DNA of 64,000 nt from Lachnospiraceae bacterium (GTDB lineage: Bacteria; Bacillota; Clostridia; Lachnospirales; Lachnospiraceae). The number at the start of each line of letters is the position of its first letter. Position 1 is the stretch's first letter. The notes under the pieces are model-generated. The model ran no database searches, was not told the origin of the DNA, and saw only the letters and a list, made by a program, of their open reading frames with translations. Of this stretch, positions 1-64,000 are shown one piece after another. Both the position numbers and the translations under genes were made by a program. The stretch covers positions 1-64,000 of the forward strand of contig CAJTBF010000001.1 in NCBI GenBank assembly GCA_910574195.1, read 5' to 3'.

Positions 1-266
1 GAAAGCTGCCTGTTCACATCCCCGTAATCAGGATACTCAATGTTGGGATTTCGACCATTGTTTCCTGGCGGATTTCCATACACTAACTCAGCTATTCCAT
101 AGTTGGTGATACCGTTCGGGAGCGGGTAGCTGATGCTGTCACACTCCTCAAATGCTTTCAGGAATTCATTGACTCCTGACTTGCTTGCACCAATCTGTCT
201 GGCAATCTCTCTGCCAGACAGATTCAGCGCATAGCGTTTGATAATGATTGTTTTGTAGTCAAGCAT
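1..266 (-). CDS. istA: IS21-family transposase IstA, N-terminal part (runs off window)
   Basis: The 88 visible codons begin with ATG at 266 behind a GGAGG ribosome site and run off the window edge, so only the N-terminus is seen. It starts MLDYKTIIIKRYALNLSGRE and continues with a helix-turn-helix-like stretch (REIARQIGASKSGVNEFL) typical of the DNA-binding N-terminus of IstA in IS21-family elements. The catalytic DDE domain and the partner ATPase IstB would lie to the left, outside the window. Whether the element is intact cannot be judged. Its presence fits the mobile character of the first 10 kb. The family call rests on the N-terminal motif only. Confidence 0.75.
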   Translation of the reverse strand, partial: MLDYKTIIIKRYALNLSGREIARQIGASKSGVNEFLKAFEECDSISYPLPNGITNYGIAELVYGNPPGNNGRNPNIEYPDYGDVNRQL

Positions 267-372
267 TCATTATCCTCCTTCAAATGAGTTTATTTACCTC
301 TTTATGAGGCATAGACCCATTATGAGAGGATTCGGCTTACAAAGGCAACGGCCTGTGGCCGATCAGCTTCGC

Positions 373-418
373 ATTGCGGCCGTTTTGCTCCGCAAAATCG
401 GCCGTTGGATGCCGCAAT
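373..418. repeat. Nested inverted repeat between istA and the histidine kinase
   Basis: ATTGCGGC (373-380) is matched by GCCGCAAT (411-418), and inside it GGCCGTTTTGC pairs with GCAAAATCGGCC around a TCC loop with one bulged T. The structure lies just downstream of the kinase stop codon (minus strand), so it could end that transcript, or it could be the scar of an element end. No T-run follows on either strand. Confidence 0.4.
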
Positions 419-457
419 ATGCAAAAATTTGATAAAACTGAAAAATCCCCGTATTTA

Positions 458-1381
458 TTACAGGGATTTCGGAAACAATAAGGTAAATGTACTCCCTTTA
501 TTGGGAGTGCTGTCAACAGTAATCTTTCCTTTGTGAGCAGTTACAAGTTCTTTTACTATTGATAAGCCTAATCCATTTCCCCCAGCAGACCGTGACTGAT
601 CGCATTGGTACATTCTTTCAAAAATATGTGGGAGATGATCGGGGGATATTCCTTTTCCATTATCTGTCATAGTTATTTTGACTTGCAGATCATTTTCAAA
701 AATATGGAAAGATATTTTACTTCCTTTACTATGGATAAGGGCATTTTGCAACAGATTATTGAGGATGCGGCTATAAGCATTTGCATCTACACGCATAAGA
801 TATTCTGTTTCCGGTATATCAAACGCATAGTCAAAATTGCTGTTTTCTAAAACAGAAATCCAATCAACGATAATATTCCGGGATAACTCGTTTAGGTCTA
901 AAACTTCAAAATGAAAAATCTGTTCCCCGGAGTCCAGTTTTACCCATTCAAAAAGATTTTCCACAAAATGCTTTAGATAATGAGCTTTCTCAAATGCGAC
1001 ATGAACATATTCGTCTTTTTCTTCTCCTGCAACTATCTTACATTCTATTGCTTCCAAATAACCAACCAAAGAAGCAAGGGGAGTTTTCACATCATGGGAA
1101 ATACTTGTCATTAACCGTTTGTATGCCTGTTCAGATTGTTTTTGCTTGATAAGCTGCGTTTGGCTGTTCATTGCAATATCGTTTATACCATAGCAGATTT
1201 TTCTTGTCATATCGCTCTTTTTAGCCAACATACGGCGGTTTAAATTCCCGGATTTTATATCTTCAAGGGCTTCTTCGATAATAGATAATTGCCCCTGTAC
1301 ACGCCTAAGTTTTGATATAAGAAACAAAATAAATAAAAGTGTAAAGGAAAACGCAATCAATAAAAGCAGATTAACATTCAT
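458..1381 (-). CDS. Sensor histidine kinase of a two-component system
   Basis: Membrane sensor kinase of 307 residues, taken to start at ATG 1381, two bases past the response-regulator stop, behind GGGAGG inside that gene; a longer reading frame from 1417 has no such site. There is one N-terminal membrane segment (about residues 4-22) and almost no extracellular part, then a HAMP-like linker, the HisKA dimer helix with the phospho-accepting His at about residue 96 (ISHDVKTPLASL), and the ATPase domain with the N box (LLQNALIH), G1 (DNGKGIS) and G2 (GNGLGLSIVKEL). The very small sensor part suggests it reads a membrane signal or a partner protein, as in intramembrane-sensing kinases that often control peptide-antibiotic export. 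No exporter is adjacent, so the target is unknown. It is co-transcribed with the regulator upstream. Confidence 0.9.
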   Translation of the reverse strand: MNVNLLLLIAFSFTLLFILFLISKLRRVQGQLSIIEEALEDIKSGNLNRRMLAKKSDMTRKICYGINDIAMNSQTQLIKQKQSEQAYKRLMTSISHDVKTPLASLVGYLEAIECKIVAGEEKDEYVHVAFEKAHYLKHFVENLFEWVKLDSGEQIFHFEVLDLNELSRNIIVDWISVLENSNFDYAFDIPETEYLMRVDANAYSRILNNLLQNALIHSKGSKISFHIFENDLQVKITMTDNGKGISPDHLPHIFERMYQCDQSRSAGGNGLGLSIVKELVTAHKGKITVDSTPNKGSTFTLLFPKSL

Positions 1382-1382
1382 G

Positions 1383-2084
1383 TTATGCCTCCCTGTTAAA
1401 ACGATAGCCCACGCCACGGACGGTTAAAATATAAAAAGGGTGTTCCGGGTCTGGTTCAATTTTTTTCCGTAATTTGCTGATAAAAGACATGATATTGCTG
1501 TCATCAAAAGCATATTCTTCCTCCCATACATGGGTATAAATCTGCTTTTTCGTAAATACTTTCCCTTTGTTCGCCGCAAGAAAAGAGAGCAGATCAAATT
1601 CTTTTCCTGTAAGTTCCACTTGTACGTCGTTCATAAAAACAAGACGATTAAGATTATCAATCGTCATTCCCTGAAATACCATACAATCCGTTTCGGTGCC
1701 GGAAGTTGGATTGAGCAGGGTATAACGCCGGATAAGGGAATTGACACGCGCCATAAGCTCGTTAATGCTAAATGGCTTTGTCAGATAATCGTCTGCCCCC
1801 ATTCGTAAGCCGGACACTTTATCTTCTTCATCGCTTTTTGCAGTGAGCATAAGAACGGGGACATTGCTTGTCTGCCGTACTTGCTGCAATACTTGAAAAC
1901 CGTCTAAATCTGGCATCATAATATCAAGAATGATAAGTGAACAGGTATCTTTGTTTTCTGCCAGGATATGCAAGCCTTCTATACCGCCGCCTGCGACAAT
2001 CGCAGCAAGGTTTTCCTGCTCTACGCATTTTTTCATAAGTGCGCAAAGCTCTTTATCATCATCAATAATCAAAACTTTATTCAT
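1383..2084 (-). CDS. OmpR/PhoB-family response regulator
   Basis: DNA-binding response regulator of 233 residues. The receiver domain (1-120) has the acidic pocket (DDD at 8-10), phospho-acceptor Asp54 (LIILDIMMPDLDG) and the conserved Lys in LMLTAKSDEEDK. The C-terminal winged helix (about 135-230) ends with the usual VRGVGYRF motif. The start overlaps the end of the small helix-turn-helix gene at 2077-2268 by 8 bases, and the kinase follows after 1 base, so the three genes are translationally coupled. It would be phosphorylated by the adjacent kinase and act on promoters that are not identifiable here. The trio of small HTH gene, regulator and kinase is often cargo of Clostridia integrative elements; that this copy was carried by one is inference. 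Confidence 0.92.
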   Translation of the reverse strand: MNKVLIIDDDKELCALMKKCVEQENLAAIVAGGGIEGLHILAENKDTCSLIILDIMMPDLDGFQVLQQVRQTSNVPVLMLTAKSDEEDKVSGLRMGADDYLTKPFSINELMARVNSLIRRYTLLNPTSGTETDCMVFQGMTIDNLNRLVFMNDVQVELTGKEFDLLSFLAANKGKVFTKKQIYTHVWEEEYAFDDSNIMSFISKLRKKIEPDPEHPFYILTVRGVGYRFNREA

Positions 2085-2268
2085 GTTTTTTCTTCCTTTC
2101 TGCTTTCAACCGGGCATCTGTTGGTTTTTCTGCGTCTTTTGGTATCAGCCATAGCCGACTAAATTTTGCTATACCCGGTATGCGGTTTTCCTCACATAAC
2201 TTTTGCACCCGTCTTTCTGAAATGCCCCATTTTTTCGCCGCTTCCGGAGCAGAAATATACTCTAACAT
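2077..2268 (-). CDS. Small helix-turn-helix (excisionase/MerR-like) DNA-binding protein
   Basis: A 63-residue protein: an N-terminal helix-turn-helix (SAPEAAKKWGISERRVQKLCEE) followed by a wing-like IPGIAKFSRLWLIPKDA segment and a basic tail. This is the layout of the small HTH_17/excisionase-like proteins. It overlaps the response-regulator start by 8 bases and is the first gene of the operon. Ribosome site AGGGTGA precedes ATG 2268. It could act as an accessory repressor or architectural factor for the two-component system, or be a leftover excisionase-type protein from a mobile element. No function is assigned beyond DNA binding. Confidence 0.8.
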   Translation of the reverse strand: MLEYISAPEAAKKWGISERRVQKLCEENRIPGIAKFSRLWLIPKDAEKPTDARLKAERKKKHE

Positions 2269-2303
2269 TTTTATTCACCCTTTCGCTAATCTCTATCAGT
2301 ATA

Positions 2304-2332
2304 ATTATATGCGTCTAGCCGAATCAATACAA
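2304..2332 (-). promoter_or_regulatory. Sigma-A type promoter for the HTH/two-component operon
   Basis: Read on the minus strand: -35 TTGTAT (2332-2327), 17-base spacer, -10 TATAAT (2309-2304), about 36 bases upstream of the HTH start codon. Confidence 0.6.
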
Positions 2333-2435
2333 GATTCATTCTCTATCTTTTATAATTATTTAAGCCAACCAGTGTAACTGTGTAGACGTATTCTTTTAAA
2401 AAAGTAAACTGTACAATACAATAGGGTGAATAAAT

Positions 2436-2621
2436 ATGTCAAAAAGACCAGTACCACGATATGATTTTAAGGATTTTGGAGCGGCAATCAAGGCTGCACG
2501 GACAGGGCGATGGGAATCCAGAAAGAAAGTTTGCGATGAGATGTTTATCTCACCTCACTACCTTGCGAACATTCAAAGCAGAAATGACGCAAAGCATGTC
2601 AAGAGTATCCCGATGTATTGA
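2436..2621 (+). pseudogene. XRE-family regulator, truncated by IS3 remnant
   Basis: Starts with MSKRPVPRYDFKDFGAAIKAAR behind AGGGTGA and reads like an XRE (Cro/C1) regulator through the recognition region (ISPHYLANI) to about codon 46. From about 2571 the DNA is the 3' part of an IS3-family transposase gene read in another frame, so the last 15 codons (to TGA 2619-2621) are foreign. The rest of the helix-turn-helix domain and the C-terminus are missing. A deletion running from this gene into an insertion sequence explains the junction. The product is most likely non-functional. Confidence 0.75.
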
Positions 2622-2884
2622 TAACGGACCAATGGAAGCGTTCCGGGGGATGCTGAAATCAGAAATGTATTACCCGAAGAAATTTCAAACATATGAGGAA
2701 CTAAAGGAGGCCATATCCGATTACATAGATTATTATAATAATCATCGGTATCAGAAACGCTTAAACTGTATGACACCGATAGAATATAGAAACTATTTGA
2801 AAGGTGCTGCATAAAAACTCTGCCAGTCCTTTTTTGTGACTGGCAGGCTAAAATTTTTATTTTTTTAATTGTCTACTTGACAGG
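2571..2884 (+). mobile_element. IS3-family element remnant (3' end of orfB plus right terminus)
   Basis: The frame from about 2571 to the TAA at 2812-2814 encodes the last 80 or so residues of an IS3-type OrfB: the DNGPMEAFRGMLKSE segment with the third catalytic acidic residue, then DYYNNHRYQKRLN and MTPIEYRNYL. The first two catalytic Asp residues, OrfA and the left terminus are gone. After the stop come a stem-loop (2820-2846) and a terminal segment near TGTCTACTTGACAGGG, beyond which amidohydrolase coding sequence resumes at about 2885. This remnant borders two truncated genes, one on each side, so the deletion was probably generated by the element. Confidence 0.8.
2820..2868 (+). terminator. 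Stem-loop and T-rich tail after the IS3 remnant
   Basis: CTGCCAGTC (2820-2828) pairs with GACTGGCAG (2838-2846) around a 9-base loop, followed a few bases later by a T-rich tract. It would stop transcription coming from the transposase fragment. Confidence 0.6.
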
Positions 2885-3688
2885 GAGCGGTTCAAACACA
2901 TCATGTTCCCGACAAAAACACAGTTGGAAAAAATGGATGCTGCAGGTGTGGATAGGACAATCCTTTTCTGCTCCGCACCGCATCCAGAAAAAGCGGGTAA
3001 TTTAAGTGAGCTTGAATCGGAGATGGACACATTATACAGAGTTCTTGCAGGAGCTAGCAGTAAAAAAGATAACATCCGACGATTGGAAAAGAATATTTTA
3101 GAGGTTACTGAAGCTATAAAAAACAATCCAGACCGCTTTCTGGGGTTTGGCTCTGTACCGTTAGGGCTAAGTTTGGTGGAAACACAGGAATGGATAGAAA
3201 CACATATCACAGCCAATTCTTTATGTGGCATAGGGGAATTTACCCCTGGCAATGAGCAGCAGATTATGGAATTAGATACGGTATTCCAATCAGTGCAGAA
3301 TACAAGGTTATATCCTGTCTGGGTACATACGTTTCATCCAGTTACATTAGACGGCATTAAGCGGCTAATGGCATTATGTGAGAAGTATTCAGAAATACCT
3401 GTTATCTTCGGGCATTTAGGCGGCTCAAATTGGATGGATGTGATTAAATTTGCAAAAGGACATGAGAATGTATATTTAGACCTTTCAGCCGCTTTTGCTT
3501 CTATTGCTACAAAAATGGCATTAGTTGAGCTGTCAGAAAGATGTTTGTATAGCTCGGACGCTCCTTATGGAGAACCATATCTGTATAGGCAGCTCATAGA
3601 ATTTGTAAGCCCTAACAAGACAACCGCAAAAATGGCGTTAGGTGAGAATATAGAAAAATTGTTGGATAGTCTTGGACTTGTTTCGTAA
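2885..3688 (+). pseudogene. Amidohydrolase-family protein lacking its 5' end
   Basis: TIM-barrel metal-dependent hydrolase of the amidohydrolase_2 type. Recognisable parts are GFGSVPLG, GIGEFTP, the HTFHPVT and IFGHLGGSNW histidines and the late Asp in LYSSDAPYGEP. The N-terminal HxH metal motif, normally within the first 10-15 residues, is absent: coding similarity begins right at the IS3 remnant (in-frame RFKHIM before ATG 2903), so roughly 35-50 residues have been lost. The first ATG (2903) has no good ribosome site. Without HxH the enzyme should not bind metal normally. The rest of the frame is intact, which suggests a recent deletion. It converges on the HxlR gene across a shared terminator. 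Confidence 0.75.
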
Positions 3689-3714
3689 TTGTTTATCAAG
3701 CATAAAAAGTAAAA

Positions 3715-3752
3715 AGACAGAGTCAATATCAGCTCGTTGGCTCTGTCCTTTT
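3715..3752. terminator. Bidirectional terminator between amidohydrolase and HxlR gene
   Basis: AGACAGAGTCAA (3715-3726) pairs with TTGGCTCTGTCC (3737-3748) with one mismatch, flanked by an A-run on the left and TTTT on the right, so it can serve both converging genes. Confidence 0.75.
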
Positions 3753-3765
3753 GAGGAAAACATGA

Positions 3766-4095
3766 TTACATATTGAGGTTTTCATCTCCCCATTGTTTCA
3801 TATGCTCAAAAACGGGAATGAAACTTTTGCCTAAGTCAGTAAGGTTATATTCCACACGGGGAGGTACTTCTTTGTAGTCATAACGGGTAAGGAAACCATC
3901 GGCTTCCAGTTCCCGAAGCTGCTTTGTCAGGCTTGATTCCGTAATATCGCCGATATGCCTGCGAAGCTCCCCGAAACGGTGTATATCCCGAAAGGCAATA
4001 TAATAAATGATTTCGATTTTCCATTTACCGCCTAAAATTTTTTGTATGGTAGAAACGGTTTTGCAGCGTTCAACAGCCAATGTACTTTTTTTCAT
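3766..4095 (-). CDS. HxlR/DUF24-family winged-helix regulator
   Basis: A 109-residue regulator. ATG 4095 is preferred because AGGAG lies at the right distance; an upstream in-frame GTG (4104) overlaps that site. The wHTH core includes ILGGKWKIEIIYYI, FGELRRHIGDITESSLTKQLREL and the wing YKEVPPRVEYNLT. Cys11 (ERCKTV) sits where the HxlR/YodB/HypR family keeps its conserved sensor cysteine, so thiol- or electrophile-responsive DNA binding is plausible but not shown. It is transcribed divergently from two radical SAM genes, with a TACT-N7-AGTA site and a 13-bp palindrome in between, which makes it their probable regulator and its own. Confidence 0.88.
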   Translation of the reverse strand: MKKSTLAVERCKTVSTIQKILGGKWKIEIIYYIAFRDIHRFGELRRHIGDITESSLTKQLRELEADGFLTRYDYKEVPPRVEYNLTDLGKSFIPVFEHMKQWGDENLNM

Positions 4096-4117
4096 TCCTG
4101 CCACTCCTTTCTAAAAT

Positions 4118-4146
4118 AGTATAACACGCCTTTCCTTAAAAATCAA
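4118..4146 (-). promoter_or_regulatory. Promoter of the HxlR-family gene
   Basis: Minus strand: -35 TTGATT (4146-4141), 17-base spacer, -10 TATACT (4123-4118), about 22 bases before the chosen start codon. Confidence 0.7.
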
Positions 4147-4164
4147 TGTACCTCTCTGATATAG

Positions 4165-4188
4165 GTACTACAAAAAAGTACAGTACTT
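4165..4188. promoter_or_regulatory. Candidate HxlR-family operator
   Basis: GTACT-N7-AGTAC at 4165-4181 matches the TACT-N7-AGTA pattern described for YodB/CatR, members of the same regulator family. It overlaps a perfect odd-centred palindrome AAGTACAGTACTT (4176-4188) whose last two bases are also the first two of the -35 box of the radical SAM promoter. Binding here would block the rightward promoter. Confidence 0.6.
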
Positions 4189-4214
4189 GTAAAATTATTG
4201 TACAAAAGTATAAT
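4187..4214 (+). promoter_or_regulatory. Promoter toward the radical SAM pair
   Basis: -35 TTGTAA (4187-4192), 16-base spacer, -10 TATAAT (4209-4214). About 130 bases of leader follow before the first radical SAM start codon. Confidence 0.6.
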
Positions 4215-4232
4215 TATTATAGACTACAGAAA

Positions 4233-4298
4233 ATACCCTGCGGGTATCCCTATATACACAAAAAGAAGCGCAGGAATAAGGAAACACCCTACGGGTAT
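4233..4298 (+). repeat. Two copies of a CCCTGCGGGTAT hairpin repeat in the leader
   Basis: ATACCCTGCGGGTAT (4233-4247) and CACCCTACGGGTAT (4285-4298) each form a 5-6 bp stem around a 2-3 base loop. The sequence between and after them (ACACAAAAAGAAGCGCA, then AATAAGGA) recurs in degenerate form, giving a unit of about 50 bases. A third copy precedes the second radical SAM gene. Confidence 0.65.
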
Positions 4299-4346
4299 AC
4301 CATTATGGCGAAAAACATGCCAACAATAAGGAAAGGAGATGTGTTT

Positions 4347-5246
4347 ATGCATTACACAGGAACAATTTGGCGACCGCCGTATGAAGCGGCATCATTTTTG
4401 TTAGAGGTAACGGCAGGCTGTACGCATCATAAATGTAAATTTTGTACTTTGTATAATGATTTGCCGTTCAAATTCAGAATGTCCCCTCTGGAGGATATTG
4501 AGAGTGATTTACGGGAGGTTAAAAGAGCAGCGAAAGGTTGTAACAGCGGGCGTACCCGCCGAGTATTTTTGACGGGAGCTAACCCCTTTGTTTTGTCTTA
4601 TGACAAATTAACTGCGATTGCAGAGTTAATCCGCAAATATCTTCCGTCAGTGAAATCTATCGGTTCGTTTGCAAGGATTACAGATGTCACTCCGAAAACC
4701 GATGAGGAGCTTGCCAAACTGCGGGATATGGGATATGACGGTCTGACGATAGGAATAGAAACAGGCGATGATGAAGCCCTGCGGTTTATGAATAAGGGCT
4801 ATACCTCTGCCGACATTATAGAACAATGCCAGAGATTAGATGCAGCAGGCATTCATTACAGTTTCTTTTATTTGGTGAGCATTTCTGGGGCAGGTCGTGG
4901 AGAAATTGGAGCAAAATTGACGGCTGATATATGCAATCAGATACACCCTACACTCATAGGGGCGAATATGCTTACGATTTATCCCGATTCTGAACTTTTT
5001 GCAGAAATACAGCGTGGGAACTGGCAGGAAGAGGGAGAAGTTGAAAAATACAAAGAGGTACGGACACTCATTGAAAATTTGCAGATACCTACCATCTTTG
5101 CGGCAATGGGGGTTTCCAATGCGTTCCAGTTTCACGGGCAACTGCCGAAAGACAAGAAAAAGTTATTGGCATTTCTCGATGAAATTATAGGAAATGTCAG
5201 TGAGGATGAATTACAGCGATATAGAAGAAGTGTCCATCATCTGTAA
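4347..5246 (+). CDS. Radical SAM protein of unknown substrate (first of a pair)
   Basis: A 299-residue protein starting at ATG 4347 behind GAAAGGAG; the longer open frame upstream is leader sequence. The cluster motif CTHHKCKFC (Cys25, Cys30, Cys33) has four residues between the first two cysteines instead of the usual three. Other radical SAM features follow: VFLTGANPF (second strand), IGSFARITDV, GLTIGIETGDDEALRFMNKG (the SAM-contacting GIExG region) and a small C-terminal domain. There is no cobalamin domain. Spaced 114 bases from a paralog with the same opening (MHYTGTIWRPPYEA against MHFTGRTWRPPYEA). The substrate is unknown. Control by the divergent HxlR-type regulator suggests a stress- or metabolite-induced role. 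Confidence 0.85.
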   Translation: MHYTGTIWRPPYEAASFLLEVTAGCTHHKCKFCTLYNDLPFKFRMSPLEDIESDLREVKRAAKGCNSGRTRRVFLTGANPFVLSYDKLTAIAELIRKYLPSVKSIGSFARITDVTPKTDEELAKLRDMGYDGLTIGIETGDDEALRFMNKGYTSADIIEQCQRLDAAGIHYSFFYLVSISGAGRGEIGAKLTADICNQIHPTLIGANMLTIYPDSELFAEIQRGNWQEEGEVEKYKEVRTLIENLQIPTIFAAMGVSNAFQFHGQLPKDKKKLLAFLDEIIGNVSEDELQRYRRSVHHL

Positions 5247-5302
5247 GAGCAGCATTTTGTGGGTGTACCGTTATGTGCAGAGAACTACACAAAAATAAGA
5301 AA

Positions 5303-5317
5303 GCACCCTGCGGGTAT
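5303..5317 (+). repeat. Third copy of the CCCTGCGGGTAT hairpin repeat
   Basis: GCACCCTGCGGGTAT lies in the 114-base gap before the second radical SAM gene, followed by CACAAAAAGCAGCGCAAAAA, which resembles the sequence after the first copy at 4233. Confidence 0.6.
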
Positions 5318-5360
5318 ATCTTCACAAAAAGCAGCGCAAAAAGGACTAGGAGCGATAATC

Positions 5361-6242
5361 ATGCACTTTACAGGCAGAACTTGGCGACCGCCGTATGAAG
5401 CTCACTCGGTTATCATACAGGCTACCTCTGGCTGCACCTATAATAAATGCAAGTTTTGTAGTCTGTATAAAAATGAGTGCTTCCGAATGTCGCCTATGAA
5501 AGAATTTGAGGAAGATTTGGCAGAGATAAAGAGCTACCAGCCATATGCAAGGAGAATATTCTGGACAGGGGCAAATCCTTTTGCCATGAGTTACGAGAAT
5601 CTGAAACTTAGGGCTTTGACCGTAAGGGATTATCTGATTAAATGCCAGACAATGGCTATGTTTGCGAGCATCCGTGATATTAAAAATAAAGAGGTGTGGC
5701 AGCTTAGGAAATTAAGAGCGATGGGTATTAACGGACTGAGCATCGGCGTGGAAAGTGGCGATGACGAAACGCTTGTCCTTGCAAATAAAGGATATACGGC
5801 TGCTGATATTCTGGAACAATGCAGAAAATTAGATGAATCGGGTATTGAATATTACTTTGTTTATATGACAGGTCTTGCGGGAAAAGATGGCGGATACCGT
5901 AATGCAAGGAATAGTGCTGAACTGTTCAGCCAGCTCAATCCGTATTTTGTTTCCGTGGACTCTCTTACACTTTTCCCAGACACAGAGCTGTACCAGATGG
6001 CACAGCAAGGTTTGTTTGTCCCTGCGGAAGAAAAAGAGCGTATCCGTGAACTGCAAATGCTAATCAACAACTTAAATATACGCACACATTTATTTGCAAA
6101 CAAGGTTTCAAATTTCATTCCCGTAACGGCGTATCTTCCGTATGACCGTGAAAAGGTCACAAATGAATTGCAATATGTATTAGATAATACGGATGAAATG
6201 GAGATGAGGAAGTATAGAAATAATCTAAAATCTTTAGGATAA
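5361..6242 (+). CDS. Radical SAM protein of unknown substrate (second of a pair)
   Basis: A 293-residue paralog of the preceding gene; ATG 5361 follows a weak ribosome site (ACTAGGAGCG). The cluster motif is CTYNKCKFC, again CX4CX2C. The order of features is the same: IFWTGANPFAMSYENL, MFASIRDI, GLSIGVESGDDETLVLANKG, then SVDSLTLFPDTELY. The pair probably arose by tandem duplication of gene plus leader, because the leader repeats are shared too. The two could form a heteromer or work on related substrates; neither is shown. It is followed closely by an insertion sequence, so further operon genes may have been displaced. Confidence 0.85.
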   Translation: MHFTGRTWRPPYEAHSVIIQATSGCTYNKCKFCSLYKNECFRMSPMKEFEEDLAEIKSYQPYARRIFWTGANPFAMSYENLKLRALTVRDYLIKCQTMAMFASIRDIKNKEVWQLRKLRAMGINGLSIGVESGDDETLVLANKGYTAADILEQCRKLDESGIEYYFVYMTGLAGKDGGYRNARNSAELFSQLNPYFVSVDSLTLFPDTELYQMAQQGLFVPAEEKERIRELQMLINNLNIRTHLFANKVSNFIPVTAYLPYDREKVTNELQYVLDNTDEMEMRKYRNNLKSLG

Positions 6243-6324
6243 GCCATGATGCTATCTTAATGCTTGTTCATAATATTGATTTTGTCAAGATTGGTTGACA
6301 CATTTTCCTCAAGGATTTTGTATC

Positions 6325-7232
6325 CTATGCTGCTTCTTTCAGGGAATCATAGTATTGCTGTCGTTTAACCATAGGAGGAAGCCCTCCGTTGGCAGAGCAG
6401 ATTCTTCGGTTATTCCAGTAGCTGATGAAATATCTCCAGATAATCGTCCTGAGTTCATCTGTGGTCATTTTTTCCGTATCATAACGGTCATACAGCAGTT
6501 CTGATTTCATCCTTGCCCACATACTTTCACAGCGGGCATTATCATGGCATCTTCCGCCCGCACTGTTCATACTTTGCTGTATGCCGTACTGCCGGACCGC
6601 ATTGCGGTATAGCTGGCTGGTGTACTGGCTCCCTCTGTCACTATGGATAATGGCTCCACGGATACCGGGGTACGCATTAAAAGTATTTTCCAGTGTCTGA
6701 ACACATAACGGTGCCTTCATGTTGGTATCCATTGCCAGACCGACCACGCTGGAATCAAAACAGTCAAAAACAGCAGAAACATACAGTTTTCCATCACTGG
6801 CTTTGATCTCTGTTATATCTGTAACACATTTTGTCAGCGGCTCCTCTGCATGGAAATCACGTTTTAACAGATCGTCTGATTTTCTGGCTTCCCTGTCCGC
6901 TTTTGTGATCCCCTTTGGCTTGCGTCTGGGAGGATGACTGATTCCGATCTCTTCCATGATACGGTAAACAGTGCGTTCACTGGGAATATTCACATTTCTG
7001 GCTGCTTCAATGCCAATGCCTGATACATGCGGATACGGCCATAAGTATCATTGCATTTATCCTCCGTAAGAATCTCTTTCATGGCATCCGCCAGTGGCTG
7101 ATATTTCCATGGGCAGTCTTTGTTTGCAAGATACTGGTAAAATCCTTGTCTGCTGACATGGAGGGCTCTGCAGAAAAAAGCGATATCCCCTTTTAATTCG
7201 CCGTCTTTCGTTTTTAATGCAATAAACTTCAT
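6325..7232 (-). pseudogene. IS3-family transposase OrfB, split by a frameshift
   Basis: The N-terminal part (7232 to about 7014) encodes the HTH_21 region (FFCRALHVSRQGFYQYL). The remainder (to 6325) carries the rve integrase core with catalytic Asp in CVTDITEI, Asp in IIHSDRGSQYTS and Glu in ARCESMWARMKSE. The frame is lost at about 7013: the sequence reads TTGGCATTG where TTGGGCATTG would join the two parts as YQALGIEAARNVNIPSERT. One missing G in a G-run is the simplest explanation. A programmed frameshift is less likely because IS3 elements shift between orfA and orfB, not inside orfB. Confidence 0.85.
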
Positions 7233-7567
7233 TCTTTCGTTTTTGCTGACTTCAGACGGCTCGCAGCGAAAAAAGCGCTGGCCTCCTCCAGAAAATCATT
7301 TTCTTTCTTCAAACGGCGGTTTTCTTTCTCCAGTTCTTTTACCTGTCGGCGAAGCTTTAGGAGTTCCTCGTTAAGCGTCATAGCGCTTTGTGGAGTCTGT
7401 GAACCAGCTCCAAGGTCAAGATTGCCAAGACGGTTAGCCCGTACCCAGCCATACATGGTGTTTTTGGGAACTCCCAGTTCTTTAGCAGCTTTAGCTTGTC
7501 CGATTTCTTTAGCGAGCTTCACTGCCTGTACTTTGTATTCGTGGTCATATTGTCTGTTTTCTGCCAT
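7229..7567 (-). CDS. IS3-family transposase OrfA
   Basis: A 112-residue DNA-binding subunit. ATG 7567 is chosen because GGAG lies 8 bases upstream; an in-frame GTG at 7576 overlaps that site. The N-terminal helix-turn-helix (KLAKEIGQAKAAKELGVPKNTMYGW) is followed by a leucine-zipper coiled coil (LNEELLKLRRQVKELEKENRRLKKEN), the usual arrangement for HTH_Tnp_1 proteins. It overlaps orfB by 4 bases. Intact, but its partner is broken. Confidence 0.85.
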   Translation of the reverse strand: MAENRQYDHEYKVQAVKLAKEIGQAKAAKELGVPKNTMYGWVRANRLGNLDLGAGSQTPQSAMTLNEELLKLRRQVKELEKENRRLKKENDFLEEASAFFAASRLKSAKTKE

Positions 7568-7663
7568 TTTGTTCACTCCTTATTCTCTTGATTATATCTC
7601 AAATCCTTGGGAATATGGTGTCAACTTTTTTTATACCACATCAAATTTTGGGAGGTAATTTTT

Positions 7664-8449
7664 ATGTTTTTTTCAGTAATATTAATCTTGTTGATTGCCA
7701 TTGTATTCAGAAAACAGAAAATGGCCGAAACAGGACAACAGAAATCTGATAAAATAGAACATTTGTCTAAAAATAAAAAAGAACTCATCCTCGGCTTATC
7801 ATGGTATATATTCTATTTTATGCTGTCTTACATAAGCTGTGCCTATCAGGTCGATATAATAAGCGAATTATCAAACTGGCTGTTTCTGGTTTTCTTTCCA
7901 CTCCTGATTATTGCTGTTTTCAGAAAAGAGAAAGTGATACAAACCCTGAAAGAAACAGGCTTAAAACATTTTGACAGAAAAACTGTACTAAGGATACTGT
8001 TGATTTGTGCTGTATACCAAGGTGTTATTATCCTTGTCTTTGGTTTAGGGGAATTTTATTTTAATATAACGAATATTCTCCAAATATTAATAAAACTTCC
8101 AGTATTTTTTTGCCTGATGATACTTACAGCAGCGTTTACGGAAGAAGTTTTCTTCAGGGGCATTCTGCAAAGAACTATGATGGATTCACTGAAAAAGCCG
8201 TACCTTGCCATACTGCTCACCGGTATTCTGTTTGGACTATACCATTTCCCGTTTGCATATTATCTGTGGGACGATACTGCCGGAAACATAATGTATTCAC
8301 TCAGAATGGTTATGACGGAACATGTCCTTACTGGCTGCGCTTTTGGATTTATGTACTATAAATCCAATAAAAACCTCTGGAGCTGTATCATTTTACATGC
8401 TTTCACCAATGCGGCTATTATGGCTCTCGGCACTGTATTTTCGACATAA
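7664..8449 (+). CDS. CPBP-family intramembrane metalloprotease
   Basis: A 261-residue polytopic membrane protein starting at ATG 7664 behind GGGAGG. Several hydrophobic segments surround the CPBP/Abi motifs: EEVFFRG (motif 1, Glu-Glu and Arg), LYHFPF (motif 2 His) and a late LHAFTNAA (His) segment. The family includes CAAX-prenyl-endopeptidase-like proteins; bacterial members are often bacteriocin self-immunity proteins or linked to signalling. It is a lone gene between two insertion sequences, with the upstream element ending about 40 bases before its start, so its native promoter may have been replaced. The substrate is unknown. Confidence 0.85.
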   Translation: MFFSVILILLIAIVFRKQKMAETGQQKSDKIEHLSKNKKELILGLSWYIFYFMLSYISCAYQVDIISELSNWLFLVFFPLLIIAVFRKEKVIQTLKETGLKHFDRKTVLRILLICAVYQGVIILVFGLGEFYFNITNILQILIKLPVFFCLMILTAAFTEEVFFRGILQRTMMDSLKKPYLAILLTGILFGLYHFPFAYYLWDDTAGNIMYSLRMVMTEHVLTGCAFGFMYYKSNKNLWSCIILHAFTNAAIMALGTVFST

Positions 8450-8642
8450 ACAGTGTATCCAGAACTTATGACAGGGCTTTTAACAACGCAGACAAATCAA
8501 AATTGAAGTTTATAGAGAATGCTGCTGTCTTTTCTGAAAGTTTTACCATGGTCCTATGTCAAGATTTAGTACAAGCCAAAATGAGAACTTCCAAATACAC
8601 ATAAGCATGGTACAATAGAGACATGCTGAAGGAGGATCTTAT

Positions 8643-8927
8643 ATGGCAAAGCAACATGACAAACCGTTTAAACTTGATGCAATCCAGTACTACGAAGATC
8701 ATAAAGATTTGGGTGTACGTGGATGTGCTCAAAATCTCGGAATTGGATACAGCACGTTAACAAAGTGGCTGAAAGATTTCCGTGAATCCGGCGATATTCC
8801 TGTTCGTGGCTCTGGTAATTATGCTTCCGATGAACAGAAAGAAATTGCCCGTCTCAGGCGTGAATTACGTGACGCCCAAGATGCACTTGAGGTATTAAAA
8901 AAAGCCATCAACATTCTGGGAAAATGA
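8643..8927 (+). CDS. IS3/IS150-family transposase OrfA
   Basis: A 94-residue DNA-binding protein: helix-turn-helix of the HTH_Tnp_1 type (AQNLGIGYSTLTKWLKDF) followed by a short coiled coil (EIARLRRELRDAQDALEVLKKA). Start ATG 8643 is behind GGAGG. Its stop overlaps the orfB start as ATGA, which suits translational coupling. Intact. Confidence 0.85.
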   Translation: MAKQHDKPFKLDAIQYYEDHKDLGVRGCAQNLGIGYSTLTKWLKDFRESGDIPVRGSGNYASDEQKEIARLRRELRDAQDALEVLKKAINILGK

Positions 8928-9838
8928 CAGAAGCCATTTATCTCGAAGTGTCTGAGAAGACGGAAGCTGCCATGAAGGCTGGACGCCGGGTTTCCGTCTC
9001 CGGAATGTTGAAATTTTTAGGTGTCTCCCGGTCAGGATATCAGGCATGGCTCCACCACGTGCCTTCTGATACAGAAAAACACCGTAAAACTGTAAAAGCC
9101 AAGATACAGGATATTTATGATGGTTCCAGGCAGAACTATGGCGCTCCGAAAATAACTGTAGAACTGCGTAAAACCGGTGAAGTCATTTCGGAAAGAACAG
9201 TTGGTACCTATATGCGTCAAATGGGAATCCGTGCCCAATGGAGCAGGCCATGGACTATCACCACAAAAGATTCCGATTTCAGCACTGAATTACAAAATAT
9301 CCTTGATGAACAGTTTACCCCTGACCGTCCGAATGCTGTCTGGTGCTCGGACATTACCTATATCCGGACAATAGATGGTTTTGTCTATCTGACCAGCATT
9401 ATGGACATATTTTCCAGGAAAATCATTGCATAGACGCTTTCAGAGACACTGGAAACATCCTGTGTGATTGATGCTATAAACAAAGCCAAAGCCCGGCGAA
9501 ATATTGGCCAGCCACTGATAATCCACTCGGACCGTGGCAGCCAGTATGTTGCAAAGGAATATAAAAAAGCAACCGAAAACATGCAGCGTAGTTATTCAAA
9601 GAAAGAGTTTCCATGGGATAATGCCTGCATCGAATCCTTTCATTCCATTATTAAACGTGAATGGCTGAACCGTTTCAAAATCCGTGATTACAGACAGGCA
9701 TACCGGCTAGTTTTCGAATATCTTGAAGCTTTCTACAATACCAGGCGAATCCATAGCCATTGTGGCTATATGTCACCAGATGAATTCGAACGAGTATATG
9801 AAAGAACACACAGGGAAGCAGAGCTTTTGGCAGGTTAA
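8924..9838 (+). pseudogene. IS3/IS150-family transposase OrfB with in-frame amber codon
   Basis: Read through, the frame encodes about 304 residues with the HTH_21 region (FLGVSRSGYQAWL) and the rve core: Asp in VWCSDITYIR, Asp in IIHSDRGSQYV and Glu in ACIESFHSIIKRE. A TAG at 9431-9433, directly after SRKIIA, interrupts it between the first and second catalytic Asp. Related proteins usually have Trp there, so TGG to TAG is likely. Without suppression, the N-terminal product lacks two catalytic residues. Confidence 0.85.
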
Positions 9839-9888
9839 AATGGGGAAAATTTCTCATTTTAACTTGTACTAAATCTTGACATAGGACC

Positions 9889-10060
9889 AAAATGGAATCT
9901 TGCAGCATACTTGTCTAAAGGGACAAACTTTATTTGTTTCCGGAGATACTTCTTGGTAGAAAAGAAATTGAAATCATTCGTAACAGTTGCAGCCAGTAGT
10001 GCTACGCAGCCATGAATCCGCCCCTTTGCCGTAGGCAAACTTTTCATGAGGCGGATTTGC
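9889..10060. other. Gene-poor stretch with a long imperfect palindrome
   Basis: AATCCGCC (10015-10022) pairs with GGCGGATT (10050-10057) around a TTTGCCGTAGGCAAA mini-hairpin. A 62-codon minus-strand frame (9859-10047) crosses the insertion sequence boundary and lacks a ribosome site; I do not regard it as a gene. The sequence looks like repeat-derived intergenic DNA. Confidence 0.45.
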
Positions 10061-10091
10061 GTAACAGAGAGGCCGAAGGCTGAGCTGTTAC
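10061..10091. repeat. 31-bp GTAACAG palindromic repeat, copy 1
   Basis: The arms GTAACAG (10061-10067) and CTGTTAC (10085-10091) surround GGCCGAAGGCT. The same 31-base element occurs at 55279-55309 with three substitutions. Confidence 0.75.
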
Positions 10092-10120
10092 AATTATTCC
10101 AATAGATGAGGGATATTTGC

Positions 10121-10149
10121 TTGAAGTTCTTCCTTAAAATGTATATAAT
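10121..10149 (+). promoter_or_regulatory. Promoter candidate for the TIGR03960-DUF2344-rng-ybaK operon
   Basis: -35 TTGAAG (10121-10126), 17-base spacer, -10 TATAAT (10144-10149). About 280 bases of leader follow; within it AAAGCC and GGCTTT near 10280-10300 form a small hairpin, otherwise nothing recognisable. Confidence 0.5.
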
Positions 10150-10429
10150 ATTGACAATTGGATTTTAATAAATACCGCTTGTTTCCCAATAGCAATGCCG
10201 GATCGTATTGTATGGTGTTGAATAATTATACACGATTCTATATAGTGGTATCGAGCAGGGGGCGAAAACATTTTGTGAGCAAAGCCTTATTTGAGGCTTT
10301 AAATGTATAAATATTCACCGATATATACTGCAAATCAAGTCCCAAAATGCAGGTATTTTCCGTGAATTCTACAGGGAAAACGGAGTATTAAAAATTGTGA
10401 GATGTATGCAAAAATCGAAAGGGAAACCT

Positions 10430-12295
10430 ATGAGAAAACTAGCTCTGAATGATGAAATATTACTAAAAATTGAGAAACCTGCCCGCTATATCGGCGGCGA
10501 GGTCAACAGTGTCATGAAAGATCCTGCACAGGTGGATATTCGCTTCGCTATGTGTTTTCCGGACGTTTATGAGATCGGGATGTCCCACTTGGGCATTCAG
10601 ATTTTATATGACATGTTTAATCGTCGGGAAGATGTGTGGTGTGAAAGAGTGTATTCTCCCTGGGTGGATCTGGATAAAATTTTGAGGGAAAAGAAGATTC
10701 CTTTGTTTGCACTGGAATCGCAGGAGCCGATTCAGGAGTTTGATTTTCTTGGGATTACCCTTCAATATGAGATGTGTTACACGAATATCCTCCAGATTCT
10801 GGAATTAAGTCAGATTCCTTTGCATACCCGGGAGCGTGGAGAAGAGGATCCTCTTGTGATTGGCGGAGGCCCCTGCGCCTATAATCCGGAACCCCTGGCC
10901 GAGTTTTTCGATTTGTTCTATATCGGGGAGGGGGAGACAGTCTACGATACCCTGTTTGATGTGTATAAGCAATGTAAAAAGGAGGGGAAGAGCAGGCTTG
11001 CCTTTCTGGAATGTGCCGCCGGGATTGAAGGGATTTACGTGCCGCAGTTTTACCGGCCTTCCTACCAGGAGGACAAAACATTGGCATCGTTCTGCCCGGT
11101 CAATTCCCATGCGCCGTTTACGGTAAAAAAACAGGTGGTTACGCATCTGGAAGAGACCACCTATCCCTTGTCTCCGGTGGTTCCCTATATCAAAGCGACA
11201 CAGGACCGGGTGGTTCTGGAAATTCAGCGGGGGTGTATCCGCGGCTGCCGTTTTTGTCAGGCCGGTATGATCTATCGTCCTACGAGAGAGCGGGATGTGG
11301 AAACGTTAAAGAAGTATGCAAAGGCAATGCTTTTGCATACCGGACACGAGGAAATTTCTCTGAGCTCTCTGAGTTCCAGCGATTATTCCAAACTGCAGGA
11401 ACTGGTGACATTTCTGATGGAGGAATTCCAGGGAAAAGGAGTCAACATTTCGCTGCCTTCCCTTCGAATTGACGCATTTTCTCTGGATGTGATGCAGAAG
11501 ATTCAGGATATTCGGAAAAGCAGCCTGACGTTCGCGCCGGAAGCCGGTTCTCAGAGAATGCGGAATGTGATCAACAAGGGGCTGACGGAGGACGAGATTC
11601 TGGACGGGGCCGGACAGGCTTTTACGGGCGGCTGGACAAAGGTGAAATTATATTTTATGCTGGGGCTTCCCACGGAGACAGAAGAAGATATGAGGGAGAT
11701 TGCCGCGCTCTCCGATCGGGTGGCGCGCCGGTATTATGAGATTCCCAAAGAGCAAAGGAGGGGAAAATGTCAGATTACCGCCAGTTCTTCTTTTTTTGTA
11801 CCAAAACCTTTTACACCGTTTCAATGGGCGCCCATGTGTACGGCAGAAGAGTATATGCGCCGGGCATCCATTGTAAAACAGGCATTTTCGGAACAATTAA
11901 ACCGGAAAAGCCTGAAATACCACTGGCACGACGCACAAGTAACCGTGTTGGAGGGCGTACTTGCCCGGGGAGACCGCAAAGTAGGAAACGTAATTGAGAA
12001 GGCATACCGCCTGGGCGCTCTGTTTGATTCCTGGACGGAAACCTTCCGGGGAGAATGTTGGATGCAGGCATTTGCGGATACCGGAGTGGATCCGGAGTTC
12101 TATACGTTACGGGAGCGTGGGGAGGATGAGCTGTTTCCATGGGATTTCATTGACATTGGGGTTCAAAAAGAATTTCTGCGGAAAGAATGGAACAGGGCGT
12201 TGGCAGAAACCGTGACTCCCAATTGCAGGATCCAGTGCTGCGGCTGCGGCGCGGCCCGGTATGGAGGAGGTGTCTGTTATGAAGACAAGAATTAA
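10430..12295 (+). CDS. TIGR03960-family B12-binding-domain radical SAM protein
   Basis: A 621-residue protein, taken from ATG 10430 (MRKLALNDEILL); a longer start at 10397 lacks support. The N-terminal cobalamin-binding-like domain (about 1-220) contains the FAMCFPDVYEIGMSHLG and VIGGGPCAYNPEPLAEFFD segments. The radical SAM core has the canonical CIRGCRFC motif near residues 268-275, followed by ISLSSLSSSDYS and FAPEAGSQRMR. The C-terminus has a Cys-rich tail (CRIQCCGCGAARYGGGVC) that could hold another cluster or zinc. The next gene (DUF2344) overlaps by 17 bases; this pairing, with RNase E/G downstream, is conserved in Clostridia. A role in RNA or ribosome modification is inferred only from the neighbours. 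Confidence 0.88.
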   Translation: MRKLALNDEILLKIEKPARYIGGEVNSVMKDPAQVDIRFAMCFPDVYEIGMSHLGIQILYDMFNRREDVWCERVYSPWVDLDKILREKKIPLFALESQEPIQEFDFLGITLQYEMCYTNILQILELSQIPLHTRERGEEDPLVIGGGPCAYNPEPLAEFFDLFYIGEGETVYDTLFDVYKQCKKEGKSRLAFLECAAGIEGIYVPQFYRPSYQEDKTLASFCPVNSHAPFTVKKQVVTHLEETTYPLSPVVPYIKATQDRVVLEIQRGCIRGCRFCQAGMIYRPTRERDVETLKKYAKAMLLHTGHEEISLSSLSSSDYSKLQELVTFLMEEFQGKGVNISLPSLRIDAFSLDVMQKIQDIRKSSLTFAPEAGSQRMRNVINKGLTEDEILDGAGQAFTGGWTKVKLYFMLGLPTETEEDMREIAALSDRVARRYYEIPKEQRRGKCQITASSSFFVPKPFTPFQWAPMCTAEEYMRRASIVKQAFSEQLNRKSLKYHWHDAQVTVLEGVLARGDRKVGNVIEKAYRLGALFDSWTETFRGECWMQAFADTGVDPEFYTLRERGEDELFPWDFIDIGVQKEFLRKEWNRALAETVTPNCRIQCCGCGAARYGGGVCYEDKN

Positions 12296-13046
12296 ATTTC
12301 GGAAGTACGGGGCGCTTCGTTTTATCGGTCATCTGGACGTCATGCGCTATTTTCAAAAACTTCTGCGCAGGGCGGAAATTCCGGTTGCCTATACTTCCGG
12401 ATATAGCCCTCATATGATTATGTCGTTTGCCAGTCCCCTTGGAATTGGTTTGACCAGCGACGGGGAATATTTTGACATCGAACTGAAGGAGCCAATTTCC
12501 AGCCGGGAGGCGGTTCGGCGGATGAACGCTGCGACGGTGGAGGGGATCGATATTCTAAGCTTCCGGCAGATTGCGGAAGAAAAGAAATGGACGGGTATGG
12601 CCATCGTGACAGCGGCTGATTATCTGGCAAAGTGGAAATATACGGACACAATGGGGTATTCCGTTCCGGGAAATCCGTCTTTTGATGAAATACTTTCCGA
12701 ACGGCTTCCGGCATTCTTAAAACAACCGGAAATTTTTGTTTTGAAACAGACAAAACGGAGTGAAAAAGAGGTGGATATCCGTCCGCTGATCTATCGGATG
12801 GAATCCCGGAAGGACGGGATTTTCATGCGGCTTGCCGCCGGAAGCGTACAAAACCTGAAACCGGAACTTGTCATGGCCGCATTATGCCGTTTTGCGGATA
12901 TTCCGGAAATGCCGGACTGCTTTTGGTGGCATCGTCTGGAACTTTATGCCGCGGCGGACAACGAAGCGGCAGGGCTTGCAGACGCCGGTCATAAGTTTGT
13001 GACTTTGGAAGATCTGGGCCGTGAAATCGGAGAGGGACATGAATAA
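12279..13046 (+). CDS. TIGR03936-family radical SAM-associated protein (DUF2344)
   Basis: A 255-residue protein. ATG 12279 is preferred over 12261 because GGAGGAGGTG lies just before it. The opening RIKFRKYGALRFIGHLDVMRYFQKLLRRAEIPVAYTSGYSPHM is characteristic of DUF2344, which occurs either fused to or next to TIGR03960 radical SAM proteins. It overlaps the upstream gene by 17 bases and the RNase gene by 8, so all three are translationally coupled. It has no cluster motif of its own and probably works as a subunit or substrate-binding partner of the radical SAM enzyme. Confidence 0.88.
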   Translation: MKTRIKFRKYGALRFIGHLDVMRYFQKLLRRAEIPVAYTSGYSPHMIMSFASPLGIGLTSDGEYFDIELKEPISSREAVRRMNAATVEGIDILSFRQIAEEKKWTGMAIVTAADYLAKWKYTDTMGYSVPGNPSFDEILSERLPAFLKQPEIFVLKQTKRSEKEVDIRPLIYRMESRKDGIFMRLAAGSVQNLKPELVMAALCRFADIPEMPDCFWWHRLELYAAADNEAAGLADAGHKFVTLEDLGREIGEGHE

Positions 13047-14235
13047 GAAAATTTTGATTTTAAAAGAACAGGACCGGATCTGGACCTATCTGTGGGAAGA
13101 CGGGGAAGTGGTGGAGATTCATGTGACCTCCGATGCAGAGACAGAAAAGAGTCCGGCGGTTTTGGGGAATATTTATATTGGGAAAGTGCAGAATATCGTG
13201 GCGAATATCGGCGCGGCATTTATCGATATCGGCGGAGTGCATTGTTACTATGATCTCAGTCAGTCGGATCATGCGGTTTTTACCCACAAATCAGGAAAGA
13301 AACCATTGTGCGTCGGGGATGAACTTCTTGTGCAGATCAGCCGGGAAGCGATGAAGACCAAAGCGCCTACGGTAAGCAGCAATATCAGTCTCACAGGCAG
13401 ATATGCCGTGCTGACCTCGGGCAATCGAAGAATTGGCGTCTCTGCCAAAATTCCGAAGGTTCTGCGGGATTATTATAAAGAGCAGTTGGAAGAATGGAGA
13501 GACGGAGATTGTGGAATCATTGTACGCACCAATGCAAAAGATGTTTCACTGGAAACCGTGCAAAAGGAGATCGTACAGCTGCAGAGACGTTGGGTACAGT
13601 TAAAAGAAGCCGCTCTTCATCGAACTTGCTATTCCTGTCTTTACACGGCGGCAAAACCATACATTACGGATTTGAAAAATGTCTATGCGGAAGGCCTTTT
13701 GGAAATTATAGTAGAGGATGCCGGAATTTATGAAGAGATACGGGAATATGCATGTAGGGAACAGCCGGAGTACCTGGAACTGCTGCGGTTATATGAGGAC
13801 CGTCAGATTTCCCTGGCAAATCTGTACAGTACCCGGACGGTTTTAGAGAGGGCATTGCGGGACCGGGTATGGTTGAAGCATGGCGGATATCTGATCATAC
13901 AACCTACGGAGGCATTGACGGTCATTGATGTAAACTCCGGAAAATGTGTTTCGAAGAAGAGACAAACCGATGCGGTTCTCCGGGTGAATCTGGAAGCGGC
14001 GGAAGAAATTGCAAAACAACTTCGGCTGCGGAACCTGTCCGGAATTATTGTGGTGGATTTCATCAATCTGGAACAGCCGGAATCCATGCAGGTGCTATTA
14101 CGGGAATTTCGGAAATATCTTTCACGGGATCCCATTCAGACCACGCTGGTGGATGTGACGGAGCTGCAGCTTGTGGAAGTGACCCGCAAAAAGGTGCGGC
14201 GGCCATTACACGAATGTTGTGGTACACCATCATAG
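13039..14235 (+). CDS. rng: Ribonuclease E/G family protein
   Basis: A 398-residue endoribonuclease acting in RNA decay and rRNA maturation. ATG 13039 follows GGAGAGG and overlaps the DUF2344 gene by 8 bases. An S1-like domain (about 35-120, GNIYIGKVQNIVANIGAAFIDIG) precedes the catalytic DNase-I-like part, whose metal-binding Asp residues sit in LTVIDVNSG and IIVVDFINL. The C-terminal zinc-link and small domain of E. coli RNase G are reduced to RRPLHECCGTPS, so the protein is about 90 residues shorter than E. coli Rng. This short form is common in Clostridia as far as I know. Catalytic residues appear intact. Confidence 0.88.
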   Translation: MNKKILILKEQDRIWTYLWEDGEVVEIHVTSDAETEKSPAVLGNIYIGKVQNIVANIGAAFIDIGGVHCYYDLSQSDHAVFTHKSGKKPLCVGDELLVQISREAMKTKAPTVSSNISLTGRYAVLTSGNRRIGVSAKIPKVLRDYYKEQLEEWRDGDCGIIVRTNAKDVSLETVQKEIVQLQRRWVQLKEAALHRTCYSCLYTAAKPYITDLKNVYAEGLLEIIVEDAGIYEEIREYACREQPEYLELLRLYEDRQISLANLYSTRTVLERALRDRVWLKHGGYLIIQPTEALTVIDVNSGKCVSKKRQTDAVLRVNLEAAEEIAKQLRLRNLSGIIVVDFINLEQPESMQVLLREFRKYLSRDPIQTTLVDVTELQLVEVTRKKVRRPLHECCGTPS

Positions 14236-14275
14236 GAAGATTCCTGCTGCTTCGAATAGGGGGGCGAGAAGAATC

Positions 14276-14758
14276 ATGCAGAAAAAAGAATGTAAAACCA
14301 ATGCCATGCGAATACTGGAAAAGCAAAAGATTCCGTATACCTGCCAGATTTATGAATGTGAAGAATTTATAAGCGGCGTTGTCACGGCAGATCAGAATCA
14401 ATTGCCCCACGAACAGGTATACAAGACGCTTGTCACGAGGGGAAAAAGCGGAGAATATTACGTATTTGTGATTCCTGTGGAGAAAGAACTGGATTTGAAA
14501 AAGGCAGCAAAATCCGTGCGGGAAAAGTCTGTTGAGATGCTCCCCATGAAAGATATTACAAAAGTGACCGGCTATGTGCGGGGAGGCTGTACGGCGATTG
14601 GCATGAAAAAGAAATTTCAGACCGTAATTGACCAAAGTGCCGCTTCCCTGGAATCGATCTACATAAGTGGAGGAAAGATCGGAATGCAGTTAAAATTAGC
14701 GCCGCAAGATTTGTTGTGTGCTGCAGATGCCGTTTGGGAAGACGTTGTTGTGTCATAG
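14276..14758 (+). CDS. ybaK: YbaK/EbsC-type aminoacyl-tRNA deacylase (Cys-tRNA(Pro))
   Basis: A 160-residue editing enzyme that clears mischarged Cys-tRNA(Pro). ATG 14276 follows AGGGGGGCG; a longer frame from 14219 overlaps the RNase gene and lacks a site. Family motifs: TNAMRILEKQKIPY at the N-terminus, QVYKTLVTRGKSGEYYVFVIPVEKELDLKKAAK with the catalytic Lys region, and GYVRGGCTAIGMKKKFQT. The length matches the family. It is last in the run starting at 10430, 40 bases after the RNase gene. No terminator is obvious in the next 100 bases. Confidence 0.9.
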   Translation: MQKKECKTNAMRILEKQKIPYTCQIYECEEFISGVVTADQNQLPHEQVYKTLVTRGKSGEYYVFVIPVEKELDLKKAAKSVREKSVEMLPMKDITKVTGYVRGGCTAIGMKKKFQTVIDQSAASLESIYISGGKIGMQLKLAPQDLLCAADAVWEDVVVS

Positions 14759-14864
14759 GTATTACTTTTTTCGTAGAATATCCATGTTGAAATGGAAACA
14801 GAGTTCGAATAAATAAAAAACGGAAACGGAATTACAAAATAACCGGAAAAACAGAAAAATTTGA

Positions 14865-14893
14865 TTTACAAGCCGTCAGGAAAGCATTATAAT
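14865..14893 (+). promoter_or_regulatory. Promoter of the aspartate kinase gene
   Basis: -35 TTTACA (14865-14870), 17-base spacer, -10 TATAAT (14888-14893), 33 bases before the start codon. The short leader leaves no room for a lysine riboswitch. Confidence 0.75.
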
Positions 14894-14926
14894 TAGGTGT
14901 TGGAAAAATATTGGAGGGAATCGATT

Positions 14927-16246
14927 ATGAAGAAAGTAGTGAAGTTCGGCGGAAGTTCTCTGGCAAGCGCCGGACAGTTTCAAAAAGTCGCAAGGATTAT
15001 CCGCGCAGACAAGAGCAGGATTTATGTGGTGCCGTCCGCGCCAGGCAAACGTTTTTCCGATGACACCAAAGTAACGGACATGCTTTATACTTGTTATGGA
15101 AGAGCAGTTCGTGAGAAAGATTTTTCCGGGCAGCTGGAAGCAATTAAAGCCCGTTATCAGGAGATTATTGACGGTTTGAAATTATCGATCTCCTTAGATG
15201 AGGAATTTGAAATCATCCGGGAGAATTTCCAGAAAAAAATCGGAAGAGATTATGCCGCGTCCAGAGGGGAATATTTAAACGGAAAGATTATGGCTGCTTA
15301 TCTGGGATTTACATTTCTTGATGCGGCGGAAGTCATTCGTTTTCAGAAGGAAAAGGAGTTCAATGAAGAGACGACGGTGCAGCTTTTGGCGGAACGGGCG
15401 GCACAGTCTTCCGGTGTTGTGATACCAGGATTCTATGGTGCGACAGAAGACGGAACGATTGTGACTTTTTCCAGAGGGGGGTCTGATATTACCGGTTCCC
15501 TTGTGGCACTGGCTGTACATGCAGATCTATACGAAAACTGGACGGATGTGTCCGGATTTTTAATCGCAGATCCCAGAATCGTACAGAATCCGAAAGCCAT
15601 CGAAACGATCACCTATAAAGAACTTCGGGAATTATCCTATATGGGAGCGAGTGTTCTCCATGAAGATGCAATATTTCCGGTGCGAAAAGCCGGAATCCCT
15701 ATCAATATCCGCAATACCAACCAGCCGGAGGATAAGGGGACTCTGATTGTAGAGGGTACCTGTCGGAAGCCACGATATACCGTTACCGGGATTGCCGGAA
15801 CAGACGGATTTGTTTCCGTTACAGTGGAGAAAGCGATGATGAATTCCGAGATTGGTTTCTGTCGGAAAGTACTCAGTGTATTTGAGGACAATGATATTTC
15901 GATTGAACATATGCCTTCCGGAATTGACACGATGACGATTTTTGTGCAGAAGGATGCGTTTGAGGAAAAAGAACAGCAGGTGCTGGCCGGGATTTACAAG
16001 GCGGTACAGCCGGATCATGTGGAACTGGAATCGGATCTTGCGTTGATTGCCATAGTCGGGAGAGGAATGCGTGCGACAAGAGGAACGGCCGGCCGGATTT
16101 TCTCCGCACTGGCTCATGCGCACATCAATGTGAAAATGATAGATCAGGGTTCCAGTGAATTGAATATCATTGTAGGGGTGCGGCATGAAGACTTTAAGAC
16201 GGCGATCCGCGCTCTGTATGAGATTTTTGTGGAAACACGGCTTTAA
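14927..16246 (+). CDS. lysC: Aspartate kinase
   Basis: A 439-residue enzyme catalysing ATP-dependent phosphorylation of L-aspartate, the first step toward lysine, diaminopimelate, threonine and methionine. ATG 14927 follows GGAGGG. The kinase domain begins with VVKFGGSSLAS and includes FSRGGSDITGSLVALAVHADLYENWTDVSG; two ACT domains follow (around 310-370, VEKAMMNSEIGFCRKVLSVFEDN, and 380-435, LIAIVGRGMRATRGTAGRIF). It is a monofunctional, ACT-regulated enzyme. A stand-alone gene with its own promoter, so feedback control is probably through the ACT domains. The symbol is generic; this may be one of several isozymes. Confidence 0.93.
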   Translation: MKKVVKFGGSSLASAGQFQKVARIIRADKSRIYVVPSAPGKRFSDDTKVTDMLYTCYGRAVREKDFSGQLEAIKARYQEIIDGLKLSISLDEEFEIIRENFQKKIGRDYAASRGEYLNGKIMAAYLGFTFLDAAEVIRFQKEKEFNEETTVQLLAERAAQSSGVVIPGFYGATEDGTIVTFSRGGSDITGSLVALAVHADLYENWTDVSGFLIADPRIVQNPKAIETITYKELRELSYMGASVLHEDAIFPVRKAGIPINIRNTNQPEDKGTLIVEGTCRKPRYTVTGIAGTDGFVSVTVEKAMMNSEIGFCRKVLSVFEDNDISIEHMPSGIDTMTIFVQKDAFEEKEQQVLAGIYKAVQPDHVELESDLALIAIVGRGMRATRGTAGRIFSALAHAHINVKMIDQGSSELNIIVGVRHEDFKTAIRALYEIFVETRL

Positions 16247-16346
16247 TGTTATTATGTGAGATAAAAATGAAAAACTTTACCGGAATGAAATAAAACTTTA
16301 CTGAAATGAAATTTCTTATCTATTCCGGAAAGGAGAGGCGAAAGAG

Positions 16347-17132
16347 ATGATTGATTTTCACACCCATATGTTCCCGGATAAAATTGCCGGCAAAACACTG
16401 GATTTTTTAAGTAAGCGGTGTAAAACGACTCCTTTTACGGACGGAACCGCCGCCGGACTGGAACAGTCCGCAAAAGAGGCCGGACTGGAATGTTCCGTGG
16501 TGCTTCCGGTTGTGACCAATCCGGAACAATTCGAAAGTATTAATCGGTTTGCCGGGGAGCATCGAAACGGCAGGCTTTTGTCTTTCGGAGGAATCCATCC
16601 GGACAATGAGAATTACCGGGAAAAACTTCTGGAATTGAAAAAGCGTGGATTTTCCGGAATCAAACTACATCCGGATTATCAGGATACTTTTTTCAATGAT
16701 ATCCGCTACAAACGGATTCTTGATTATGCAAGTGAACTGGGATTGATTGTGTCGGTTCATGCCGGATTTGACCCGGGCTATCCGGAATGTGTGCATTGTA
16801 CGCCGGCTATGGCAAGAGAAGTAATTGAGGAAGTACATCCGGAAAAGCTGGTGCTGGCCCATATGGGCGGATTTCAAAGATGGGATGAGGTAGAGCAGGA
16901 ACTGGTGGGAAAAAATGTCTGGTTTGATACGGCCGTTGTATTCGGGAAAATTCCGGATGAGCAATTCCTGCGTATCTGCAGAAATCACGGAACAGACCGG
17001 ATTTTATTTGCGACCGATTCCCCCTGGTCCGGGCAGAAAGAATCGGTGGAATATTTCCGGCAGATGGATTTCAGTGAAGAAGAAAAGCACCGGATTCTTT
17101 CGGAAAATGCGCGAAAACTCTTGACTTTGTAG
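16347..17132 (+). CDS. Amidohydrolase-family metal-dependent hydrolase
   Basis: A 261-residue TIM-barrel hydrolase starting MIDFHTHMFPDK, so the HxH metal motif is at residues 4-6. Further metal ligands are likely in IVSVHAGFD, LAHMGGFQRWDEV and LFATDSPWSGQ (late Asp). ATG 16347 follows AAAGGAGAGG. It resembles amidohydrolase_2 / TatD-like proteins of unknown substrate, and is a distant relative of the truncated gene at 2885. It lies between lysC and the rplU cluster; its last codons contain the -35 box of the rplU promoter. No specific reaction can be assigned. Confidence 0.85.
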   Translation: MIDFHTHMFPDKIAGKTLDFLSKRCKTTPFTDGTAAGLEQSAKEAGLECSVVLPVVTNPEQFESINRFAGEHRNGRLLSFGGIHPDNENYREKLLELKKRGFSGIKLHPDYQDTFFNDIRYKRILDYASELGLIVSVHAGFDPGYPECVHCTPAMAREVIEEVHPEKLVLAHMGGFQRWDEVEQELVGKNVWFDTAVVFGKIPDEQFLRICRNHGTDRILFATDSPWSGQKESVEYFRQMDFSEEEKHRILSENARKLLTL

Positions 17133-17149
17133 GATGCGCATGCTATATT
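17121..17149 (+). promoter_or_regulatory. Promoter of the rplU-prp-rpmA operon
   Basis: -35 TTGACT (17121-17126, inside the end of the amidohydrolase gene), 17-base spacer, -10 TATATT (17144-17149). It is a strong-looking promoter, as expected for ribosomal protein genes. Confidence 0.75.
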
Positions 17150-17156
17150 TTATGAG

Positions 17157-17237
17157 TATGCCGCACAGTGGGGTTCTAAAAGTTTTGCATCATTGCAGAC
17201 ACCGAAACTGGCGAGTAAGGATAATAGGAGGTGCTAT
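17157..17237 (+). promoter_or_regulatory. Probable L21 leader (autoregulatory RNA)
   Basis: The 80-base leader of rplU has a conserved-looking GAAACTGGCGAGTAAGGATA block just before the ribosome site AGGAGG. Firmicutes rplU genes carry the structured L21 leader thought to bind L21. Assignment is by position and general look; the fold was not computed. Confidence 0.45.
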
Positions 17238-17546
17238 ATGTACGCGATTATAGCAACAGGTGGAAAACAGTACAAAGTAGCCGAAGGCGATATCATTAAA
17301 GTGGAAAAGCTTGGTGTGGAAGCCGGAGAGACTTATACATTTGACCAGGTGCTTGCAGTCAGCGATGACAAGCTCGTTGTCGGGAATCCGACCGTGAACG
17401 GAGCCAGTGTTACCGCATCTGTGATCGGTGACGGAAAAGGAAAAAAAGTCATCGTTTACAAGTATAAGAGAAAATCCGGGTATCATAAGAAAAATGGCCA
17501 CAGACAGCAGTACACAGCGGTAAAGATTGAAAAAATCAACGCATAA
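17238..17546 (+). CDS. rplU: 50S ribosomal protein L21
   Basis: A 102-residue ribosomal protein starting [18 protein letters not shown], the universal L21 N-terminus, with [15 protein letters not shown] near the C-terminus that contacts 23S rRNA. ATG 17238 follows AGGAGG. First gene of rplU-prp-rpmA; the Prp start is 2 bases after the L21 stop. Confidence 0.98.
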
Positions 17547-17548
17547 AC

Positions 17549-17881
17549 ATGATACGGGTAACTATTTATATGGAAGAGCATCAAGTGTGTCGGGGATTTG
17601 ATCTGGAAGGCCACGCTGGTTTTTCGGAATCCGGTACAGATATTGTATGTGCCGCTGCATCCATGCTGGTGATTAATACACTGAATGCATTGGAGCGTTA
17701 TACGGCGGATGAGACAAGCTGTGTCACGGCGGAAGAGGAGGGACAGATTTTGTTCCGCTTTTTAAAAAGTCCTTCACATGATGCCGAACTGTTGGTAAAG
17801 ACGATGATTCTTGGACTGGAGAGTCTGGAAGACAACAGGGAATACGAACCATATATCGATATTATTTTTAAGGAGGTGTAA
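17549..17881 (+). CDS. prp: Ribosomal-processing cysteine protease Prp (YsxB)
   Basis: A 110-residue cysteine protease that in Firmicutes removes the N-terminal extension of ribosomal protein L27. The catalytic His is in [10 protein letters not shown] and the catalytic Cys in [10 protein letters not shown], separated by the usual short loop. It sits between rplU and rpmA with 2- and 5-base gaps, the standard arrangement. Its substrate site is visible in the next gene ([11 protein letters not shown]), which supports the function directly. Confidence 0.95.
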
Positions 17882-17886
17882 GAGTC

Positions 17887-18171
17887 ATGATGAATATGAA
17901 CCTTCAGTTTTTTGCTCATAAAAAGGGAGTTGGTTCTACCAGGAACGGACGGGATTCCGAGTCCAAAAGATTGGGAGCCAAGAGAGCGGACGGCCAGTTT
18001 GTAAAGGCAGGCAATATCCTGTACAGACAGCGTGGAACAAAGATTCATCCGGGTGTGAATGTAGGCCGTGGCGGAGATGATACATTGTTTGCAACGGCAG
18101 ACGGTATCGTGCGCTTTGAGAGAAAAGGAAGAGATAAGAAGCAGGTTTCAATCTATCCGGTAGCGGAATAG
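17887..18171 (+). CDS. rpmA: 50S ribosomal protein L27 (with cleavable N-terminus)
   Basis: A 94-residue pre-protein. The N-terminus [14 protein letters not shown] carries the Prp cleavage site (expected between FF and AHKKG), so mature L27 would begin at Ala, close to the peptidyl-transferase centre. The body ([37 protein letters not shown]) is typical. ATG 17887 follows GGAGGTG; ATGs at 17890 and 17896 are alternatives. A strong terminator follows 55 bases downstream. Confidence 0.97.
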
Positions 18172-18225
18172 TCAGTTGTTCTATGGAAAGGCTGCGATTG
18201 AAAGCTTCCGGGATGCTATGACATG

Positions 18226-18256
18226 AAAGGCAGGAATGAACTTCCTGCCTTTTTTT
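18226..18256 (+). terminator. Rho-independent terminator of rplU-prp-rpmA
   Basis: AAAGGCAGGAA (18226-18236) and TTCCTGCCTTT (18242-18252) form an 11-bp perfect stem with a 5-base loop and run into a T tract. Confidence 0.92.
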
Positions 18257-18280
18257 CACAATCCTCTTTGTAATTGATGT

Positions 18281-18410
18281 AATATACAAAGAAAAGCAGT
18301 CCATAGCAGATTTTCTGTATACGATAATGTGCAAAGAAGCGGTCGGTGTCAGTTTTTTATATGCCATAATATGCAGAACTGTCGATCGTAGGTTTTCTGT
18401 ATAGAGTAAG
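18281..18410. repeat. Three tandem imperfect hairpin repeats (about 43 bp each)
   Basis: Units at 18281-18325, 18326-18367 and 18368-18410 each start like AATATRCA and end with TTTTCTGTATA or TTTTTATATGCC, so the ends pair (TATACA with TGTATA, GAAAA with TTTTC). Two more copies lie at 22093-22180 beside lexA. They fill the gap between the rpmA terminator and obgE. Apart from these repeats nothing else is seen in this gap. Confidence 0.65.
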
Positions 18411-18470
18411 ACTATAAAAGCGAGATGGTACGTAGAGAATTTCAGGATTGACAGGAGAGAGGAAACATAA

Positions 18471-19763
18471 ATGTTTGCAGACAGAGCAAAAATTTGGATT
18501 CGCTCCGGTAACGGCGGGAACGGACATTGCAGTTTTCGAAGGGAATTGTATGTGGCAAACGGCGGACCGGACGGCGGCGACGGTGGAAAAGGCGGCGATC
18601 TGATCTTTGAAGTAGACGAGGGACTCAATACCCTTGTGGATTTCCGGCACAAAAGAAAGTTTTCGGCAGAAGACGGAGAAGAAGGACAAAAGCGGCGGTG
18701 TCATGGAAAATCCGGAAAGGATCTGATTTTGAAAGTTCCGGAGGGGACTGTCGTCAAGGAAGCAAATACCGGAAAAGTCATTGCGGATATGTCCGGGGAA
18801 AATCGGCGGCAGATTGTGCTGAAAGGCGGAAAAGGCGGCCTGGGGAATCAGCATTTTGCCACGGCGACCATGCAGGTTCCCAAATATGCGCAGCCGGGAC
18901 AGCCGGCCATGGAACTGGAAGTCATCCTGGAGTTAAAAGTGATTGCTGATGTGGGATTAGTAGGATTCCCCAATGTAGGGAAGTCCACACTGTTATCCAG
19001 AGTAACTAATGCAGAGCCCAAGATTGCAAATTACCATTTTACCACGCTGAATCCGAATTTGGGAGTAGTAGATCTTCCGGATGGGAAAGGGTTTGTTATG
19101 GCTGATATTCCCGGATTGATTGAAGGCGCCTCTCAGGGAGTGGGCCTGGGGCATGAATTTCTCCGTCATATCGAGCGAACAAAAATGTTGATTCATGTTG
19201 TGGATGCCGCAGGAACGGAAGGCCGTGATCCTGTGGAGGATATTCATAAAATCAATCAGGAACTGGAGGCGTATAATCCGGAGCTTGCAAGGCGTGCACA
19301 GGTGATCGCGGCCAATAAGACAGATTTGATCTACTCTGGCGGGGAAGATCCGTTGGAGCGTCTCCGGGCAGAATTTGAACCGAAAGGAATTCGAGTATTT
19401 CCTGTTTCCGGTGTATCTGGTCAGGGAATTCGGGAAATGCTTTATTATATAGCAGATCGGCTTGGAAAGATGGACACAAAAACGACGGTTTTTGAACAGG
19501 AATATTTTCCGGAAGAGGAATTGATTTATGAACAGCTCCCTTATACGGTAGAAATTGAGGATGGAATGTATGTCCTGGAAGGGCCAAAGATTGAGAAGAT
19601 GCTTGGATATACGAATCTGGATTCAGAAAAAGGGTTTGCATTTTTTCAGCGTTTTTTGAAGAATACCGGTATTCTGGAAGAACTGGAAGCCGCCGGAATT
19701 CAGGAGGGCGATACAGTAAAAATGTATGGTCTGCAGTTTGAGTATTTGAAGAGTGAGTATTAG
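18471..19763 (+). CDS. obgE: GTPase ObgE/CgtA
   Basis: A 430-residue GTPase for 50S subunit maturation and stress control. The glycine-rich Obg domain (about 1-158, with GGPDGGDGGKGGD) is followed by the G domain: Walker A GFPNVGKSTLL, switch I region NYHFTTLNPNLGVV, DIPGLIEGA, NKTD, and a C-terminal OCT domain (about 345-430, YTVEIEDGMYVLEGPKIEKML). The ribosome site AGGAAA precedes ATG 18471. It is followed by yhbY and nadD on the same strand, all in ribosome assembly and NAD metabolism. Confidence 0.97.
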   Translation: MFADRAKIWIRSGNGGNGHCSFRRELYVANGGPDGGDGGKGGDLIFEVDEGLNTLVDFRHKRKFSAEDGEEGQKRRCHGKSGKDLILKVPEGTVVKEANTGKVIADMSGENRRQIVLKGGKGGLGNQHFATATMQVPKYAQPGQPAMELEVILELKVIADVGLVGFPNVGKSTLLSRVTNAEPKIANYHFTTLNPNLGVVDLPDGKGFVMADIPGLIEGASQGVGLGHEFLRHIERTKMLIHVVDAAGTEGRDPVEDIHKINQELEAYNPELARRAQVIAANKTDLIYSGGEDPLERLRAEFEPKGIRVFPVSGVSGQGIREMLYYIADRLGKMDTKTTVFEQEYFPEEELIYEQLPYTVEIEDGMYVLEGPKIEKMLGYTNLDSEKGFAFFQRFLKNTGILEELEAAGIQEGDTVKMYGLQFEYLKSEY

Positions 19764-19864
19764 AAATTTTGTCTGCATCCATGTTGCAGACAGCAAGGTA
19801 TTGTAAAACAGGGATGAGGAAAGGGACTCCTGCCGAAAGCAGGGAGGACAGGAGAGAAGAACGT

Positions 19865-20155
19865 ATGACAACGAAACAAAGAGCATATTTAAAAAGTCTT
19901 GCAATGACTATGGATCCGATCTTTCAGATTGGAAAATCCAGTATGACGCCCGGCCTGACAGAGGCAATTGCGGAAGCGCTGGAAGCAAGAGAGCTGATCA
20001 AAATCAGCGTGCTGAAGAATTGTGCGGACGATCCGCGGGAACTTGCCGAACTGGTAGCGGAACGTACCAGATCTCAGGTGGTACAGGTAATTGGGAAAAA
20101 GATTGTTCTTTATAAAGAGGGGAAAAAAGAAAAAAAGAAAATTATATTGCCGTAG
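19865..20155 (+). CDS. yhbY: YhbY/CRM-domain RNA-binding protein
   Basis: A 96-residue CRM-domain protein that associates with pre-50S particles. ATG 19865 is chosen because MTTKQRAYLKSLAMTMDPIFQIGKSSMTPG is the family N-terminus; the open frame extends upstream but has no site there. The KNCADDPRELAELVAERTRSQVVQVIGKKIVLYKE segment completes the CRM fold. The Lys-rich C-terminal tail (GKKEKKKIILP) is normal. It lies 8 bases before nadD. Confidence 0.93.
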   Translation: MTTKQRAYLKSLAMTMDPIFQIGKSSMTPGLTEAIAEALEARELIKISVLKNCADDPRELAELVAERTRSQVVQVIGKKIVLYKEGKKEKKKIILP

Positions 20156-20163
20156 GTGGGAAA

Positions 20164-20772
20164 ATGAAAATTGGTATTATGGGTGGAACATTTGATCCGA
20201 TTCATATCGGACATCTTTTGTTAGGAGAATTTGCATATGAGGATTTTGGATTGGATGAGATATGGTATCTGCCAAACGGAAATCCGCCGCATAAGCAGGA
20301 ATCTGAGGACGAGGATGCATTGAAACATCGGGTAGAGATGGTACGTCTTGCCATCGAGGGGCCGAAACATTTTCAGTTGTGTCTGCATGAAGCAAAGGAG
20401 ACCGTGCATTCCTATACTTACAAAACGATGCGGGAATTAAATGCATTGTATCCGGAACATGAATTCTATTTCATTTTGGGGGCAGATTCCCTTTTTTCCA
20501 TAGAAGAATGGAGATATTTCCGGGAAATATTTTCCACATGCACGATTTTGGCCGCAATGCGTGATGATAAGGATGTAGAGGACATGGAAAAGCAGATCTC
20601 CTGCCTGGAATCTAAATATGGTGCCAAAATTTGTCTGCTGCGTGCGCCCTTGCTGGAAATTTCTTCCACAACGATTCGGGAACGGGTGGCAGAGGGACGC
20701 AGCATACGTTATATGGTACCGGATACCGTTGCAGCATATATCAAAGAGCACCATTTATATACCGTAACGTAG
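20164..20772 (+). CDS. nadD: Nicotinate-nucleotide adenylyltransferase
   Basis: A 202-residue enzyme joining nicotinate mononucleotide and ATP to deamido-NAD. Nucleotidyltransferase motifs: GGTFDPIHIGHL at the N-terminus, the FILGADSLFSIEEW segment and ISSTTIRERVAEG near the C-terminus. ATG 20164 sits 8 bases after yhbY. Downstream lies a 157-base GC-rich gap and then yqeK. Confidence 0.96.
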   Translation: MKIGIMGGTFDPIHIGHLLLGEFAYEDFGLDEIWYLPNGNPPHKQESEDEDALKHRVEMVRLAIEGPKHFQLCLHEAKETVHSYTYKTMRELNALYPEHEFYFILGADSLFSIEEWRYFREIFSTCTILAAMRDDKDVEDMEKQISCLESKYGAKICLLRAPLLEISSTTIRERVAEGRSIRYMVPDTVAAYIKEHHLYTVT

Positions 20773-20780
20773 CCTGTCCA

Positions 20781-20905
20781 CCCATTTCATGGTTGCTGTT
20801 CACTGCAGCCCTTTGCTGAAAGCAATTTTAAATGGGCCGGCGGCCGGGACCGGATATGCCGGCAGGGCGGCATGAACCATAACGATTCATGTGGATGGTT
20901 TCCAG
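20781..20905. other. GC-rich structured intergenic element sharing an end with 47.7 kb
   Basis: The gap between nadD and yqeK contains GCCGGC-type inverted repeats and ends with GAACCATAACGATTC. The reverse complement AATCGTTATGGTTC occurs at 47.7 kb beside miaA, where CCCACTTAAAGTTGCTTTT (minus strand) also resembles GAAAGCAATTTTAAATGGG here in inverted order. It may be a repeat or a small RNA; function unknown. Confidence 0.35.
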
Positions 20906-20929
20906 GAATCGGCAGAGGAGAGTGAAAAT

Positions 20930-21559
20930 ATGGCGGATTTGGAAAAGATACAAAAAAAGCTGAAAAAAAAGCTGGATGCAAATCGTTACCGGCATACATT
21001 AGGTGTTATGTATACGGCCGGCGCACTTGCCATGCGTTACCAGGAAAACCTGGAGGATGCATTGACAGCGGGACTCTTGCATGACTGCGGAAAATATGGT
21101 TCCGTGAAAGATCAAATTCGGTTGTGTCGGAAAAATAAGCTGGAATTAAGTGCGGAAGAGTTGAAAATTCCGGCTTTGATTCATGCAAAATTGGGAGCAC
21201 GTCTGGCACAGAAAAAATATCATATTGAAGATCAAAGAATTTTGGACGCCATCCGATATCATACCACGGGAAGACCGGAGATGTCCATATTGGACAAGAT
21301 CATCTATCTGGCAGATTACATCGAACCGCACCGAAAGATGATACCGGGGTTATCCGAAATTCGGAGACTATCTTATATTGATCTTGATCAGGCTGTGTGT
21401 AATTGTGCCGACGCCACATTAAGATATTTGCAGAAAGCCGGACGTTTTGTGGATCCAATGACGCAGGAGACTTATGCATATTACCGAAAACAGCAGTTTC
21501 AAAAAGAAGAGAATAAAGACAAATTCGAAGTTCCAACAAACGTAAAAGACATATGTTAA
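20930..21559 (+). CDS. yqeK: HD-domain phosphohydrolase YqeK (Ap4A hydrolase family)
   Basis: A 209-residue HD-domain protein; the family hydrolyses diadenosine tetraphosphate symmetrically. ATG 20930 follows AGAGGAGAG. Metal ligands: His in RYRHTLGVM, the HD pair in LLHDCGKYG, His in IHAKLGARLA, and the RYHTTGRPEMSILDKIIYLADYIEPHR segment. Followed after 15 bases by rsfS, the usual nadD-yqeK-rsfS order of Firmicutes. Confidence 0.93.
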   Translation: MADLEKIQKKLKKKLDANRYRHTLGVMYTAGALAMRYQENLEDALTAGLLHDCGKYGSVKDQIRLCRKNKLELSAEELKIPALIHAKLGARLAQKKYHIEDQRILDAIRYHTTGRPEMSILDKIIYLADYIEPHRKMIPGLSEIRRLSYIDLDQAVCNCADATLRYLQKAGRFVDPMTQETYAYYRKQQFQKEENKDKFEVPTNVKDIC

Positions 21560-21574
21560 GAAGGAGGAGCGATT

Positions 21575-21925
21575 ATGGACCAATCAAAAGAAATGGCGCG
21601 GATTGCGTATCAGGCACTGGAAGATAAAAAGGGGGAAAATATTAAAATTATCGATATTGCAGGGATTTCTGTCCTGGCAGATTATTTCCTGATTGCAAGC
21701 GGATCCAACGAAAGTCAGATTCGTGCGATGGTAGATAATGTGGAAGAGGAACTGGGGAAATCCGGGTATTCTGTAAAACAGAGAGAGGGCTATAACACCG
21801 GAAACTGGGTACTGCTGGATTTTGGAGATATTATCGTGCATATATTTGACAGGGAAAATCGCCTGTTTTATGATCTGGAAAGAATCTGGGGAGACGGGAA
21901 AACCATAGAAATTGACGCACTGTAA
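21575..21925 (+). CDS. rsfS: Ribosome silencing factor RsfS
   Basis: A 116-residue protein that binds L14 and blocks subunit joining under nutrient limitation. Typical segments: YQALEDKKGENIKIIDI, DYFLIASGSNESQIRAMVDNVEEEL and NWVLLDFGDIIVHIFDRENRLFYDLERIW. ATG 21575 follows AAGGAGGAG. It ends the obgE-to-rsfS run and converges on lexA across a terminator and a repeat pair. Confidence 0.96.
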   Translation: MDQSKEMARIAYQALEDKKGENIKIIDIAGISVLADYFLIASGSNESQIRAMVDNVEEELGKSGYSVKQREGYNTGNWVLLDFGDIIVHIFDRENRLFYDLERIWGDGKTIEIDAL

Positions 21926-22035
21926 AGCTTCACGGAACATAGTTACGATCGAATGCCTCCACAATCCTGTGTGGGGAATCTGCTACGCTCGTCCTCGTGT
22001 GTCAGAATGAATTTTAGAATCGATTTGGAAAAAGG

Positions 22036-22085
22036 ACTGCTTTTACTTCTGGAAATACCAGAAGCAAAAGCAGTTTTGCTTTTTC
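22036..22085 (+). terminator. Terminator downstream of rsfS
   Basis: A 17-bp stem with one mismatch (22036-22052 with 22058-22074), starting ACTGCTTTT, has an AAATA loop and is followed by a T-rich stretch. It faces lexA and may act in both directions. Confidence 0.75.
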
Positions 22086-22092
22086 TATGTAT

Positions 22093-22180
22093 CAGTATGT
22101 GGAAAACTCGCCGATGACAGGTTTTCTATATGCCATGGTATGCGGAAAAGCCGCCAGTGGCGGGTTTTCTGTATTATGAG
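22093..22180. repeat. Two tandem copies of the 44-bp hairpin repeat beside lexA
   Basis: Units at 22093-22136 and 22137-22180 match those at 18281-18410. The second has a clear stem: AAAAGCCGCC pairs with GGCGGGTTTT. Its end covers the lexA stop codon (22174-22176), so the repeat reaches into the gene. Confidence 0.65.
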
Positions 22181-22791
22181 AAAAAGCGAAATACTCCAAT
22201 TACCTTTCCGAGAATCAGCACTTGTTCCACAATGATGGGATCCATGAAATCATTTTCCGGCTGCAGACGAATAAAACCTTCTTCTCTGTAAAAAGTCTTC
22301 ACGGTTGCACCGTCCTCAATCAAAGCAACCACCATCTCTCCGTTCTCCGCCGTATTCTGCTCCTGCACCAGTACATAGTCCCCATTCAGAATCCCAGCAT
22401 TCACCATACTTTCTCCATAGACTTCCAAAAGGAACGTCTGCTTGTTGGGAAGCAGCTCCATCGGAACCGGAAAGTAATTCTCAATATTCTCCTGTGCGAG
22501 AAGAGGCTCTCCCGCTGCAACACGTCCGATAATCGGTACATTCACCACTTCACGACGGGTAAGATTAAACGTATCATCCAAAATCTCGATGGCACGGGGC
22601 TTCGTCGGATCCCGGTGAATATACCCGTTCTTTTCCAGCGTCTCAAGGTGAGAATGAACAGAAGAAGTAGACTTTAACTGCACCGCTTCACAGATCTCAC
22701 GTACGGAAGGCGGAAATCCACGTTCCAGAATCTGCGCTTTAATATATTCCAGAATTTCTTTTTGCTTTTTACTGATCTTTCCCTGCGACAT
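22174..22791 (-). CDS. lexA: SOS repressor LexA
   Basis: A 205-residue repressor of the DNA-damage response. The N-terminal winged helix has FPPSVREICEAVQLKSTSSVHSHLETLEKNGYI. The self-cleavage Ala-Gly is in GRVAAGEPL, the catalytic Ser in YGESMVNAGI and the Lys in EDGATVKTF. It is convergent with rsfS and divergent from a LysM-type division inhibitor. Two candidate LexA boxes lie between the genes, one about 10 bases above the lexA -35 and one inside the divergent promoter, which is consistent with autoregulation. Confidence 0.97.
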   Translation of the reverse strand: MSQGKISKKQKEILEYIKAQILERGFPPSVREICEAVQLKSTSSVHSHLETLEKNGYIHRDPTKPRAIEILDDTFNLTRREVVNVPIIGRVAAGEPLLAQENIENYFPVPMELLPNKQTFLLEVYGESMVNAGILNGDYVLVQEQNTAENGEMVVALIEDGATVKTFYREEGFIRLQPENDFMDPIIVEQVLILGKVIGVFRFFS

Positions 22792-22840
22792 ATAAACGAC
22801 CTCCTGCCTTATGAATTTGTCCGACTATAATTTTAATATT

Positions 22841-22869
22841 ATCTTATCACACTTGAAAGAAAAGTGCAA
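22841..22869 (-). promoter_or_regulatory. lexA promoter
   Basis: Minus strand: -35 TTGCAC (22869-22864), 17-base spacer, -10 TAAGAT (22846-22841). Confidence 0.65.
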
Positions 22870-22879
22870 ACATTTGTTA

Positions 22880-22893
22880 CGAAAATATGTTCG
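22880..22893. promoter_or_regulatory. LexA (SOS) box 1
   Basis: CGAAAATATGTTCG differs at one position from the Bacillus-type consensus CGAAC-N4-GTTCG. It lies just upstream of the lexA -35. Confidence 0.75.
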
Positions 22894-22912
22894 AAAATTT
22901 TCGCGATTCGTA

Positions 22913-22941
22913 TTGACAAACGAATGTTCTGATGCTATACT
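22913..22941 (+). promoter_or_regulatory. SOS-controlled promoter of the YneA-like gene with LexA box 2
   Basis: -35 TTGACA (22913-22918), 17-base spacer, -10 TATACT (22936-22941). A second LexA-like site, CAAACGAATGTTCT (22917-22930), with two mismatches to the consensus, fills the spacer, so bound LexA would cover the promoter. Confidence 0.75.
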
Positions 22942-23021
22942 TTAGAAAAAGATACAGAACAGTTGTTTGGAATATTCAAAGCTTTTCTAAGAAGTATACG
23001 GGAAAGATATAAGGGGAGAGT

Positions 23022-23531
23022 ATGATGAGGGGAGAACGATCATTACAGTCAAGAGGTGGTAGGTATGCATCTGATAAAAGGAGAGGGATGCAGGGATACG
23101 AGATGGGGAAAGACTATATTTTAAGAAAGAGGAAGAAGAAAAAGCAGAGCAGAAGAGTTTTGCAGTCTTTTAGAAAGAGATTGTCCAGGGTGCGGCCAAA
23201 ACGGAAGATGAGATACAAAAGAGGAAAAAGTGCCATTCCTCTGATACTTATAGCTGCCGTTCTTATAGCCTTCCTTTTTAGTAAAAGCATGTCCTCGGCA
23301 CAGGAATCTTCGGAGCAGAGGTCCGTGGTTCCGCAACGCTATTATAAAAGTATTACAGTGAAGAATGGGGATACATTATGGGAGATTGCAGAAAGATATC
23401 TTCCGGAAGACTATGAATCTCTGGAGGAATATATCTATACTTTGATGCGTGTGAATAATTTACGGGATAGTAGAATAAATGCGGGACAGCAGATTATTAT
23501 TGTATACAATAATACAAATATGGAGATATAA
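23022..23531 (+). CDS. yneA: LysM-domain, YneA-like SOS cell-division inhibitor
   Basis: A 169-residue protein with a very basic cytoplasmic N-terminus (about 1-70), a membrane segment (GKSAIPLILIAAVLIAFLF, about 70-88) and an extracellular LysM domain (VKNGDTLWEIAERYL to INAGQQIIIVY) that would bind peptidoglycan. In B. subtilis yneA is divergent from lexA and its product blocks division after DNA damage; the same arrangement, a LexA box in the promoter and the same domain order support that role here. The basic N-terminus is longer than in YneA (about 100 residues in all), so later starts are possible. The symbol is by analogy. Confidence 0.75.
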   Translation: MMRGERSLQSRGGRYASDKRRGMQGYEMGKDYILRKRKKKKQSRRVLQSFRKRLSRVRPKRKMRYKRGKSAIPLILIAAVLIAFLFSKSMSSAQESSEQRSVVPQRYYKSITVKNGDTLWEIAERYLPEDYESLEEYIYTLMRVNNLRDSRINAGQQIIIVYNNTNMEI

Positions 23532-23905
23532 AAATATGTCTCGCAACTTCCTGCATAATTGCATATACAATTATTACATACGTGTATACGATGCAGAAAA
23601 TTCTCTTACTATAGCTCTTTGAGAATCCCTCCGAATATTTTATCGATCTTTCAGAGAAGGATATTCAGGAAATTGAAAAAGAATTGCTTCAAACAATCTA
23701 ATATCTGTCGGCAAACAGGCTCAAAAGAAAGAATATATGAAAACCCCGGTTGTGAATAGATACAATCGGGGTTATTCACATGGCGGATACAGTGAAGGAA
23801 TCAGAATTGATAGGGAAAGTACAGTATCTGGAAGCGGTCTGTATTTGTAAATTAAATAAAGCTTCCAGATATCTATACGACAAATACCAATTTTTCCAAA
23901 AGATA
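23532..23905. other. Gene-free gap with possible coding remnant and hairpin
   Basis: A 28-codon open stretch ending in TAA at about 23700 reads ENPSEYFIDLSEKDIQEIEK in part and looks protein-like, but is preceded in frame by TAG; it may be the tail of a lost gene. A 12-bp stem with one mismatch (23742-23753 with 23762-23773) has an 8-base loop and a short T-run on its minus-strand side. No complete gene is visible. Confidence 0.4.
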
Positions 23906-23934
23906 TAGACAAAAGATACAGGATATGTTATAAT
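23906..23934 (+). promoter_or_regulatory. Promoter of the tyrosine recombinase gene
   Basis: -35 TAGACA (23906-23911), 17-base spacer, -10 TATAAT (23929-23934), 41 bases before the start codon. Confidence 0.65.
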
Positions 23935-23975
23935 TCTTCTAAAAATATGTATAAATAAGGGGGATTTTCTATTTT

Positions 23976-25049
23976 ATGGCAGGTTTTACTTCCAATACCA
24001 AAACATATCATGAACAACTTTCTATTGATTATACTTTGCGGCTTCGTGAGATTTTAAAGACGCTGCCTCCTTTTGCCAGGGACTATTTTCGCGCTATGGA
24101 ACCACAGACTTCCGCAAAGACACGAATTTCTTATGCGTACGATATCCGTGTATTCTTTCATTTTCTGATGGAAAATAATCCTGTGTACCGGAATTATTCC
24201 ATGAGTCAGTTTACCGTGCAGGATCTGGAACGCATCGAACCTGTGGATATTGAGGAATACCAGGAATATTTAAAGGTTTATCAGAATCCGGAGGAAAAAC
24301 AGATTACAAACACAGAAAAAGGATTGTCCAGAAAGATGTCTGCGCTGCGCAGCTTTTATGGTTACTTTTTTAAACATCAGATTATAACAAAGAATCCAAC
24401 TTTGTTGGTGGATATGCCAAAACTGCATGATAAGGCGATTATTCGCCTTGATACAGATGAAGTGGCAACACTTTTGGATTATATTGAGCATGGAGGGGAT
24501 CATCTCAGTGGCCAACGCAAAGTATACTATGAAAAAACAAAGAACCGGGATCTGGCTATTATCACTCTGCTGCTGGGGACCGGAATCCGTGTCTCGGAGT
24601 GTGTCGGCCTGGATCTTTCGGATGTGGATTTTAAAAATAACGGAGTAAAAGTCACCCGAAAAGGCGGCAATGAGATGGTGGTTTATTTCGGAGAGGAAGT
24701 GGAGGATGCGTTGAAGATGTATCTTTATACCACACGGAAGACCACTACTCCCCTGCCCGGCCATGAAAATGCGCTCTTCCTCTCAACACAGCGCCGACGG
24801 ATGGGGGTACAGGCCGTTGAGAATATGGTGAAAAAATATGCCCGTGAAGTAACGCCTCACAAGAAAATTACACCTCATAAGCTGCGCAGCACGTATGGAA
24901 CGAATCTTTACAAAGAAACCGGCGATATTTATCTTGTTGCGGATGTTCTGGGCCATAAGGACGTGAATACCACAAGGAAGCATTATGCGGCCATTGATGA
25001 AAACCGCCGCCGTCTGGCTGCGGGTGCGGTAAAATTGCGGAATCCCTGA
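23976..25049 (+). CDS. Tyrosine recombinase (Xer-like)
   Basis: A 357-residue site-specific recombinase. The N-terminal SAM-like domain (about 40-145) is followed by the catalytic domain, with Arg in GTGIRVSECVGLDL, Lys in VTRKGGNE, HxxR in TPHKLRSTYGT, His in VLGHKDVNTT and the nucleophile Tyr in RKHYAAID. All catalytic residues are present. No attachment-site duplication or other prophage or integron genes are adjacent; it sits between lexA and a TtcA-like gene, an apparently stable position in Lachnospiraceae. A housekeeping role (Xer-type chromosome resolution or similar) is therefore more likely than element integration, but this is inference. Confidence 0.88.
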   Translation: MAGFTSNTKTYHEQLSIDYTLRLREILKTLPPFARDYFRAMEPQTSAKTRISYAYDIRVFFHFLMENNPVYRNYSMSQFTVQDLERIEPVDIEEYQEYLKVYQNPEEKQITNTEKGLSRKMSALRSFYGYFFKHQIITKNPTLLVDMPKLHDKAIIRLDTDEVATLLDYIEHGGDHLSGQRKVYYEKTKNRDLAIITLLLGTGIRVSECVGLDLSDVDFKNNGVKVTRKGGNEMVVYFGEEVEDALKMYLYTTRKTTTPLPGHENALFLSTQRRRMGVQAVENMVKKYAREVTPHKKITPHKLRSTYGTNLYKETGDIYLVADVLGHKDVNTTRKHYAAIDENRRRLAAGAVKLRNP

Positions 25050-25137
25050 AGAAAAATACATTTTATATTTTCCTGAAAAAACGGAATAAGAAAAAGTTCA
25101 GATATAAAAGAACGAACAGAAAGGATGGATAAACGAA

Positions 25138-25896
25138 TTGCAGTTACAACGTTTATACAGTTTTGCAAGAAAGGCAATTGATGAATATAAATTGATACAG
25201 GAAGGGGATCATATTGCCGTCGGTATTTCGGGAGGAAAGGACAGCCTTACCCTGTTGTATGCCCTTCAGGGACTGCGGCGCTTTTATCCGAAGCATTTTA
25301 CACTCAGTGCGGTTACAGTGGATCTTGGTTTTGAAGACTTCAATCTGACGCCGATTCAGGAACTGTGCAGGGAACTGTCGGTTCCTTACGAAATTGTGCG
25401 TTCAGATATTTACCATATATTGTTTGAAGTGCGGAAAGAACCCAATCCCTGTTCCTTATGCGCCAAAATGCGAAAAGGCGCTTTGAATGAAATTGTGAAA
25501 AAAATGGGATGCAACAAGGTCGCCTATGCACATCACATGGACGATATCATCGAGACGATGCTGCTGTCTCTGATTTTTGAAGGGAGATTTTACTCCTTTT
25601 CTCCCAAAACATATCTGGATCGGATGGATTTGACTGTCATCCGTCCGCTGATGTTTGTCAATGAGGCGGATATCATCGGTTTTCAGAATAAGTACGCTCT
25701 TCCGGTCGTGAAAGGCCGGTGTCCGGTCGACGGTCATACAAAACGTCAATATGCAAAAGAACTTGTGCAGAAGCTGAATCAGGAGAATCCAGGTGCAAAG
25801 GAACGGATGTTTCACGCTATATTAAACGGGGATCTCAAAGGATGGCCCGAACGGACGATATGCAGGAGTTCCGACAGGAAAAAACGCACGCTCTAA
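25138..25896 (+). CDS. TtcA-like tRNA thiolation ATPase
   Basis: A 252-residue PP-loop enzyme, started here at TTG 25138 because no in-frame ATG precedes the conserved MQLQRLYSFARKAIDEY N-terminus. The PP-loop SGGKDSLTLLY is near residues 30-40, CSLCAKMRKG supplies a CxxC pair, AYAHHMDDIIETM follows, and GRCPVDG gives a third cysteine for an iron-sulfur cluster. This is the TtcA-type pattern (2-thiocytidine-32 in tRNA). The family also contains enzymes with other sulfur targets, so the substrate is not certain. It ends at a bidirectional terminator. Confidence 0.85.
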   Translation: MQLQRLYSFARKAIDEYKLIQEGDHIAVGISGGKDSLTLLYALQGLRRFYPKHFTLSAVTVDLGFEDFNLTPIQELCRELSVPYEIVRSDIYHILFEVRKEPNPCSLCAKMRKGALNEIVKKMGCNKVAYAHHMDDIIETMLLSLIFEGRFYSFSPKTYLDRMDLTVIRPLMFVNEADIIGFQNKYALPVVKGRCPVDGHTKRQYAKELVQKLNQENPGAKERMFHAILNGDLKGWPERTICRSSDRKKRTL

Positions 25897-25901
25897 TAAA
25901 A

Positions 25902-25949
25902 ACAGGACGGCTACCCCTTTGAAGATCAAAAGGGAACGGTCGTCCTGTG
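25902..25949. terminator. Bidirectional terminator between ttcA-like and cytidylate-kinase-like genes
   Basis: ACAGGACG (25902-25909) pairs with CGTCCTGT (25942-25949), with an inner CCCTTTTG/CAAAAGGG stem; A- and T-rich flanks lie on both sides of this convergent pair. Confidence 0.85.
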
Positions 25950-25954
25950 TTATA

Positions 25955-26602
25955 TTAAATTTTTACTTGTCCGGAGGGAATACTTTCTTTTAAAGCGATA
26001 TATTGTTCGATGATTTTGGCAGTTCCCTCAATACCGAGTGCGGCACTGTTCAAACATAACTCATAACTTTCCGCATCGGACCATCGCTTATTTGTATAAT
26101 AATTGTAATAGCTTGCCCGCTTTTTATCTGTTTTGATAATCGTATCTTTTGCTTTGTTATCCGGCAGATCGTAAATTCGTGCAATTCGCCGGATTCGTGC
26201 ATCCAGATCTGCATGTATGAAAACGCTCAGTACATTGTCATAGGATTCTAACGCATAATCGGCGCATCTTCCTACTAAAATACAGGGCCCCTCATCCGCG
26301 ATCTTTTTGATGGCGTCAAATTGTGCAAGGAATACTTTATGATTGATTGGCATATCCGTATATGTATTCCCTGTATATCCCATGGAATACGTATCCATAA
26401 CCAGAGAATATAAAAAGCTGTTTGTCGGCTTCTCGTCATGTGTCTCAAAAATCTCTTCACAAATGCCGCTTTCTTTTGCCGCTCTTGCAAGCATCTCCTT
26501 GTCATATAGTTTGATTCCTAAATTATCTGCCAGTTTATATCCAATCTCCCGTCCGGCACTTCCGTATTGTCTGCCGATCGTAATGATTGTATTTGTTTTC
26601 AT
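25955..26602 (-). CDS. Cytidylate kinase-like family protein
   Basis: A 215-residue protein. The N-terminus ITIGRQYGSAGREIGYKLADNLG is the P-loop-like motif of the cytidylate_kin2 family, followed by YDKEMLARAAKESG and, mid-protein, CILVGRCADYAL and VFIHADLDARIRRIARIYDL. Family members resemble nucleoside monophosphate kinases, but their substrates are not established, and canonical cmk normally lies elsewhere. Its own promoter is visible upstream. It is not obviously co-transcribed with the rluD group. Confidence 0.85.
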   Translation of the reverse strand: MKTNTIITIGRQYGSAGREIGYKLADNLGIKLYDKEMLARAAKESGICEEIFETHDEKPTNSFLYSLVMDTYSMGYTGNTYTDMPINHKVFLAQFDAIKKIADEGPCILVGRCADYALESYDNVLSVFIHADLDARIRRIARIYDLPDNKAKDTIIKTDKKRASYYNYYTNKRWSDAESYELCLNSAALGIEGTAKIIEQYIALKESIPSGQVKI

Positions 26603-26646
26603 ATTGGCTGTTCCCTCCTTTACGCTGCAAAGACAATCTTTTATTT

Positions 26647-26675
26647 ATTATATCTGAATTCTATGAATTTTACAA
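26647..26675 (-). promoter_or_regulatory. Promoter of the cytidylate-kinase-like gene
   Basis: Minus strand: -35 TTGTAA (26675-26670), 17-base spacer, -10 TATAAT (26652-26647), followed by AAAGGAGGGA before the start codon. Confidence 0.7.
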
Positions 26676-26692
26676 CAATTCAACGAAATTTT

Positions 26693-27748
26693 TCAACCGC
26701 GAAATTTTTCAAGCAGTTTTTGAAAATATGCGGGGATGGGGGCGACGAATTCCATGTATTTTCCGGTTCTTGGATGAATAAACCCTAATACTTTTGCATG
26801 GAGTGTCTGTCCATCAAGCGGAAAAGGCGTTCTGGAAGGCCCGTATACTGTATCTCCCAGAAGTGGATGGCCGATACTGGCCATATGTACCCGAATCTGA
26901 TGTGTCCGCCCGGTTTCCAGTTCACATTCCACATAAGTGTATTCATTTCCTTTGGAATTTTCCAGGCGTTCCAATACCGTATAGTGCGTAACTGCCCTTT
27001 TTGCGTGGACCGCTTTTGTACTCATTTTTTTCCGCTCCACAGGATGACGCCCAATGGGAACGCAAATGGTGCCCTTTTCCGCCGCAAGGCGGCCATGTAC
27101 AATGGCATGATATTTTCGGGTGATGGAATGCGCTTTTAATTGTTCCGCAAGAGACTGGTGAGCCAAATCATTCTTGCAGACCACAAGAGAACCGGTGGTA
27201 TCTCTGTCGATCCGATGTACAATGCCCGGCCGCATGACTCCATTGATCCCGGACAGATTTTCCCCGCAATGGTACAGCACTGCATTTACCAGCGTATGTG
27301 TATAATGACCGGGAGCCGGGTGGACTACCATTCCTTTTGGCTTATTAACAACCAGCAGTTCTTCATCTTCATATAGAATATCCAAAGGGATATTTTCCGG
27401 GAGGATATCCGGCGGGACCGGTTCTGGAAGAGATAGTTTTATACAATCATGCAGACAGAGTTTATAATTGGGTTTTACGGGCTTCTGATTGACCGTCACC
27501 AGCCCGTCCTTCAACAACTTCTGAATATGAGAACGGGAAATTTTCGGAAACCTGGATGACAGAAATTTGTCAATCCGCTCCGCAACATTCTCTTCATTTT
27601 GTATTTGAAAATGTTCCACCTGTTCCGTAAGAGTCTCTGTCTCCACAATATTCTCCCTCTGTTCCGTAAGAGTCTCTGCCTCCACGATACTCTCCTTCTG
27701 TTTTGCATGGCCCTGTCTTATGGAACATGAGTAGTTCCGTAAGTGCAT
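26693..27748 (-). CDS. rluD: RluA/RluD-family 23S rRNA pseudouridine synthase
   Basis: A 351-residue frame. From about residue 47 it is a normal RluD: S4 domain (AERIDKFLSSRFPKISRSHIQKLLKDG), linker, then the catalytic domain with the Asp in GIVHRIDRDTTGSLVV and GRTHQIRVHMASIGHPLLGD. Residues 1-46 are unusual: they include two 13-residue repeats (about SIVEAETLTEQRE, then NIVETETLTEQVE) encoded by a 39-bp tandem repeat at 27621-27698. No internal ATG is available; a GTG at the S4 boundary has no convincing ribosome site, and ATG 27748 has only a weak one. The true start is therefore uncertain. Last gene of the sepF-lspA run. Confidence 0.88.
   Translation of the reverse strand: MHLRNYSCSIRQGHAKQKESIVEAETLTEQRENIVETETLTEQVEHFQIQNEENVAERIDKFLSSRFPKISRSHIQKLLKDGLVTVNQKPVKPNYKLCLHDCIKLSLPEPVPPDILPENIPLDILYEDEELLVVNKPKGMVVHPAPGHYTHTLVNAVLYHCGENLSGINGVMRPGIVHRIDRDTTGSLVVCKNDLAHQSLAEQLKAHSITRKYHAIVHGRLAAEKGTICVPIGRHPVERKKMSTKAVHAKRAVTHYTVLERLENSKGNEYTYVECELETGRTHQIRVHMASIGHPLLGDTVYGPSRTPFPLDGQTLHAKVLGFIHPRTGKYMEFVAPIPAYFQKLLEKFRG
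27621..27740. repeat. 39-bp tandem repeat inside the 5' end of rluD
   Basis: Two 39-base units start at 27621 and 27660 (TGTTCCGTAAGAGTCTCTG), differing at a few positions; a third begins at 27699 and diverges. GTTCCGTAAG appears again near 27734, where it pairs with CTTATGGAAC in a hairpin. Confidence 0.8.
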
Positions 27749-27775
27749 GATCCCATCATCTATCTCAAAATCAGT

Positions 27776-28315
27776 TTATGGGGTACTTCTTTTTTTCAGG
27801 GAAAAACACTCCAGTTCCTCATCCCTGTAAAAGAAAAGAATGACATACCCAAATAAAATACAGGCGATGACGACATAACAGTCCGCCACATTGAAGATCG
27901 GGAAATCAATCAGACTGAAATAAAAGAAATCCACCACATATTGAAAGCGGATCCGATCAATCATATTTCCAAAAGCTCCCGCACAGATCAATACGGCGCA
28001 AATCCGTAAAGGGTAATAACGTCTTCCCTGTGGGATTCTCACGTAAAAGAAACCTACACACAGAAACACAAGGACTGCACCGGCGATAAAAAACCACCGG
28101 CGATCCTGAAACAGCCCAAAAGCAGCGCCGCGGTTTTCCAGATATTGAAGTTCAAAGATCCCTGGGAGCAAAACAAATGCTTCCTGGGACTTCAGATGTA
28201 GTATGGCCAAATATTTTGTAATCTGGTCAAGCAATATAGCGATTGTACAAAAAAACAATGCCGGCAATCCCTGCACCAGATGATGTTTCCAATTTCTATC
28301 AGATCGATCCATCAT
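27776..28315 (-). CDS. lspA: Lipoprotein signal peptidase (signal peptidase II)
   Basis: A 179-residue membrane protease that cuts the signal peptide of lipidated prolipoproteins. ATG 28315 is chosen because AAAGGAAG precedes it; the longer TTG-started frame is less likely. Four hydrophobic segments and the catalytic Asp motifs GNMIDRIR and FNVADCYVV are present; LENRGAAFGLF is the conserved Asn/Gly loop. It lies 23 bases after ylmH and 27 bases before rluD; lspA-rluD adjacency is common in Firmicutes. Confidence 0.95.
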   Translation of the reverse strand: MMDRSDRNWKHHLVQGLPALFFCTIAILLDQITKYLAILHLKSQEAFVLLPGIFELQYLENRGAAFGLFQDRRWFFIAGAVLVFLCVGFFYVRIPQGRRYYPLRICAVLICAGAFGNMIDRIRFQYVVDFFYFSLIDFPIFNVADCYVVIACILFGYVILFFYRDEELECFSLKKRSTP

Positions 28316-28338
28316 AGCATTCTTCCTTTTCTCTTGTA

Positions 28339-29121
28339 TCAAATATATTTGTGAAGCAGTACATAGATCCGCTTCTTTTTTGTGACGGAAAGCGATTCTA
28401 TATAACGGAATTTTCCCATCTGACGCACGGAGATCAAATCCCCTTCTTTTACCTGATACCCGTTGGAACTGATCAGGCGACCGTTCACAAAGACTTTTCC
28501 TGTCTCAATCTGTCCGGTCAGTTTTGTTCTGGATGCGGAAAATGCAAGGGAAAGCAGCGCGTCCAGCCGGAGGGAGGGCACGGTTCCCCTGATTTCCTCA
28601 AGTCTTGGTCTGTATTCAAAATTCTGTAAAGGTTCTTCTAAGACCTGAACCGTCGTGTGACGCACTCTTGTCAACTCTTCTTTTAAAAAGTCTTTTAGTT
28701 TTGCACATACAAACAGAATCGCAGCTTTTCCGTCTGTCAGAATATCACCGGTTTTTCCGCGCTCCAGTCCCAAATTCAGAATGGCGCCCAGATAATCACG
28801 ATGCGTCAATTCTTCCGTATATTTCTGATGAAGGGGTGCGATACGAAGTACGGCAATCTCCGATGCGAAAATAGTATGGGAATGCAAAGAAAGAGCCTCA
28901 TCGGGCAAAAAAGCTGCCATCTGACGCTCTGCACAATCATAGCCTCCAAATGTAACATATCTTGCATACAGGGAATCTTTTTGTAAAGAATGTAGAATAT
29001 TCTGTTCGTTTAAATTCAAAAAATCAGTATAAATCGGAACACAACGATGAAAAGACTGTCTGGATAACTCAAGCAGTCTTTTTGCCAGTAATTCTTCTTC
29101 CTTTTTCCCGTCCGACTTCAT
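28339..29121 (-). CDS. ylmH: YlmH, S4-domain RNA-binding protein of the division cluster
   Basis: A 260-residue protein. ATG 29121 lies just after the sepF stop (2-base gap), so the two genes are coupled. The N-terminal part has YlmH segments (YVTFGGYDCAERQMAAFLP, LTHRDYLGAILNLGLERGKTGDI); the C-terminal S4 domain (about 185-245) includes LRLDALLSLAFSASRTKLTGQIETGKVFVNG. YlmH homologs sit in the ylm/sepF cluster of Firmicutes and have been linked to ribosome rescue and division. RNA binding is well supported; the exact role is not set by the sequence. Confidence 0.9.
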   Translation of the reverse strand: MKSDGKKEEELLAKRLLELSRQSFHRCVPIYTDFLNLNEQNILHSLQKDSLYARYVTFGGYDCAERQMAAFLPDEALSLHSHTIFASEIAVLRIAPLHQKYTEELTHRDYLGAILNLGLERGKTGDILTDGKAAILFVCAKLKDFLKEELTRVRHTTVQVLEEPLQNFEYRPRLEEIRGTVPSLRLDALLSLAFSASRTKLTGQIETGKVFVNGRLISSNGYQVKEGDLISVRQMGKFRYIESLSVTKKKRIYVLLHKYI

Positions 29122-29123
29122 AT

Positions 29124-29681
29124 TCAAAACCTGCCTCTTACAGTGGGCTGTTCCATGGAACTACTTAATAAATCCTGCAAATCACCGGAAATATCCACAT
29201 TCGTCGGTGTTACAAGGAAAATATAATTGGAAATTTTTTGTAGATTTCCACTGATTGCGAAGGTGGCGCCGGAAATAAAATCAATGATCCGCTGTGCAAT
29301 CTCCAGGTCCATTCCCTCCAGATTCAAAATGACGGTACGGCCGGCAAGGAGAGTCTCCGTAATCTCCCGGGAATCATCTACGGAAATCGGTTTTACTACA
29401 CAGACTTCCATATTGACATTGCCGCCTCTGCGGGAAACCGGCTGCCGCATGGGGGTTACTTTATTACTGACTGCAGTATTGCTCCGGCTCCGTTCTTCCT
29501 GCATGTCAAAATCGTTGTAATCATCTCTGCCGGACTTTTTTGTATTATTAAAGATGGAATGACGGGGACGTTCTTCATATTCTTCCTCATAGGAATCGTC
29601 GTCCTCATCATAATAATCATCATCGTAATCGTCGTCGTCGTTTAATTTCATGATATCTAAAAATTTATCAAAAATACCCAT
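29124..29681 (-). CDS. sepF: Cell division protein SepF
   Basis: A 185-residue FtsZ partner and membrane anchor. The N-terminal amphipathic helix (MGIFDKFLDIMKL) is followed by a very acidic linker (about 14-35, mostly Asp/Glu/Tyr) and the SepF core (about 95-180: VCVVKPISVDDSREITETLLAGRTVILNLEGMDLEIAQRIIDF). SepF replaces FtsA/ZipA functions in many Gram-positives. It overlaps ylmH closely and follows yggS, the normal ylm gene order. Confidence 0.94.
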   Translation of the reverse strand: MGIFDKFLDIMKLNDDDDYDDDYYDEDDDSYEEEYEERPRHSIFNNTKKSGRDDYNDFDMQEERSRSNTAVSNKVTPMRQPVSRRGGNVNMEVCVVKPISVDDSREITETLLAGRTVILNLEGMDLEIAQRIIDFISGATFAISGNLQKISNYIFLVTPTNVDISGDLQDLLSSSMEQPTVRGRF

Positions 29682-29744
29682 ATTTACACTCCTATCCTGT
29701 ATCCCTTATTTATTCCCGCGAAGCAACGAACCAAACAACTATGC

Positions 29745-29772
29745 CTGCATGGATATTTGACTCTCCATGCAG
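29745..29772 (-). terminator. Hairpin between yggS and sepF
   Basis: CTGCATGGA (29745-29753) and TCCATGCAG (29764-29772) make a perfect 9-bp stem with a 10-base loop, lying in the 101-base gap between two same-strand genes. No T-run follows on the minus strand, so it may be an attenuator or RNA-processing site rather than a full terminator. Confidence 0.4.
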
Positions 29773-29782
29773 CCGGGAGGAA

Positions 29783-30475
29783 TTATATTTTATAATCCCG
29801 TTTTCCAAAAATTCCGGTTCCGACACGGATCATAGTTGCGCCCTCTTCGATCGCAACTTCGTAATCATTTGTCATTCCCATCGAAAGTATATTTACCTTA
29901 ACATTATCAATGTTTTTTTGTGTTATGTCAACAGATAATTTATGTAAATTTGCAAATATTACACGGTTTTCTTCGGGATTTTCCACAAAAGGAGCAATTG
30001 TCATCAGACCACAGATGCGAATATGGGGAAAAATGGATATTTTTTTAATAAAAGGAAGCACTTCTTCCATTTTAATCCCGAATTTGCTTTCTTCTTCCGC
30101 TACATTTACTTCAATCAGAATTTTAGAAATCAAATTTCTTTTTGCGGCTTCTTTTTCGATGGTTTCCGCCAGTTTGATGGAATCGACCGAATGAATCAGT
30201 TCGGTCTTGTCCAGAATATATTTTACTTTATTTGTCTGCAGATGGCCGATCATATGCCAGTGGATATCTTTTGGGAGCGCTTCCTGCTTTTCGGTCAGTT
30301 CCTGCACCTTATTTTCCCCAAAAGTCCGGATTCCCAGTCCGTAGGCTTCCTCAATCATTTCTTTCGGTTTTGTTTTGCTGACTGCGATCAGCGTTACCTC
30401 TTCCCGGCGGCGTCCTGCGCGCGCACATGCCGCCTGAATCCGCGCTTCCACATCCTGTAATTGTTCTGCTAACAT
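29783..30475 (-). CDS. yggS: YggS/PROSC-family pyridoxal-phosphate homeostasis protein
   Basis: A 230-residue PLP-binding protein with a single alanine-racemase-like TIM barrel. ATG 30475 follows AAAGGAG. The PLP Lys is in LIAVSKTKPKEMI, with FGENKVQEL, HMIGHLQTNKVKYI, LIEVNVAEEESKFGI and LSMGMTNDYEVAIEEGATMIRVGTGIFG all typical. It helps balance free PLP. Lies 59 bases after the HlyD-like gene and before sepF. Confidence 0.94.
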   Translation of the reverse strand: MLAEQLQDVEARIQAACARAGRRREEVTLIAVSKTKPKEMIEEAYGLGIRTFGENKVQELTEKQEALPKDIHWHMIGHLQTNKVKYILDKTELIHSVDSIKLAETIEKEAAKRNLISKILIEVNVAEEESKFGIKMEEVLPFIKKISIFPHIRICGLMTIAPFVENPEENRVIFANLHKLSVDITQKNIDNVKVNILSMGMTNDYEVAIEEGATMIRVGTGIFGKRDYKI

Positions 30476-30534
30476 GATCTGCTCCTTTCTTTGTATCATT
30501 CTTGTTCCTGTATAGAAACCGGTATGGTATCTCT

Positions 30535-31911
30535 TTACTGAAAAACCACTTCCTCTTCTGTTACCATACTGCCGTCCAGTATAATATGATCGTAATTGGA
30601 AAGTCCGTAAGGGATCCCTTCTTTTACGATATAATAATCATCATTTTCGCACAGAATCGAAATCTGACGAAAAACGGCATATCCCTTGTTGATACAATAT
30701 ACACCTTTGAGTGTCTGCATCTCTTTCATTGTATATAATTCCAGGGAATCCGGATTTCGCAGAACCGTATTTTTTTCAAAATCTTTCGTTCGGAAACAGG
30801 CATTCCCTTCCTCTGTTACAGAGTAAATATCCGCTTCCTGATAAATAAAATCTCCTTCTTTTTTCATCAGGACCCCCTGCGAACCATTTCGACTGTCGGA
30901 AGTCACATATGTTTCCGGAACAATATAAAAATTTTTTTCAATTACGGCGCTTTTGGGAATTTTCAAACCGGTTTCGTCTTCCAGAATCAATTCGATATTC
31001 AGATAACGGTCCTGCGCATATCGAATCATGGAATGGTCGAAATCCAGTTTTCCATAATCAGTCCCGTCAATTTGTACAATGGAAAAGTCGGCGCCGACGG
31101 TTTCATTATCCTTATCAATCCGTGTTTTTATATAATGAATTTCTGACAGTTCTTCTGCCGCCTTTTGATCCAGATGAACATATACACTCCAATTTTCGCT
31201 GGTAATCAGCTTGTATATAGGATCCCCCGTTTGTACTTTTGTCTGGTCTTCCAGATGTGCCAACTGGAAACGGTCCCGTTCAAAATCGGAAGGCCGAATC
31301 TCTTCTTCTGTGAAGGACTCATACCCGTCTAAAGTCTGTACAAAAATACCGTCCTGCGGACTCTGGCAGACCTGTATGGAAGGATTTGCAGCCATCACCG
31401 CGTCCAACTGTGTCGTTTTGGAACGATTTACGGCGTCTTTTAGAACTTCCGAAGATTCGGTTTTGAGTCGGTAAACAGAAGAAAAATCCTGCACGTTAAA
31501 ATTCTCATTAAAATTCTGTACTTTCCTGTGCAGATTTTTCTGGGTATCCTCACTTAAAAGTACCTGCGTTTCTTCTTCGTCCGGGTTTATATCCAGCTTT
31601 TGCGGCGAAAGCACATAAAGATTACATCCTGCACGTATCTTACTGTTTTCACTTTGAAAATAGTGAATATATCCATCCGATTCTGCATACACAATGGATT
31701 CCTGTCTCAGAATGAGTCCGGTGTAAGAATTGTCTTTTACAATACTTCCCCTGCGAACTTCATAGGGCGTAATCTGTTTGGATGTGGCATAAGTAAATAT
31801 TGTAACAATCAGATACAGAAGAATGATCGTAAAAATAATGATCCCGATATTGGATTCCTGCCGGGTTTTATGGGAACGGATATTCGTGACTTTTTTTTCC
31901 TGTGTTGTCAA
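30535..31911 (-). CDS. HlyD-family-like membrane adaptor protein in the division cluster
   Basis: A 458-residue protein when started at TTG 31911, which has GGAGG nine bases upstream; the ATG-started longer frame (32055) overlaps the DUF378 gene and has no ribosome site. A single membrane segment (about 22-44, NIGIIIFTIILLYLIVTIF) is followed by an extracellular region: a barrel-sandwich-like start (ITPYEVRRGSIVKDNSYTGLILRQESIVYAESDGYIHYF), a central helical stretch and further beta-rich segments. This resembles HlyD/EmrA periplasmic adaptors, but no transporter gene is nearby. Its position before yggS and sepF suggests a link to envelope or division; function unknown. Confidence 0.7.
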   Translation of the reverse strand: MTTQEKKVTNIRSHKTRQESNIGIIIFTIILLYLIVTIFTYATSKQITPYEVRRGSIVKDNSYTGLILRQESIVYAESDGYIHYFQSENSKIRAGCNLYVLSPQKLDINPDEEETQVLLSEDTQKNLHRKVQNFNENFNVQDFSSVYRLKTESSEVLKDAVNRSKTTQLDAVMAANPSIQVCQSPQDGIFVQTLDGYESFTEEEIRPSDFERDRFQLAHLEDQTKVQTGDPIYKLITSENWSVYVHLDQKAAEELSEIHYIKTRIDKDNETVGADFSIVQIDGTDYGKLDFDHSMIRYAQDRYLNIELILEDETGLKIPKSAVIEKNFYIVPETYVTSDSRNGSQGVLMKKEGDFIYQEADIYSVTEEGNACFRTKDFEKNTVLRNPDSLELYTMKEMQTLKGVYCINKGYAVFRQISILCENDDYYIVKEGIPYGLSNYDHIILDGSMVTEEEVVFQ

Positions 31912-32003
31912 TGTTATATGCCTCCAGATAAAATCACCGATCTCATGTATATTTTCTTTTTTCCTGTGCATACTATCTGTATCGAAAAAAAGGAGGAAAT
32001 TAC

Positions 32004-32207
32004 ATGAAATGGTTCGATAACACGGCACTGACACTTGTAATCGTCGGCGCAGCAAACTGGCTTTTGGTCGGAATCTTCCGTTTTGACCTGGTTGCTTTTT
32101 TATTCGGAAATCTAAGCTGGTTTTCCAGAATTATTTATACAATTGTAGGCTTATGCGGACTTTATCTGATCAGCCTCTATGGGAGAATGCACAGCATATC
32201 TGATTGA
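32004..32207 (+). CDS. DUF378 small membrane protein
   Basis: A 67-residue protein with two hydrophobic segments (about 8-30, and 40-60), containing the DUF378 signature ALTLVIVGAANWLLVGIFRFDLVA. ATG 32004 follows AAAGGAGG. Divergent from the HlyD-like gene and followed by a strong terminator, so it is a single-gene unit. Function unknown. Confidence 0.9.
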   Translation: MKWFDNTALTLVIVGAANWLLVGIFRFDLVAFLFGNLSWFSRIIYTIVGLCGLYLISLYGRMHSISD

Positions 32208-32210
32208 TAC

Positions 32211-32250
32211 AAAGACCTCGTCTGGCAGAAAGACCAAACGAGGTCTTTTC
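32211..32250 (+). terminator. Terminator after the DUF378 gene
   Basis: AAAGACCTCGT (32211-32221) pairs perfectly with ACGAGGTCTTT (32238-32248), followed by TTC. It also covers the last two bases of the convergent carboxypeptidase gene and could serve both directions. Confidence 0.85.
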
Positions 32251-33538
32251 ATGCTCCGGCGCCGATTTCAAGGAGCTGCGTCATATTCTGATACAGAATC
32301 TCTTTGTCAGGAGCCCCCATCACTACAGAAATATAGGGTTTTCCGGTACTTCCCAGATTATACAGAACAAGACAGGAACCGGCTTCGTCTGTCGTACCGG
32401 TTTTCCCGCCGATTACCTGTACTCCTGTGGGCTGTGCCGCCAGTCCGGCAGAGTAAAAATTTGTCGGAATCCACTCCACGGTACGTACACTGCCTTCCGG
32501 CGTTGTCAGAGACGCCGTATAAGATTTCATTGCAAGGATTTCCAGGAATCGTGGATCTTTGATACAGGCGTTACAGATCAGATACAGATCGTATGCCGTC
32601 GTATAGTGGTTTTCATCCTGCAATCCATGTGGATTTGTAAAATGTGTCTGTGTCGCGCCCAGAGCATAAGCCTCCTGATTCATCAACTCTACAAAACTTT
32701 CCACACTTCCGCTCAAATGCTCCGCAATGACATTGGCGTTGTCATTTCCGGAATATAGTATCAATCCGCAAAGAAGATCGTACAGAGAAAGCTGCTCGCC
32801 GGCATTTAAACCACAGAGCTGCGCTTCGGGATCTAAAAAGGCCACGGCCGTCTCGCTTACGGTTACCAGATCTTCCAGATTTCCATGCTTTAGAGTGACG
32901 TAGGCCGTGAGTAATTTGGTGGTGCTTGCCGGATACAGCCGGTCATGAATCCGGTCCGCATACAGGGTCTGCTTCTGCTCCACATCAAACAAACCGGCGG
33001 CATGGAGCCGTGTGTCTCCAACAAACCCTTCCAGAGGTTTCTCGGAAACGGCAACACATAAATCCTGTGCAAACCAGGTGTCCTGGTAGATCTTTTGATT
33101 ATAATGCTGCGATTCATAGGCGGACGCATACAAAGGCTGCGGTGCGTGAAGATACTGCGTTAACTGTACATATCCAATCCCTGCCGCACCGATGAGCAGT
33201 ACAAGAGATACAATTGCTGCAAGAAAGCATCCGTTTTTTCGCCTGCGTCTGCCAGAAGAAGGACGCTTTTTCCTGTGGTATCCCCTTCTGCTGCTTTCCG
33301 GACGGCTCCGGTCTTCCAGAGCATTCCTTTTGCGGTTCGTTGGTTTTCGCGTGGAAACCGCAGCCGGCCTGGACTGACTTTTTCGCCTTCTGTCCGGACC
33401 TCTCGTCCCCTCATATGTCCGGGAGTTTCTTTTCGGGTCATATCTGTCATTCCGGCTTTCCCCGGTATGGGATACACTCTGTTGCCTCTCTCTCGAGAAA
33501 GCAATCGTATTTTTCTTTTTTTCCTGTTGTTCCGTCAT
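32249..33538 (-). CDS. D-alanyl-D-alanine carboxypeptidase (peptidase S11, PBP5-like)
   Basis: A 429-residue penicillin-binding protein trimming the terminal D-Ala from peptidoglycan stem peptides. It has a long, highly basic cytoplasmic N-terminus (about 1-100), one membrane anchor (about 103-125, FLAAIVSLVLLIGAAGIGYV), then the catalytic domain with SxxK (PASTTKLL), SxN (YSGNDNANV) and KTG (GGKTGTTDEAG). The N-terminal anchor replaces the C-terminal amphipathic anchor of classic DacA. It lies 12 bases downstream of mgsA at the end of the rod-shape cluster, so it may be co-expressed with PBP2, RodA and the Mre proteins. Confidence 0.93.
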   Translation of the reverse strand: MTEQQEKKKNTIAFSRERQQSVSHTGESRNDRYDPKRNSRTYEGTRGPDRRRKSQSRPAAVSTRKPTNRKRNALEDRSRPESSRRGYHRKKRPSSGRRRRKNGCFLAAIVSLVLLIGAAGIGYVQLTQYLHAPQPLYASAYESQHYNQKIYQDTWFAQDLCVAVSEKPLEGFVGDTRLHAAGLFDVEQKQTLYADRIHDRLYPASTTKLLTAYVTLKHGNLEDLVTVSETAVAFLDPEAQLCGLNAGEQLSLYDLLCGLILYSGNDNANVIAEHLSGSVESFVELMNQEAYALGATQTHFTNPHGLQDENHYTTAYDLYLICNACIKDPRFLEILAMKSYTASLTTPEGSVRTVEWIPTNFYSAGLAAQPTGVQVIGGKTGTTDEAGSCLVLYNLGSTGKPYISVVMGAPDKEILYQNMTQLLEIGAGA

Positions 33539-33550
33539 ACCGCCACTTCC

Positions 33551-33946
33551 CTATTTGTACATTTCCCGCCAATCCAGATCTCCGCGATCCAAAGCCATAA
33601 TCAGTGCTTCGGCTGTGGCGATATTGGTTGCAATCGGGATGTTGTATTCGTCGCATAATCGTACGATGTCATTTACATCCGGTTCATGTGTCCTGGGACT
33701 TAACGGATCCCGGAAGAAAATCATCAGATCCATGTCATTATGTTCAATCTGTGCGCCAAGCATCTGTTTTCCGCCAAGATGTCCTGCCAGATATTTATGG
33801 ATATTGAGATTCGTCACGCTTTCCACGAGCATCCCCGTGGTTTCTGTGGCAAAGAGACTGTGCTTATTTAAAATGCCCCGGTAAGCGATGCAGAAATTCT
33901 GCATCAGTTTCTTTTTTGCGTCATGTGCAACCAGTCCGATATTCAT
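33551..33946 (-). CDS. mgsA: Methylglyoxal synthase
   Basis: A 131-residue enzyme turning dihydroxyacetone phosphate into methylglyoxal. The N-terminus MNIGLVAHDAKKKLMQNF and the FFRDPLSPRTHEPDV motif with the catalytic Asp are diagnostic, as is IPIATNIATAEALI. Start behind GGAGAGG, 15 bases after rodA. The neighbourhood with rodA and min genes is recurrent in Clostridia; no metabolic link to cell shape is known. Confidence 0.96.
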   Translation of the reverse strand: MNIGLVAHDAKKKLMQNFCIAYRGILNKHSLFATETTGMLVESVTNLNIHKYLAGHLGGKQMLGAQIEHNDMDLMIFFRDPLSPRTHEPDVNDIVRLCDEYNIPIATNIATAEALIMALDRGDLDWREMYK

Positions 33947-33961
33947 TGTCTGCCCTCTCCT

Positions 33962-35101
33962 CTATTGATATTTATTTGGCTGAAGTCCTACATTCAATAC
34001 AAATCCGATCCCCATATAGAAACAGACGACGGAGGTCAGTCCGTAGCTGATGAAGGGAAGGGAGATTCCCGTATTCGGAAACAACATGGTCGCCACACTG
34101 ATATTGATAAAACTCTGGAATCCAATCAGTGCGGCCACACCGGTACAGATGATACGCCCTCCGGTGTCTTTGGCCTTCATGCCAATTACGATACAATGGA
34201 TCACTATTAATAATAACAAAATAATAATCACACAACAACCCACAAATCCCAATTCTTCTCCAATAATTGCAAAAATAAAATCTGTCTGCGGTTCAGAAAT
34301 AAAATTTCCGTTCTTGACGGATGTGGTAGCCGTACTGTTATATCCTTTTCCCTGTAATTGTCCGGAACCAATGGCCATAATGGAATTTAATTGCTGGTAA
34401 GCTTCCTCTGATTCGTATTTTTCCGGTTCCAGCCAGGCAAGAATCCGATTCTGTTGATACTGATGGATCAATTTTTGATCCGGCTGTATGACGAGAAAAA
34501 ACAACACGGCAGCCGCCGGAATACAGATCACGGCCATAGTGCCGATAAATTTATAGCTGAGCCCGGCGATATACATCAGGGCGCAAAACAGCATAGAAAT
34601 ACAGATGGTATTCGAAAGATTGGGCTGTTTGTAAATCAACACAAGAGAAGGCAGCAAAAGTACAACGGACCAAAGAATGGTTTTTCTTTTATTCACGACG
34701 CGCTCCCGGTCCATCAGAAACTTTGCATAAAACAGGATGGTGATGATTTTTGTCAGATCAGAAGGCTGAAACTGAACGAAACCAAGATTCAGCCAGCGGG
34801 TAGCGCCGTTGGTATTTACCCCGAACAACAGAACGGAAATCAACAGTCCAATGTTGACCAGATACAGGATCCAATACCATCCCAACACCCACTCATAATC
34901 GATCAGAGAAATCACCGCCATGGCGATCACGCCAAGAATCACGCCGAGCAGCTGCCGGTTCTGTGAGGAAGCCTGCGCGCTGCCGACGACAAATACACCG
35001 ATGATGGAAATGGCAAGTACCAGTATCACCAGGCTGAATTTGTAATCTCTGATATGATATCGTTGTCTGATATTTTGAAAAAAGCGCTTTAAATAGTTCA
35101 A
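33962..35101 (-). CDS. rodA: SEDS-family peptidoglycan polymerase RodA/FtsW
   Basis: A 379-residue polytopic membrane glycosyltransferase (about 10 segments). SEDS motifs: NGATRWLNLGFVQFQPSDLTKI and, in the C-terminal half, QTDFIFAIIGEELGFVGC and LPFISYGLTS. The start is TTG at 35101 with AGGAG seven bases upstream; it overlaps the minE stop as TTGA. RodA works with PBP2 (mrdA, three genes upstream) and MreBCD in lateral wall growth. RodA is preferred over FtsW because of this neighbourhood. Confidence 0.93.
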   Translation of the reverse strand: MNYLKRFFQNIRQRYHIRDYKFSLVILVLAISIIGVFVVGSAQASSQNRQLLGVILGVIAMAVISLIDYEWVLGWYWILYLVNIGLLISVLLFGVNTNGATRWLNLGFVQFQPSDLTKIITILFYAKFLMDRERVVNKRKTILWSVVLLLPSLVLIYKQPNLSNTICISMLFCALMYIAGLSYKFIGTMAVICIPAAAVLFFLVIQPDQKLIHQYQQNRILAWLEPEKYESEEAYQQLNSIMAIGSGQLQGKGYNSTATTSVKNGNFISEPQTDFIFAIIGEELGFVGCCVIIILLLLIVIHCIVIGMKAKDTGGRIICTGVAALIGFQSFINISVATMLFPNTGISLPFISYGLTSVVCFYMGIGFVLNVGLQPNKYQ

Positions 35102-35307
35102 TAGTTCTCTCCTGTGTATTTTATATGTATGTCTGAACGTGTAATCTTTAGTTGAAAGTTTTCCGGTCTGATCTCAATATATTTCGCAATGGTATGATAC
35201 ATATCACGGGACAACTTTTCCGCCATGTCCGGAGTACATTTCATACGGTCTGCCATCAGAAGATGGTGCAGCCGGTCTTTCGCAATATGGACAGATGGTG
35301 CACTCAT
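35098..35307 (-). CDS. minE: Division-site topological factor MinE
   Basis: A 69-residue protein. A cryptic N-terminal MinD-binding stretch is followed by the dimerisation part (AKDRLHHLLMADRMKCTPDMAEKLSRDMYHTIAKYIEI). It is shorter than E. coli MinE (88 residues), mainly in the N-terminal membrane-targeting helix. minCDE here is in the order C, D, E, overlapping rodA by 4 bases. Presence of MinE implies an oscillating Min system rather than DivIVA-anchored MinJ. Confidence 0.88.
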   Translation of the reverse strand: MSAPSVHIAKDRLHHLLMADRMKCTPDMAEKLSRDMYHTIAKYIEIRPENFQLKITRSDIHIKYTGENY

Positions 35308-35319
35308 AAACAGGCCCCC

Positions 35320-36111
35320 TTAGTTTTTTCCAAATAGCCGGCGAACACGGGAAAAGAAACTGTCCGAATGACTGAAATCCGGAATCGGGATCTCTTCTCC
35401 GAGAATCCGACGGCAGATATGATCATAGGCATGTCCGGATAAACTGTCGGTGCCGACGATCGGTTCTCCCTGATTCGTTGCGATCACCACCTGTTCGTCA
35501 TCCGGAATCACTCCAAGGAGCGGGATGGCCAGGATTTCCGTCACGTCTTCTACGGTCATCATATCCCCTTTCTGTACCATTTCGATTCGGAGGCGATTGA
35601 TGATCAGGGAATTTTTCTTGATTCCCTTCGTTTCCAGCAGACCGATAATCCGGTCTGCATCCCGGATTGCGGAAACTTCCGGCGTGGTGACAATGATTGC
35701 CCGTTCTGCTCCGGCGACGGCATTTTCAAATCCCTGCTCGATTCCGGCCGGACAATCCAACAGAATATAATCAAACTCGGTTTCCAGCTCCGAAATCAAT
35801 TTCTGCATCTGTCCGGGAGAAACAGCCGACTTGTCCCTCGTCTGGGCGGACGGAAGCAGATAGAGTTCCGCAAAACGTTTGTCACGGATCAGCGCCTGCC
35901 GGAGCCTGCAATTTCCTTCAATGACGTCCACCAGATTGTATACAATCTTATTTTCCAGTCCCATCACAACATCCAGGTTTCTTAGCCCCAGATCTGTATC
36001 AATCACAATGACTTTTTTTCCCGCCTGCGCCAGTCCGATTCCGATATTTGCTGTCGTGGTCGTCTTTCCAACCCCGCCTTTTCCCGATGTAATGACGATT
36101 ACTTCTCCCAT
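35320..36111 (-). CDS. minD: Septum-site determining ATPase MinD
   Basis: A 263-residue ParA/MinD-type ATPase. Deviant Walker A SGKGGVGKTTTTANIG at residues 9-24, IDTDLGLRNLDVVMGLE, YILLDCPAGIEQGF and a C-terminal amphipathic membrane-targeting helix (FFSRVRRLFGKN). It recruits MinC to the membrane and is displaced by MinE. Lies 12 bases before minE. Confidence 0.97.
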   Translation of the reverse strand: MGEVIVITSGKGGVGKTTTTANIGIGLAQAGKKVIVIDTDLGLRNLDVVMGLENKIVYNLVDVIEGNCRLRQALIRDKRFAELYLLPSAQTRDKSAVSPGQMQKLISELETEFDYILLDCPAGIEQGFENAVAGAERAIIVTTPEVSAIRDADRIIGLLETKGIKKNSLIINRLRIEMVQKGDMMTVEDVTEILAIPLLGVIPDDEQVVIATNQGEPIVGTDSLSGHAYDHICRRILGEEIPIPDFSHSDSFFSRVRRLFGKN

Positions 36112-36146
36112 TCTTGCTGTCCTCCTGCACCTTTCTGTTCATTCGA

Positions 36147-36791
36147 TTAATCTACAAGTGGATCCAGATAAATCCGGGTACCGTCGATGACCGCGATCTT
36201 AGGGCCATGAATGTGTTGGTTTTCCTGGTAAATTGTCTGCCGTCTGGCTTCCACATCTCCGATGCGCAGAGATTTCGGATTCATAGACAGTGCGACAATA
36301 TACGCATTTTGATCCCCGGCGGCGCCGGCATGTGCGCTGCCGCGCAGACTGCCGACAATGACGATATTCCCTTTTGCAATGACCTTCGCCCCAAGTTCCA
36401 CATCCCCCAGGATGACGATACTTGTATCGGATTCGATCACCTGTTTTTTTCCCAGCGTTCCTCTGTAGAACTGTCCTTCGTTCTGCTGTACATGGGACAA
36501 TGTCCGCTCCACAATGCTTTTGTAGGATAATTCGTGTTCCTGATCGTTGTCGATGACGCATACGATGTCAATTCCTGTGCTTTCAGAAATCAGATACAAT
36601 GCACGTTGTTCTTCCGTATAGCTCAGTCTGCGGCCAAAAAAGGACACTGCCATTTGTGCACCCTGAAAAAAACGTGCGGAATTTTGGAACCTTTCCTGCA
36701 TATGTTCCAGAAGCGTCTCAAAATCCACATCCGGATCCATATGGATTTCCATTCCATATCTGCAGCTCTTAATTGTCACAAGTTTGTCCAT
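36147..36791 (-). CDS. minC: Septum-site determining protein MinC
   Basis: A 214-residue FtsZ inhibitor. ATG 36791 is preferred because it begins the conserved N-domain (MDKLVTIKSCRYGMEIHMD); an upstream ATG adds 14 residues without a clear ribosome site. The C-terminal right-handed beta-helix contains RGTLGKKQVIESDTSIVILGDVELGAKVIAKGN and GSLRGSAHAGAAGDQNAYIVALSMNPKSLRIGD. Lies 35 bases before minD. Confidence 0.94.
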   Translation of the reverse strand: MDKLVTIKSCRYGMEIHMDPDVDFETLLEHMQERFQNSARFFQGAQMAVSFFGRRLSYTEEQRALYLISESTGIDIVCVIDNDQEHELSYKSIVERTLSHVQQNEGQFYRGTLGKKQVIESDTSIVILGDVELGAKVIAKGNIVIVGSLRGSAHAGAAGDQNAYIVALSMNPKSLRIGDVEARRQTIYQENQHIHGPKIAVIDGTRIYLDPLVD

Positions 36792-36859
36792 TTTCTCACA
36801 TCTTTCTTCTGCTCCCGAATGGATCGGCGCCAAAAACTTCTGACAATGTTTGTCGCCGA

Positions 36860-39733
36860 TTAATCAGAAATCGCTGCGCCAAGTTTGGCGGCCCGTCCGG
36901 TAATCAATTCATCCATATCTGTCAGTTGATATTTTGCCTGCACGATGTCCCTGCCGATTTCCGCCGTATAAGCGGAGGTATATCCGTTGGCAATTCGCAC
37001 GGCGATGGCAATCTCCGGCGATTCTGCGGGTGCAAACCCAACGAATACCGCGTGGTCCGGATGAATCGCACTTTGCTGTGCCGTTCCCGTTTTTCCGGCC
37101 ATCTCAATTCCCAGGCCGGAAAACGCCGGAGTACTCTGGATCATGGCAATCATTCCGTCATGAACCAGATCCCATGTTTTATTCGAAACATTGTCCATTG
37201 TGTTGGTTACCACCGGATCATAATGCCGGATGATCTTTCCATTGGCATCTGTTGTCTTGCTTAGAAGCGTCAGTTTGTATACAGTTCCCCGGTTTGCAAC
37301 CGTAGATACATAGCGGTTTAACTGGCTGACCGTGTAGTTGTTGGTTCCCTGTCCGATGGCGGTGGGGACGGAATAACTGTCGGAAATCTGTGGTTCCGTT
37401 TCCGGAATCTCAATTCCCGTGGTCTCTCCCAGGCCGAACTCCTCCGCATATTTGCGCAGGGCGGCGATCCCTCTGTCGCTGTCATAGGTACCGGATTGAT
37501 CCAGTCCGAACCGATAACCGATATCGTAGAAAAACACATTACAGGAATGGTTCAGCGCGCCGGTGACTTCCAGCGCACCATGTCCGTAAGGATAACTCCA
37601 ACAACGAGGGCTGGGAGTTACGGCGGTAAATTCTCCGCCGCAGGAAATATAAGTGTCTTCTTCAATGACGCCTTCCGTCAGGGCTGCCACAGACGTCAGC
37701 ATCTTATAAGTGGATCCCGGCGCGGTGGTTTCCTGCGTCGCGTTGTTGTAAAACGGACGCGACAGACCGGTTACAAGCTGGTTATAGTAGGAAGAATCCA
37801 TGGTATTTGCCAGCCGATTGTTGTCATAGCCGGGGTAGGATACGCACGCCAGTACTTCTCCTGTATTGGGATCGCTTACCACCGCGGAACCGGTACAGGG
37901 TTCCAGGGCAAGCTGGCCCGGTGTGATTTCCAGTGATTCGATTTTACTGTACAGCCATGCGTAGGAATCCACAGTGCCGCCGCGCAGACCGTTGTATAAG
38001 CCTTCGTCCATGGGAAGGGCGCCCTGTTCATATACAATGGCACAAATCTGCGCACCGCTGATACTCCCTGATTTTATAAGATATTTGTAGAGAAGTTTGT
38101 CGAAATTCAGGTCCGAACGCAAATATTCTTCTACATAGGTTATCATGGCCTGGTATACTTCCGCCGCATCGGAATACCGTTCCGATGACATGTATTCTTC
38201 CAGGCGGGATGTATCGATCCAGTTTTTGGAAATGGCATAATTCAAATACTGATTCAGACTGATGGTTTCATCTTTGGTCCATGCCTGGTAGGTCGGATCG
38301 GTCGTATCAATGGCGTCACTGACCAGAATCCCGGCCGTATTCATCAGGACATCGGAAGAAACATAATCCAGGTACGCCTGCATCTCGGCAGGCAGGTTCT
38401 GGTAAGGAGTTCCGGATGCCATTTCTCCGAGGATCTCCGCCAGCGCGGTTTCTTTGCGCCCTTCAAATACGGCATACACTTCTTTTTCTGTCTGTCCGGC
38501 ATTCTCCGCCCCAAAATGCTGTTCGTCGATAATCTCATTGGCAATGAACGCGTGATAGGCATCGTCCACCGGAATGATGATCTCAATGGAATCGGAGGTG
38601 GTGCTTGGATCGTAATTCATGACATTGCGCAGTTTTGCAAGAACGATTCCTGCAATCTTCTCTTCGATGATCCGATAGGCCTGGATCTGCAGATCTTTGT
38701 CCAATGTCAGGTATACGTCGTTCCCGGCTCCCGGTTCCGTATAACTGACCTGTTCGGTTACTTTGCCTACGCTGTCTACATAAAAAACCCTTCGGCCTTT
38801 GGAACCCTGCAAAGTATCGTCCATGGTCTGTTCCATTCCGGCTTTTCCGACAATGTCAGACAGAGAATACTGCTCCTTCTGATCCTCATCCAGCGCATCG
38901 TATTCTTCCTGTGAGATCTTTCCGGTATATCCGATGATGGATGCAAAATATTTACTGTCGGTATAGCGGCGGAGAGATTGTTCTTCCACCTCAACACCTT
39001 CCAGCTTGTCCAGATTTTCCATGATGGCGGCGCGGGTTTCCTCACTGACATCGGAGGCAAGCACTGTGGGAATAAATTTTTGAAAACTATTCAGATTGAT
39101 GGCATAACGCAGATTGACCATTTTCAGAATATAACTGCGGTCCAGACTCTTATCATCCAGGTCATAGCCATAAATCTCATTTGTACACAGATAATGGATC
39201 AACTCTTCTGCCGTTGCGTTTTTTTGCCTGGATTCCAGTTCGTCAATTGTTTTCAGACCGTATACATCCGCGACAAAACGTAGACGCAGTGTTTCGTTTG
39301 TCTGAGAAAACTGATAATTTCCGGCAGAATCCAGTACGATCCCGAAATTGTTGATCACATGGTCTCCATGTGATTCTACGATCTGAATTACCTGATCCAG
39401 AATCTGATTCAGAATGTTACTTTTCTCTCTGCCCTCCGGGATGTTATCCTCAAAGGTCACCGAGTATGCCAGCTCATTATACGCCAGCAGATTCCCGTTT
39501 CGATCGTAAATTTTGCCGCGGGCTCCCTGAATATCCCGGACTTTTCGAATCTGCAGTTTATAATTTTCCATATAATATTCGCCTCTTACAATCTGCAGAT
39601 AAAACAGCCGATTGATCAGAATTGCGAACAAAATACAAAATAAAAGGATCAGAATGACCAGTCGTGATGACAAAATCCGGCGGCCGCTTTTTTTGATACG
39701 TGTCAAAATCCTGTTAAACAAATTTACTTGCAC
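36860..39733 (-). CDS. mrdA: Penicillin-binding protein 2 (elongasome transpeptidase)
   Basis: A 957-residue class B PBP. N-terminal membrane anchor (about 22-45), a pedestal domain (MENYKLQIRKVRDIQGARGKIYDRNGNLLAYNE) and a transpeptidase domain with SxxK (APGSTYKMLTS), SxN (NHSCNVF) and KTG (AGKTGTAQQSAIHPDH). It is much longer than E. coli PBP2 (633) because of large insertions between pedestal and catalytic domain (about 370-580). The annotated GTG 39733 overlaps both mreD and the AAAGGA ribosome site; a TTG at 39721 is an alternative. Partner of RodA and MreBCD. Confidence 0.93.
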   Translation of the reverse strand: MQVNLFNRILTRIKKSGRRILSSRLVILILLFCILFAILINRLFYLQIVRGEYYMENYKLQIRKVRDIQGARGKIYDRNGNLLAYNELAYSVTFEDNIPEGREKSNILNQILDQVIQIVESHGDHVINNFGIVLDSAGNYQFSQTNETLRLRFVADVYGLKTIDELESRQKNATAEELIHYLCTNEIYGYDLDDKSLDRSYILKMVNLRYAINLNSFQKFIPTVLASDVSEETRAAIMENLDKLEGVEVEEQSLRRYTDSKYFASIIGYTGKISQEEYDALDEDQKEQYSLSDIVGKAGMEQTMDDTLQGSKGRRVFYVDSVGKVTEQVSYTEPGAGNDVYLTLDKDLQIQAYRIIEEKIAGIVLAKLRNVMNYDPSTTSDSIEIIIPVDDAYHAFIANEIIDEQHFGAENAGQTEKEVYAVFEGRKETALAEILGEMASGTPYQNLPAEMQAYLDYVSSDVLMNTAGILVSDAIDTTDPTYQAWTKDETISLNQYLNYAISKNWIDTSRLEEYMSSERYSDAAEVYQAMITYVEEYLRSDLNFDKLLYKYLIKSGSISGAQICAIVYEQGALPMDEGLYNGLRGGTVDSYAWLYSKIESLEITPGQLALEPCTGSAVVSDPNTGEVLACVSYPGYDNNRLANTMDSSYYNQLVTGLSRPFYNNATQETTAPGSTYKMLTSVAALTEGVIEEDTYISCGGEFTAVTPSPRCWSYPYGHGALEVTGALNHSCNVFFYDIGYRFGLDQSGTYDSDRGIAALRKYAEEFGLGETTGIEIPETEPQISDSYSVPTAIGQGTNNYTVSQLNRYVSTVANRGTVYKLTLLSKTTDANGKIIRHYDPVVTNTMDNVSNKTWDLVHDGMIAMIQSTPAFSGLGIEMAGKTGTAQQSAIHPDHAVFVGFAPAESPEIAIAVRIANGYTSAYTAEIGRDIVQAKYQLTDMDELITGRAAKLGAAISD

Positions 39734-40247
39734 TCCTTTTTTCTTCTGCTTCCAACCTGTGATTGATAAAAAGTATCAACGGATACAGCCCTAATGTCAC
39801 CACTATAGTATATATGAGCTCCGGTATGATAATATGACTCAGATAATGCAGAAAATGAAACTCGCTGCGAAGCATGAACAGAAAGAAATAAATGATCAAA
39901 CCGTAAGAAAGCTCGCTGCCTGCAATCAAGACAAGCGGAAGTTTGATATCCTCATCATAATACATCTGATGAAACAACCCGTTGAAGTATCCTATAAGCA
40001 GATAAATCAACGCGTAGAATCCCAAAAGTTCTCCAAATTGAATATCTACCAGAAGTCCTGAAAAAAAACCTACCAGCATTCCGTCCTTTGCTCCCCGCAT
40101 AAAGCCATAAGAGGCGGTAATAATCAAAAGGAGATTCGGTTTTACAGATGCAAGCGTCAGATAGGGAAACAGGGTACACTGCAGCAGATAACAAAGGATT
40201 GTTATGGCGGCAGTGATCAAAAATCTTCTGGTTTTGATTCTTCTCAT
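39714..40247 (-). CDS. mreD: Rod shape-determining protein MreD
   Basis: A 177-residue integral membrane protein with about five hydrophobic segments (ITILCYLLQCTLF, NLLLIITASYGFMRGAKDGMLVGFFSGLLVDI, LIYLLIGYFNGLF). MreD is poorly conserved in sequence; identification rests on length, topology and position after mreC and before mrdA. ATG 40247 follows AAAGGAAG. Overlaps mrdA by 20 bases. Confidence 0.9.
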   Translation of the reverse strand: MRRIKTRRFLITAAITILCYLLQCTLFPYLTLASVKPNLLLIITASYGFMRGAKDGMLVGFFSGLLVDIQFGELLGFYALIYLLIGYFNGLFHQMYYDEDIKLPLVLIAGSELSYGLIIYFFLFMLRSEFHFLHYLSHIIIPELIYTIVVTLGLYPLILFINHRLEAEEKRSASKFV

Positions 40248-40290
40248 AGCATTCTTCCTTTCCGTAACGTAAAAGGGACGATGGTTTTGA

Positions 40291-41166
40291 TTATTCCTGC
40301 GCAGGCTCTTCCGTGCCGGTCATCTGTGCTTTTGTTTTTGTAATAATAAGCACTTCCTGCAGATTTTTAAAATTTACAACCGGTGTAATATAGCCGGAAC
40401 GTGTCAGATTATTGGAATCTACCTGTACCTCGCTCACATATCCGATCAGAATTCCCTGTACATATTTATCACTGATATGAGAGGTTACAATCTGCTCTCC
40501 CACATCCACCGGGTTGTCATTGTTTTCCATCTGCTCAAAACGAAGCCGTCCTTCATTGATCAGGGAAAGATCCCCCCGTACAATGCATTTATCGGATGTG
40601 GAGAGTACCATGCCGCTGACATTACTGGAATCATCAATGATGGAGCGGACGGTGGACCAGGTTGGGCCGGTCTTTGTTACAATTCCGACCAGGCCGTTTC
40701 CTGCAATAACATTCATATCCACTTCGATTCCCTGGAGACTTCCTTTATCAATAGTAAACGTACTGAACCAGTTTCCCGAATCTTTCCCGATTACGTGGGC
40801 GCCGACCTTTTCATATTCCGCATAATTCTGATCAAGCTTGTAAAGTTCTTTCAGGCGTTCCAGTTCATATTTTTCTTCCTGTAAAGTATTATTTTGCATC
40901 AACAGTTCATCAATCTGTTCCTGCAGCTTTTTATTTTCGGCATGTGCCTGCTTCAATGTACCAAAATTCTCACTGACATCCACCAGAAATGCACCGAGCT
41001 GATTGATTCCCTGCTGCATGGGAATGACCGTAACGTTTGCGGCAACTTTAAAAGGGCCGCCGGTTTTTTCGTAAAATACGGATAAAACCATCAGCATGAT
41101 GCAGAGCGCAGACAGCGCGATAAAGAGATATTTATTCAAATTCGATGTCTGTTTCTTTTTTTTCAT
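40291..41166 (-). CDS. mreC: Rod shape-determining protein MreC
   Basis: A 291-residue protein with one N-terminal membrane segment (about 12-30), a coiled coil (about 70-115, HAENKKLQEQIDELLMQNNTLQEEKYELERLKEL) and two beta-barrel domains (KDSGNWFSTFTIDKGSLQGIEVDMNVIAGNGLVGIV). It scaffolds PBP2 activation outside the membrane. The start is 1 base after mreB. Confidence 0.94.
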   Translation of the reverse strand: MKKKKQTSNLNKYLFIALSALCIMLMVLSVFYEKTGGPFKVAANVTVIPMQQGINQLGAFLVDVSENFGTLKQAHAENKKLQEQIDELLMQNNTLQEEKYELERLKELYKLDQNYAEYEKVGAHVIGKDSGNWFSTFTIDKGSLQGIEVDMNVIAGNGLVGIVTKTGPTWSTVRSIIDDSSNVSGMVLSTSDKCIVRGDLSLINEGRLRFEQMENNDNPVDVGEQIVTSHISDKYVQGILIGYVSEVQVDSNNLTRSGYITPVVNFKNLQEVLIITKTKAQMTGTEEPAQE

Positions 41167-41167
41167 C

Positions 41168-42190
41168 CTATCTTAACCACCTATAATCTTCATCTAACAT
41201 TGCGTATGTCAGTTTTCTGTAATCCTGTTTTTTTTCTATGATTTTTTGAAGACCTTCTACTACGCAGAATTCAGGCCGCGGTGTGGTTTTCACCTTCAGT
41301 CCGGTGGCTTCCTGCATATATGTGGAAAGTTCCTTTAAATGTGCCAGTCCTCCGGTCAGATAGATTCCGTTTTTCTCAATTCCTTTGCGGACATGGGGCG
41401 GCGTCCGTTCATACATGGAGCGAATGGATTCCATGCATTCTCCCAGAACTTCTTTTACCGTGGTTCGGACCATTCCGGTTGGAATCCCTCTGTAACGGGG
41501 CAGTCCGGTGAGAAGATCGCGGCCGGGAATATCCAGAGCCATTGCGGTCTCATCCCCGAATACGCCAAAGTCCATTCGAAGCATCTCCGCAGTCCTCTTT
41601 CCGATCAGAAAGTCCAGATTGTGCCGTACCATATTCTGGATTGCCAGATCCAGATGTATCCCGCCGGTCTTTAAAAGACGGTTCATCACCAGTCCTCCAT
41701 AAGATAGTACGGAAAGTTCTGTTACACCGCCGCCCATATCTATAACAAAGGCTCCTTCCGTATGAAAGATATCCATACCCAGGCCAATGGCCTCTACGAT
41801 TCCCCTTTCCGCAATTCGCACGGACTTTGCGCGCGCGGAGGAATGGGATACCAGATCATAAAAGGCACGTTTTTCTACTTCCGTAACGTCGGTGGGCACT
41901 GCTACCAGATATTCTGCGCCTGCCGAAAACGGCCGTTCTTTTTTCAGAAGTTCTACCAGTAACTGCTGCATATCGTCAAAACGGGCAATGGCCCCACTCT
42001 GCATTGGGAATTCTACCGCGATGCCCGGCGGCGTCTTTTCATACATCACCCACGCGTCGTCTCCGGCGGCATAAATCCGTCCGTTTTTCTTTGCAACGAC
42101 GTTCTTCTCTTTCCAGATGAACTCCCGTTTTGCGTCATATACTTTTATCTCATAGGTTCCCAGATCCAATCCATAAATATTCTGGAACAT
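41168..42190 (-). CDS. mreB: MreB-like rod shape-determining actin homolog
   Basis: A 340-residue actin-fold ATPase. The phosphate-1 motif reads IYGLDLGTYEIKVYD (classic MreB has DLGTANTLVY), phosphate-2 is FVIDMGGGVTEL and the adenosine motif is YLTGGLAHLKEL. ATG 42190 has AAAGG at the best distance; an ATG two codons earlier overlaps it. The divergence suggests a specialised MreB/Mbl-type paralog, but its position in front of mreC and mreD makes it the shape-determining copy of this operon. Confidence 0.92.
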   Translation of the reverse strand: MFQNIYGLDLGTYEIKVYDAKREFIWKEKNVVAKKNGRIYAAGDDAWVMYEKTPPGIAVEFPMQSGAIARFDDMQQLLVELLKKERPFSAGAEYLVAVPTDVTEVEKRAFYDLVSHSSARAKSVRIAERGIVEAIGLGMDIFHTEGAFVIDMGGGVTELSVLSYGGLVMNRLLKTGGIHLDLAIQNMVRHNLDFLIGKRTAEMLRMDFGVFGDETAMALDIPGRDLLTGLPRYRGIPTGMVRTTVKEVLGECMESIRSMYERTPPHVRKGIEKNGIYLTGGLAHLKELSTYMQEATGLKVKTTPRPEFCVVEGLQKIIEKKQDYRKLTYAMLDEDYRWLR

Positions 42191-42266
42191 ACACATCCCT
42201 TTCCTTATTTCTGTTCAGATACCGGCTGCGTCCTGCGCGGTTTCACCGTGAGAAGGTTCCTCTTTT

Positions 42267-42962
42267 TTAAATATCGTTCATAATGCCCTGTTCCTGCATG
42301 CTGCTGTAACAATTATTTCCGATAATGATATGATCCAGAAGTTCCACCCCGATCATTTTCCCGGCCTGCGCCACCCGTTTTGTCACAAGGATGTCTTCCC
42401 GGCTTGGGGTAGGATCCCCGCTTGGATGATTATGCAAAAGAATGATGGACACCGCATTTTTCTGCAATGCTTCCACAAAGAGTTCCCGCGGGGAAACCAG
42501 GGAAGCGTTGACGGTACCTTTGGAGATATTGCTCTCCCCAATCAGACGGGTCTTTGTATTCAAAAGCAGCAGTTTCATAAACTCCTGCTTCTGGTGCCGC
42601 ATGTCTTCCATATAATATCTCGCGATGGTATCCGGCGCATGAAAATTCAGTTCCGGACCGGCTCCCGCTTTGGACAGCCGTTTCGCAAGTTCGGACAGGC
42701 AGAGGATCTGGACTGCCTTGACTTTTCCAATTCCTCTTACCCCAAGCAGCTGTTCATAGGACCAGTGATGTACGCTCAAAATTCCGTCGTCGAAAAGTCC
42801 GGGATAGAGAATTCTCCTTGCCAGTTCCAGGGAATTCTCTCCCCGTGTTCCGCTGCGCAAAAGAACCGCCAGCAATTCGATATCCGTCAGATTTTCCGGG
42901 CCAAAACGCGCGCACTTTTCATAAGGACGCTCTTCCATGTTCAGTTCTTTGATTGTTTTCAT
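42267..42962 (-). CDS. radC: RadC/JAB-domain protein
   Basis: A 231-residue protein: an N-terminal helix-hairpin-helix (EQLLGVRGIGKVKAVQIL) and a C-terminal MPN/JAB domain with the zinc motif HNHPSGDPTPSRED. The family was named for DNA repair but its biochemical role is unclear. It lies just upstream of mreB, as in many Firmicutes. It may share a promoter with the mre operon; the upstream region contains repeats only. Confidence 0.93.
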   Translation of the reverse strand: MKTIKELNMEERPYEKCARFGPENLTDIELLAVLLRSGTRGENSLELARRILYPGLFDDGILSVHHWSYEQLLGVRGIGKVKAVQILCLSELAKRLSKAGAGPELNFHAPDTIARYYMEDMRHQKQEFMKLLLLNTKTRLIGESNISKGTVNASLVSPRELFVEALQKNAVSIILLHNHPSGDPTPSREDILVTKRVAQAGKMIGVELLDHIIIGNNCYSSMQEQGIMNDI

Positions 42963-42995
42963 GTATCTTACCGGAAGATGACAATTAAAATAAGT

Positions 42996-43047
42996 TTATG
43001 CGCCCTTCGGGCGAGCGGACAGCTGCCGCTGTCCAATAAAGTATACG
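42996..43047. repeat. Family U palindromic repeat, partial copy upstream of radC
   Basis: GCCCTTCGGGCG, then GGACAGCTGCCGCTGTCC and AATAAAGTATACG, matches the right half of the copy at 43276. Confidence 0.7.
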
Positions 43048-43207
43048 AAAAAACACCTCTGAAATGCCTGAAATACAACGGCAGAGGAAAACGTGCCTTA
43101 CACGATAAAGAATATTGTACCATAATTTGAAAAAACTGTATAGGGCCTGATTTTTAAATTTCTGTAAATTTGTAACAATTTTGTAACATCTTCGCAAAAT
43201 ATATACC

Positions 43208-43350
43208 ATCCGGACACCCGTATCTGGAATACTCCGCACGAATAGACAGCCTATGCTGTCCAGCAAGGTATACCCATCCGGGCATCCCGTAATTCATGCC
43301 CTTCGGGCGGACGGACAGCTACCGCTGTCCGATAAGGTATGAATTATGGG
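43208..43350. repeat. Family U palindromic repeat, two tandem copies
   Basis: Units at 43208-43275 and 43276-43350 share the pattern ATCCGG..CCCGTA, then a short stem (GCCCTTCGGGC or CTCCGCACGA), then GACAGC...GCTGTCC and AAGGTAT. They fill most of the 406-base gap between radC and the flavoprotein gene; no gene is present in the gap. Confidence 0.8.
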
Positions 43351-43368
43351 ATATAGGGATATACTACC

Positions 43369-44976
43369 TTATTTCTCCACAGGCCGGGAAAAACGGCGAA
43401 TCAAAGCCTCCGCTGTTTTTAATCCGTCCATTGCCGCAGAAGTAATACCGCCGGCGTATCCCGCTCCCTCTCCGCAGGGATAGATACCGCCGATGCCGCC
43501 TTCAAAATTTTCGTCCCGCAGGATACGTACCGGGGAAGAGGTTCTGCTCTCTACCGCTGATAACAGAGCGTCTTCTCTGGCAAATCCCGGAATCCTGCGG
43601 TCCATGGCAAGGATGCCTTTCTCCAGCGAAACAGCCAGTTCTTCCGGGAAGACGGAACGAACATCTGCAAAACGAAAGGCCCCTTTGATCTGGGGACGGA
43701 TCTCTCCGAATTCTTTTGTGACAATCCGTCTGCAAAAATCTCCGAAACACTGTACGGGAACAGCCCCCTCTCCCACCTGAAAGGCTCGTTGTTCCAGACG
43801 GCGCTGGAATTCCACCCCGGCCAGTGGGTGGGAACTTTCAAAATCATCCGGGGTTACCGTTACAATGACGGCACTGTTGGCATTTTCTCCGGCCCGCCCA
43901 TGGTAACTCATACCGTTGACGGCCAGGTATCCTTCCTGGGAGGAGGCATTGACCACATATCCTCCCGGACACATACAAAAGGTGTACACCCCCCGGCCGT
44001 TCTCCAGTTTTTCCGCCAGTTTATAGGAGGCGGCCGGAAGCCGTCCGGCCCACTTTTCCCCATATTGCATCTGCTGAATCATCTGCTGGGGATGCTCAAT
44101 CCGTACTCCTACGGCAAAGGATTTTGCCTGCATCCAAAGTCCGTTATTGTAGAGCATTTGAAAGGTATCTCTTGCACTGTGCCCGAGGGCCAGCACCAGA
44201 ACCTGTGCCTCCAAAGGTTCCGTGTGATTCAGAACAATCTGCCGGAGTTCTTTTTTGGGTCCTGTTTCCTGGCAGTGGATCCCGGTCAGGCAGTGACGGA
44301 AACGGGTTTCTCCGCCCAGGTCCTGAATTTCTTCCCTCATATTGCGGACAATCCGGCACAGGATATCCGTACCCACATGGGGTTTCTGCATATAAAGAAT
44401 CTGTTCCGGCGCTCCGAAACGCACAAAACTCTCCAGCACCAGCCGGTTTCGCCCTTTCGTATCTTTTACCAATGTATTCAATTTTCCGTCGGAAAATGTA
44501 CCGGCTCCGCCTTCCCCAAAAGAAACGTTGGATTGAGGATTCAGTTTTCCGCTCTCCCAGAACGTCTGTACATCCCGGATCCGTTCCTCCACCGGCGCTC
44601 CCCGTTCCAGAAGAAGCGGCCGATACCCCTCCTTTGCCAGAAGCCAGGCGCAAAACAATCCGGCCGGGCCACAGCCTGCGATAACCGGCCGATGCAAAAG
44701 GGGCTCTTCTCCGTGGGAAGGCGCCTGATAATGGATTTCCTGTATTTTTCGTACTCCCATCCGTTGTTTTCGAAGAATGGCACTCTCCTGCGGTGTCGCC
44801 ACGTCCACGGTATATTCGTAAAAAATATCCGGTTTCTTTCTGGCGTCAATGGACTGCCGGAAAATCCGGTATTCCATGGGAGTTGTTCGTCCGATCCGCA
44901 GATATTTGCGGATTTTATACTCCAGGTCCCTGGCAGTATGATCCGGTGTCAGCCGAAGATGTTCTACTCTAAGCAT
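43369..44976 (-). CDS. FAD-dependent oxidoreductase of the COG2509 type
   Basis: A 535-residue flavoprotein. ATG 44976 (MLRVEHLRL) follows GGGAGGCGG; the open frame extends upstream into the next gene. The N-terminal region (1-90) is followed by the FAD-binding Rossmann motif VIAGCGPAGLFCAWLLAKEGY, then FGEGGAGTFSDGKLNTLVKD, and the C-terminal GIYPCGEGAGYAGGITSAAMDGLKTAE flavin loop. The family (uncharacterised FAD-dependent dehydrogenases) has no known substrate. The overlap of 8 bases with the HI0933-family gene upstream links the two. Confidence 0.88.
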   Translation of the reverse strand: MLRVEHLRLTPDHTARDLEYKIRKYLRIGRTTPMEYRIFRQSIDARKKPDIFYEYTVDVATPQESAILRKQRMGVRKIQEIHYQAPSHGEEPLLHRPVIAGCGPAGLFCAWLLAKEGYRPLLLERGAPVEERIRDVQTFWESGKLNPQSNVSFGEGGAGTFSDGKLNTLVKDTKGRNRLVLESFVRFGAPEQILYMQKPHVGTDILCRIVRNMREEIQDLGGETRFRHCLTGIHCQETGPKKELRQIVLNHTEPLEAQVLVLALGHSARDTFQMLYNNGLWMQAKSFAVGVRIEHPQQMIQQMQYGEKWAGRLPAASYKLAEKLENGRGVYTFCMCPGGYVVNASSQEGYLAVNGMSYHGRAGENANSAVIVTVTPDDFESSHPLAGVEFQRRLEQRAFQVGEGAVPVQCFGDFCRRIVTKEFGEIRPQIKGAFRFADVRSVFPEELAVSLEKGILAMDRRIPGFAREDALLSAVESRTSSPVRILRDENFEGGIGGIYPCGEGAGYAGGITSAAMDGLKTAEALIRRFSRPVEK

Positions 44977-46210
44977 GTGCCGCCTCCCTTCCGGCCACAT
45001 GTCCGCTGGCCCATGCCCATTGCAGATTGTAGCCGCCGCAAATTCCGTCCACATCCAGAATTTCCCCGGCAAAATAAAGCCCCGGAACAAGAAGTGATTC
45101 CAGTGTCTCCGGGGATACCTCCCTGGTATCGACGCCTCCCTGGCAAACCTGCGCCTGCGAAAAAGCATTTGTCTGTGTGACCGTCGTCTGAAACTGCTGA
45201 ATCAGACAAAAAAGTTTCTTCCATTGTGCTTTCGTCAAAGTATCTACGCATTGGTTTCTGGGAAATTCTCCCAGACGAATCCACAGATCGCACAACTTTT
45301 TGGGAAACAGCCCGATAAAAAATTCTTCCAGTGTCTTCCGGGGACGGGACAGCGCTCTTTTCTTTAAAAAATCTGCCAGTTCTTCCCGGCCCATCTCCGG
45401 CAGAAAATTCAATACTGCCGTCACCTGCCGTTTTTGATATAAGGCCCTTGCCGCGGCTCCGCTCACCTGAAATACCGGAATCCCGGAGATGCCGTAGTTT
45501 GTCAACTGCAGTTCTCCTTCCTCTTCGGCGACGCAGACCCGGTTCGCCAGAATCGAAACTTTTCCCTGTGCCCGAACTCCGGCAATACTCGGATAGAACT
45601 TTTCCGAACAGCGCAGCTGTACCAGCGCCGGAAGAACCGGAACCAAACGGTGTCCCAGATTTTGGGCCAGCATATAGCCGGAACCGTCACTGCCGGGTAC
45701 GGAAGATGCCCTGGAACCTGCAGCCAAAATTACTTTGGAGGCAAAAAAATCTCCGGTATTGGTCTGTACCTGAAACCCCGGTTTTTCTGCCAGCAGCCGG
45801 GTACAGGCAGTTTCCGTAAAAATCCGGACTTTCAGGCGGCCACATTCCATGCGCAGTACATCCAGCACGGAGGAAGCCTGTTCCGAGCGGGGATAGAGAC
45901 AACCGTTCCGGTTCTTTGGTGAGATCCCCAGTTGTTCAAAAAAGTCTACGGTTTTCTGCACGTCAAACTGCCGGAGAATCTTCCGGGGAAAGGAAGGATT
46001 TCCGGAGTGATAACAGGCGTCCGCCTGATACAGATTTGTATAGTTGCATTTCCCGTTTCCCGTGGACAAAATTTTTCGGCCTACCCGGTCGTTCTGCTCC
46101 AGGAGCAGGACATCCGCCCCGGACTGCGCCGCGGTGATAGCAGCCATCATTCCGGAAGCGCCTCCTCCGATGACCGCCACCTGGCCGGTCCTGTTTTCTT
46201 TTTTTGTCAT
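44969..46210 (-). CDS. HI0933/YhiN-family flavoprotein
   Basis: A 413-residue NAD(P)/FAD-dependent oxidoreductase. ATG 46210 has AGGAA about 8 bases upstream; ATG 46228 is an alternative. Motifs: VAVIGGGASGMMAAITAAQSGADVLLLE (dinucleotide binding), GRKILSTGNGKCNYTN (family signature) and the C-terminal FAGEILDVDGICGGYNLQWAWASG. Known HI0933 members are of uncertain function. It lies between the methionine-gamma-lyase-like gene and the COG2509 gene, with an 8-base overlap to the latter. Confidence 0.9.
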   Translation of the reverse strand: MTKKENRTGQVAVIGGGASGMMAAITAAQSGADVLLLEQNDRVGRKILSTGNGKCNYTNLYQADACYHSGNPSFPRKILRQFDVQKTVDFFEQLGISPKNRNGCLYPRSEQASSVLDVLRMECGRLKVRIFTETACTRLLAEKPGFQVQTNTGDFFASKVILAAGSRASSVPGSDGSGYMLAQNLGHRLVPVLPALVQLRCSEKFYPSIAGVRAQGKVSILANRVCVAEEEGELQLTNYGISGIPVFQVSGAAARALYQKRQVTAVLNFLPEMGREELADFLKKRALSRPRKTLEEFFIGLFPKKLCDLWIRLGEFPRNQCVDTLTKAQWKKLFCLIQQFQTTVTQTNAFSQAQVCQGGVDTREVSPETLESLLVPGLYFAGEILDVDGICGGYNLQWAWASGHVAGREAAHA

Positions 46211-46266
46211 GGCGTGTTCCTCATCCAATCCATTATTCTGTACACAAAGGGTACATCGGATTCTTT

Positions 46267-47565
46267 TTATAGTTCTTTCAGTTTTTCCGGCGTGATAATC
46301 CCTGCGTTTACGAGAGATTCCAGAGATTTCAGGATTCCCAGCTTTGCACTGGGCCAGGTCAGCCCCCCCTGGAAATAGACCGCATAGGGCGGTTTGATGG
46401 GACCGTCCGCGCTTAATTCGATGGAGGAACCCTGTACGAACGCGCCGGCGGCCATAATGACGTCGCTGTCATAGCCCGGCATGGCCCAGGGAACCGGCGT
46501 GACAAAACTGTCTACCGGCGCCGCAGACTGGATCCCCTGGCAAAATGCAATCACACCTTCCGGAGTTCCCAACTCTACGGCCTGAATAATGTCATGCCGT
46601 GACTCTCTTCCGTTCGGAATGACGGGATAGCCCAGACGTTCGTATAAATTTGCGGCGAATACGGCGCCTTTCAGCGCGCTGCACACCACCACGGGAGCCA
46701 GGAAAAATCCCTGATAAAAGGACTGCATGACTCCCAGGGAGGCGCCCACTTCCAATCCCAGTCCCGGGGAGGTCAGACGGTAACCACAGTTTTCAATCAA
46801 TTCTTTTTTTCCGGCAATATAACCGCCTGCCGGCGCCAGGCCGCCGCCCGGATTTTTGATCAGGGAACCGACCACCATATCCGCCCCCACGTCGCTTGGC
46901 TCCAGCGTTTCTACGAATTCTCCATAACAGTTGTCTACCATACAGATGACATCCGGTTTGATCTTTTTTATAAATGCGATCAATTCTCCGATCTGTGCCA
47001 CGGAGTAGCTTGGTCTGGTCTGATATCCTTTGGAGCGCTGAATCGTAACCAGTTTTGTTTCTTCCCGAATGGCCTGTGCAATGGCCGGATAATCAAAAAA
47101 ACCGTCCGGTTTTAATTCCACCTGCCGGTACGTAATCCCATATTCCGCAAGAGACCCTTTCGACGGCCGGATTCCGATTACTTCCTCCAACGTATCATAA
47201 GGTTTTCCAACAGGGGAGAGCAGTTCGTCTCCCGGCCGGAGATTTGCCGAGAGCGCAAGCGCGAGCGAGTGTGTTCCACAAGTGATCTGCGGCCGTACCA
47301 GCGCGGCTTCCGTATGAAACGTATCCGCATAAACCCGTTCCAGCGTATCTCTTCCGTCGTCATTATATCCGTATCCCGTGGCATACTGAAAACAGCTTTC
47401 GCTTACCCGGTTTTTCTGCATTGCATAGAGTACCTTCCACTGGTTCTGCTCCGCAGTCTTGTCAAATTCCAGAAACCGGGGCAGTAATTCCTGCTCCAGT
47501 CGTTCCCCGGCCTGAAATACCGGCTCGGAAATTCCCAGTATTGCTGCCATGTTCTGTTTTTCCAT
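46267..47565 (-). CDS. Methionine gamma-lyase-like PLP enzyme (aluminium-resistance family)
   Basis: A 432-residue fold-type I PLP protein of the Met_gamma_lyase (YnbB/aluminium resistance) family. Cofactor site: IKNPGGGLAPAGGYIAGKKELI (PLP Lys region), ICMVDNCYGEFVETLEPSDVGADMVVGS before it, and QITCGTHSLALALSANLRPGDELLSP near the N-terminus. It is encoded downstream of miaA, as in Bacillus and many Clostridia. The real substrate is unknown; the name reflects similarity only. Confidence 0.88.
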   Translation of the reverse strand: MEKQNMAAILGISEPVFQAGERLEQELLPRFLEFDKTAEQNQWKVLYAMQKNRVSESCFQYATGYGYNDDGRDTLERVYADTFHTEAALVRPQITCGTHSLALALSANLRPGDELLSPVGKPYDTLEEVIGIRPSKGSLAEYGITYRQVELKPDGFFDYPAIAQAIREETKLVTIQRSKGYQTRPSYSVAQIGELIAFIKKIKPDVICMVDNCYGEFVETLEPSDVGADMVVGSLIKNPGGGLAPAGGYIAGKKELIENCGYRLTSPGLGLEVGASLGVMQSFYQGFFLAPVVVCSALKGAVFAANLYERLGYPVIPNGRESRHDIIQAVELGTPEGVIAFCQGIQSAAPVDSFVTPVPWAMPGYDSDVIMAAGAFVQGSSIELSADGPIKPPYAVYFQGGLTWPSAKLGILKSLESLVNAGIITPEKLKEL

Positions 47566-47815
47566 TCTATCCTCTCTCCTTTTAAAACCATAAGGTAACT
47601 ATAATATTTCTTTTGCCGTGAAGGAAGTTTGCGTTACTTTTCGCGGTTCAGGACCAGACTGCACATTCCATGTGAATATGATTCGATAATATTTTTGTAT
47701 ACATGTATGAAAAATAATCGTTATGGTTCGCACCGCGCCAGGCACTGCGCTGCCCGATGACGGAGGATCTCTATGTCCTGTCCGGATAGCCGCCGGTCCC
47801 CTGCCAAAAGCAACT
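47566..47815. other. Intergenic gap with element shared with 20.8 kb
   Basis: AATCGTTATGGTTC near 47720 and CAAAAGCAACTTTAAGTGGG near 47810 match, in part inverted, the nadD-yqeK gap. No gene seen; the open frame here lacks a ribosome site and family similarity. Confidence 0.35.
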
Positions 47816-48814
47816 TTAAGTGGGAGGGCGGCTGTTCCTGTCCGCGCCCGCAGGGTGTGAACAGGAACAAATAATTTTTCGCTCTTCCAATTCCTTTCGC
47901 ATATATAACAGGATGCGTTTTTCATCGTAATCATATGCTGCTTTCTCGATCCAGAGGACGTCGCGCTCCCGTTTAAACCATGTAACCTGCCGCTTTGCGA
48001 AATGCCTCGTATCCCGTTTGATCACGGAGACGGCTTCTTCCAGCGTAGAGCCACCTTCCAGATAATCCAGCAGTTCTTTATACCCAAGCCCCTGCATGGA
48101 AACCATATCCCGGGTATATCCCTGTTCTTTCAAACGGCAGACTTCCTGCAAGAGTCCCTCTTCCATCATTTGATCTACCCGTTGATTGATTCGCTCATAC
48201 AGCCGCTGCCGTTCTTCCAGCAGTACAAAATAGGCAAAACAGTAGGGAGACTCCTTCTGCCGCTGCTCTGCATTATGAGCGGAAATGGGCTTTCCCGTCT
48301 GCTGAAAATATTCCAGCGCACGGATCACCCGTTTTACATTGCGGGCGTGGATTTCCTCTGCCGAACGTGGATCCACCCGGCGCAGCATTTCATGCAGATA
48401 CCCGGCGCCTTTTTCTTTTGCCAGAGTCTCCAGATCCCGCCGATAGGCCGGATCTTCCCCATGCTGCGTAAAGTCGATATCATACAGTATGGCCTGAATA
48501 TAGAATCCGGTCCCTCCCACCAGGATGGGAATTTTTCCGCGCCGGTAGATTTCGTCCATGGCCTGTCTGGCCATCTCCTGAAAACGGACCACGTGAAATT
48601 CTTCGTCCGGTTCCAGCGCGTCCACCAGAAAATGAGGCACCCCCTCCATCTCTTCCGGCCGGATCTTGGCGGAACCAATGTTCATTTGTTTATAAACCTG
48701 CATGGAATCCGCGGAAATGATTTCCCCGCCGATGGCTTTCGCGAGAGAAATGGAAAGTTTGGTTTTCCCCACAGCGGTGGGACCTGTCAGTATCACCAGT
48801 GGTCTTTTTTTCAT
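47816..48814 (-). CDS. miaA: tRNA dimethylallyltransferase
   Basis: A 332-residue enzyme adding dimethylallyl to A37 of tRNAs reading UNN codons. P-loop GPTAVGKTKLSISLA at residues 11-25, SADSMQVYKQMNIGSAK, LVGGTGFYIQAILY and the ARNVKRVIRALEY and RQVTWFKRE segments are typical. The last 17 residues or so (starting CSCSHPAG after ELEERKII) lie in the repeat-like DNA at 47.8 kb and look added. Its product is further modified by MiaB (ms2i6A), encoded nearby at 53822. Follows mutL with a 20-base gap. Confidence 0.95.
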   Translation of the reverse strand: MKKRPLVILTGPTAVGKTKLSISLAKAIGGEIISADSMQVYKQMNIGSAKIRPEEMEGVPHFLVDALEPDEEFHVVRFQEMARQAMDEIYRRGKIPILVGGTGFYIQAILYDIDFTQHGEDPAYRRDLETLAKEKGAGYLHEMLRRVDPRSAEEIHARNVKRVIRALEYFQQTGKPISAHNAEQRQKESPYCFAYFVLLEERQRLYERINQRVDQMMEEGLLQEVCRLKEQGYTRDMVSMQGLGYKELLDYLEGGSTLEEAVSVIKRDTRHFAKRQVTWFKRERDVLWIEKAAYDYDEKRILLYMRKELEERKIICSCSHPAGADRNSRPPT

Positions 48815-48834
48815 AACGCGGAACTCCTCTCTTT

Positions 48835-50829
48835 TTATACAATTCTTTTAAACTTCTTTTCCAGTTCCCGTTTTGAGATGGCAATGATTGTCGGCCTGCC
48901 ATGGGGACAGTGATAGGGATTGTCCAGAAGAAGTAATTCTCCGATCAGTTCGTCCACTTCCTTTGGAGACAGCCGGTTATTCCCCTTCACGGCCGCCTTG
49001 CAGGATAAGGAGGCGATCTTTTCATCCAGCAGATCGGGCGTCATGGAAGTGCGGATTCCGTCTGTCAGAGCATCCAGCATTTCAAGGAACAGATCTTTCC
49101 TGGCAAGACCGAACAGATTGTCCGGGACTGCCCGCAGCGCATAGGCGTCTCCCCCAAAAGGTTCAATCTCGAATCCGATCCGGGAAAAACGATCCATGTG
49201 TTTTTGTAACGTCTCTTCCTCCTGCATGGATAAGGTCAGAATCAGAGGCGGGGTAATATACTGGGAAGTATATTCCCGGTTCTGCATCCCTTTCAATGTT
49301 CGCTCATACAATACCCGCTCGTGCGCCGCATGCTGGTCAATGATATAGAGCTGTTCCTGAAACTGAATCAGCCAGTAGGTGTCGAACACCTGTCCGATCA
49401 GACGGTACTCTGCGCGGACATTCCGCTTCAATAGTTTTTCCTCGAAAAGATCCATCTGCCTGCCGGCATCGGCTTCTTTGGAAAACAGATCTTTGTTTTT
49501 CGCTGCCCCATAGGAAGTGGTTTCCCGGATATGCACCGCTTTTTGAATCCGTTCTTTCTGCCGTGCTTCCTCACCCTGGAATATGCCCTGCCTGTCCGGC
49601 ACCTCCGCGGAGGAAGTCCGTTGGTGATACGCCTGCACCCGCTCCCTCATCTTCCGGATAAAGTATGCTTCATCCCGCGGTTCGCCCTCGGCAGCCTCCG
49701 GTTTTTCGGAAGGCTTCTGCGGCCGGAGACGAAATGGACTTTCGGCGGTCTTTTCCGTTGCCGGAGGAACCTGTACGTTGGTTTCTTGGGGCCCGGTGGA
49801 AGGCTTTGCCGGCTCCGGAATCGTTACCTGGGAAATCAGTTCCGGCTCCAGCAGCCTCTGGTGGATCCCTTCAAACACGGCGTCGTATACCTCCTGCTGC
49901 CGCTGAAAACGCAGTTCCATCTTGGTGGGATGTACGTTGACATCTACCTGTTCCCCTGCCAGATCAAATGCCAGTACCGCAAACGGAAATTTATGCTGCA
50001 TCAGAAAACCTTTGTAGGCATCCTCCAATGCCCGGGAGATCATGGGACTCTTCACGTATCTTCCATTTACAAAAAAATGTTCGAAATTCCGGTTTCCCCT
50101 TGTGATTCCGGGCGTTCCGATGTATCCGGTAATATGAATTCCGTTTTTTTCAAAATCCAGTTCCAGTAAGTCTGCCGAAACATTTCGCCCATATACCTGG
50201 TAGATGACATCCTTTTGCCTGCCGCTTCCAAAGGTCCGCAGCTTTTCCTGCCCGTTGTTTCGGAAAAGAACCGCCACTTCCGGGTGGGACAGCGCCATGC
50301 GCAGAAGCAGATCCTGTACGTGTCCGGCTTCTGTGACGGCAGTTTTTAAAAACTTTCTTCGGGCCGGCACATTGTAAAACAGTTGACGCGCCACAAATGT
50401 GGTTCCGTCCGGCGCCCCGGTATCCTCCAGGGAGAGCTCTTTTCCCCCTTCAATCCGATAACGGGAACCGTAAGTTTCCTCCCGTGACTTCGTAATCAGT
50501 TCCACCTTTGTGACGGCGGCGATGCTGGAAAGCGCTTCTCCGCGGAATCCCAGTGAAGAGATCCGTGCCAGATCTTCCACGCAGCGGATCTTGCTGGTAG
50601 AGTGCCGCAGAAAGGCGCGGGGAATCTGTTCCCGGGGAATTCCTTCCCCGTTATCCACCACCCGGATCAAGGAAATCCCGCCCTCCTCGATCTCCACGGC
50701 TATGGAGGAAGCCCCTGCGTCGATGGCATTCTCCACCAGTTCTTTGATCACCGAGGCAGGGCGTTCAATGACCTCCCCGGCGGCAATCTTATCAATGGTC
50801 AACGGATCTAAAATCTGAATCTGTGGCAT
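48835..50829 (-). CDS. mutL: DNA mismatch repair protein MutL
   Basis: A 664-residue GHKL ATPase. N-terminal motifs: IAAGEVIERPASVIKELVENAIDAG, VDNGEGI, RHSTSKI and SLGFRGEALSSI. A central low-complexity linker (about 340-460) leads to the C-terminal dimerisation domain with the endonuclease motif DQHAAHERVLYE, so this MutL nicks DNA itself, as expected where MutH is absent. Lies 49 bases after mutS. Confidence 0.97.
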   Translation of the reverse strand: MPQIQILDPLTIDKIAAGEVIERPASVIKELVENAIDAGASSIAVEIEEGGISLIRVVDNGEGIPREQIPRAFLRHSTSKIRCVEDLARISSLGFRGEALSSIAAVTKVELITKSREETYGSRYRIEGGKELSLEDTGAPDGTTFVARQLFYNVPARRKFLKTAVTEAGHVQDLLLRMALSHPEVAVLFRNNGQEKLRTFGSGRQKDVIYQVYGRNVSADLLELDFEKNGIHITGYIGTPGITRGNRNFEHFFVNGRYVKSPMISRALEDAYKGFLMQHKFPFAVLAFDLAGEQVDVNVHPTKMELRFQRQQEVYDAVFEGIHQRLLEPELISQVTIPEPAKPSTGPQETNVQVPPATEKTAESPFRLRPQKPSEKPEAAEGEPRDEAYFIRKMRERVQAYHQRTSSAEVPDRQGIFQGEEARQKERIQKAVHIRETTSYGAAKNKDLFSKEADAGRQMDLFEEKLLKRNVRAEYRLIGQVFDTYWLIQFQEQLYIIDQHAAHERVLYERTLKGMQNREYTSQYITPPLILTLSMQEEETLQKHMDRFSRIGFEIEPFGGDAYALRAVPDNLFGLARKDLFLEMLDALTDGIRTSMTPDLLDEKIASLSCKAAVKGNNRLSPKEVDELIGELLLLDNPYHCPHGRPTIIAISKRELEKKFKRIV

Positions 50830-50878
50830 CGTTCTCCCTTTCTCTCCTGCTGTTCTCTCATTCCGGATATTTGGCGCT

Positions 50879-53530
50879 TTACCAGCGGTTTTTTAATTTA
50901 TTCTGCAAACGATAGATGACATTCAGTGCCTCCACCGGCCTGAGATTTCCCACGTCAATATTTTTCAGTTCTTCCAGTACGTCGTCGTCCTGCACCGTAT
51001 CAAACAGGGAAAACTGTGCCAGATCTACTTCGTCGTATTTGCGGGCTTTCTTCTTTTTTGCGGGCTGCGCTTCCCGGACGGCAAGTTCGCTTACCCGGGC
51101 CGTAATATCGCCGTCCGCCAGATCTTCCACAATTTCCTTTGCCCGGCGGATCACCGGTTCGGGCACGCCGGCCAGTTTTGCCACCTGGATTCCGTAACTT
51201 TTGTCGGCGCCCCCTTTGACAATCTTACGCAAGAATACGATATCGTCTCCTTTTTCTTTCACGGCGATACAATAGTTGTTGACATGTTCGATTTTTCCTT
51301 CCAGTTCCGTCAACTCATGATAGTGTGTGGCAAATAGTGTTTTTGCGCCCAGAATTCTGGCGTCGCTGATATATTCCACCACCGCCCAGGCGATGGACAG
51401 TCCGTCAAACGTGCTGGTTCCTCTTCCGATCTCATCCAGAATCAGCAGACTCTTACTGGTGGCGTTGCGCAGAATATTGGCCACTTCCGTCATTTCCACC
51501 ATGAAGGTACTCTGTCCGGAGGCCAGATCGTCGGAGGCGCCCACCCGGGTAAAGATCCGGTCCACCAGACCGATATTTGCATTGGAAGCCGGTACGAAAC
51601 AGCCGATCTGTGCCAGCAGCACAATCAACGCCGTCTGCCGCATATAGGTGGACTTCCCGGCCATGTTGGGGCCCGTGATAATGGAGATACGCTGCTTTTT
51701 GTCGTCCAGAAACGTATCGTTGCAGATAAAGGAACCCTGTGGAATCATCTGCTCCACCACCGGATGGCGGCCGTCTGTAATCTCAATCGTCCCTTTCTCA
51801 TTGATCTTCGGACGCACATAGTTGTTGCGTTCTGCAACCAGAGCCAGAGAGGCGAACACATCCAGAACCGCTATGGCCCTGGCGGTCTTTTGAATCCGCT
51901 CCACTTCCCGGGCGATGGTATCCCGCACGGTACAGTAAAGTTCATATTCCAGCGCGTACAATTTTTCTTCCGCGCCCAGAATCGTATCTTCCAGTTCTTT
52001 GAGTTCCGGTGTAATATAGCGTTCCGCGTTGGCAAGGGTTTGCTTTCTCATATAGGAATCCGGCACCAGATTCTTGTAGGAATTGGTCACTTCCAGATAA
52101 TAGCCGAAGACTTTGTTATATTTGATCCGCAGATTTTTAATTCCGGTTTTCTCCCGCTCTTCCTCTTCCAGTTTTGCAAGCCAGCTTTTTCCCTCCGATT
52201 TTGCCCGGCGTAAGGTGTCCACTTCTTCACTGTAGCCGTCCCGGATAATGCCGCCTTCCTTCATGGCAAGAGGCGGATCCTCCGCGATGGCGGATTTTAC
52301 CAGGGTGCAGAGATCCTCCAGCGGGTCCAGATCTGTGTGGATTTCACACAGAAGTTCCGCCTGCATCTCTTCCAATAGATAACAGATGGAGGGAAGCATC
52401 TCCAGGGAACCGGAAAACGCGGTCAGATCCCGGGGATTTGCGGAACCATAGGTAATCTTTGTAATCAACCGTTCCAGATCATATACCGGGGAAAGGTATT
52501 CCCGGATTTCTTCCCGGCTGATGGCTTTCTCCTTTAATTCTGCGACGGCGTCCAGACGCCGCTCAATTTCGGGGCGCGAAAGCAGGGGCTGTTCCAGGAA
52601 CTTCCGCAGGGTACGCGCTCCCATGGCCGTCCGCGTCTTGTCCAGTACCCAAAGCAGAGAACCTCTCTTCTGCTTCTCCCGCAATGTCTCGCACAATTCC
52701 AGATTCCTTCTGCTGGAACTGTCCAGCATCATATATTTTCCGGTGGTATAGGGGGTAATCCGTGTCATGTGGGACAGATCGTTCTTTTGTGTCTCCAGCA
52801 GATACTGCAAAAGCGCTCCGGCGCTGATGATGCCGCAGTCATATTCCCCCATGCCCAATGCTTCCAGAGAGGCCGCCCCGAAATGGGAGAGCAGCTTTTC
52901 CTTGCAGAGGGCGTCGTCAAAATACCAGGAGTCCAGAGAATAGACGGCAATTTTCAGCCTGCTTTTCAAATCTTCCAGATCCAGGCCGCTCATATAGAAG
53001 GACTCGTTGCAGATAATCTCCGAGGGCATAAAACGGAAGATCTCGTCTTTTAGTTTTTCCCCGTCCGGCAGTTCGGTCACAAAATAATCGCCGGTTGACA
53101 CATCTGCCACCGACACCCCATATCTGTCTGCCATGTATACGATACACATGATATAATTGTTCTTTGTCTCATCCATGGACCGGGTGTCCAGGAGGGTTCC
53201 CGGCGTTACAATCCGCACCACTTCCCGTTTTACCAGTCCTTTTGCCTGCCGGGGATCCTCCACCTGCTCACAGATGGCTACTTTATACCCCTTTGCCACC
53301 AGGCGGTTTAAGTACCCTTCCACTGCATGGTAGGGAACGCCGCACATGGGAGCGCGCTCTTCCAGTCCGCAACTCTTTCCGGTCAGCGTCAGTTCCAGTT
53401 CCCGGGAGACCGTGACGGCGTCATCAAAGAACATCTCGTAAAAATCTCCCAGTCGGTAGAACAGGATACAGTCCGGATTCGCCTCTTTTGTTTCGATATA
53501 TTTCTGCATCATTGGTGTTAATTCTGCCAC
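50879..53530 (-). CDS. mutS: DNA mismatch recognition protein MutS
   Basis: An 883-residue mismatch sensor. The mismatch-binding Phe-x-Glu is in RLGDFYEMFFDD; the ATPase has Walker A GPNMAGKSTYMRQ, LLILDEIGRGTSTFDGLS and THYHELTELE. The C-terminal HTH and MutL-interaction regions are present. It is the first gene of the mutS-mutL-miaA run and divergent from miaB. Start ATG 53530. Confidence 0.97.
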   Translation of the reverse strand: MAELTPMMQKYIETKEANPDCILFYRLGDFYEMFFDDAVTVSRELELTLTGKSCGLEERAPMCGVPYHAVEGYLNRLVAKGYKVAICEQVEDPRQAKGLVKREVVRIVTPGTLLDTRSMDETKNNYIMCIVYMADRYGVSVADVSTGDYFVTELPDGEKLKDEIFRFMPSEIICNESFYMSGLDLEDLKSRLKIAVYSLDSWYFDDALCKEKLLSHFGAASLEALGMGEYDCGIISAGALLQYLLETQKNDLSHMTRITPYTTGKYMMLDSSSRRNLELCETLREKQKRGSLLWVLDKTRTAMGARTLRKFLEQPLLSRPEIERRLDAVAELKEKAISREEIREYLSPVYDLERLITKITYGSANPRDLTAFSGSLEMLPSICYLLEEMQAELLCEIHTDLDPLEDLCTLVKSAIAEDPPLAMKEGGIIRDGYSEEVDTLRRAKSEGKSWLAKLEEEEREKTGIKNLRIKYNKVFGYYLEVTNSYKNLVPDSYMRKQTLANAERYITPELKELEDTILGAEEKLYALEYELYCTVRDTIAREVERIQKTARAIAVLDVFASLALVAERNNYVRPKINEKGTIEITDGRHPVVEQMIPQGSFICNDTFLDDKKQRISIITGPNMAGKSTYMRQTALIVLLAQIGCFVPASNANIGLVDRIFTRVGASDDLASGQSTFMVEMTEVANILRNATSKSLLILDEIGRGTSTFDGLSIAWAVVEYISDARILGAKTLFATHYHELTELEGKIEHVNNYCIAVKEKGDDIVFLRKIVKGGADKSYGIQVAKLAGVPEPVIRRAKEIVEDLADGDITARVSELAVREAQPAKKKKARKYDEVDLAQFSLFDTVQDDDVLEELKNIDVGNLRPVEALNVIYRLQNKLKNRW

Positions 53531-53554
53531 GATTGTCTTCCTTTCTCTTTCGAT

Positions 53555-53601
53555 CGCGTTTGAAAATGCTTTTCATCGGCCGATAAGATTTCAAATACGC
53601 G
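53555..53601. repeat. Degenerate copy of the GCGTGTTTGAAAAT inverted-repeat element
   Basis: CGCGTTTGAAAAT (53555-53567) and ATTTCAAATACGCG (53588-53601) surround a perfect ATCGGCCGAT. The arms resemble those of the intact element at 57443. Confidence 0.55.
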
Positions 53602-53620
53602 CCGGCCCGGCAATGAAAAT

Positions 53621-53695
53621 CACATATCCTTTATCGAACGCAAAGCGTCCGCTTATGCAAAGCACATCAGGTACGGGATGCCCGGCTGGATATAG
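53621..53695. repeat. Family U palindromic repeat, inverted copy between mutS and miaB
   Basis: Read on the minus strand it gives CCGGGCATCCCGTACCTGAT, then GTGCTTTGCAT, GGACGC...GCGTTC and ATAAAGGATA, matching the units at 43208 and 63460. Confidence 0.65.
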
Positions 53696-53752
53696 TATAT
53701 CATTTTTCCTATCGTTGGAAAAGAGTGATTTTGAAAAATCCACCGGCTTCTC

Positions 53753-53781
53753 TTGACGCAGGAAGGCCCGATTGATACAAT
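53753..53781 (+). promoter_or_regulatory. miaB promoter
   Basis: -35 TTGACG (53753-53758), 17-base spacer, -10 TACAAT (53776-53781). Confidence 0.7.
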
Positions 53782-53821
53782 GGGGCTGGTAAAAGGAAAA
53801 CGCAGAAAACGGAGAAGAAAA

Positions 53822-55270
53822 ATGAATGATAAAATAGATTTTAGCAGGATAGACTGTACAAAGGAGCCGCCGCTGGAAGAACCGGCCCGGCAATATTATT
53901 ATATGGCAAAATGCCGGCGGCATGTCCGGAAACTGGAACAAAAGCTGGGACGCCGTCCCCTCTTTTTTACGCAGACCTTCGGCTGCCAGATGAATGCCCG
54001 GGACTCGGAAAAACTGGCCGGAATCCTGGAATGTATCGGTTATGCGGAAGCATCGAAGGAGGAAGATGCTGATTTTGTGATCTACAATACCTGTACGGTA
54101 AGGGAGAATGCGAATCAACGTGTGTACGGACGTCTGGGACAACTGAACCGGATGAAAAAGAAAAAGAACCATCTGCTGGTTGCGCTCTGCGGCTGTATGA
54201 TGCAGGAGCCCCATGTGGTGGAAAAACTGAAGCAAAGTTACCGTTTCGTGGATCTGATCTTCGGAACGCACAACCTCTATCGGTTCGCCGAATTACTTGC
54301 CTGCCGGCTGGAATCCGGGCGGACGATCATTGACATCTGGAAGGATACGGATAAAATTGTGGAAGAGATTCCAAGCGACCGCAAATTTCCGTTTAAATCG
54401 GGCGTCAACATTATGTTCGGGTGTAATAACTTCTGCAGTTATTGTATCGTTCCCTATGTGCGGGGCCGGGAACGAAGCCGAAACCCGGAGGATATTTTGC
54501 GGGAAATCCGGGCGCTTGTACAGGATGGCGTGGTGGAAGTGATGCTGCTGGGACAGAATGTGAATTCCTATGGGAAAACGCTGAAAGAACCTATGAGTTT
54601 TGCGAAACTTCTGACGGAAATCGAACGGATCGAAGGACTGCGGCGGATCCGTTTTATGACCTCCCATCCAAAAGATCTGTCGGACGAATTGATTGATGTT
54701 ATGAGCCGTTCCACCAAAATCTGCCGTCATCTGCATCTTCCGCTTCAATCCGGAAGTACCCGTATCCTGGAAAAAATGAACCGACGATATACGAAGGAAC
54801 AGTATCTGGAACTGGTGGAAAAGATTCGGCGCGCCATGCCGGATCTCTCCCTGACCACCGATATCATTGTGGGATTTCCGGGAGAAACAGAGGAAGATTT
54901 TCAGGATACGCTGGAGGTTATAAAAAAAGTCCGTTATGACAGCGCCTTTACCTTTCAATATTCCAGGCGGACCGGAACGCCGGCAGCTTCGATGGAAGGA
55001 CAGATCCCGCCGGAGATCGTAAAAGACCGGTTTGACCGGCTTCTTTCGGCCGTCCAGTCTATTTCCAACGAAGTATGCGGCAGAGATACGAAGACGATAC
55101 AGGAAGTACTGGTGGAATCTGTCAATGATCACGATCCTTCTCTGCTCACCGGAAGGATGGGCAATAACCTGCTGGTTCATTTTCCGGGCGATGCATCCTG
55201 TATTGGAACACTGGTAAACGTAAAGCTGGAAGAATGCAAAGGCTTCTATTATCTGGGAACACAGGTATAA
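53822..55270 (+). CDS. miaB: tRNA-2-methylthio-N6-dimethylallyladenosine synthase
   Basis: A 482-residue radical SAM methylthiotransferase adding a methylthio group to i6A37. ATG 53822 follows GGAGAAG; a longer frame from 53753 would include the promoter and is rejected. The N-terminal UPF0004 domain has its three cluster cysteines in TFGCQMN, NTCTVRE and CGCMM. The radical SAM motif is CNNFCSYC. A C-terminal TRAM domain (about 410-480) is present. Works after MiaA, encoded divergently 5 kb away. A GTAACAG palindrome follows the stop. Confidence 0.96.
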   Translation: MNDKIDFSRIDCTKEPPLEEPARQYYYMAKCRRHVRKLEQKLGRRPLFFTQTFGCQMNARDSEKLAGILECIGYAEASKEEDADFVIYNTCTVRENANQRVYGRLGQLNRMKKKKNHLLVALCGCMMQEPHVVEKLKQSYRFVDLIFGTHNLYRFAELLACRLESGRTIIDIWKDTDKIVEEIPSDRKFPFKSGVNIMFGCNNFCSYCIVPYVRGRERSRNPEDILREIRALVQDGVVEVMLLGQNVNSYGKTLKEPMSFAKLLTEIERIEGLRRIRFMTSHPKDLSDELIDVMSRSTKICRHLHLPLQSGSTRILEKMNRRYTKEQYLELVEKIRRAMPDLSLTTDIIVGFPGETEEDFQDTLEVIKKVRYDSAFTFQYSRRTGTPAASMEGQIPPEIVKDRFDRLLSAVQSISNEVCGRDTKTIQEVLVESVNDHDPSLLTGRMGNNLLVHFPGDASCIGTLVNVKLEECKGFYYLGTQV

Positions 55271-55278
55271 GAAGATCG

Positions 55279-55309
55279 GTAACAGTGAGGCCGAGGGCTG
55301 AACTGTTAC
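55279..55309. repeat. 31-bp GTAACAG palindromic repeat, copy 2
   Basis: GTAACAG/CTGTTAC arms around GGCCGAGGGCT, starting 9 bases after the miaB stop; it differs from the copy at 10061 at three positions. It may double as a miaB terminator, though no T-run follows. Confidence 0.75.
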
Positions 55310-55463
55310 GGACATTGCCCAGAAATTGGCAGTTATATTTTGAAAAAAAACGTCCAGACTATGAATCACAAGAATGTGCATTCCTGCAAGTGTCTGTGCA
55401 AGTTCCTTTTCTCCCTGCGCGGAGAAAGCCTGCAAAGAAACACAAAGCGGGAAGGAGTGAGCG

Positions 55464-55898
55464 ATGGGAGGACGTTTTTTCGTGAAAAAATGCAGTGAAT
55501 ATCTTTTTATCTGGGCATTGGGCGGTACCCTTTATTATTCCATCGAAATGTTATTCCGTGGCTTTTCACATTGGTCCATGTTTGTTCTGGGAGGCTGCTG
55601 CCTCCTGTTTTTCGGATGGCAGGGAAAACTTTTGGAATGGAAGGATCCGCTCTGGCGGCAGGTACTCCGCTGTACATTGTTTGTAGGAGCGGGAGAATTT
55701 CTTACGGGAATTCTCGTAAATAAATGGATGAAGTGGAACGTGTGGGATTATTCCGATCAGCCGCTTCAATTGTTCGGCCAGATTTGTGTTCCCTTTTTGA
55801 TCCTGTTTTCCGGATTATGCGTACTTGGAATTTTCATCTGCGCTTATACGCTCCATTGGTTCTATGGGGAAGAGAAACCTCATTTTCACGTACTCTGA
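55464..55898 (+). CDS. PF06541-type (CmpB-like) membrane protein
   Basis: A 144-residue polytopic membrane protein (four segments). The ATG at 55464 follows AAGGAG. It matches the putative ABC-transporter type IV family pattern: GGTLYYSIEMLFRGFSHWSMFVLGG, FVGAGEFLTGILVNKWMKWNVWDYS and GQICVPFLILFSGLC. No ABC ATPase is nearby and the transport role is unproven. It stands alone between miaB and convergent small genes. Confidence 0.8.
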   Translation: MGGRFFVKKCSEYLFIWALGGTLYYSIEMLFRGFSHWSMFVLGGCCLLFFGWQGKLLEWKDPLWRQVLRCTLFVGAGEFLTGILVNKWMKWNVWDYSDQPLQLFGQICVPFLILFSGLCVLGIFICAYTLHWFYGEEKPHFHVL

Positions 55899-55911
55899 GC
55901 GAAATGATCCT

Positions 55912-56097
55912 TTACACAAACTGATTCCCTTCGGTATCATATGTGTAATCAATCTGCGCCAGCGCCTGTACAATCTCCCCTTTGGAAAGTTCCAGATCTT
56001 CACAAAGCAGATCCAGCGAAGCGTAATGATCCCGCAGTTTCGTATTGATCACACTGAGCAGCATAACCGGGTCTTTCGGTAATTGTTCTTTTAACAT
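55912..56097 (-). CDS. DUF4250 small protein
   Basis: A 61-residue protein with the DUF4250 signature QLPKDPVMLLSVINTKLRDHYASLDLLCEDLELSKGEIVQAL. Started at ATG 56097; ATG 56109 is an alternative because AAAGGA lies close to both. Overlaps the folate cyclo-ligase gene by 7 bases, so it is translationally coupled. Function unknown. Confidence 0.8.
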   Translation of the reverse strand: MLKEQLPKDPVMLLSVINTKLRDHYASLDLLCEDLELSKGEIVQALAQIDYTYDTEGNQFV

Positions 56098-56732
56098 GGC
56101 ATCATCCATCCTTTCTCTGTCACAATCTCTTCCATACGGATATCGTGGGAATCTGCCGGAATCAGGATATCGCACTGGCAGGAAAATGCCAGCCCCATCC
56201 GGTGGTATTGCGGGTGCGCGGCCAGATAACGGTCATAAAATCCTTTTCCGTAGCCGATCCGGTTCCCCAGATTGTCAAATGCCGCACCCGGTACAAGAAC
56301 CAGCACGGCGTTTTCTTTTCCAGCCCCATCCGGGCATCCCGTATCTGAAGTACTTTGCACGGGCGGCTGGTTTACGCTGTCCGGTAAGGGAGGATGTTCC
56401 GCTTTTTTCTGTGTCCGGCGCGGCTCTAAAATCCCCTGATACCCCGGTTCCAGTTCCCGAAGATCTTCCACGTAATAAAAGTGCATTTTTTCAGGACCTT
56501 CCACCCGTGGAAGCGCAACTCGCTTTCCCAGTTTCCATGCAGTCTGCAGCAAATCGACGGTTGACACTTCTCCCCGGAAAGCCGCATAACCATAAATTTC
56601 CCTGGCACGCAAAAAAAGCGGATGTGCGGCAGCCAGCCGTGTAATTTCCCGGCCGTATGCCTCCCTCACTTCCGCCCTCAACGCCTGCCGTCTGTGCAGT
56701 GCACGGGTTCTAATGTCCTTTTTTGTTTCCAA
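56091..56732 (-). CDS. 5-formyltetrahydrofolate cyclo-ligase with in-frame repeat insertion
   Basis: A 213-residue enzyme (MTHFS family) recycling 5-formyl-THF to 5,10-methenyl-THF. Start is TTG 56732 behind GGGGGAG. Family motifs: RTRALHRRQAL at the N-terminus, GKRVALPRVEG, and the ATP/metal site VLVPGAAFDNLGNRIGYGKGFYDRYLA. Between ILEPRR and VLVLVPG an extra loop of about 23 residues (running from PPLPDSV to DTGCPDG) is encoded by a complete family U palindromic repeat (56328-56398). The core looks undamaged, so the enzyme may still work. Coupled to DUF4250 and to DUF896 upstream (23-base overlap). Confidence 0.9.
   Translation of the reverse strand: METKKDIRTRALHRRQALRAEVREAYGREITRLAAAHPLFLRAREIYGYAAFRGEVSTVDLLQTAWKLGKRVALPRVEGPEKMHFYYVEDLRELEPGYQGILEPRRTQKKAEHPPLPDSVNQPPVQSTSDTGCPDGAGKENAVLVLVPGAAFDNLGNRIGYGKGFYDRYLAAHPQYHRMGLAFSCQCDILIPADSHDIRMEEIVTEKGWMMPC
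56328..56398. repeat. Family U palindromic repeat inside a coding sequence
   Basis: ATCCGGGCATCCCGTATCTG, then TACTTTGCACGGGCGGC, TTTACGCTGTCCGGTAAGG: the same order as the intergenic units at 43276 and 63460. It stays in frame with the host gene and adds no stop codon. Confidence 0.85.
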
Positions 56733-56931
56733 ATTTCTCCCCCAGATTTACAATCGTCCCGTCTTTTTCTTTGATGTCGATTTGATTGAGCTGGCTTCGC
56801 AGATTTCCCCGGATTGCCTCCAGATACTCTGCGCGAAGCAGCTTTTGTTCTTTCTTTTCTGCTTCATTGAGTCCTTCTGCCTTTGATTTTCGATACAATT
56901 CGTTAATCCGCGCGATCTTTTGTTCATCCAT
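56710..56931 (-). CDS. DUF896 (YnzC-like) protein
   Basis: A 73-residue protein starting KIARINELYRKSKAEGLNEAEKKEQ, the DUF896 signature, with LRAEYLEAIRGNLRSQLNQI. ATG 56931 follows GAGGAAAA. B. subtilis YneA-operon YnzC is a family member. It is the first gene of the group with the folate cyclo-ligase and DUF4250. Function unknown. Confidence 0.9.
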   Translation of the reverse strand: MDEQKIARINELYRKSKAEGLNEAEKKEQKLLRAEYLEAIRGNLRSQLNQIDIKEKDGTIVNLGEKFGNKKGH

Positions 56932-56982
56932 TATGTGTTTTCCTCTTTTTCTTTGGCTCCGGCGGCTTCCGGTTATTTTGCG

Positions 56983-57366
56983 TCAACTGGAATAATTTTC
57001 CAGAAATCCATATAGTTCATTGACCGTCTCGATGAATTTTCCTGCTTCCACTTCGGTTTGCACCTGTTCCGGCAGGCTGTTCAGCGGAATTTCCGTCATT
57101 TCATAAATGGTTTCCCGGTCGCTTAAATAGACGACCACATACCCCTGCAGTGCGCAGAGATAGTATCCTTCGCTCTTTTCGGCCTCTCCCTTTGTTGTAA
57201 TACTTTCCTCTTTTTCTTCCATTTGCTGTGTCTGCGGTACAGGTTCTTCCAGTCGGGCGGACTGCCTGTCCATCACATACCGATAACTTAACTGATATCC
57301 GATTCCCAAAAGACAGGTCAGAAGGAATACGGTCAGGAAAAAGCCAATATAATGTCTCACCTTCAT
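56983..57366 (-). CDS. Membrane-anchored hypothetical protein with BofC-like C-terminus
   Basis: A 127-residue protein with one N-terminal membrane segment (about 5-24), a Gln/Glu-rich linker and a conserved-looking domain (YYLCALQGYVVVYLSDRETIYEMTEIPLNSLPEQV, then GKFIETVNELYGFLENYSS). The last part resembles the C-terminal domain of the forespore protein BofC, but I am not sure of the match. ATG 57366 follows AGGAG. It could be an envelope or sporulation protein; no function is assigned. Confidence 0.65.
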   Translation of the reverse strand: MKVRHYIGFFLTVFLLTCLLGIGYQLSYRYVMDRQSARLEEPVPQTQQMEEKEESITTKGEAEKSEGYYLCALQGYVVVYLSDRETIYEMTEIPLNSLPEQVQTEVEAGKFIETVNELYGFLENYSS

Positions 57367-57442
57367 CAGGATCCACTCCTTTTTTTATTCAGTATTGGCT
57401 TTTTACAGTTTTTTATGCATGACAATTGTCTTGAATTCTTTT

Positions 57443-57526
57443 TAGAGCGTGTTTGAAAATTCATTCCTACAATCTGGTGTGAAGTGGGACACCATCTTGC
57501 AGAAAGCAATTTTCAAACACGCTCTA
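57443..57526. repeat. 84-bp MITE-like element with perfect 19-bp arms
   Basis: TAGAGCGTGTTTGAAAATT (57443-57461) is exactly inverted at 57508-57526. The interior contains CATTCCTACAATCTGG and CCATCTTGCAGAAAGC. The right arm contributes the TAG stop codon of the flippase gene. No transposase is encoded. Related degenerate copies: 53555-53601 and a half copy at 63262-63283. Confidence 0.9.
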
Positions 57527-59209
57527 GAAAACCTGACGTGCGGGCAGCAAATGATGTCTGCGGCAGAATCGGTAGATCTTTTCTCCCTGCGGCAATGTTT
57601 TGAAATCACTTTTCAGAAGTACGCCCAGCTTCAAAGCGGCAATTCCATATACGACCACCGCCACCAGAACCGATACGGTAGTTGCCAGAAATCTTCCGCT
57701 AAAGAGCAGATCCAGCACCAGGTGCAGCACATAGATGACAATTCCCATGATCACGGCGGCCGTCAATGGTTTGATAAAGGTCCGGTCCAATTCCTGCCTG
57801 TAGCCGCAGGTCTTTCGGATTGCTCTGGCATTTAAAATACTCATGCACAGAGAAAAGACAATGTTACTTCCAACCAATGCATAGATATTCCATTTTAACA
57901 GCACCAGCATAAGAAACAGTGCAACAAGATGGACGATCAAAGAGATTCCGGCATTCCTGGCAGGAGTGGAAATCTCATCCAATCCCTGCAGGATGGAATT
58001 GGAAATGGTGGAATAGCTGTACAAAATTACGGTAACCGCCCCAAACAGAAGTAAGGTGGCCGGGGTGGCGCTGTCATCATTGAACAGTAATACCATCAAG
58101 GGGGAAGCCAGCACCGTAAATCCCACAAAGCAGGGAATCGCAATCACCATGGTAAGCCGGATGGTCTGCTCAATTTTTTCGTGGATCTGTCCCTTGTCCC
58201 TCTTTGCCACAGCCGCGGTCAGACTGGGAATGACGGAAGAGGCCAGCCCGTTTGCCACCGCAAGGGGTACATTGATCAGAACATTGTATTTCCCGGTATA
58301 GATTCCCTGCAGCGCCATATATTCTTTCTCCGTGTATCCCTGCGCGGACATGATTCCGTTGAAAATAGTCAGGTCTAAAATCTGATTGATATTATAGATG
58401 GCCGTACTGAAAATGACCGGGAGGATTGTCAGAAGAAGAATCCGCAGAATCCGCCCGTAACTCTCTCTTTTGGAACTGCGGTCCATGCGGATCTGCCGCC
58501 GGATGACTCCCCGGTACGCCAGAAAAGAAAAAACCAGAAAGAACAGCGCCGCCACAGCCCCAGCCACGGTTCCCAGTGTGCCGCCCGCCGCTCCATAGGC
58601 GGCGCCCAGCAATTCTTCCTCTTTCTCTTCGGCAAGGTTCGTACCAATGCGAAACAGAATTCCGGCGCCGATCAGACTGACCGCCGCATTGACAATCTGT
58701 TCCATAATCTGGGAAACAGCCGTTGGCATCATGGTGCCCAGCCCCTGAAAATATCCGCGTAACACGCCCAGAATTGCCACAATAAACAATCCCACTGCCA
58801 GCACCCGCAGTGCATAGACGCTCAGAGGGGATTTCATCAGATTGACGGAGATGGATTCTGCCCCGAAAAAAATCAAAAGTGTCGTCAAAATTCCTACCGT
58901 TGCCGAGAATACAAACGCACACTGAAACACCCGAAACGCATTTCGTCTCTGCCGCATGGCCATCCGGGAAGCGACCAGTTTGGAAACCGCGGTAGGAAGG
59001 CTTAAGGAGGACAGCATCAATGCCATAGCATACACTTCGAACGCATATCCGTAGAACCCGATTCCCTCGTCTCCCAGAATGTTCGTCAACGGAATCCGGT
59101 AGACCACACCGATAACCTTCGTCAGTACCATAGCAACGGCAAGGATCATTCCCTGCATCAGGAAATCATCTTTTTTCTCTCTTCTTCTGTTATTACGTAC
59201 ACTAGACAT
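57524..59209 (-). CDS. MATE/MVF-type polysaccharide flippase (SpoVB/MurJ-like)
   Basis: A 561-residue membrane protein with about 14 segments; ATG 59209 follows GAGGAG. The N-terminal LTKVIGVVYRIPLTNILGDEGIGFYGYAFEVYAMALMLSS and SLPTAVSKLVASRMAM are typical of the SpoVB/YtgP group, which includes lipid II flippases (MurJ-like) and sporulation proteins. The gene ends with QVF and a TAG supplied by the MITE-like element at 57443-57526, so the original C-terminus may have been longer. It follows ybeY by 15 bases. Confidence 0.88.
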   Translation of the reverse strand: MSSVRNNRRREKKDDFLMQGMILAVAMVLTKVIGVVYRIPLTNILGDEGIGFYGYAFEVYAMALMLSSLSLPTAVSKLVASRMAMRQRRNAFRVFQCAFVFSATVGILTTLLIFFGAESISVNLMKSPLSVYALRVLAVGLFIVAILGVLRGYFQGLGTMMPTAVSQIMEQIVNAAVSLIGAGILFRIGTNLAEEKEEELLGAAYGAAGGTLGTVAGAVAALFFLVFSFLAYRGVIRRQIRMDRSSKRESYGRILRILLLTILPVIFSTAIYNINQILDLTIFNGIMSAQGYTEKEYMALQGIYTGKYNVLINVPLAVANGLASSVIPSLTAAVAKRDKGQIHEKIEQTIRLTMVIAIPCFVGFTVLASPLMVLLFNDDSATPATLLLFGAVTVILYSYSTISNSILQGLDEISTPARNAGISLIVHLVALFLMLVLLKWNIYALVGSNIVFSLCMSILNARAIRKTCGYRQELDRTFIKPLTAAVIMGIVIYVLHLVLDLLFSGRFLATTVSVLVAVVVYGIAALKLGVLLKSDFKTLPQGEKIYRFCRRHHLLPARQVF

Positions 59210-59224
59210 ACTACTCCTCATTCT

Positions 59225-59722
59225 TCATCTGAAAATCTTCAATTGTTCCAGAATCTCCCGCTGCTTCTGTTCCATAAGAAGGCGTTCTTCCTCCTCCATA
59301 TGGTCGTATCCGAATAAGTGTAACATACTATGTGCAATTAGAAAAGCAAATTCTCTCCGGGGAGAGTGTCCGTACTCTTCTGCCTGGCGAAGTACGGTAT
59401 CTTTGGAAATTACGATATCCCCCAGCAGCAATTCTCCGGATTCCGGATGAAAAGCATCCGTACATTCGTCCGCAAACCGGGAAAAATCTCCCGGCGTCTC
59501 ATACTCCAACATGGGGAACGACAGTACGTCAGTGCTTCGATCAATCTTGCGGAATGTGTGATTCATAGAACGGATCTCTTCGTTGGTAGTCAAAATCAGA
59601 TTGATTTCCGCCTCATAAGGGCATCCCATGTTCTCCAGGGCCGCTTCTATTACTTGTTTCGCAGTCTCTTCTGTGTCAAATGGCAGACAGGTTGTCCCCT
59701 CTTCTTCTATATATAGACTCAT
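59225..59722 (-). CDS. ybeY: Endoribonuclease YbeY (rRNA maturation factor)
   Basis: A 165-residue metal-dependent RNase acting in 16S rRNA 3' maturation. ATG 59722 (MSLYIEEEG) with AGGAAAA upstream gives the usual length; an in-frame ATG at 59809 has no ribosome site. The zinc motif is HSMLHLFGYDH, with EINLILTTNEEIRSMNHTFRKIDRSTDVLSFPM earlier. Placed after phoH, the standard order. Confidence 0.94.
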   Translation of the reverse strand: MSLYIEEEGTTCLPFDTEETAKQVIEAALENMGCPYEAEINLILTTNEEIRSMNHTFRKIDRSTDVLSFPMLEYETPGDFSRFADECTDAFHPESGELLLGDIVISKDTVLRQAEEYGHSPRREFAFLIAHSMLHLFGYDHMEEEERLLMEQKQREILEQLKIFR

Positions 59723-59829
59723 CTTGTTTTCCTCATTTTCCTCTTCACTCCCAAAGGAGAAGTCTTCCCCTTCTTTCTTTACAACTGGAAAAGTGATCCT
59801 CCTTTTCATGTTGACGCCGCAAAGAAAAT

Positions 59830-60828
59830 TTATCGGTTTCTTTTTCTTGTGACCGTTTTCCCGGCGCGTGTGGTCTTTTTTTCATATTCTTCGTAGGCTT
59901 TTACGATTTTTTGCACAAGCGGGTGCCGCACCACGTCTTTGCTGGTCAGAGTGCAGATTTGAATATCCTCAATATTCTTGATCACTTTTACGGCCACATC
60001 CAGACCGGATACGGCGCCGGAGGGAAGGTCTTTTTGGGTCATATCGCCTGTGATGACGACTTTGGACCCGAACCCGATTCTGGTCAGAAACATCTTCATC
60101 TGTGCCGGCGTGGTGTTCTGCGCTTCATCCAGAATAATAAACGCATTGTCCAGCGTACGTCCCCGCATGTACGCAAGAGGCGCCACCTCGATCAATCCTT
60201 TTTCCGAATTTTTCAAAAAACTTTCCGCCCCCATGATCTGATACAGCGCATCATACAGAGGACGCAGATAAGGATCGATCTTACTTTGCAGGTCTCCCGG
60301 CAAAAATCCCAGCTTCTCTCCTGCCTCGATGGCAGGGCGGGTTAAAATAATCCGTCCCACTTCATTCTGCTTGAAAGCCGTAATGGCCATGGCCATCGCC
60401 AGATATGTTTTTCCGGTTCCGGCGGGACCAAGACCGAACGTAATCATCCCGGAACGGATGGCGTCCACATATTTTTTCTGTCCCAGTGTCTTGGGCTTGA
60501 TGGGCTTTCCCTGCAGCGTGTGACAAATCAGTTCTTTGTCGATCTCGATCATCTCGCTCTCCTGTCCTTCGTAGACAAGAGAAACGGCGTAGTCCACATT
60601 CTGTTCTGTGATGGAACTGCCGCGCTTTGACAATTCTGTCAATTGCGTCAACACCCGCATGACACGTTCCGCTGCGGTGTCTTCCCCCAATATCTTTACC
60701 GCACCGTCCCGTGCAATCAGTGTCACATGAAAGGTACGTTCCAGTTTTTTTGCATAGGCATCAAACTGACCGAATATGTTTTTTTCATGTTCCACCGGTA
60801 TTTCCATAATCCGTTCCGATAAGCTCAT
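59830..60828 (-). CDS. phoH: PhoH-family ATPase
   Basis: A 332-residue ATPase of the PhoH/YbeZ group. Walker A GPAGTGKTYLAMAMAITAF and Walker B FIILDEAQNTTPAQM, with VVITGDMTQKDLPSG. It is usually partnered with YbeY in RNA metabolism. The start overlaps the end of yqfD by 44 bases; a later ATG at 60807 is possible. Confidence 0.95.
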   Translation of the reverse strand: MSLSERIMEIPVEHEKNIFGQFDAYAKKLERTFHVTLIARDGAVKILGEDTAAERVMRVLTQLTELSKRGSSITEQNVDYAVSLVYEGQESEMIEIDKELICHTLQGKPIKPKTLGQKKYVDAIRSGMITFGLGPAGTGKTYLAMAMAITAFKQNEVGRIILTRPAIEAGEKLGFLPGDLQSKIDPYLRPLYDALYQIMGAESFLKNSEKGLIEVAPLAYMRGRTLDNAFIILDEAQNTTPAQMKMFLTRIGFGSKVVITGDMTQKDLPSGAVSGLDVAVKVIKNIEDIQICTLTSKDVVRHPLVQKIVKAYEEYEKKTTRAGKTVTRKRNR

Positions 60829-62146
60829 CCTGTTCGTTCCTTTCCACTGTCAGAATTTCCGTGTCTGCCGCTTCTGTAATCCGCTGATTCAGGTATAATG
60901 TTCCTTTTGCAACGGCAGATTTTTCGTACACATGTATTCTAACATTATTTTCATACATTTGAATACCTTTTTCTTCCAATTCTTCGGAAAAATGTGTAAA
61001 ACGTTCCGTCAATGTTTCCTGTAACTGACGTTTTGAATATTTTTTTTGTTTTGTGTCGTAAGATTTTACGGAAATCCGCCCATAAGCCGCGGGAAGATAA
61101 AAGTTCTCCCCCAATTTGATCTGGTGTTCTTCGGTATAAGTTTCCCACTTTTTGAACGGATGTTTTACCGTTCCCAGGGAAATTTGGAAATCCCCCAGTT
61201 TCAGGTAAAACAAATGCCGCTGTTCCCTTTTACGATATATTTTTTCCTGATAAAATACAGATATTTCCTCTTCATATTCCATCTGCGTGTCTGCAAAGAT
61301 ATCTGCGTCGGATTGCTGATACTGATAGCCGATCACTTCTTTTGCATCATTGAGTACATCCACACGTCCCGAAACCAGCAGATCCCCTTTCTTTACGCTG
61401 TCCCCCACATGAACAACCGGTACGCCGCTGCGGGTGATCATATGGGTAATCACACCGTCCTGGGATGCAATCAGATCCGTCGGTTTTTCTTCTTCCTGGA
61501 CGGCGGCTTCGGTCTTTTCCTGGGATGCATTGTTCTCCTGTGTATTGCCTTCCCCTTCTGCATCGTTCTCTGTGCTTCGATCTGATGAGGAACCGACTCC
61601 CTGGAACGTGTCTTCGTTTTCCTTGATCTGAATCTTGAGACGGCTGCCGTCAATGGAGGCGGACACCCAGACAATATCGTCGTATTGCGCGCGGATCTCT
61701 TTTACGATCTGCGGACAGTCGATGTCCTTTTTGGGCATACAGGGAGAGACTTCTTTCGTATCCAAAAATGCGAGAAGCGTCTGATCCGTCCATTTTTCGT
61801 TGCCTTCAAAATGAATGTCCCAAATGTAACTGGAGTAAAAATATAGTAATCCCATGCAGAACAGTGCGCCAAATAAAAATGCCTTCCTCTTTCTGTGCCG
61901 GTGAAGGAAAAAAGGAAGCCCATACCGTTTTTTTAAAATGACTTTGGTATGTGTCTTCCGTATGATCGGGCGCAGTCTCCGAAATCCCTGTAATGTGACA
62001 TACATTTCATAGGAATCTTCCCTGGGGCAAAGTCCCCAGATCAGAATTTGATGATACCGGCATAAATTCAGAAACCGTTCCGGAGAAGTCCCCCGAATCC
62101 GAATCTTTACATATCCGCATAAATACCGCATGATTGCCTGGATCAA
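60785..62146 (-). CDS. yqfD: Sporulation protein YqfD
   Basis: A 453-residue membrane protein needed for sporulation in Bacillus (forespore engulfment stage). N-terminal part GTSPERFLNLCRYHQILIWGL, a membrane segment (about 87-107), then an extracytoplasmic region with VWVSASIDGSRLKIQIKENED. The central segment (about 185-225) is low complexity, rich in Glu, Asn and Thr. The start is TTG 62146 behind GAGG; an ATG five codons later lacks a site. Follows yqfC by 10 bases, as usual. Confidence 0.9.
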   Translation of the reverse strand: MIQAIMRYLCGYVKIRIRGTSPERFLNLCRYHQILIWGLCPREDSYEMYVTLQGFRRLRPIIRKTHTKVILKKRYGLPFFLHRHRKRKAFLFGALFCMGLLYFYSSYIWDIHFEGNEKWTDQTLLAFLDTKEVSPCMPKKDIDCPQIVKEIRAQYDDIVWVSASIDGSRLKIQIKENEDTFQGVGSSSDRSTENDAEGEGNTQENNASQEKTEAAVQEEEKPTDLIASQDGVITHMITRSGVPVVHVGDSVKKGDLLVSGRVDVLNDAKEVIGYQYQQSDADIFADTQMEYEEEISVFYQEKIYRKREQRHLFYLKLGDFQISLGTVKHPFKKWETYTEEHQIKLGENFYLPAAYGRISVKSYDTKQKKYSKRQLQETLTERFTHFSEELEEKGIQMYENNVRIHVYEKSAVAKGTLYLNQRITEAADTEILTVERNEQDELIGTDYGNTGGT

Positions 62147-62156
62147 AGTTATTACC

Positions 62157-62468
62157 TCACTTTTCCTGCTTCGCCCCTCCTGCCTGTGTACAGAACTCCA
62201 GGGAGCAGATTTTTCCTGTAATCTTCATCTCATCATTGGTATAATATTCAATCTGCAGATGCTTCCCATGCAGGCGGATCTGTTTTCCTTTTGTCTGTAC
62301 ACGAATCAGACATTCCGTATATTCAATAATCCCGCGGTAATTTTCGATACACACCTCGGAGTCCCCGAGAATGGTTACGACGGCCGCGCCAAGTACCACA
62401 TCTTTGGGCATACTTGCAGCCGAAGCCAATCGGTTTCTCAGACCTTCTTTTTCTTGTTCATAGTCCAT
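62157..62468 (-). CDS. yqfC: Sporulation protein YqfC
   Basis: A 103-residue YabP/YqfC-family protein: MPKDVVLGAAVVTILGDSEVCIENYRGIIEYTECLIRV and GKHLQIEYYTNDEMKITG. The family is found in endospore formers and lies before yqfD. Its presence supports an endospore-forming Clostridia host. Confidence 0.9.
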   Translation of the reverse strand: MDYEQEKEGLRNRLASAASMPKDVVLGAAVVTILGDSEVCIENYRGIIEYTECLIRVQTKGKQIRLHGKHLQIEYYTNDEMKITGKICSLEFCTQAGGAKQEK

Positions 62469-62603
62469 AGAAGAATATCCACCGGGCCTTCCACATGATG
62501 GTTCCCTCCCAGCCTGCTCCCATACAGACCGGTTTCAAAGATACGCATATGAAATGGCCGCCTATACGCCTTTTCTAAAGAGTATATGTACTGTTTTTCT
62601 GTC

Positions 62604-63197
62604 CTATACCTGAAAATACTGTCGGATTTCCTCATAATCCCCGTGGAATACCGCCCCCTGTATCCCGGCCTTTTGCGCCCCCTTTACATTTTCCTCCAGA
62701 TCATCAATAAAAAAGCATTCCTCCGGTTTCAGGGCATAGGTATCCAGCAGATGCCGGAAAATCCGAATATCCGGTTTGATCAGGTGTACATCGCAGGATA
62801 CCACAATCCCGTCAAAATAAGCAGGATCTACAAGACGCGGAAAGTACCGGTAAAAAGAAGAGCTGGCGTTGGACAGAACATATAATCTATATCCCTGTTT
62901 TTTCTTCTCTTCACAGAATGCTTTGGCTCCCTTTACCGGCTTCATGCAGATATCCCACTCATTGACGCACTGCCAGAGCTGCTTATGAAGACGCTCAGGC
63001 ACACGCTTGCTCACACCGGGAAAACGTTCCTCGTCCGTGAGATATCCCAGATCACCCTGTACCCATTCCGGCCCCAGAAAAAGTTCCTTTTTGATCAGCA
63101 GACGGTCTTCTTCACGCTCCACAAATCTTTCCAGACAAACATCCGGATTGTAGTCCAGCAGTACATTTCCCATATCAAATATAATATTTCGAATCAT
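62604..63197 (-). CDS. HAD-superfamily phosphatase (YihX-like)
   Basis: A 197-residue HAD hydrolase. Motif I is FDMGNVLLDYNP (the Asp nucleophile; the second Asp is replaced by Gly-Asn as in YihX-type glucose-phosphatases), motif II VLSNASSSF, motif III Lys in HLIKPDIRIF and motif IV FIDDLEENV. Substrate unknown. A 135-base gap separates it from yqfC, with no recognisable gene inside. Confidence 0.88.
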   Translation of the reverse strand: MIRNIIFDMGNVLLDYNPDVCLERFVEREEDRLLIKKELFLGPEWVQGDLGYLTDEERFPGVSKRVPERLHKQLWQCVNEWDICMKPVKGAKAFCEEKKKQGYRLYVLSNASSSFYRYFPRLVDPAYFDGIVVSCDVHLIKPDIRIFRHLLDTYALKPEECFFIDDLEENVKGAQKAGIQGAVFHGDYEEIRQYFQV

Positions 63198-63261
63198 ATT
63201 TCCTCCTCTTCTATTCCAGCCGTTATGCGTTCTTACGGACTTTACAGCAAGTGCAAAGTCC

Positions 63262-63283
63262 TAGAGTGTGTTTGTAAATGAAT
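63262..63283. repeat. Half copy of the 84-bp MITE-like element
   Basis: TAGAGTGTGTTTGTAAATGA closely matches the left arm of the element at 57443; no right arm is seen. Confidence 0.5.
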
Positions 63284-63363
63284 AATCCTATTTTACATGC
63301 AGGACTTCTGAAATACAAGTCACAATTCCCCTTGTTTTCTCTTTTTTCTTCCCGTATAATAGA

Positions 63364-63561
63364 TCCATCGGGATATCCCGTATCAAGTACCCTCGGGTAT
63401 CCCGTATCTGGGATGCTTCGCACGACTGAACAGCTTATGCTGTCCGATAAGGTATACCCATCCGGGTATCCCGTATCTAATGTGCTCCGCATGAGTGGAC
63501 ACTTTGCGTCCAATAAGGTACACTAATCGGACTACTAATGTCCAATTAGGTATAGTTCATC
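63364..63561. repeat. Family U palindromic repeats, tandem block upstream of murT
   Basis: Units at 63364-63459 and 63460-63522, then a decayed third one to about 63561. They repeat ATCCGGGTATCCCGTATCT, a short stem, GGACA..TGTCC and AAGGTATACCC. Minus-strand translation of the first two stays open and resembles the extra loop of the folate cyclo-ligase (ending DTGYP). The open frame there has no ribosome site and is not taken as a gene. Confidence 0.8.
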
Positions 63562-63594
63562 GGAACATGCCCTACATTTTTGCAGAAAAATAGT

Positions 63595-63726
63595 CAGGGC
63601 AGAAATACTTGTATATCAGAACCTCTCAAAAAACGTCAGCGCTTAACGAGGTTTTTTCGAGTTTAGCGTCTGCTACGTTTTTTGCGAAGCGAAAGCGGGG
63701 TGATGTGGACAAGTATTTCTGCCCTG
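63595..63726. repeat. 132-bp MITE-like element with 18-bp perfect arms
   Basis: CAGGGCAGAAATACTTGT (63595-63612) is exactly inverted at 63709-63726. Inside, AAAAAACGTCAGCGCTTAAC pairs imperfectly with GTTTAGCGTCTGCTACGTTT, so almost the entire element folds into one long stem. A further partial family U copy follows at 63728-63760. No gene in this stretch. Confidence 0.8.
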
Positions 63727-63843
63727 GCGGACGACTGCTTTTTGTCCAACAAAGTATAACCTGATTGGACATCAAGTATTCGCCCGACGGTATACACCGG
63801 ATATTGTTCCGGAAAAAAATAAAAAAGGATAAAGAAAAAGACT

Positions 63844-64000
63844 ATGAAATTACGAAGTAAACTCGCAGTTACCTGTGCAAAGTGGACAAGTACCTTCATT
63901 CGGAAATTAAACCGGGGAAGCGGCGTTACCCTTCCGGGTTATATCGCCAGAATCATTGATCCCGGCATTCTCACGACCATGTCGGAGATGGTACGTGAAA
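63844..64000 (+). CDS. murT: Lipid II isoglutaminyl synthase subunit MurT, N-terminal part (runs off window)
   Basis: The 52 visible codons begin MKLRSKLAVTCAKWTSTFIR and continue with GSGVTLPGYIARIIDPGIL, the N-terminus of MurT, the Mur-ligase-like subunit that with GatD amidates D-Glu of lipid II. The Walker motif and the rest lie outside the window. AAAGGA lies 16 bases before the start. Upstream is the repeat-rich 650-base gap. Confidence 0.85.
   Translation, partial: MKLRSKLAVTCAKWTSTFIRKLNRGSGVTLPGYIARIIDPGILTTMSEMVRE

Follow-up and report, generated by a model that had tools for sequence, protein, structure and literature searches.

Cyclo-ligase gene and the repeat within it

The window, that is, the whole analysed stretch of 64,000 nucleotides from a Lachnospiraceae bacterium (contig CAJTBF010000001.1), carries a 5-formyltetrahydrofolate cyclo-ligase gene with a copy of a palindromic repeat inside it, together with further copies of the same repeat between genes. 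Of the named relatives with the best scores, most are labelled Lachnospiraceae and others Clostridiales or Faecalicatena. The features concerned are as follows.

56091..56732, minus strand: host gene for 5-formyltetrahydrofolate cyclo-ligase, TTG start, 213 residues (open reading frame and Pfam PF01812, E 5.1e-34)
56320..56394, minus strand: element copy within this gene, sense orientation, phase 2, with decay of the first hairpin and of TATA at either end
43268..43342, minus strand: near-consensus copy, intergenic by gene calling, 97.2 bits
43201..43273, minus strand: tandem neighbour of 43268..43342, overlapping it by 6 nt, 52.2 bits
42961..43046, minus strand: diverged copy, intergenic by gene calling, 45.1 bits
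53624..53695, plus strand: copy, intergenic by gene calling, 63.5 bits
63452..63523, minus strand: copy, intergenic by gene calling, 74.8 bits
63385..63457, minus strand: tandem neighbour of 63452..63523, overlapping it by 6 nt, 58.9 bits

The host protein scores 118.2 bits against PF01812, for which the cut-off is 27, and is the sole cyclo-ligase match in its own 3.96 Mb genome at E ≤ 0.001. All 15 invariant columns of an alignment with 39 relatives are kept in it. The inserted copy at 56320-56394 scores 64.6 bits (E 4.6e-18 for the window) with a covariance model based on an alignment of 41 copies that includes this one, and is also found by an iterated nhmmer profile (E 7.3e-15). A repeat search grouped 56325-56394 with 43273-43342 (73% identical) and 63388-63457, and matched 53639-53689 to 56326-56376 in inverted register. 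An earlier note, made from the letters alone, had described a repeat read in frame and without stops inside this gene, and the same repeat at 43.2, 53.6 and 63.4 kb; the model, the open reading frame and the repeat search bear out all of this. Its coordinates, 56328-56398, place the copy in the right part of the gene but lie a few bases off those of the model. The copy is diverged and a profile is needed for its detection: when 43200-43345 served as a plain BLAST query against the whole genome, this copy was not among the matches listed at E ≤ 0.001 (40 of 124 first-look candidates scored). Moreover, its fold is no better than that of shuffled sequences (z +0.41), as against z -4.4 for the consensus.

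Elsewhere in the window, 42-nt inverted repeats at 8549-8590 and 9848-9889, 93% complementary and 1257 nt apart, are possibly the ends of an insertion sequence, and a hairpin at 57439-57530, with 42-nt arms that are 83% complementary, overlaps the end of a 565-residue open reading frame.

Structure and distribution of the repeat unit

The 75-nt consensus of the 41-copy alignment starts with GTATACC and ends with GGGTATAC. In the structure of the unit, three hairpins are enclosed by an outer stem whose ends read GTATAC, and 89.1% of the alignment cells are paired, compared with 27-45% when one side is slid. The terminal inverted repeats read GTATACC...GGTATAC, with 81.0% of the outer-stem cells paired. 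Double changes occur in 35 cells, with 16 expected from shuffles; the pairs showing them number 8, no excess over the 7.2 in shuffles, and the covariation is thus attributed mainly to hairpin 2, which exchanges GCCC/GGGC for GTGC/GCAC, and to two pairs of hairpin 1. Identity with a known Rfam RNA was rejected, as no match in the 64-kb window exceeded a gathering score.

Copies are often arranged in tandem. Among 30 pairs of neighbouring copies, 28 overlap by exactly 6 nt (GTATAC), and 28 are direct and 2 inverted in orientation. The six-letter overlap follows from the presence of TATA at both ends of an insert. Additionally, a shorter palindrome, approximately TTGGACATTAGTAGTCCAATTAG (window 63520-63556; flanks of loci L187, L197 and L217, among others), often adjoins element copies and GTATAC-type ends, and may represent a second, smaller family with the same target.

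The genome of origin (G000) holds at least 149 copies, a lower bound because the search scored 150 of 1601 first-look candidates. Matches to the model were found in 9 of 12 genomes of the genus and in 11 of 150 genomes of the family, each of a different genus, this genome being included in both counts; the other 3 and 139 genomes gave none, stricter filters having been applied to the family. The commonest unit is 75 nt long (adding 69 nt) in G000, 72 nt (adding 66) in the congener G008 and 67 nt (adding 61) in the relative G115, and all three have further unit lengths, the overall range being 66-78 nt. G115 also carries a seven-unit array with a period of 62 (L350, C1:3019352-3019791).

The loop in relatives and in the predicted structure

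Of the 43 residues in the loop between the conserved P104 and P148, the element codes for about 24. The same loop is 14-30 residues long in the 39 aligned relatives and 17-34 in the 9 of 11 congeners measured (G006 and G010 left out), so that length varies naturally at this site; among the aligned relatives, L118 and L122 carry loop extensions of their own. The alignment comprised 39 of 80 loci, L093 being omitted for a stop in the range and others for the sake of a small set, and two of its members, L088 and L089, look identical. Alignment with relatives, as proposed in the earlier note, showed the repeat-encoded loop to be missing from all 39, and the repeat is likewise absent from the gene at all 11 genus loci. 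The model search of loci covered 71 of them. Congener loops, including the long ones of G001 and G002, gave no model match at E up to 1. Of the 11 genus loci, the model found copies only at the G008 locus, where two stand just past the 3' end of the gene (L038, 1317-1448).

The assumption that the ancestral gene lacked the loop is therefore very probably correct. As for the possibility, raised at the same time, that such a loop is normal for the family, length variation at the site agrees with it but the repeat was found in this gene in none of the relatives compared, whose loops span 14 to 34 residues, and the loop was rejected as a normal family feature. The genus orthologues are about 40-60% identical, and no DNA-level empty site is available for this gene.

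The structure was predicted from 40 sequences with a mean pLDDT of 89, single-sequence prediction having been poor (mean 40). The average is 49-58 over residues 111-140 and above 90 in nearly all other blocks. The inserted loop is thus modelled as disordered or flexible. We conclude that the cyclo-ligase loop stems from an old insertion, and the gene that carries it still appears functional.

Copies inside other genes

Further coding copies, for which a search of the genome had been suggested, proved to be many. With a codon test trained on open reading frames free of elements, 16 of 118 clusters in G000 (21 of 149 copies) lie within open reading frames with coding-like sequence on both flanks. 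The weakest of the 16 are L312 (33.6 bits) and L191, which is 34 residues from the start of its frame. These counts used all 149 copies of G000, 109 of 131 matches in G115 and 32 of 34 in G008. In-gene copies are strongly depleted relative to random intervals, as 1276 of 2000 random 75-nt intervals from the same stretches pass as inside genes. A separate gene call found 12 of 95 copies overlapping gene ends. The in-gene clusters amount to 9 of 21 in G008 and to 2 of 55 in G115, where both are weak calls and both copies have a length divisible by three.

The hosts are diverse. By Pfam, those of G000 include a radical SAM protein, which we take to be HemZ-like, an ABC ATPase, in which two units presumably lie between Walker A and the Q loop, a BadF-type ATPase, a BD-FAE esterase, a GH2-type protein, a GNAT protein, an FrhB/ferredoxin protein, a DUF815 ATPase and an MFS transporter; several other host frames have no Pfam match. 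The hosts of G008 include an alpha-L-rhamnosidase, FGGY and PfkB kinases, a pseudouridine synthase, a histidine kinase, an E1-E2-ATPase-type protein and an acyltransferase. Many of the in-gene inserts are spanned or flanked by Pfam domains. The commonest peptide in G000 is of the GYTLSDSxSCPSARRASxTGCPDG type, read from the sense strand, and antisense copies give peptides of the VYPSGHP type. Related genes have been hit more than once among PucR-type regulators, the element standing near or before the start in G000 (L188, 1501-1573) and inside the gene in G008 (L369) and G005 (L401).

Filled and empty sites

Hosts of G000 were aligned with relatives 60-79% identical over the flanks (44% for the protein of L176), and the loci of the relatives were searched with the model. 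The repeat is missing at the site in all relatives compared for the ABC ATPase (3), the radical SAM protein (4), a polymerase-like membrane protein named by eye (2), the esterase (1), the GNAT protein (2) and the L176 protein (1), and in 2 of 3 for the DUF815 protein. Unrelated sequence occupies the spot in two radical SAM relatives, both polymerase-like relatives, the GNAT protein of G002 and the L176 relative, and these are therefore variable sites. In the DUF815 protein, the same LY is followed by nothing in G001 and G002, by one unit in G009 (39.2 bits) and by two units in G000. For the BadF, GH2, FrhB and MFS genes, no close relative was present among the matches examined, which came from a joined query.

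Sites at the DNA level were obtained by comparing G008 with its sister genome G005, in which the FGGY kinase, PfkB kinase and histidine kinase sites are without the repeat and read CTATAT, ATATAC and ATATAC, respectively. In the FGGY kinase (92% identical), the empty site CGC AAG CTA TAT AAA corresponds to the filled CGC AAG CTA TAC ... GTA TAT AAA, a gain of exactly 66 nt in G008. The histidine kinase has AAA TAT ACG when empty and AAA TAT ACA ... GGG TAT GCA when filled, and the PfkB kinase TCA TAT ACG and GGG TAT ACC ... GGG TAT ACC. Thus, the empty state of the three sites is TATA, and the filled state has TATA at both ends, except for TATG at one end in the histidine kinase. The case for target duplication rests on these three sites, because the 6-nt ends of 61 isolated copies gave weak signals (p 0.04 for direct and p 0.03 for inverted identity); a claim of duplication from those ends was dropped.

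Other inserts are common to G008 and G005, with 3 and 3 units in the ATPase-type protein, 2 and 1 in the PucR-type regulator and 1 and 2 in the rhamnosidase, respectively. At the sites of the acyltransferase and the pseudouridine synthase, G005 has different sequence, without a copy by the model, and a phosphoesterase was compared with a 40% identical relative only.

Frame keeping

Copy length is divisible by three for 19 of the 20 in-gene copies and for 55 of 103 others (Fisher p 3e-4), a test from which 6 near-N-terminal copies and, on the side of the others, those below 45 bits were left out and in which tandem copies are not independent. A gain of 69 or 66 nt leaves the frame intact. The in-gene fraction of G115, whose commonest unit adds 61 nt, differs from that of G008 (p 8e-5) and from that of G000 and G008 together (p 0.01), with p 0.06 against G000 alone. 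G115 also has 69-nt units (15 of 109 copies) and 10 three-unit clusters, all of which would keep the frame in principle; as these are rarely in genes, length is not the whole story, and other differences between the genomes may contribute to the contrast.

The preferred reading frame of the inserts is +2. Among 87 copies outside genes (at least 55 bits), frame +2 is open in 54, +3 in 59 and -1 in 53, and with these similarly open, stops alone do not account for the preference. The codon phases of the inserts are 17:7:1, as against 581:169:167 for TATA in coding DNA (p 0.13, or p 0.048 without the weak copy L312), L364 having been counted by its left end while its right end is in another phase. 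In coding DNA, TATA lies most often in the TAT-A phase (581 of 917), and the codon phase of the target roughly explains the preferred frame.

Comparison with known repeat families

Several short repeat families can enter coding regions, among them Rickettsia palindromic elements (RPEs), ERIC, REPs and BOX (PMC2229807, PMC10969869, PMC3733652, PMC3049150). RPEs are described as short palindromic repeats found between genes and in frame in unrelated conserved genes, where they give a recurrent peptide (PMC2229807, PMC10969869); they measure 105-146 bp and have 12-bp terminal inverted repeats, and in the description cited their target duplication bears a question mark (PMC2229807). To judge from the title of a reference, Wolbachia palindromes are kindred to them. 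The present element shares with RPEs the palindrome set in frame in conserved genes and the recurrent peptide, but not their length or ends: its units are 66-78 nt (commonest 67-75) and its outer stem, with GTATAC as its ends, does not exceed 8 bp. It is set further apart by its three hairpins, insertion at TATA, tandem nesting and a Clostridia host, in a comparison made by description only. The resemblance to RPEs proposed in the earlier note thus holds for the way of working and fails for unit length and ends.

REPs are given as 20-40 bp long and tagged at one end by GTAG or CGTC, and as sometimes lying inside open reading frames of several species (PMC3733652). The present repeat is likewise palindromic and sometimes within open reading frames. 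However, its consensus ends are GTATAC and no GTAG or CGTC tag is present, and the genome has a single Y1_Tnp frame, of 141 residues. MITEs such as ERIC, NEMIS and RUP are described as having TA termini and inverted ends and as lacking their own transposase, with some open frames fused to genes (PMC2229807). All of these are found here as well, but the present element is shorter, with an inverted end of at most 8 bp and several hairpins, and no partner insertion sequence was found for it in this genome. The pneumococcal BOX elements are modular Firmicutes repeats that can overlap genes; the account cited deals mostly with gene ends, own reading frames or gene disruption, and describes no in-frame insertion in conserved proteins (PMC3049150), in contrast to the present element. 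PARCELs are palindromic DNA with a tandem 25-residue coding unit, reported as arrays in reading frames without assigned function, many of them membrane-targeted (PMC2996958), whereas the repeat studied here interrupts unrelated enzymes; PARCELs were again compared by description only. Among the open-access papers listed in searches, no report of in-frame palindromic elements in Clostridia was found.

Discussion

Taken together, the repeat is very probably a MITE-like palindrome that works in the manner of Rickettsia palindromic elements but has a length and ends unlike theirs. As a small, mobile and non-autonomous palindrome with a unit of about 75 nt, it would insert at TATA and leave TATA on both sides, as at the three sister-genome sites and presumably also in the cyclo-ligase copy, whose ends are decayed. 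Since the ends would recreate TATA, new copies could nest into old ones and give arrays with a common GTATAC. The typical gain, 69 nt in G000 and 66 nt in the sister genome, is divisible by three, and often several frames are free of stops; some in-gene insertions would therefore be tolerated while others would be removed by selection. Surviving copies are predicted to give rise, on translation, to loops of 22-24 residues, most of these hydrophilic, and the cyclo-ligase loop would be one old, diverged example. Transposition as the route, translation of the copies, and peptides that are tolerated rather than useful are what we infer.

The element is called MITE-like on account of its ends, target and dispersal. 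As for a mobilizing enzyme, the genome has no match to DDE_3 transposases, and its one Y1_Tnp gene, by size of the IS200 type, has surroundings unlike the repeat by eye. RAYTs are larger than its frame of 141 residues. An autonomous parent was sought among 20 inverted copy pairs lying 0.4-3 kb apart; the open reading frames between three of them, inspected by eye, included none that is transposase-like.

Some of the evidence also suits other readings. The elements may be mainly RNA or DNA structures near genes, acting for example in mRNA stability or termination, with the in-gene copies as accidents that are slow to clear. Such a role, a serious possibility that we nevertheless hold to be improbable, draws on the covarying hairpins and on location, 102 of 118 clusters being outside genes by the codon test (although 12 of 95 copies overlap gene ends in the other gene call) when nearly two-thirds of the random intervals fall inside. 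The multiple-of-three lengths of in-gene copies and the contrast between G008 and G115 are explained in it only by survival, which already forms part of the mobile-palindrome explanation, and the two are compatible. That coding copies are selected for a useful peptide, as a domesticated linker or regulatory loop, we consider unlikely. Shared inserts do stay in frame despite changes in unit number (3/3, 2/1 and 1/2 in G008/G005, 2/1 in G000/G009), and element codons have a dN/dS of 0.45 in the three inserts shared by G008 and G005. The flanks, however, show 0.13, so that the element part is under weaker constraint; single inserts give 0.34, 0.39 and 1.05, only 119 codons were compared, and the host proteins are unrelated. 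The element-codon dN/dS is a sign of weaker constraint and not strong evidence of function.

A negligible chance is left to the view that the cyclo-ligase loop is ordinary length variation resembling the repeat by accident. The spread of loop lengths across relatives, the private extensions of L118 and L122 and the failure of plain BLAST to return the copy would fit it, but the model E-value of 4.6e-18 in the window led to the rejection of chance similarity, and no congener loop, long or short, gave a match to that model at E up to 1.

Compared with the earlier note, the TATA target, the three-hairpin structure, the tandem nesting and the multiple-of-three effect are added here. The significance of the element lies in its large-scale occurrence in Clostridia, with filled and empty sites at the DNA level in sister genomes and a TATA target, and in the contrast between genomes whose common unit keeps the frame and those whose unit breaks it. 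We tentatively suggest, at somewhat less than even confidence, that in Lachnospiraceae a lineage of TATA-inserting elements has come to use unit lengths divisible by three, so that copies and nested arrays can live in genes. Such an element would be adapted to passage through proteins and would gain and lose whole units of 22-23 residues, as with the 3/3, 2/1 and 1/2 units of the sister genomes and the two, one or no units across four genomes in one gene, and it would thereby provide recurrent new loops. With such a system at hand, the old question of whether such inserts amount to junk that is tolerated or supply new parts for proteins becomes directly testable.
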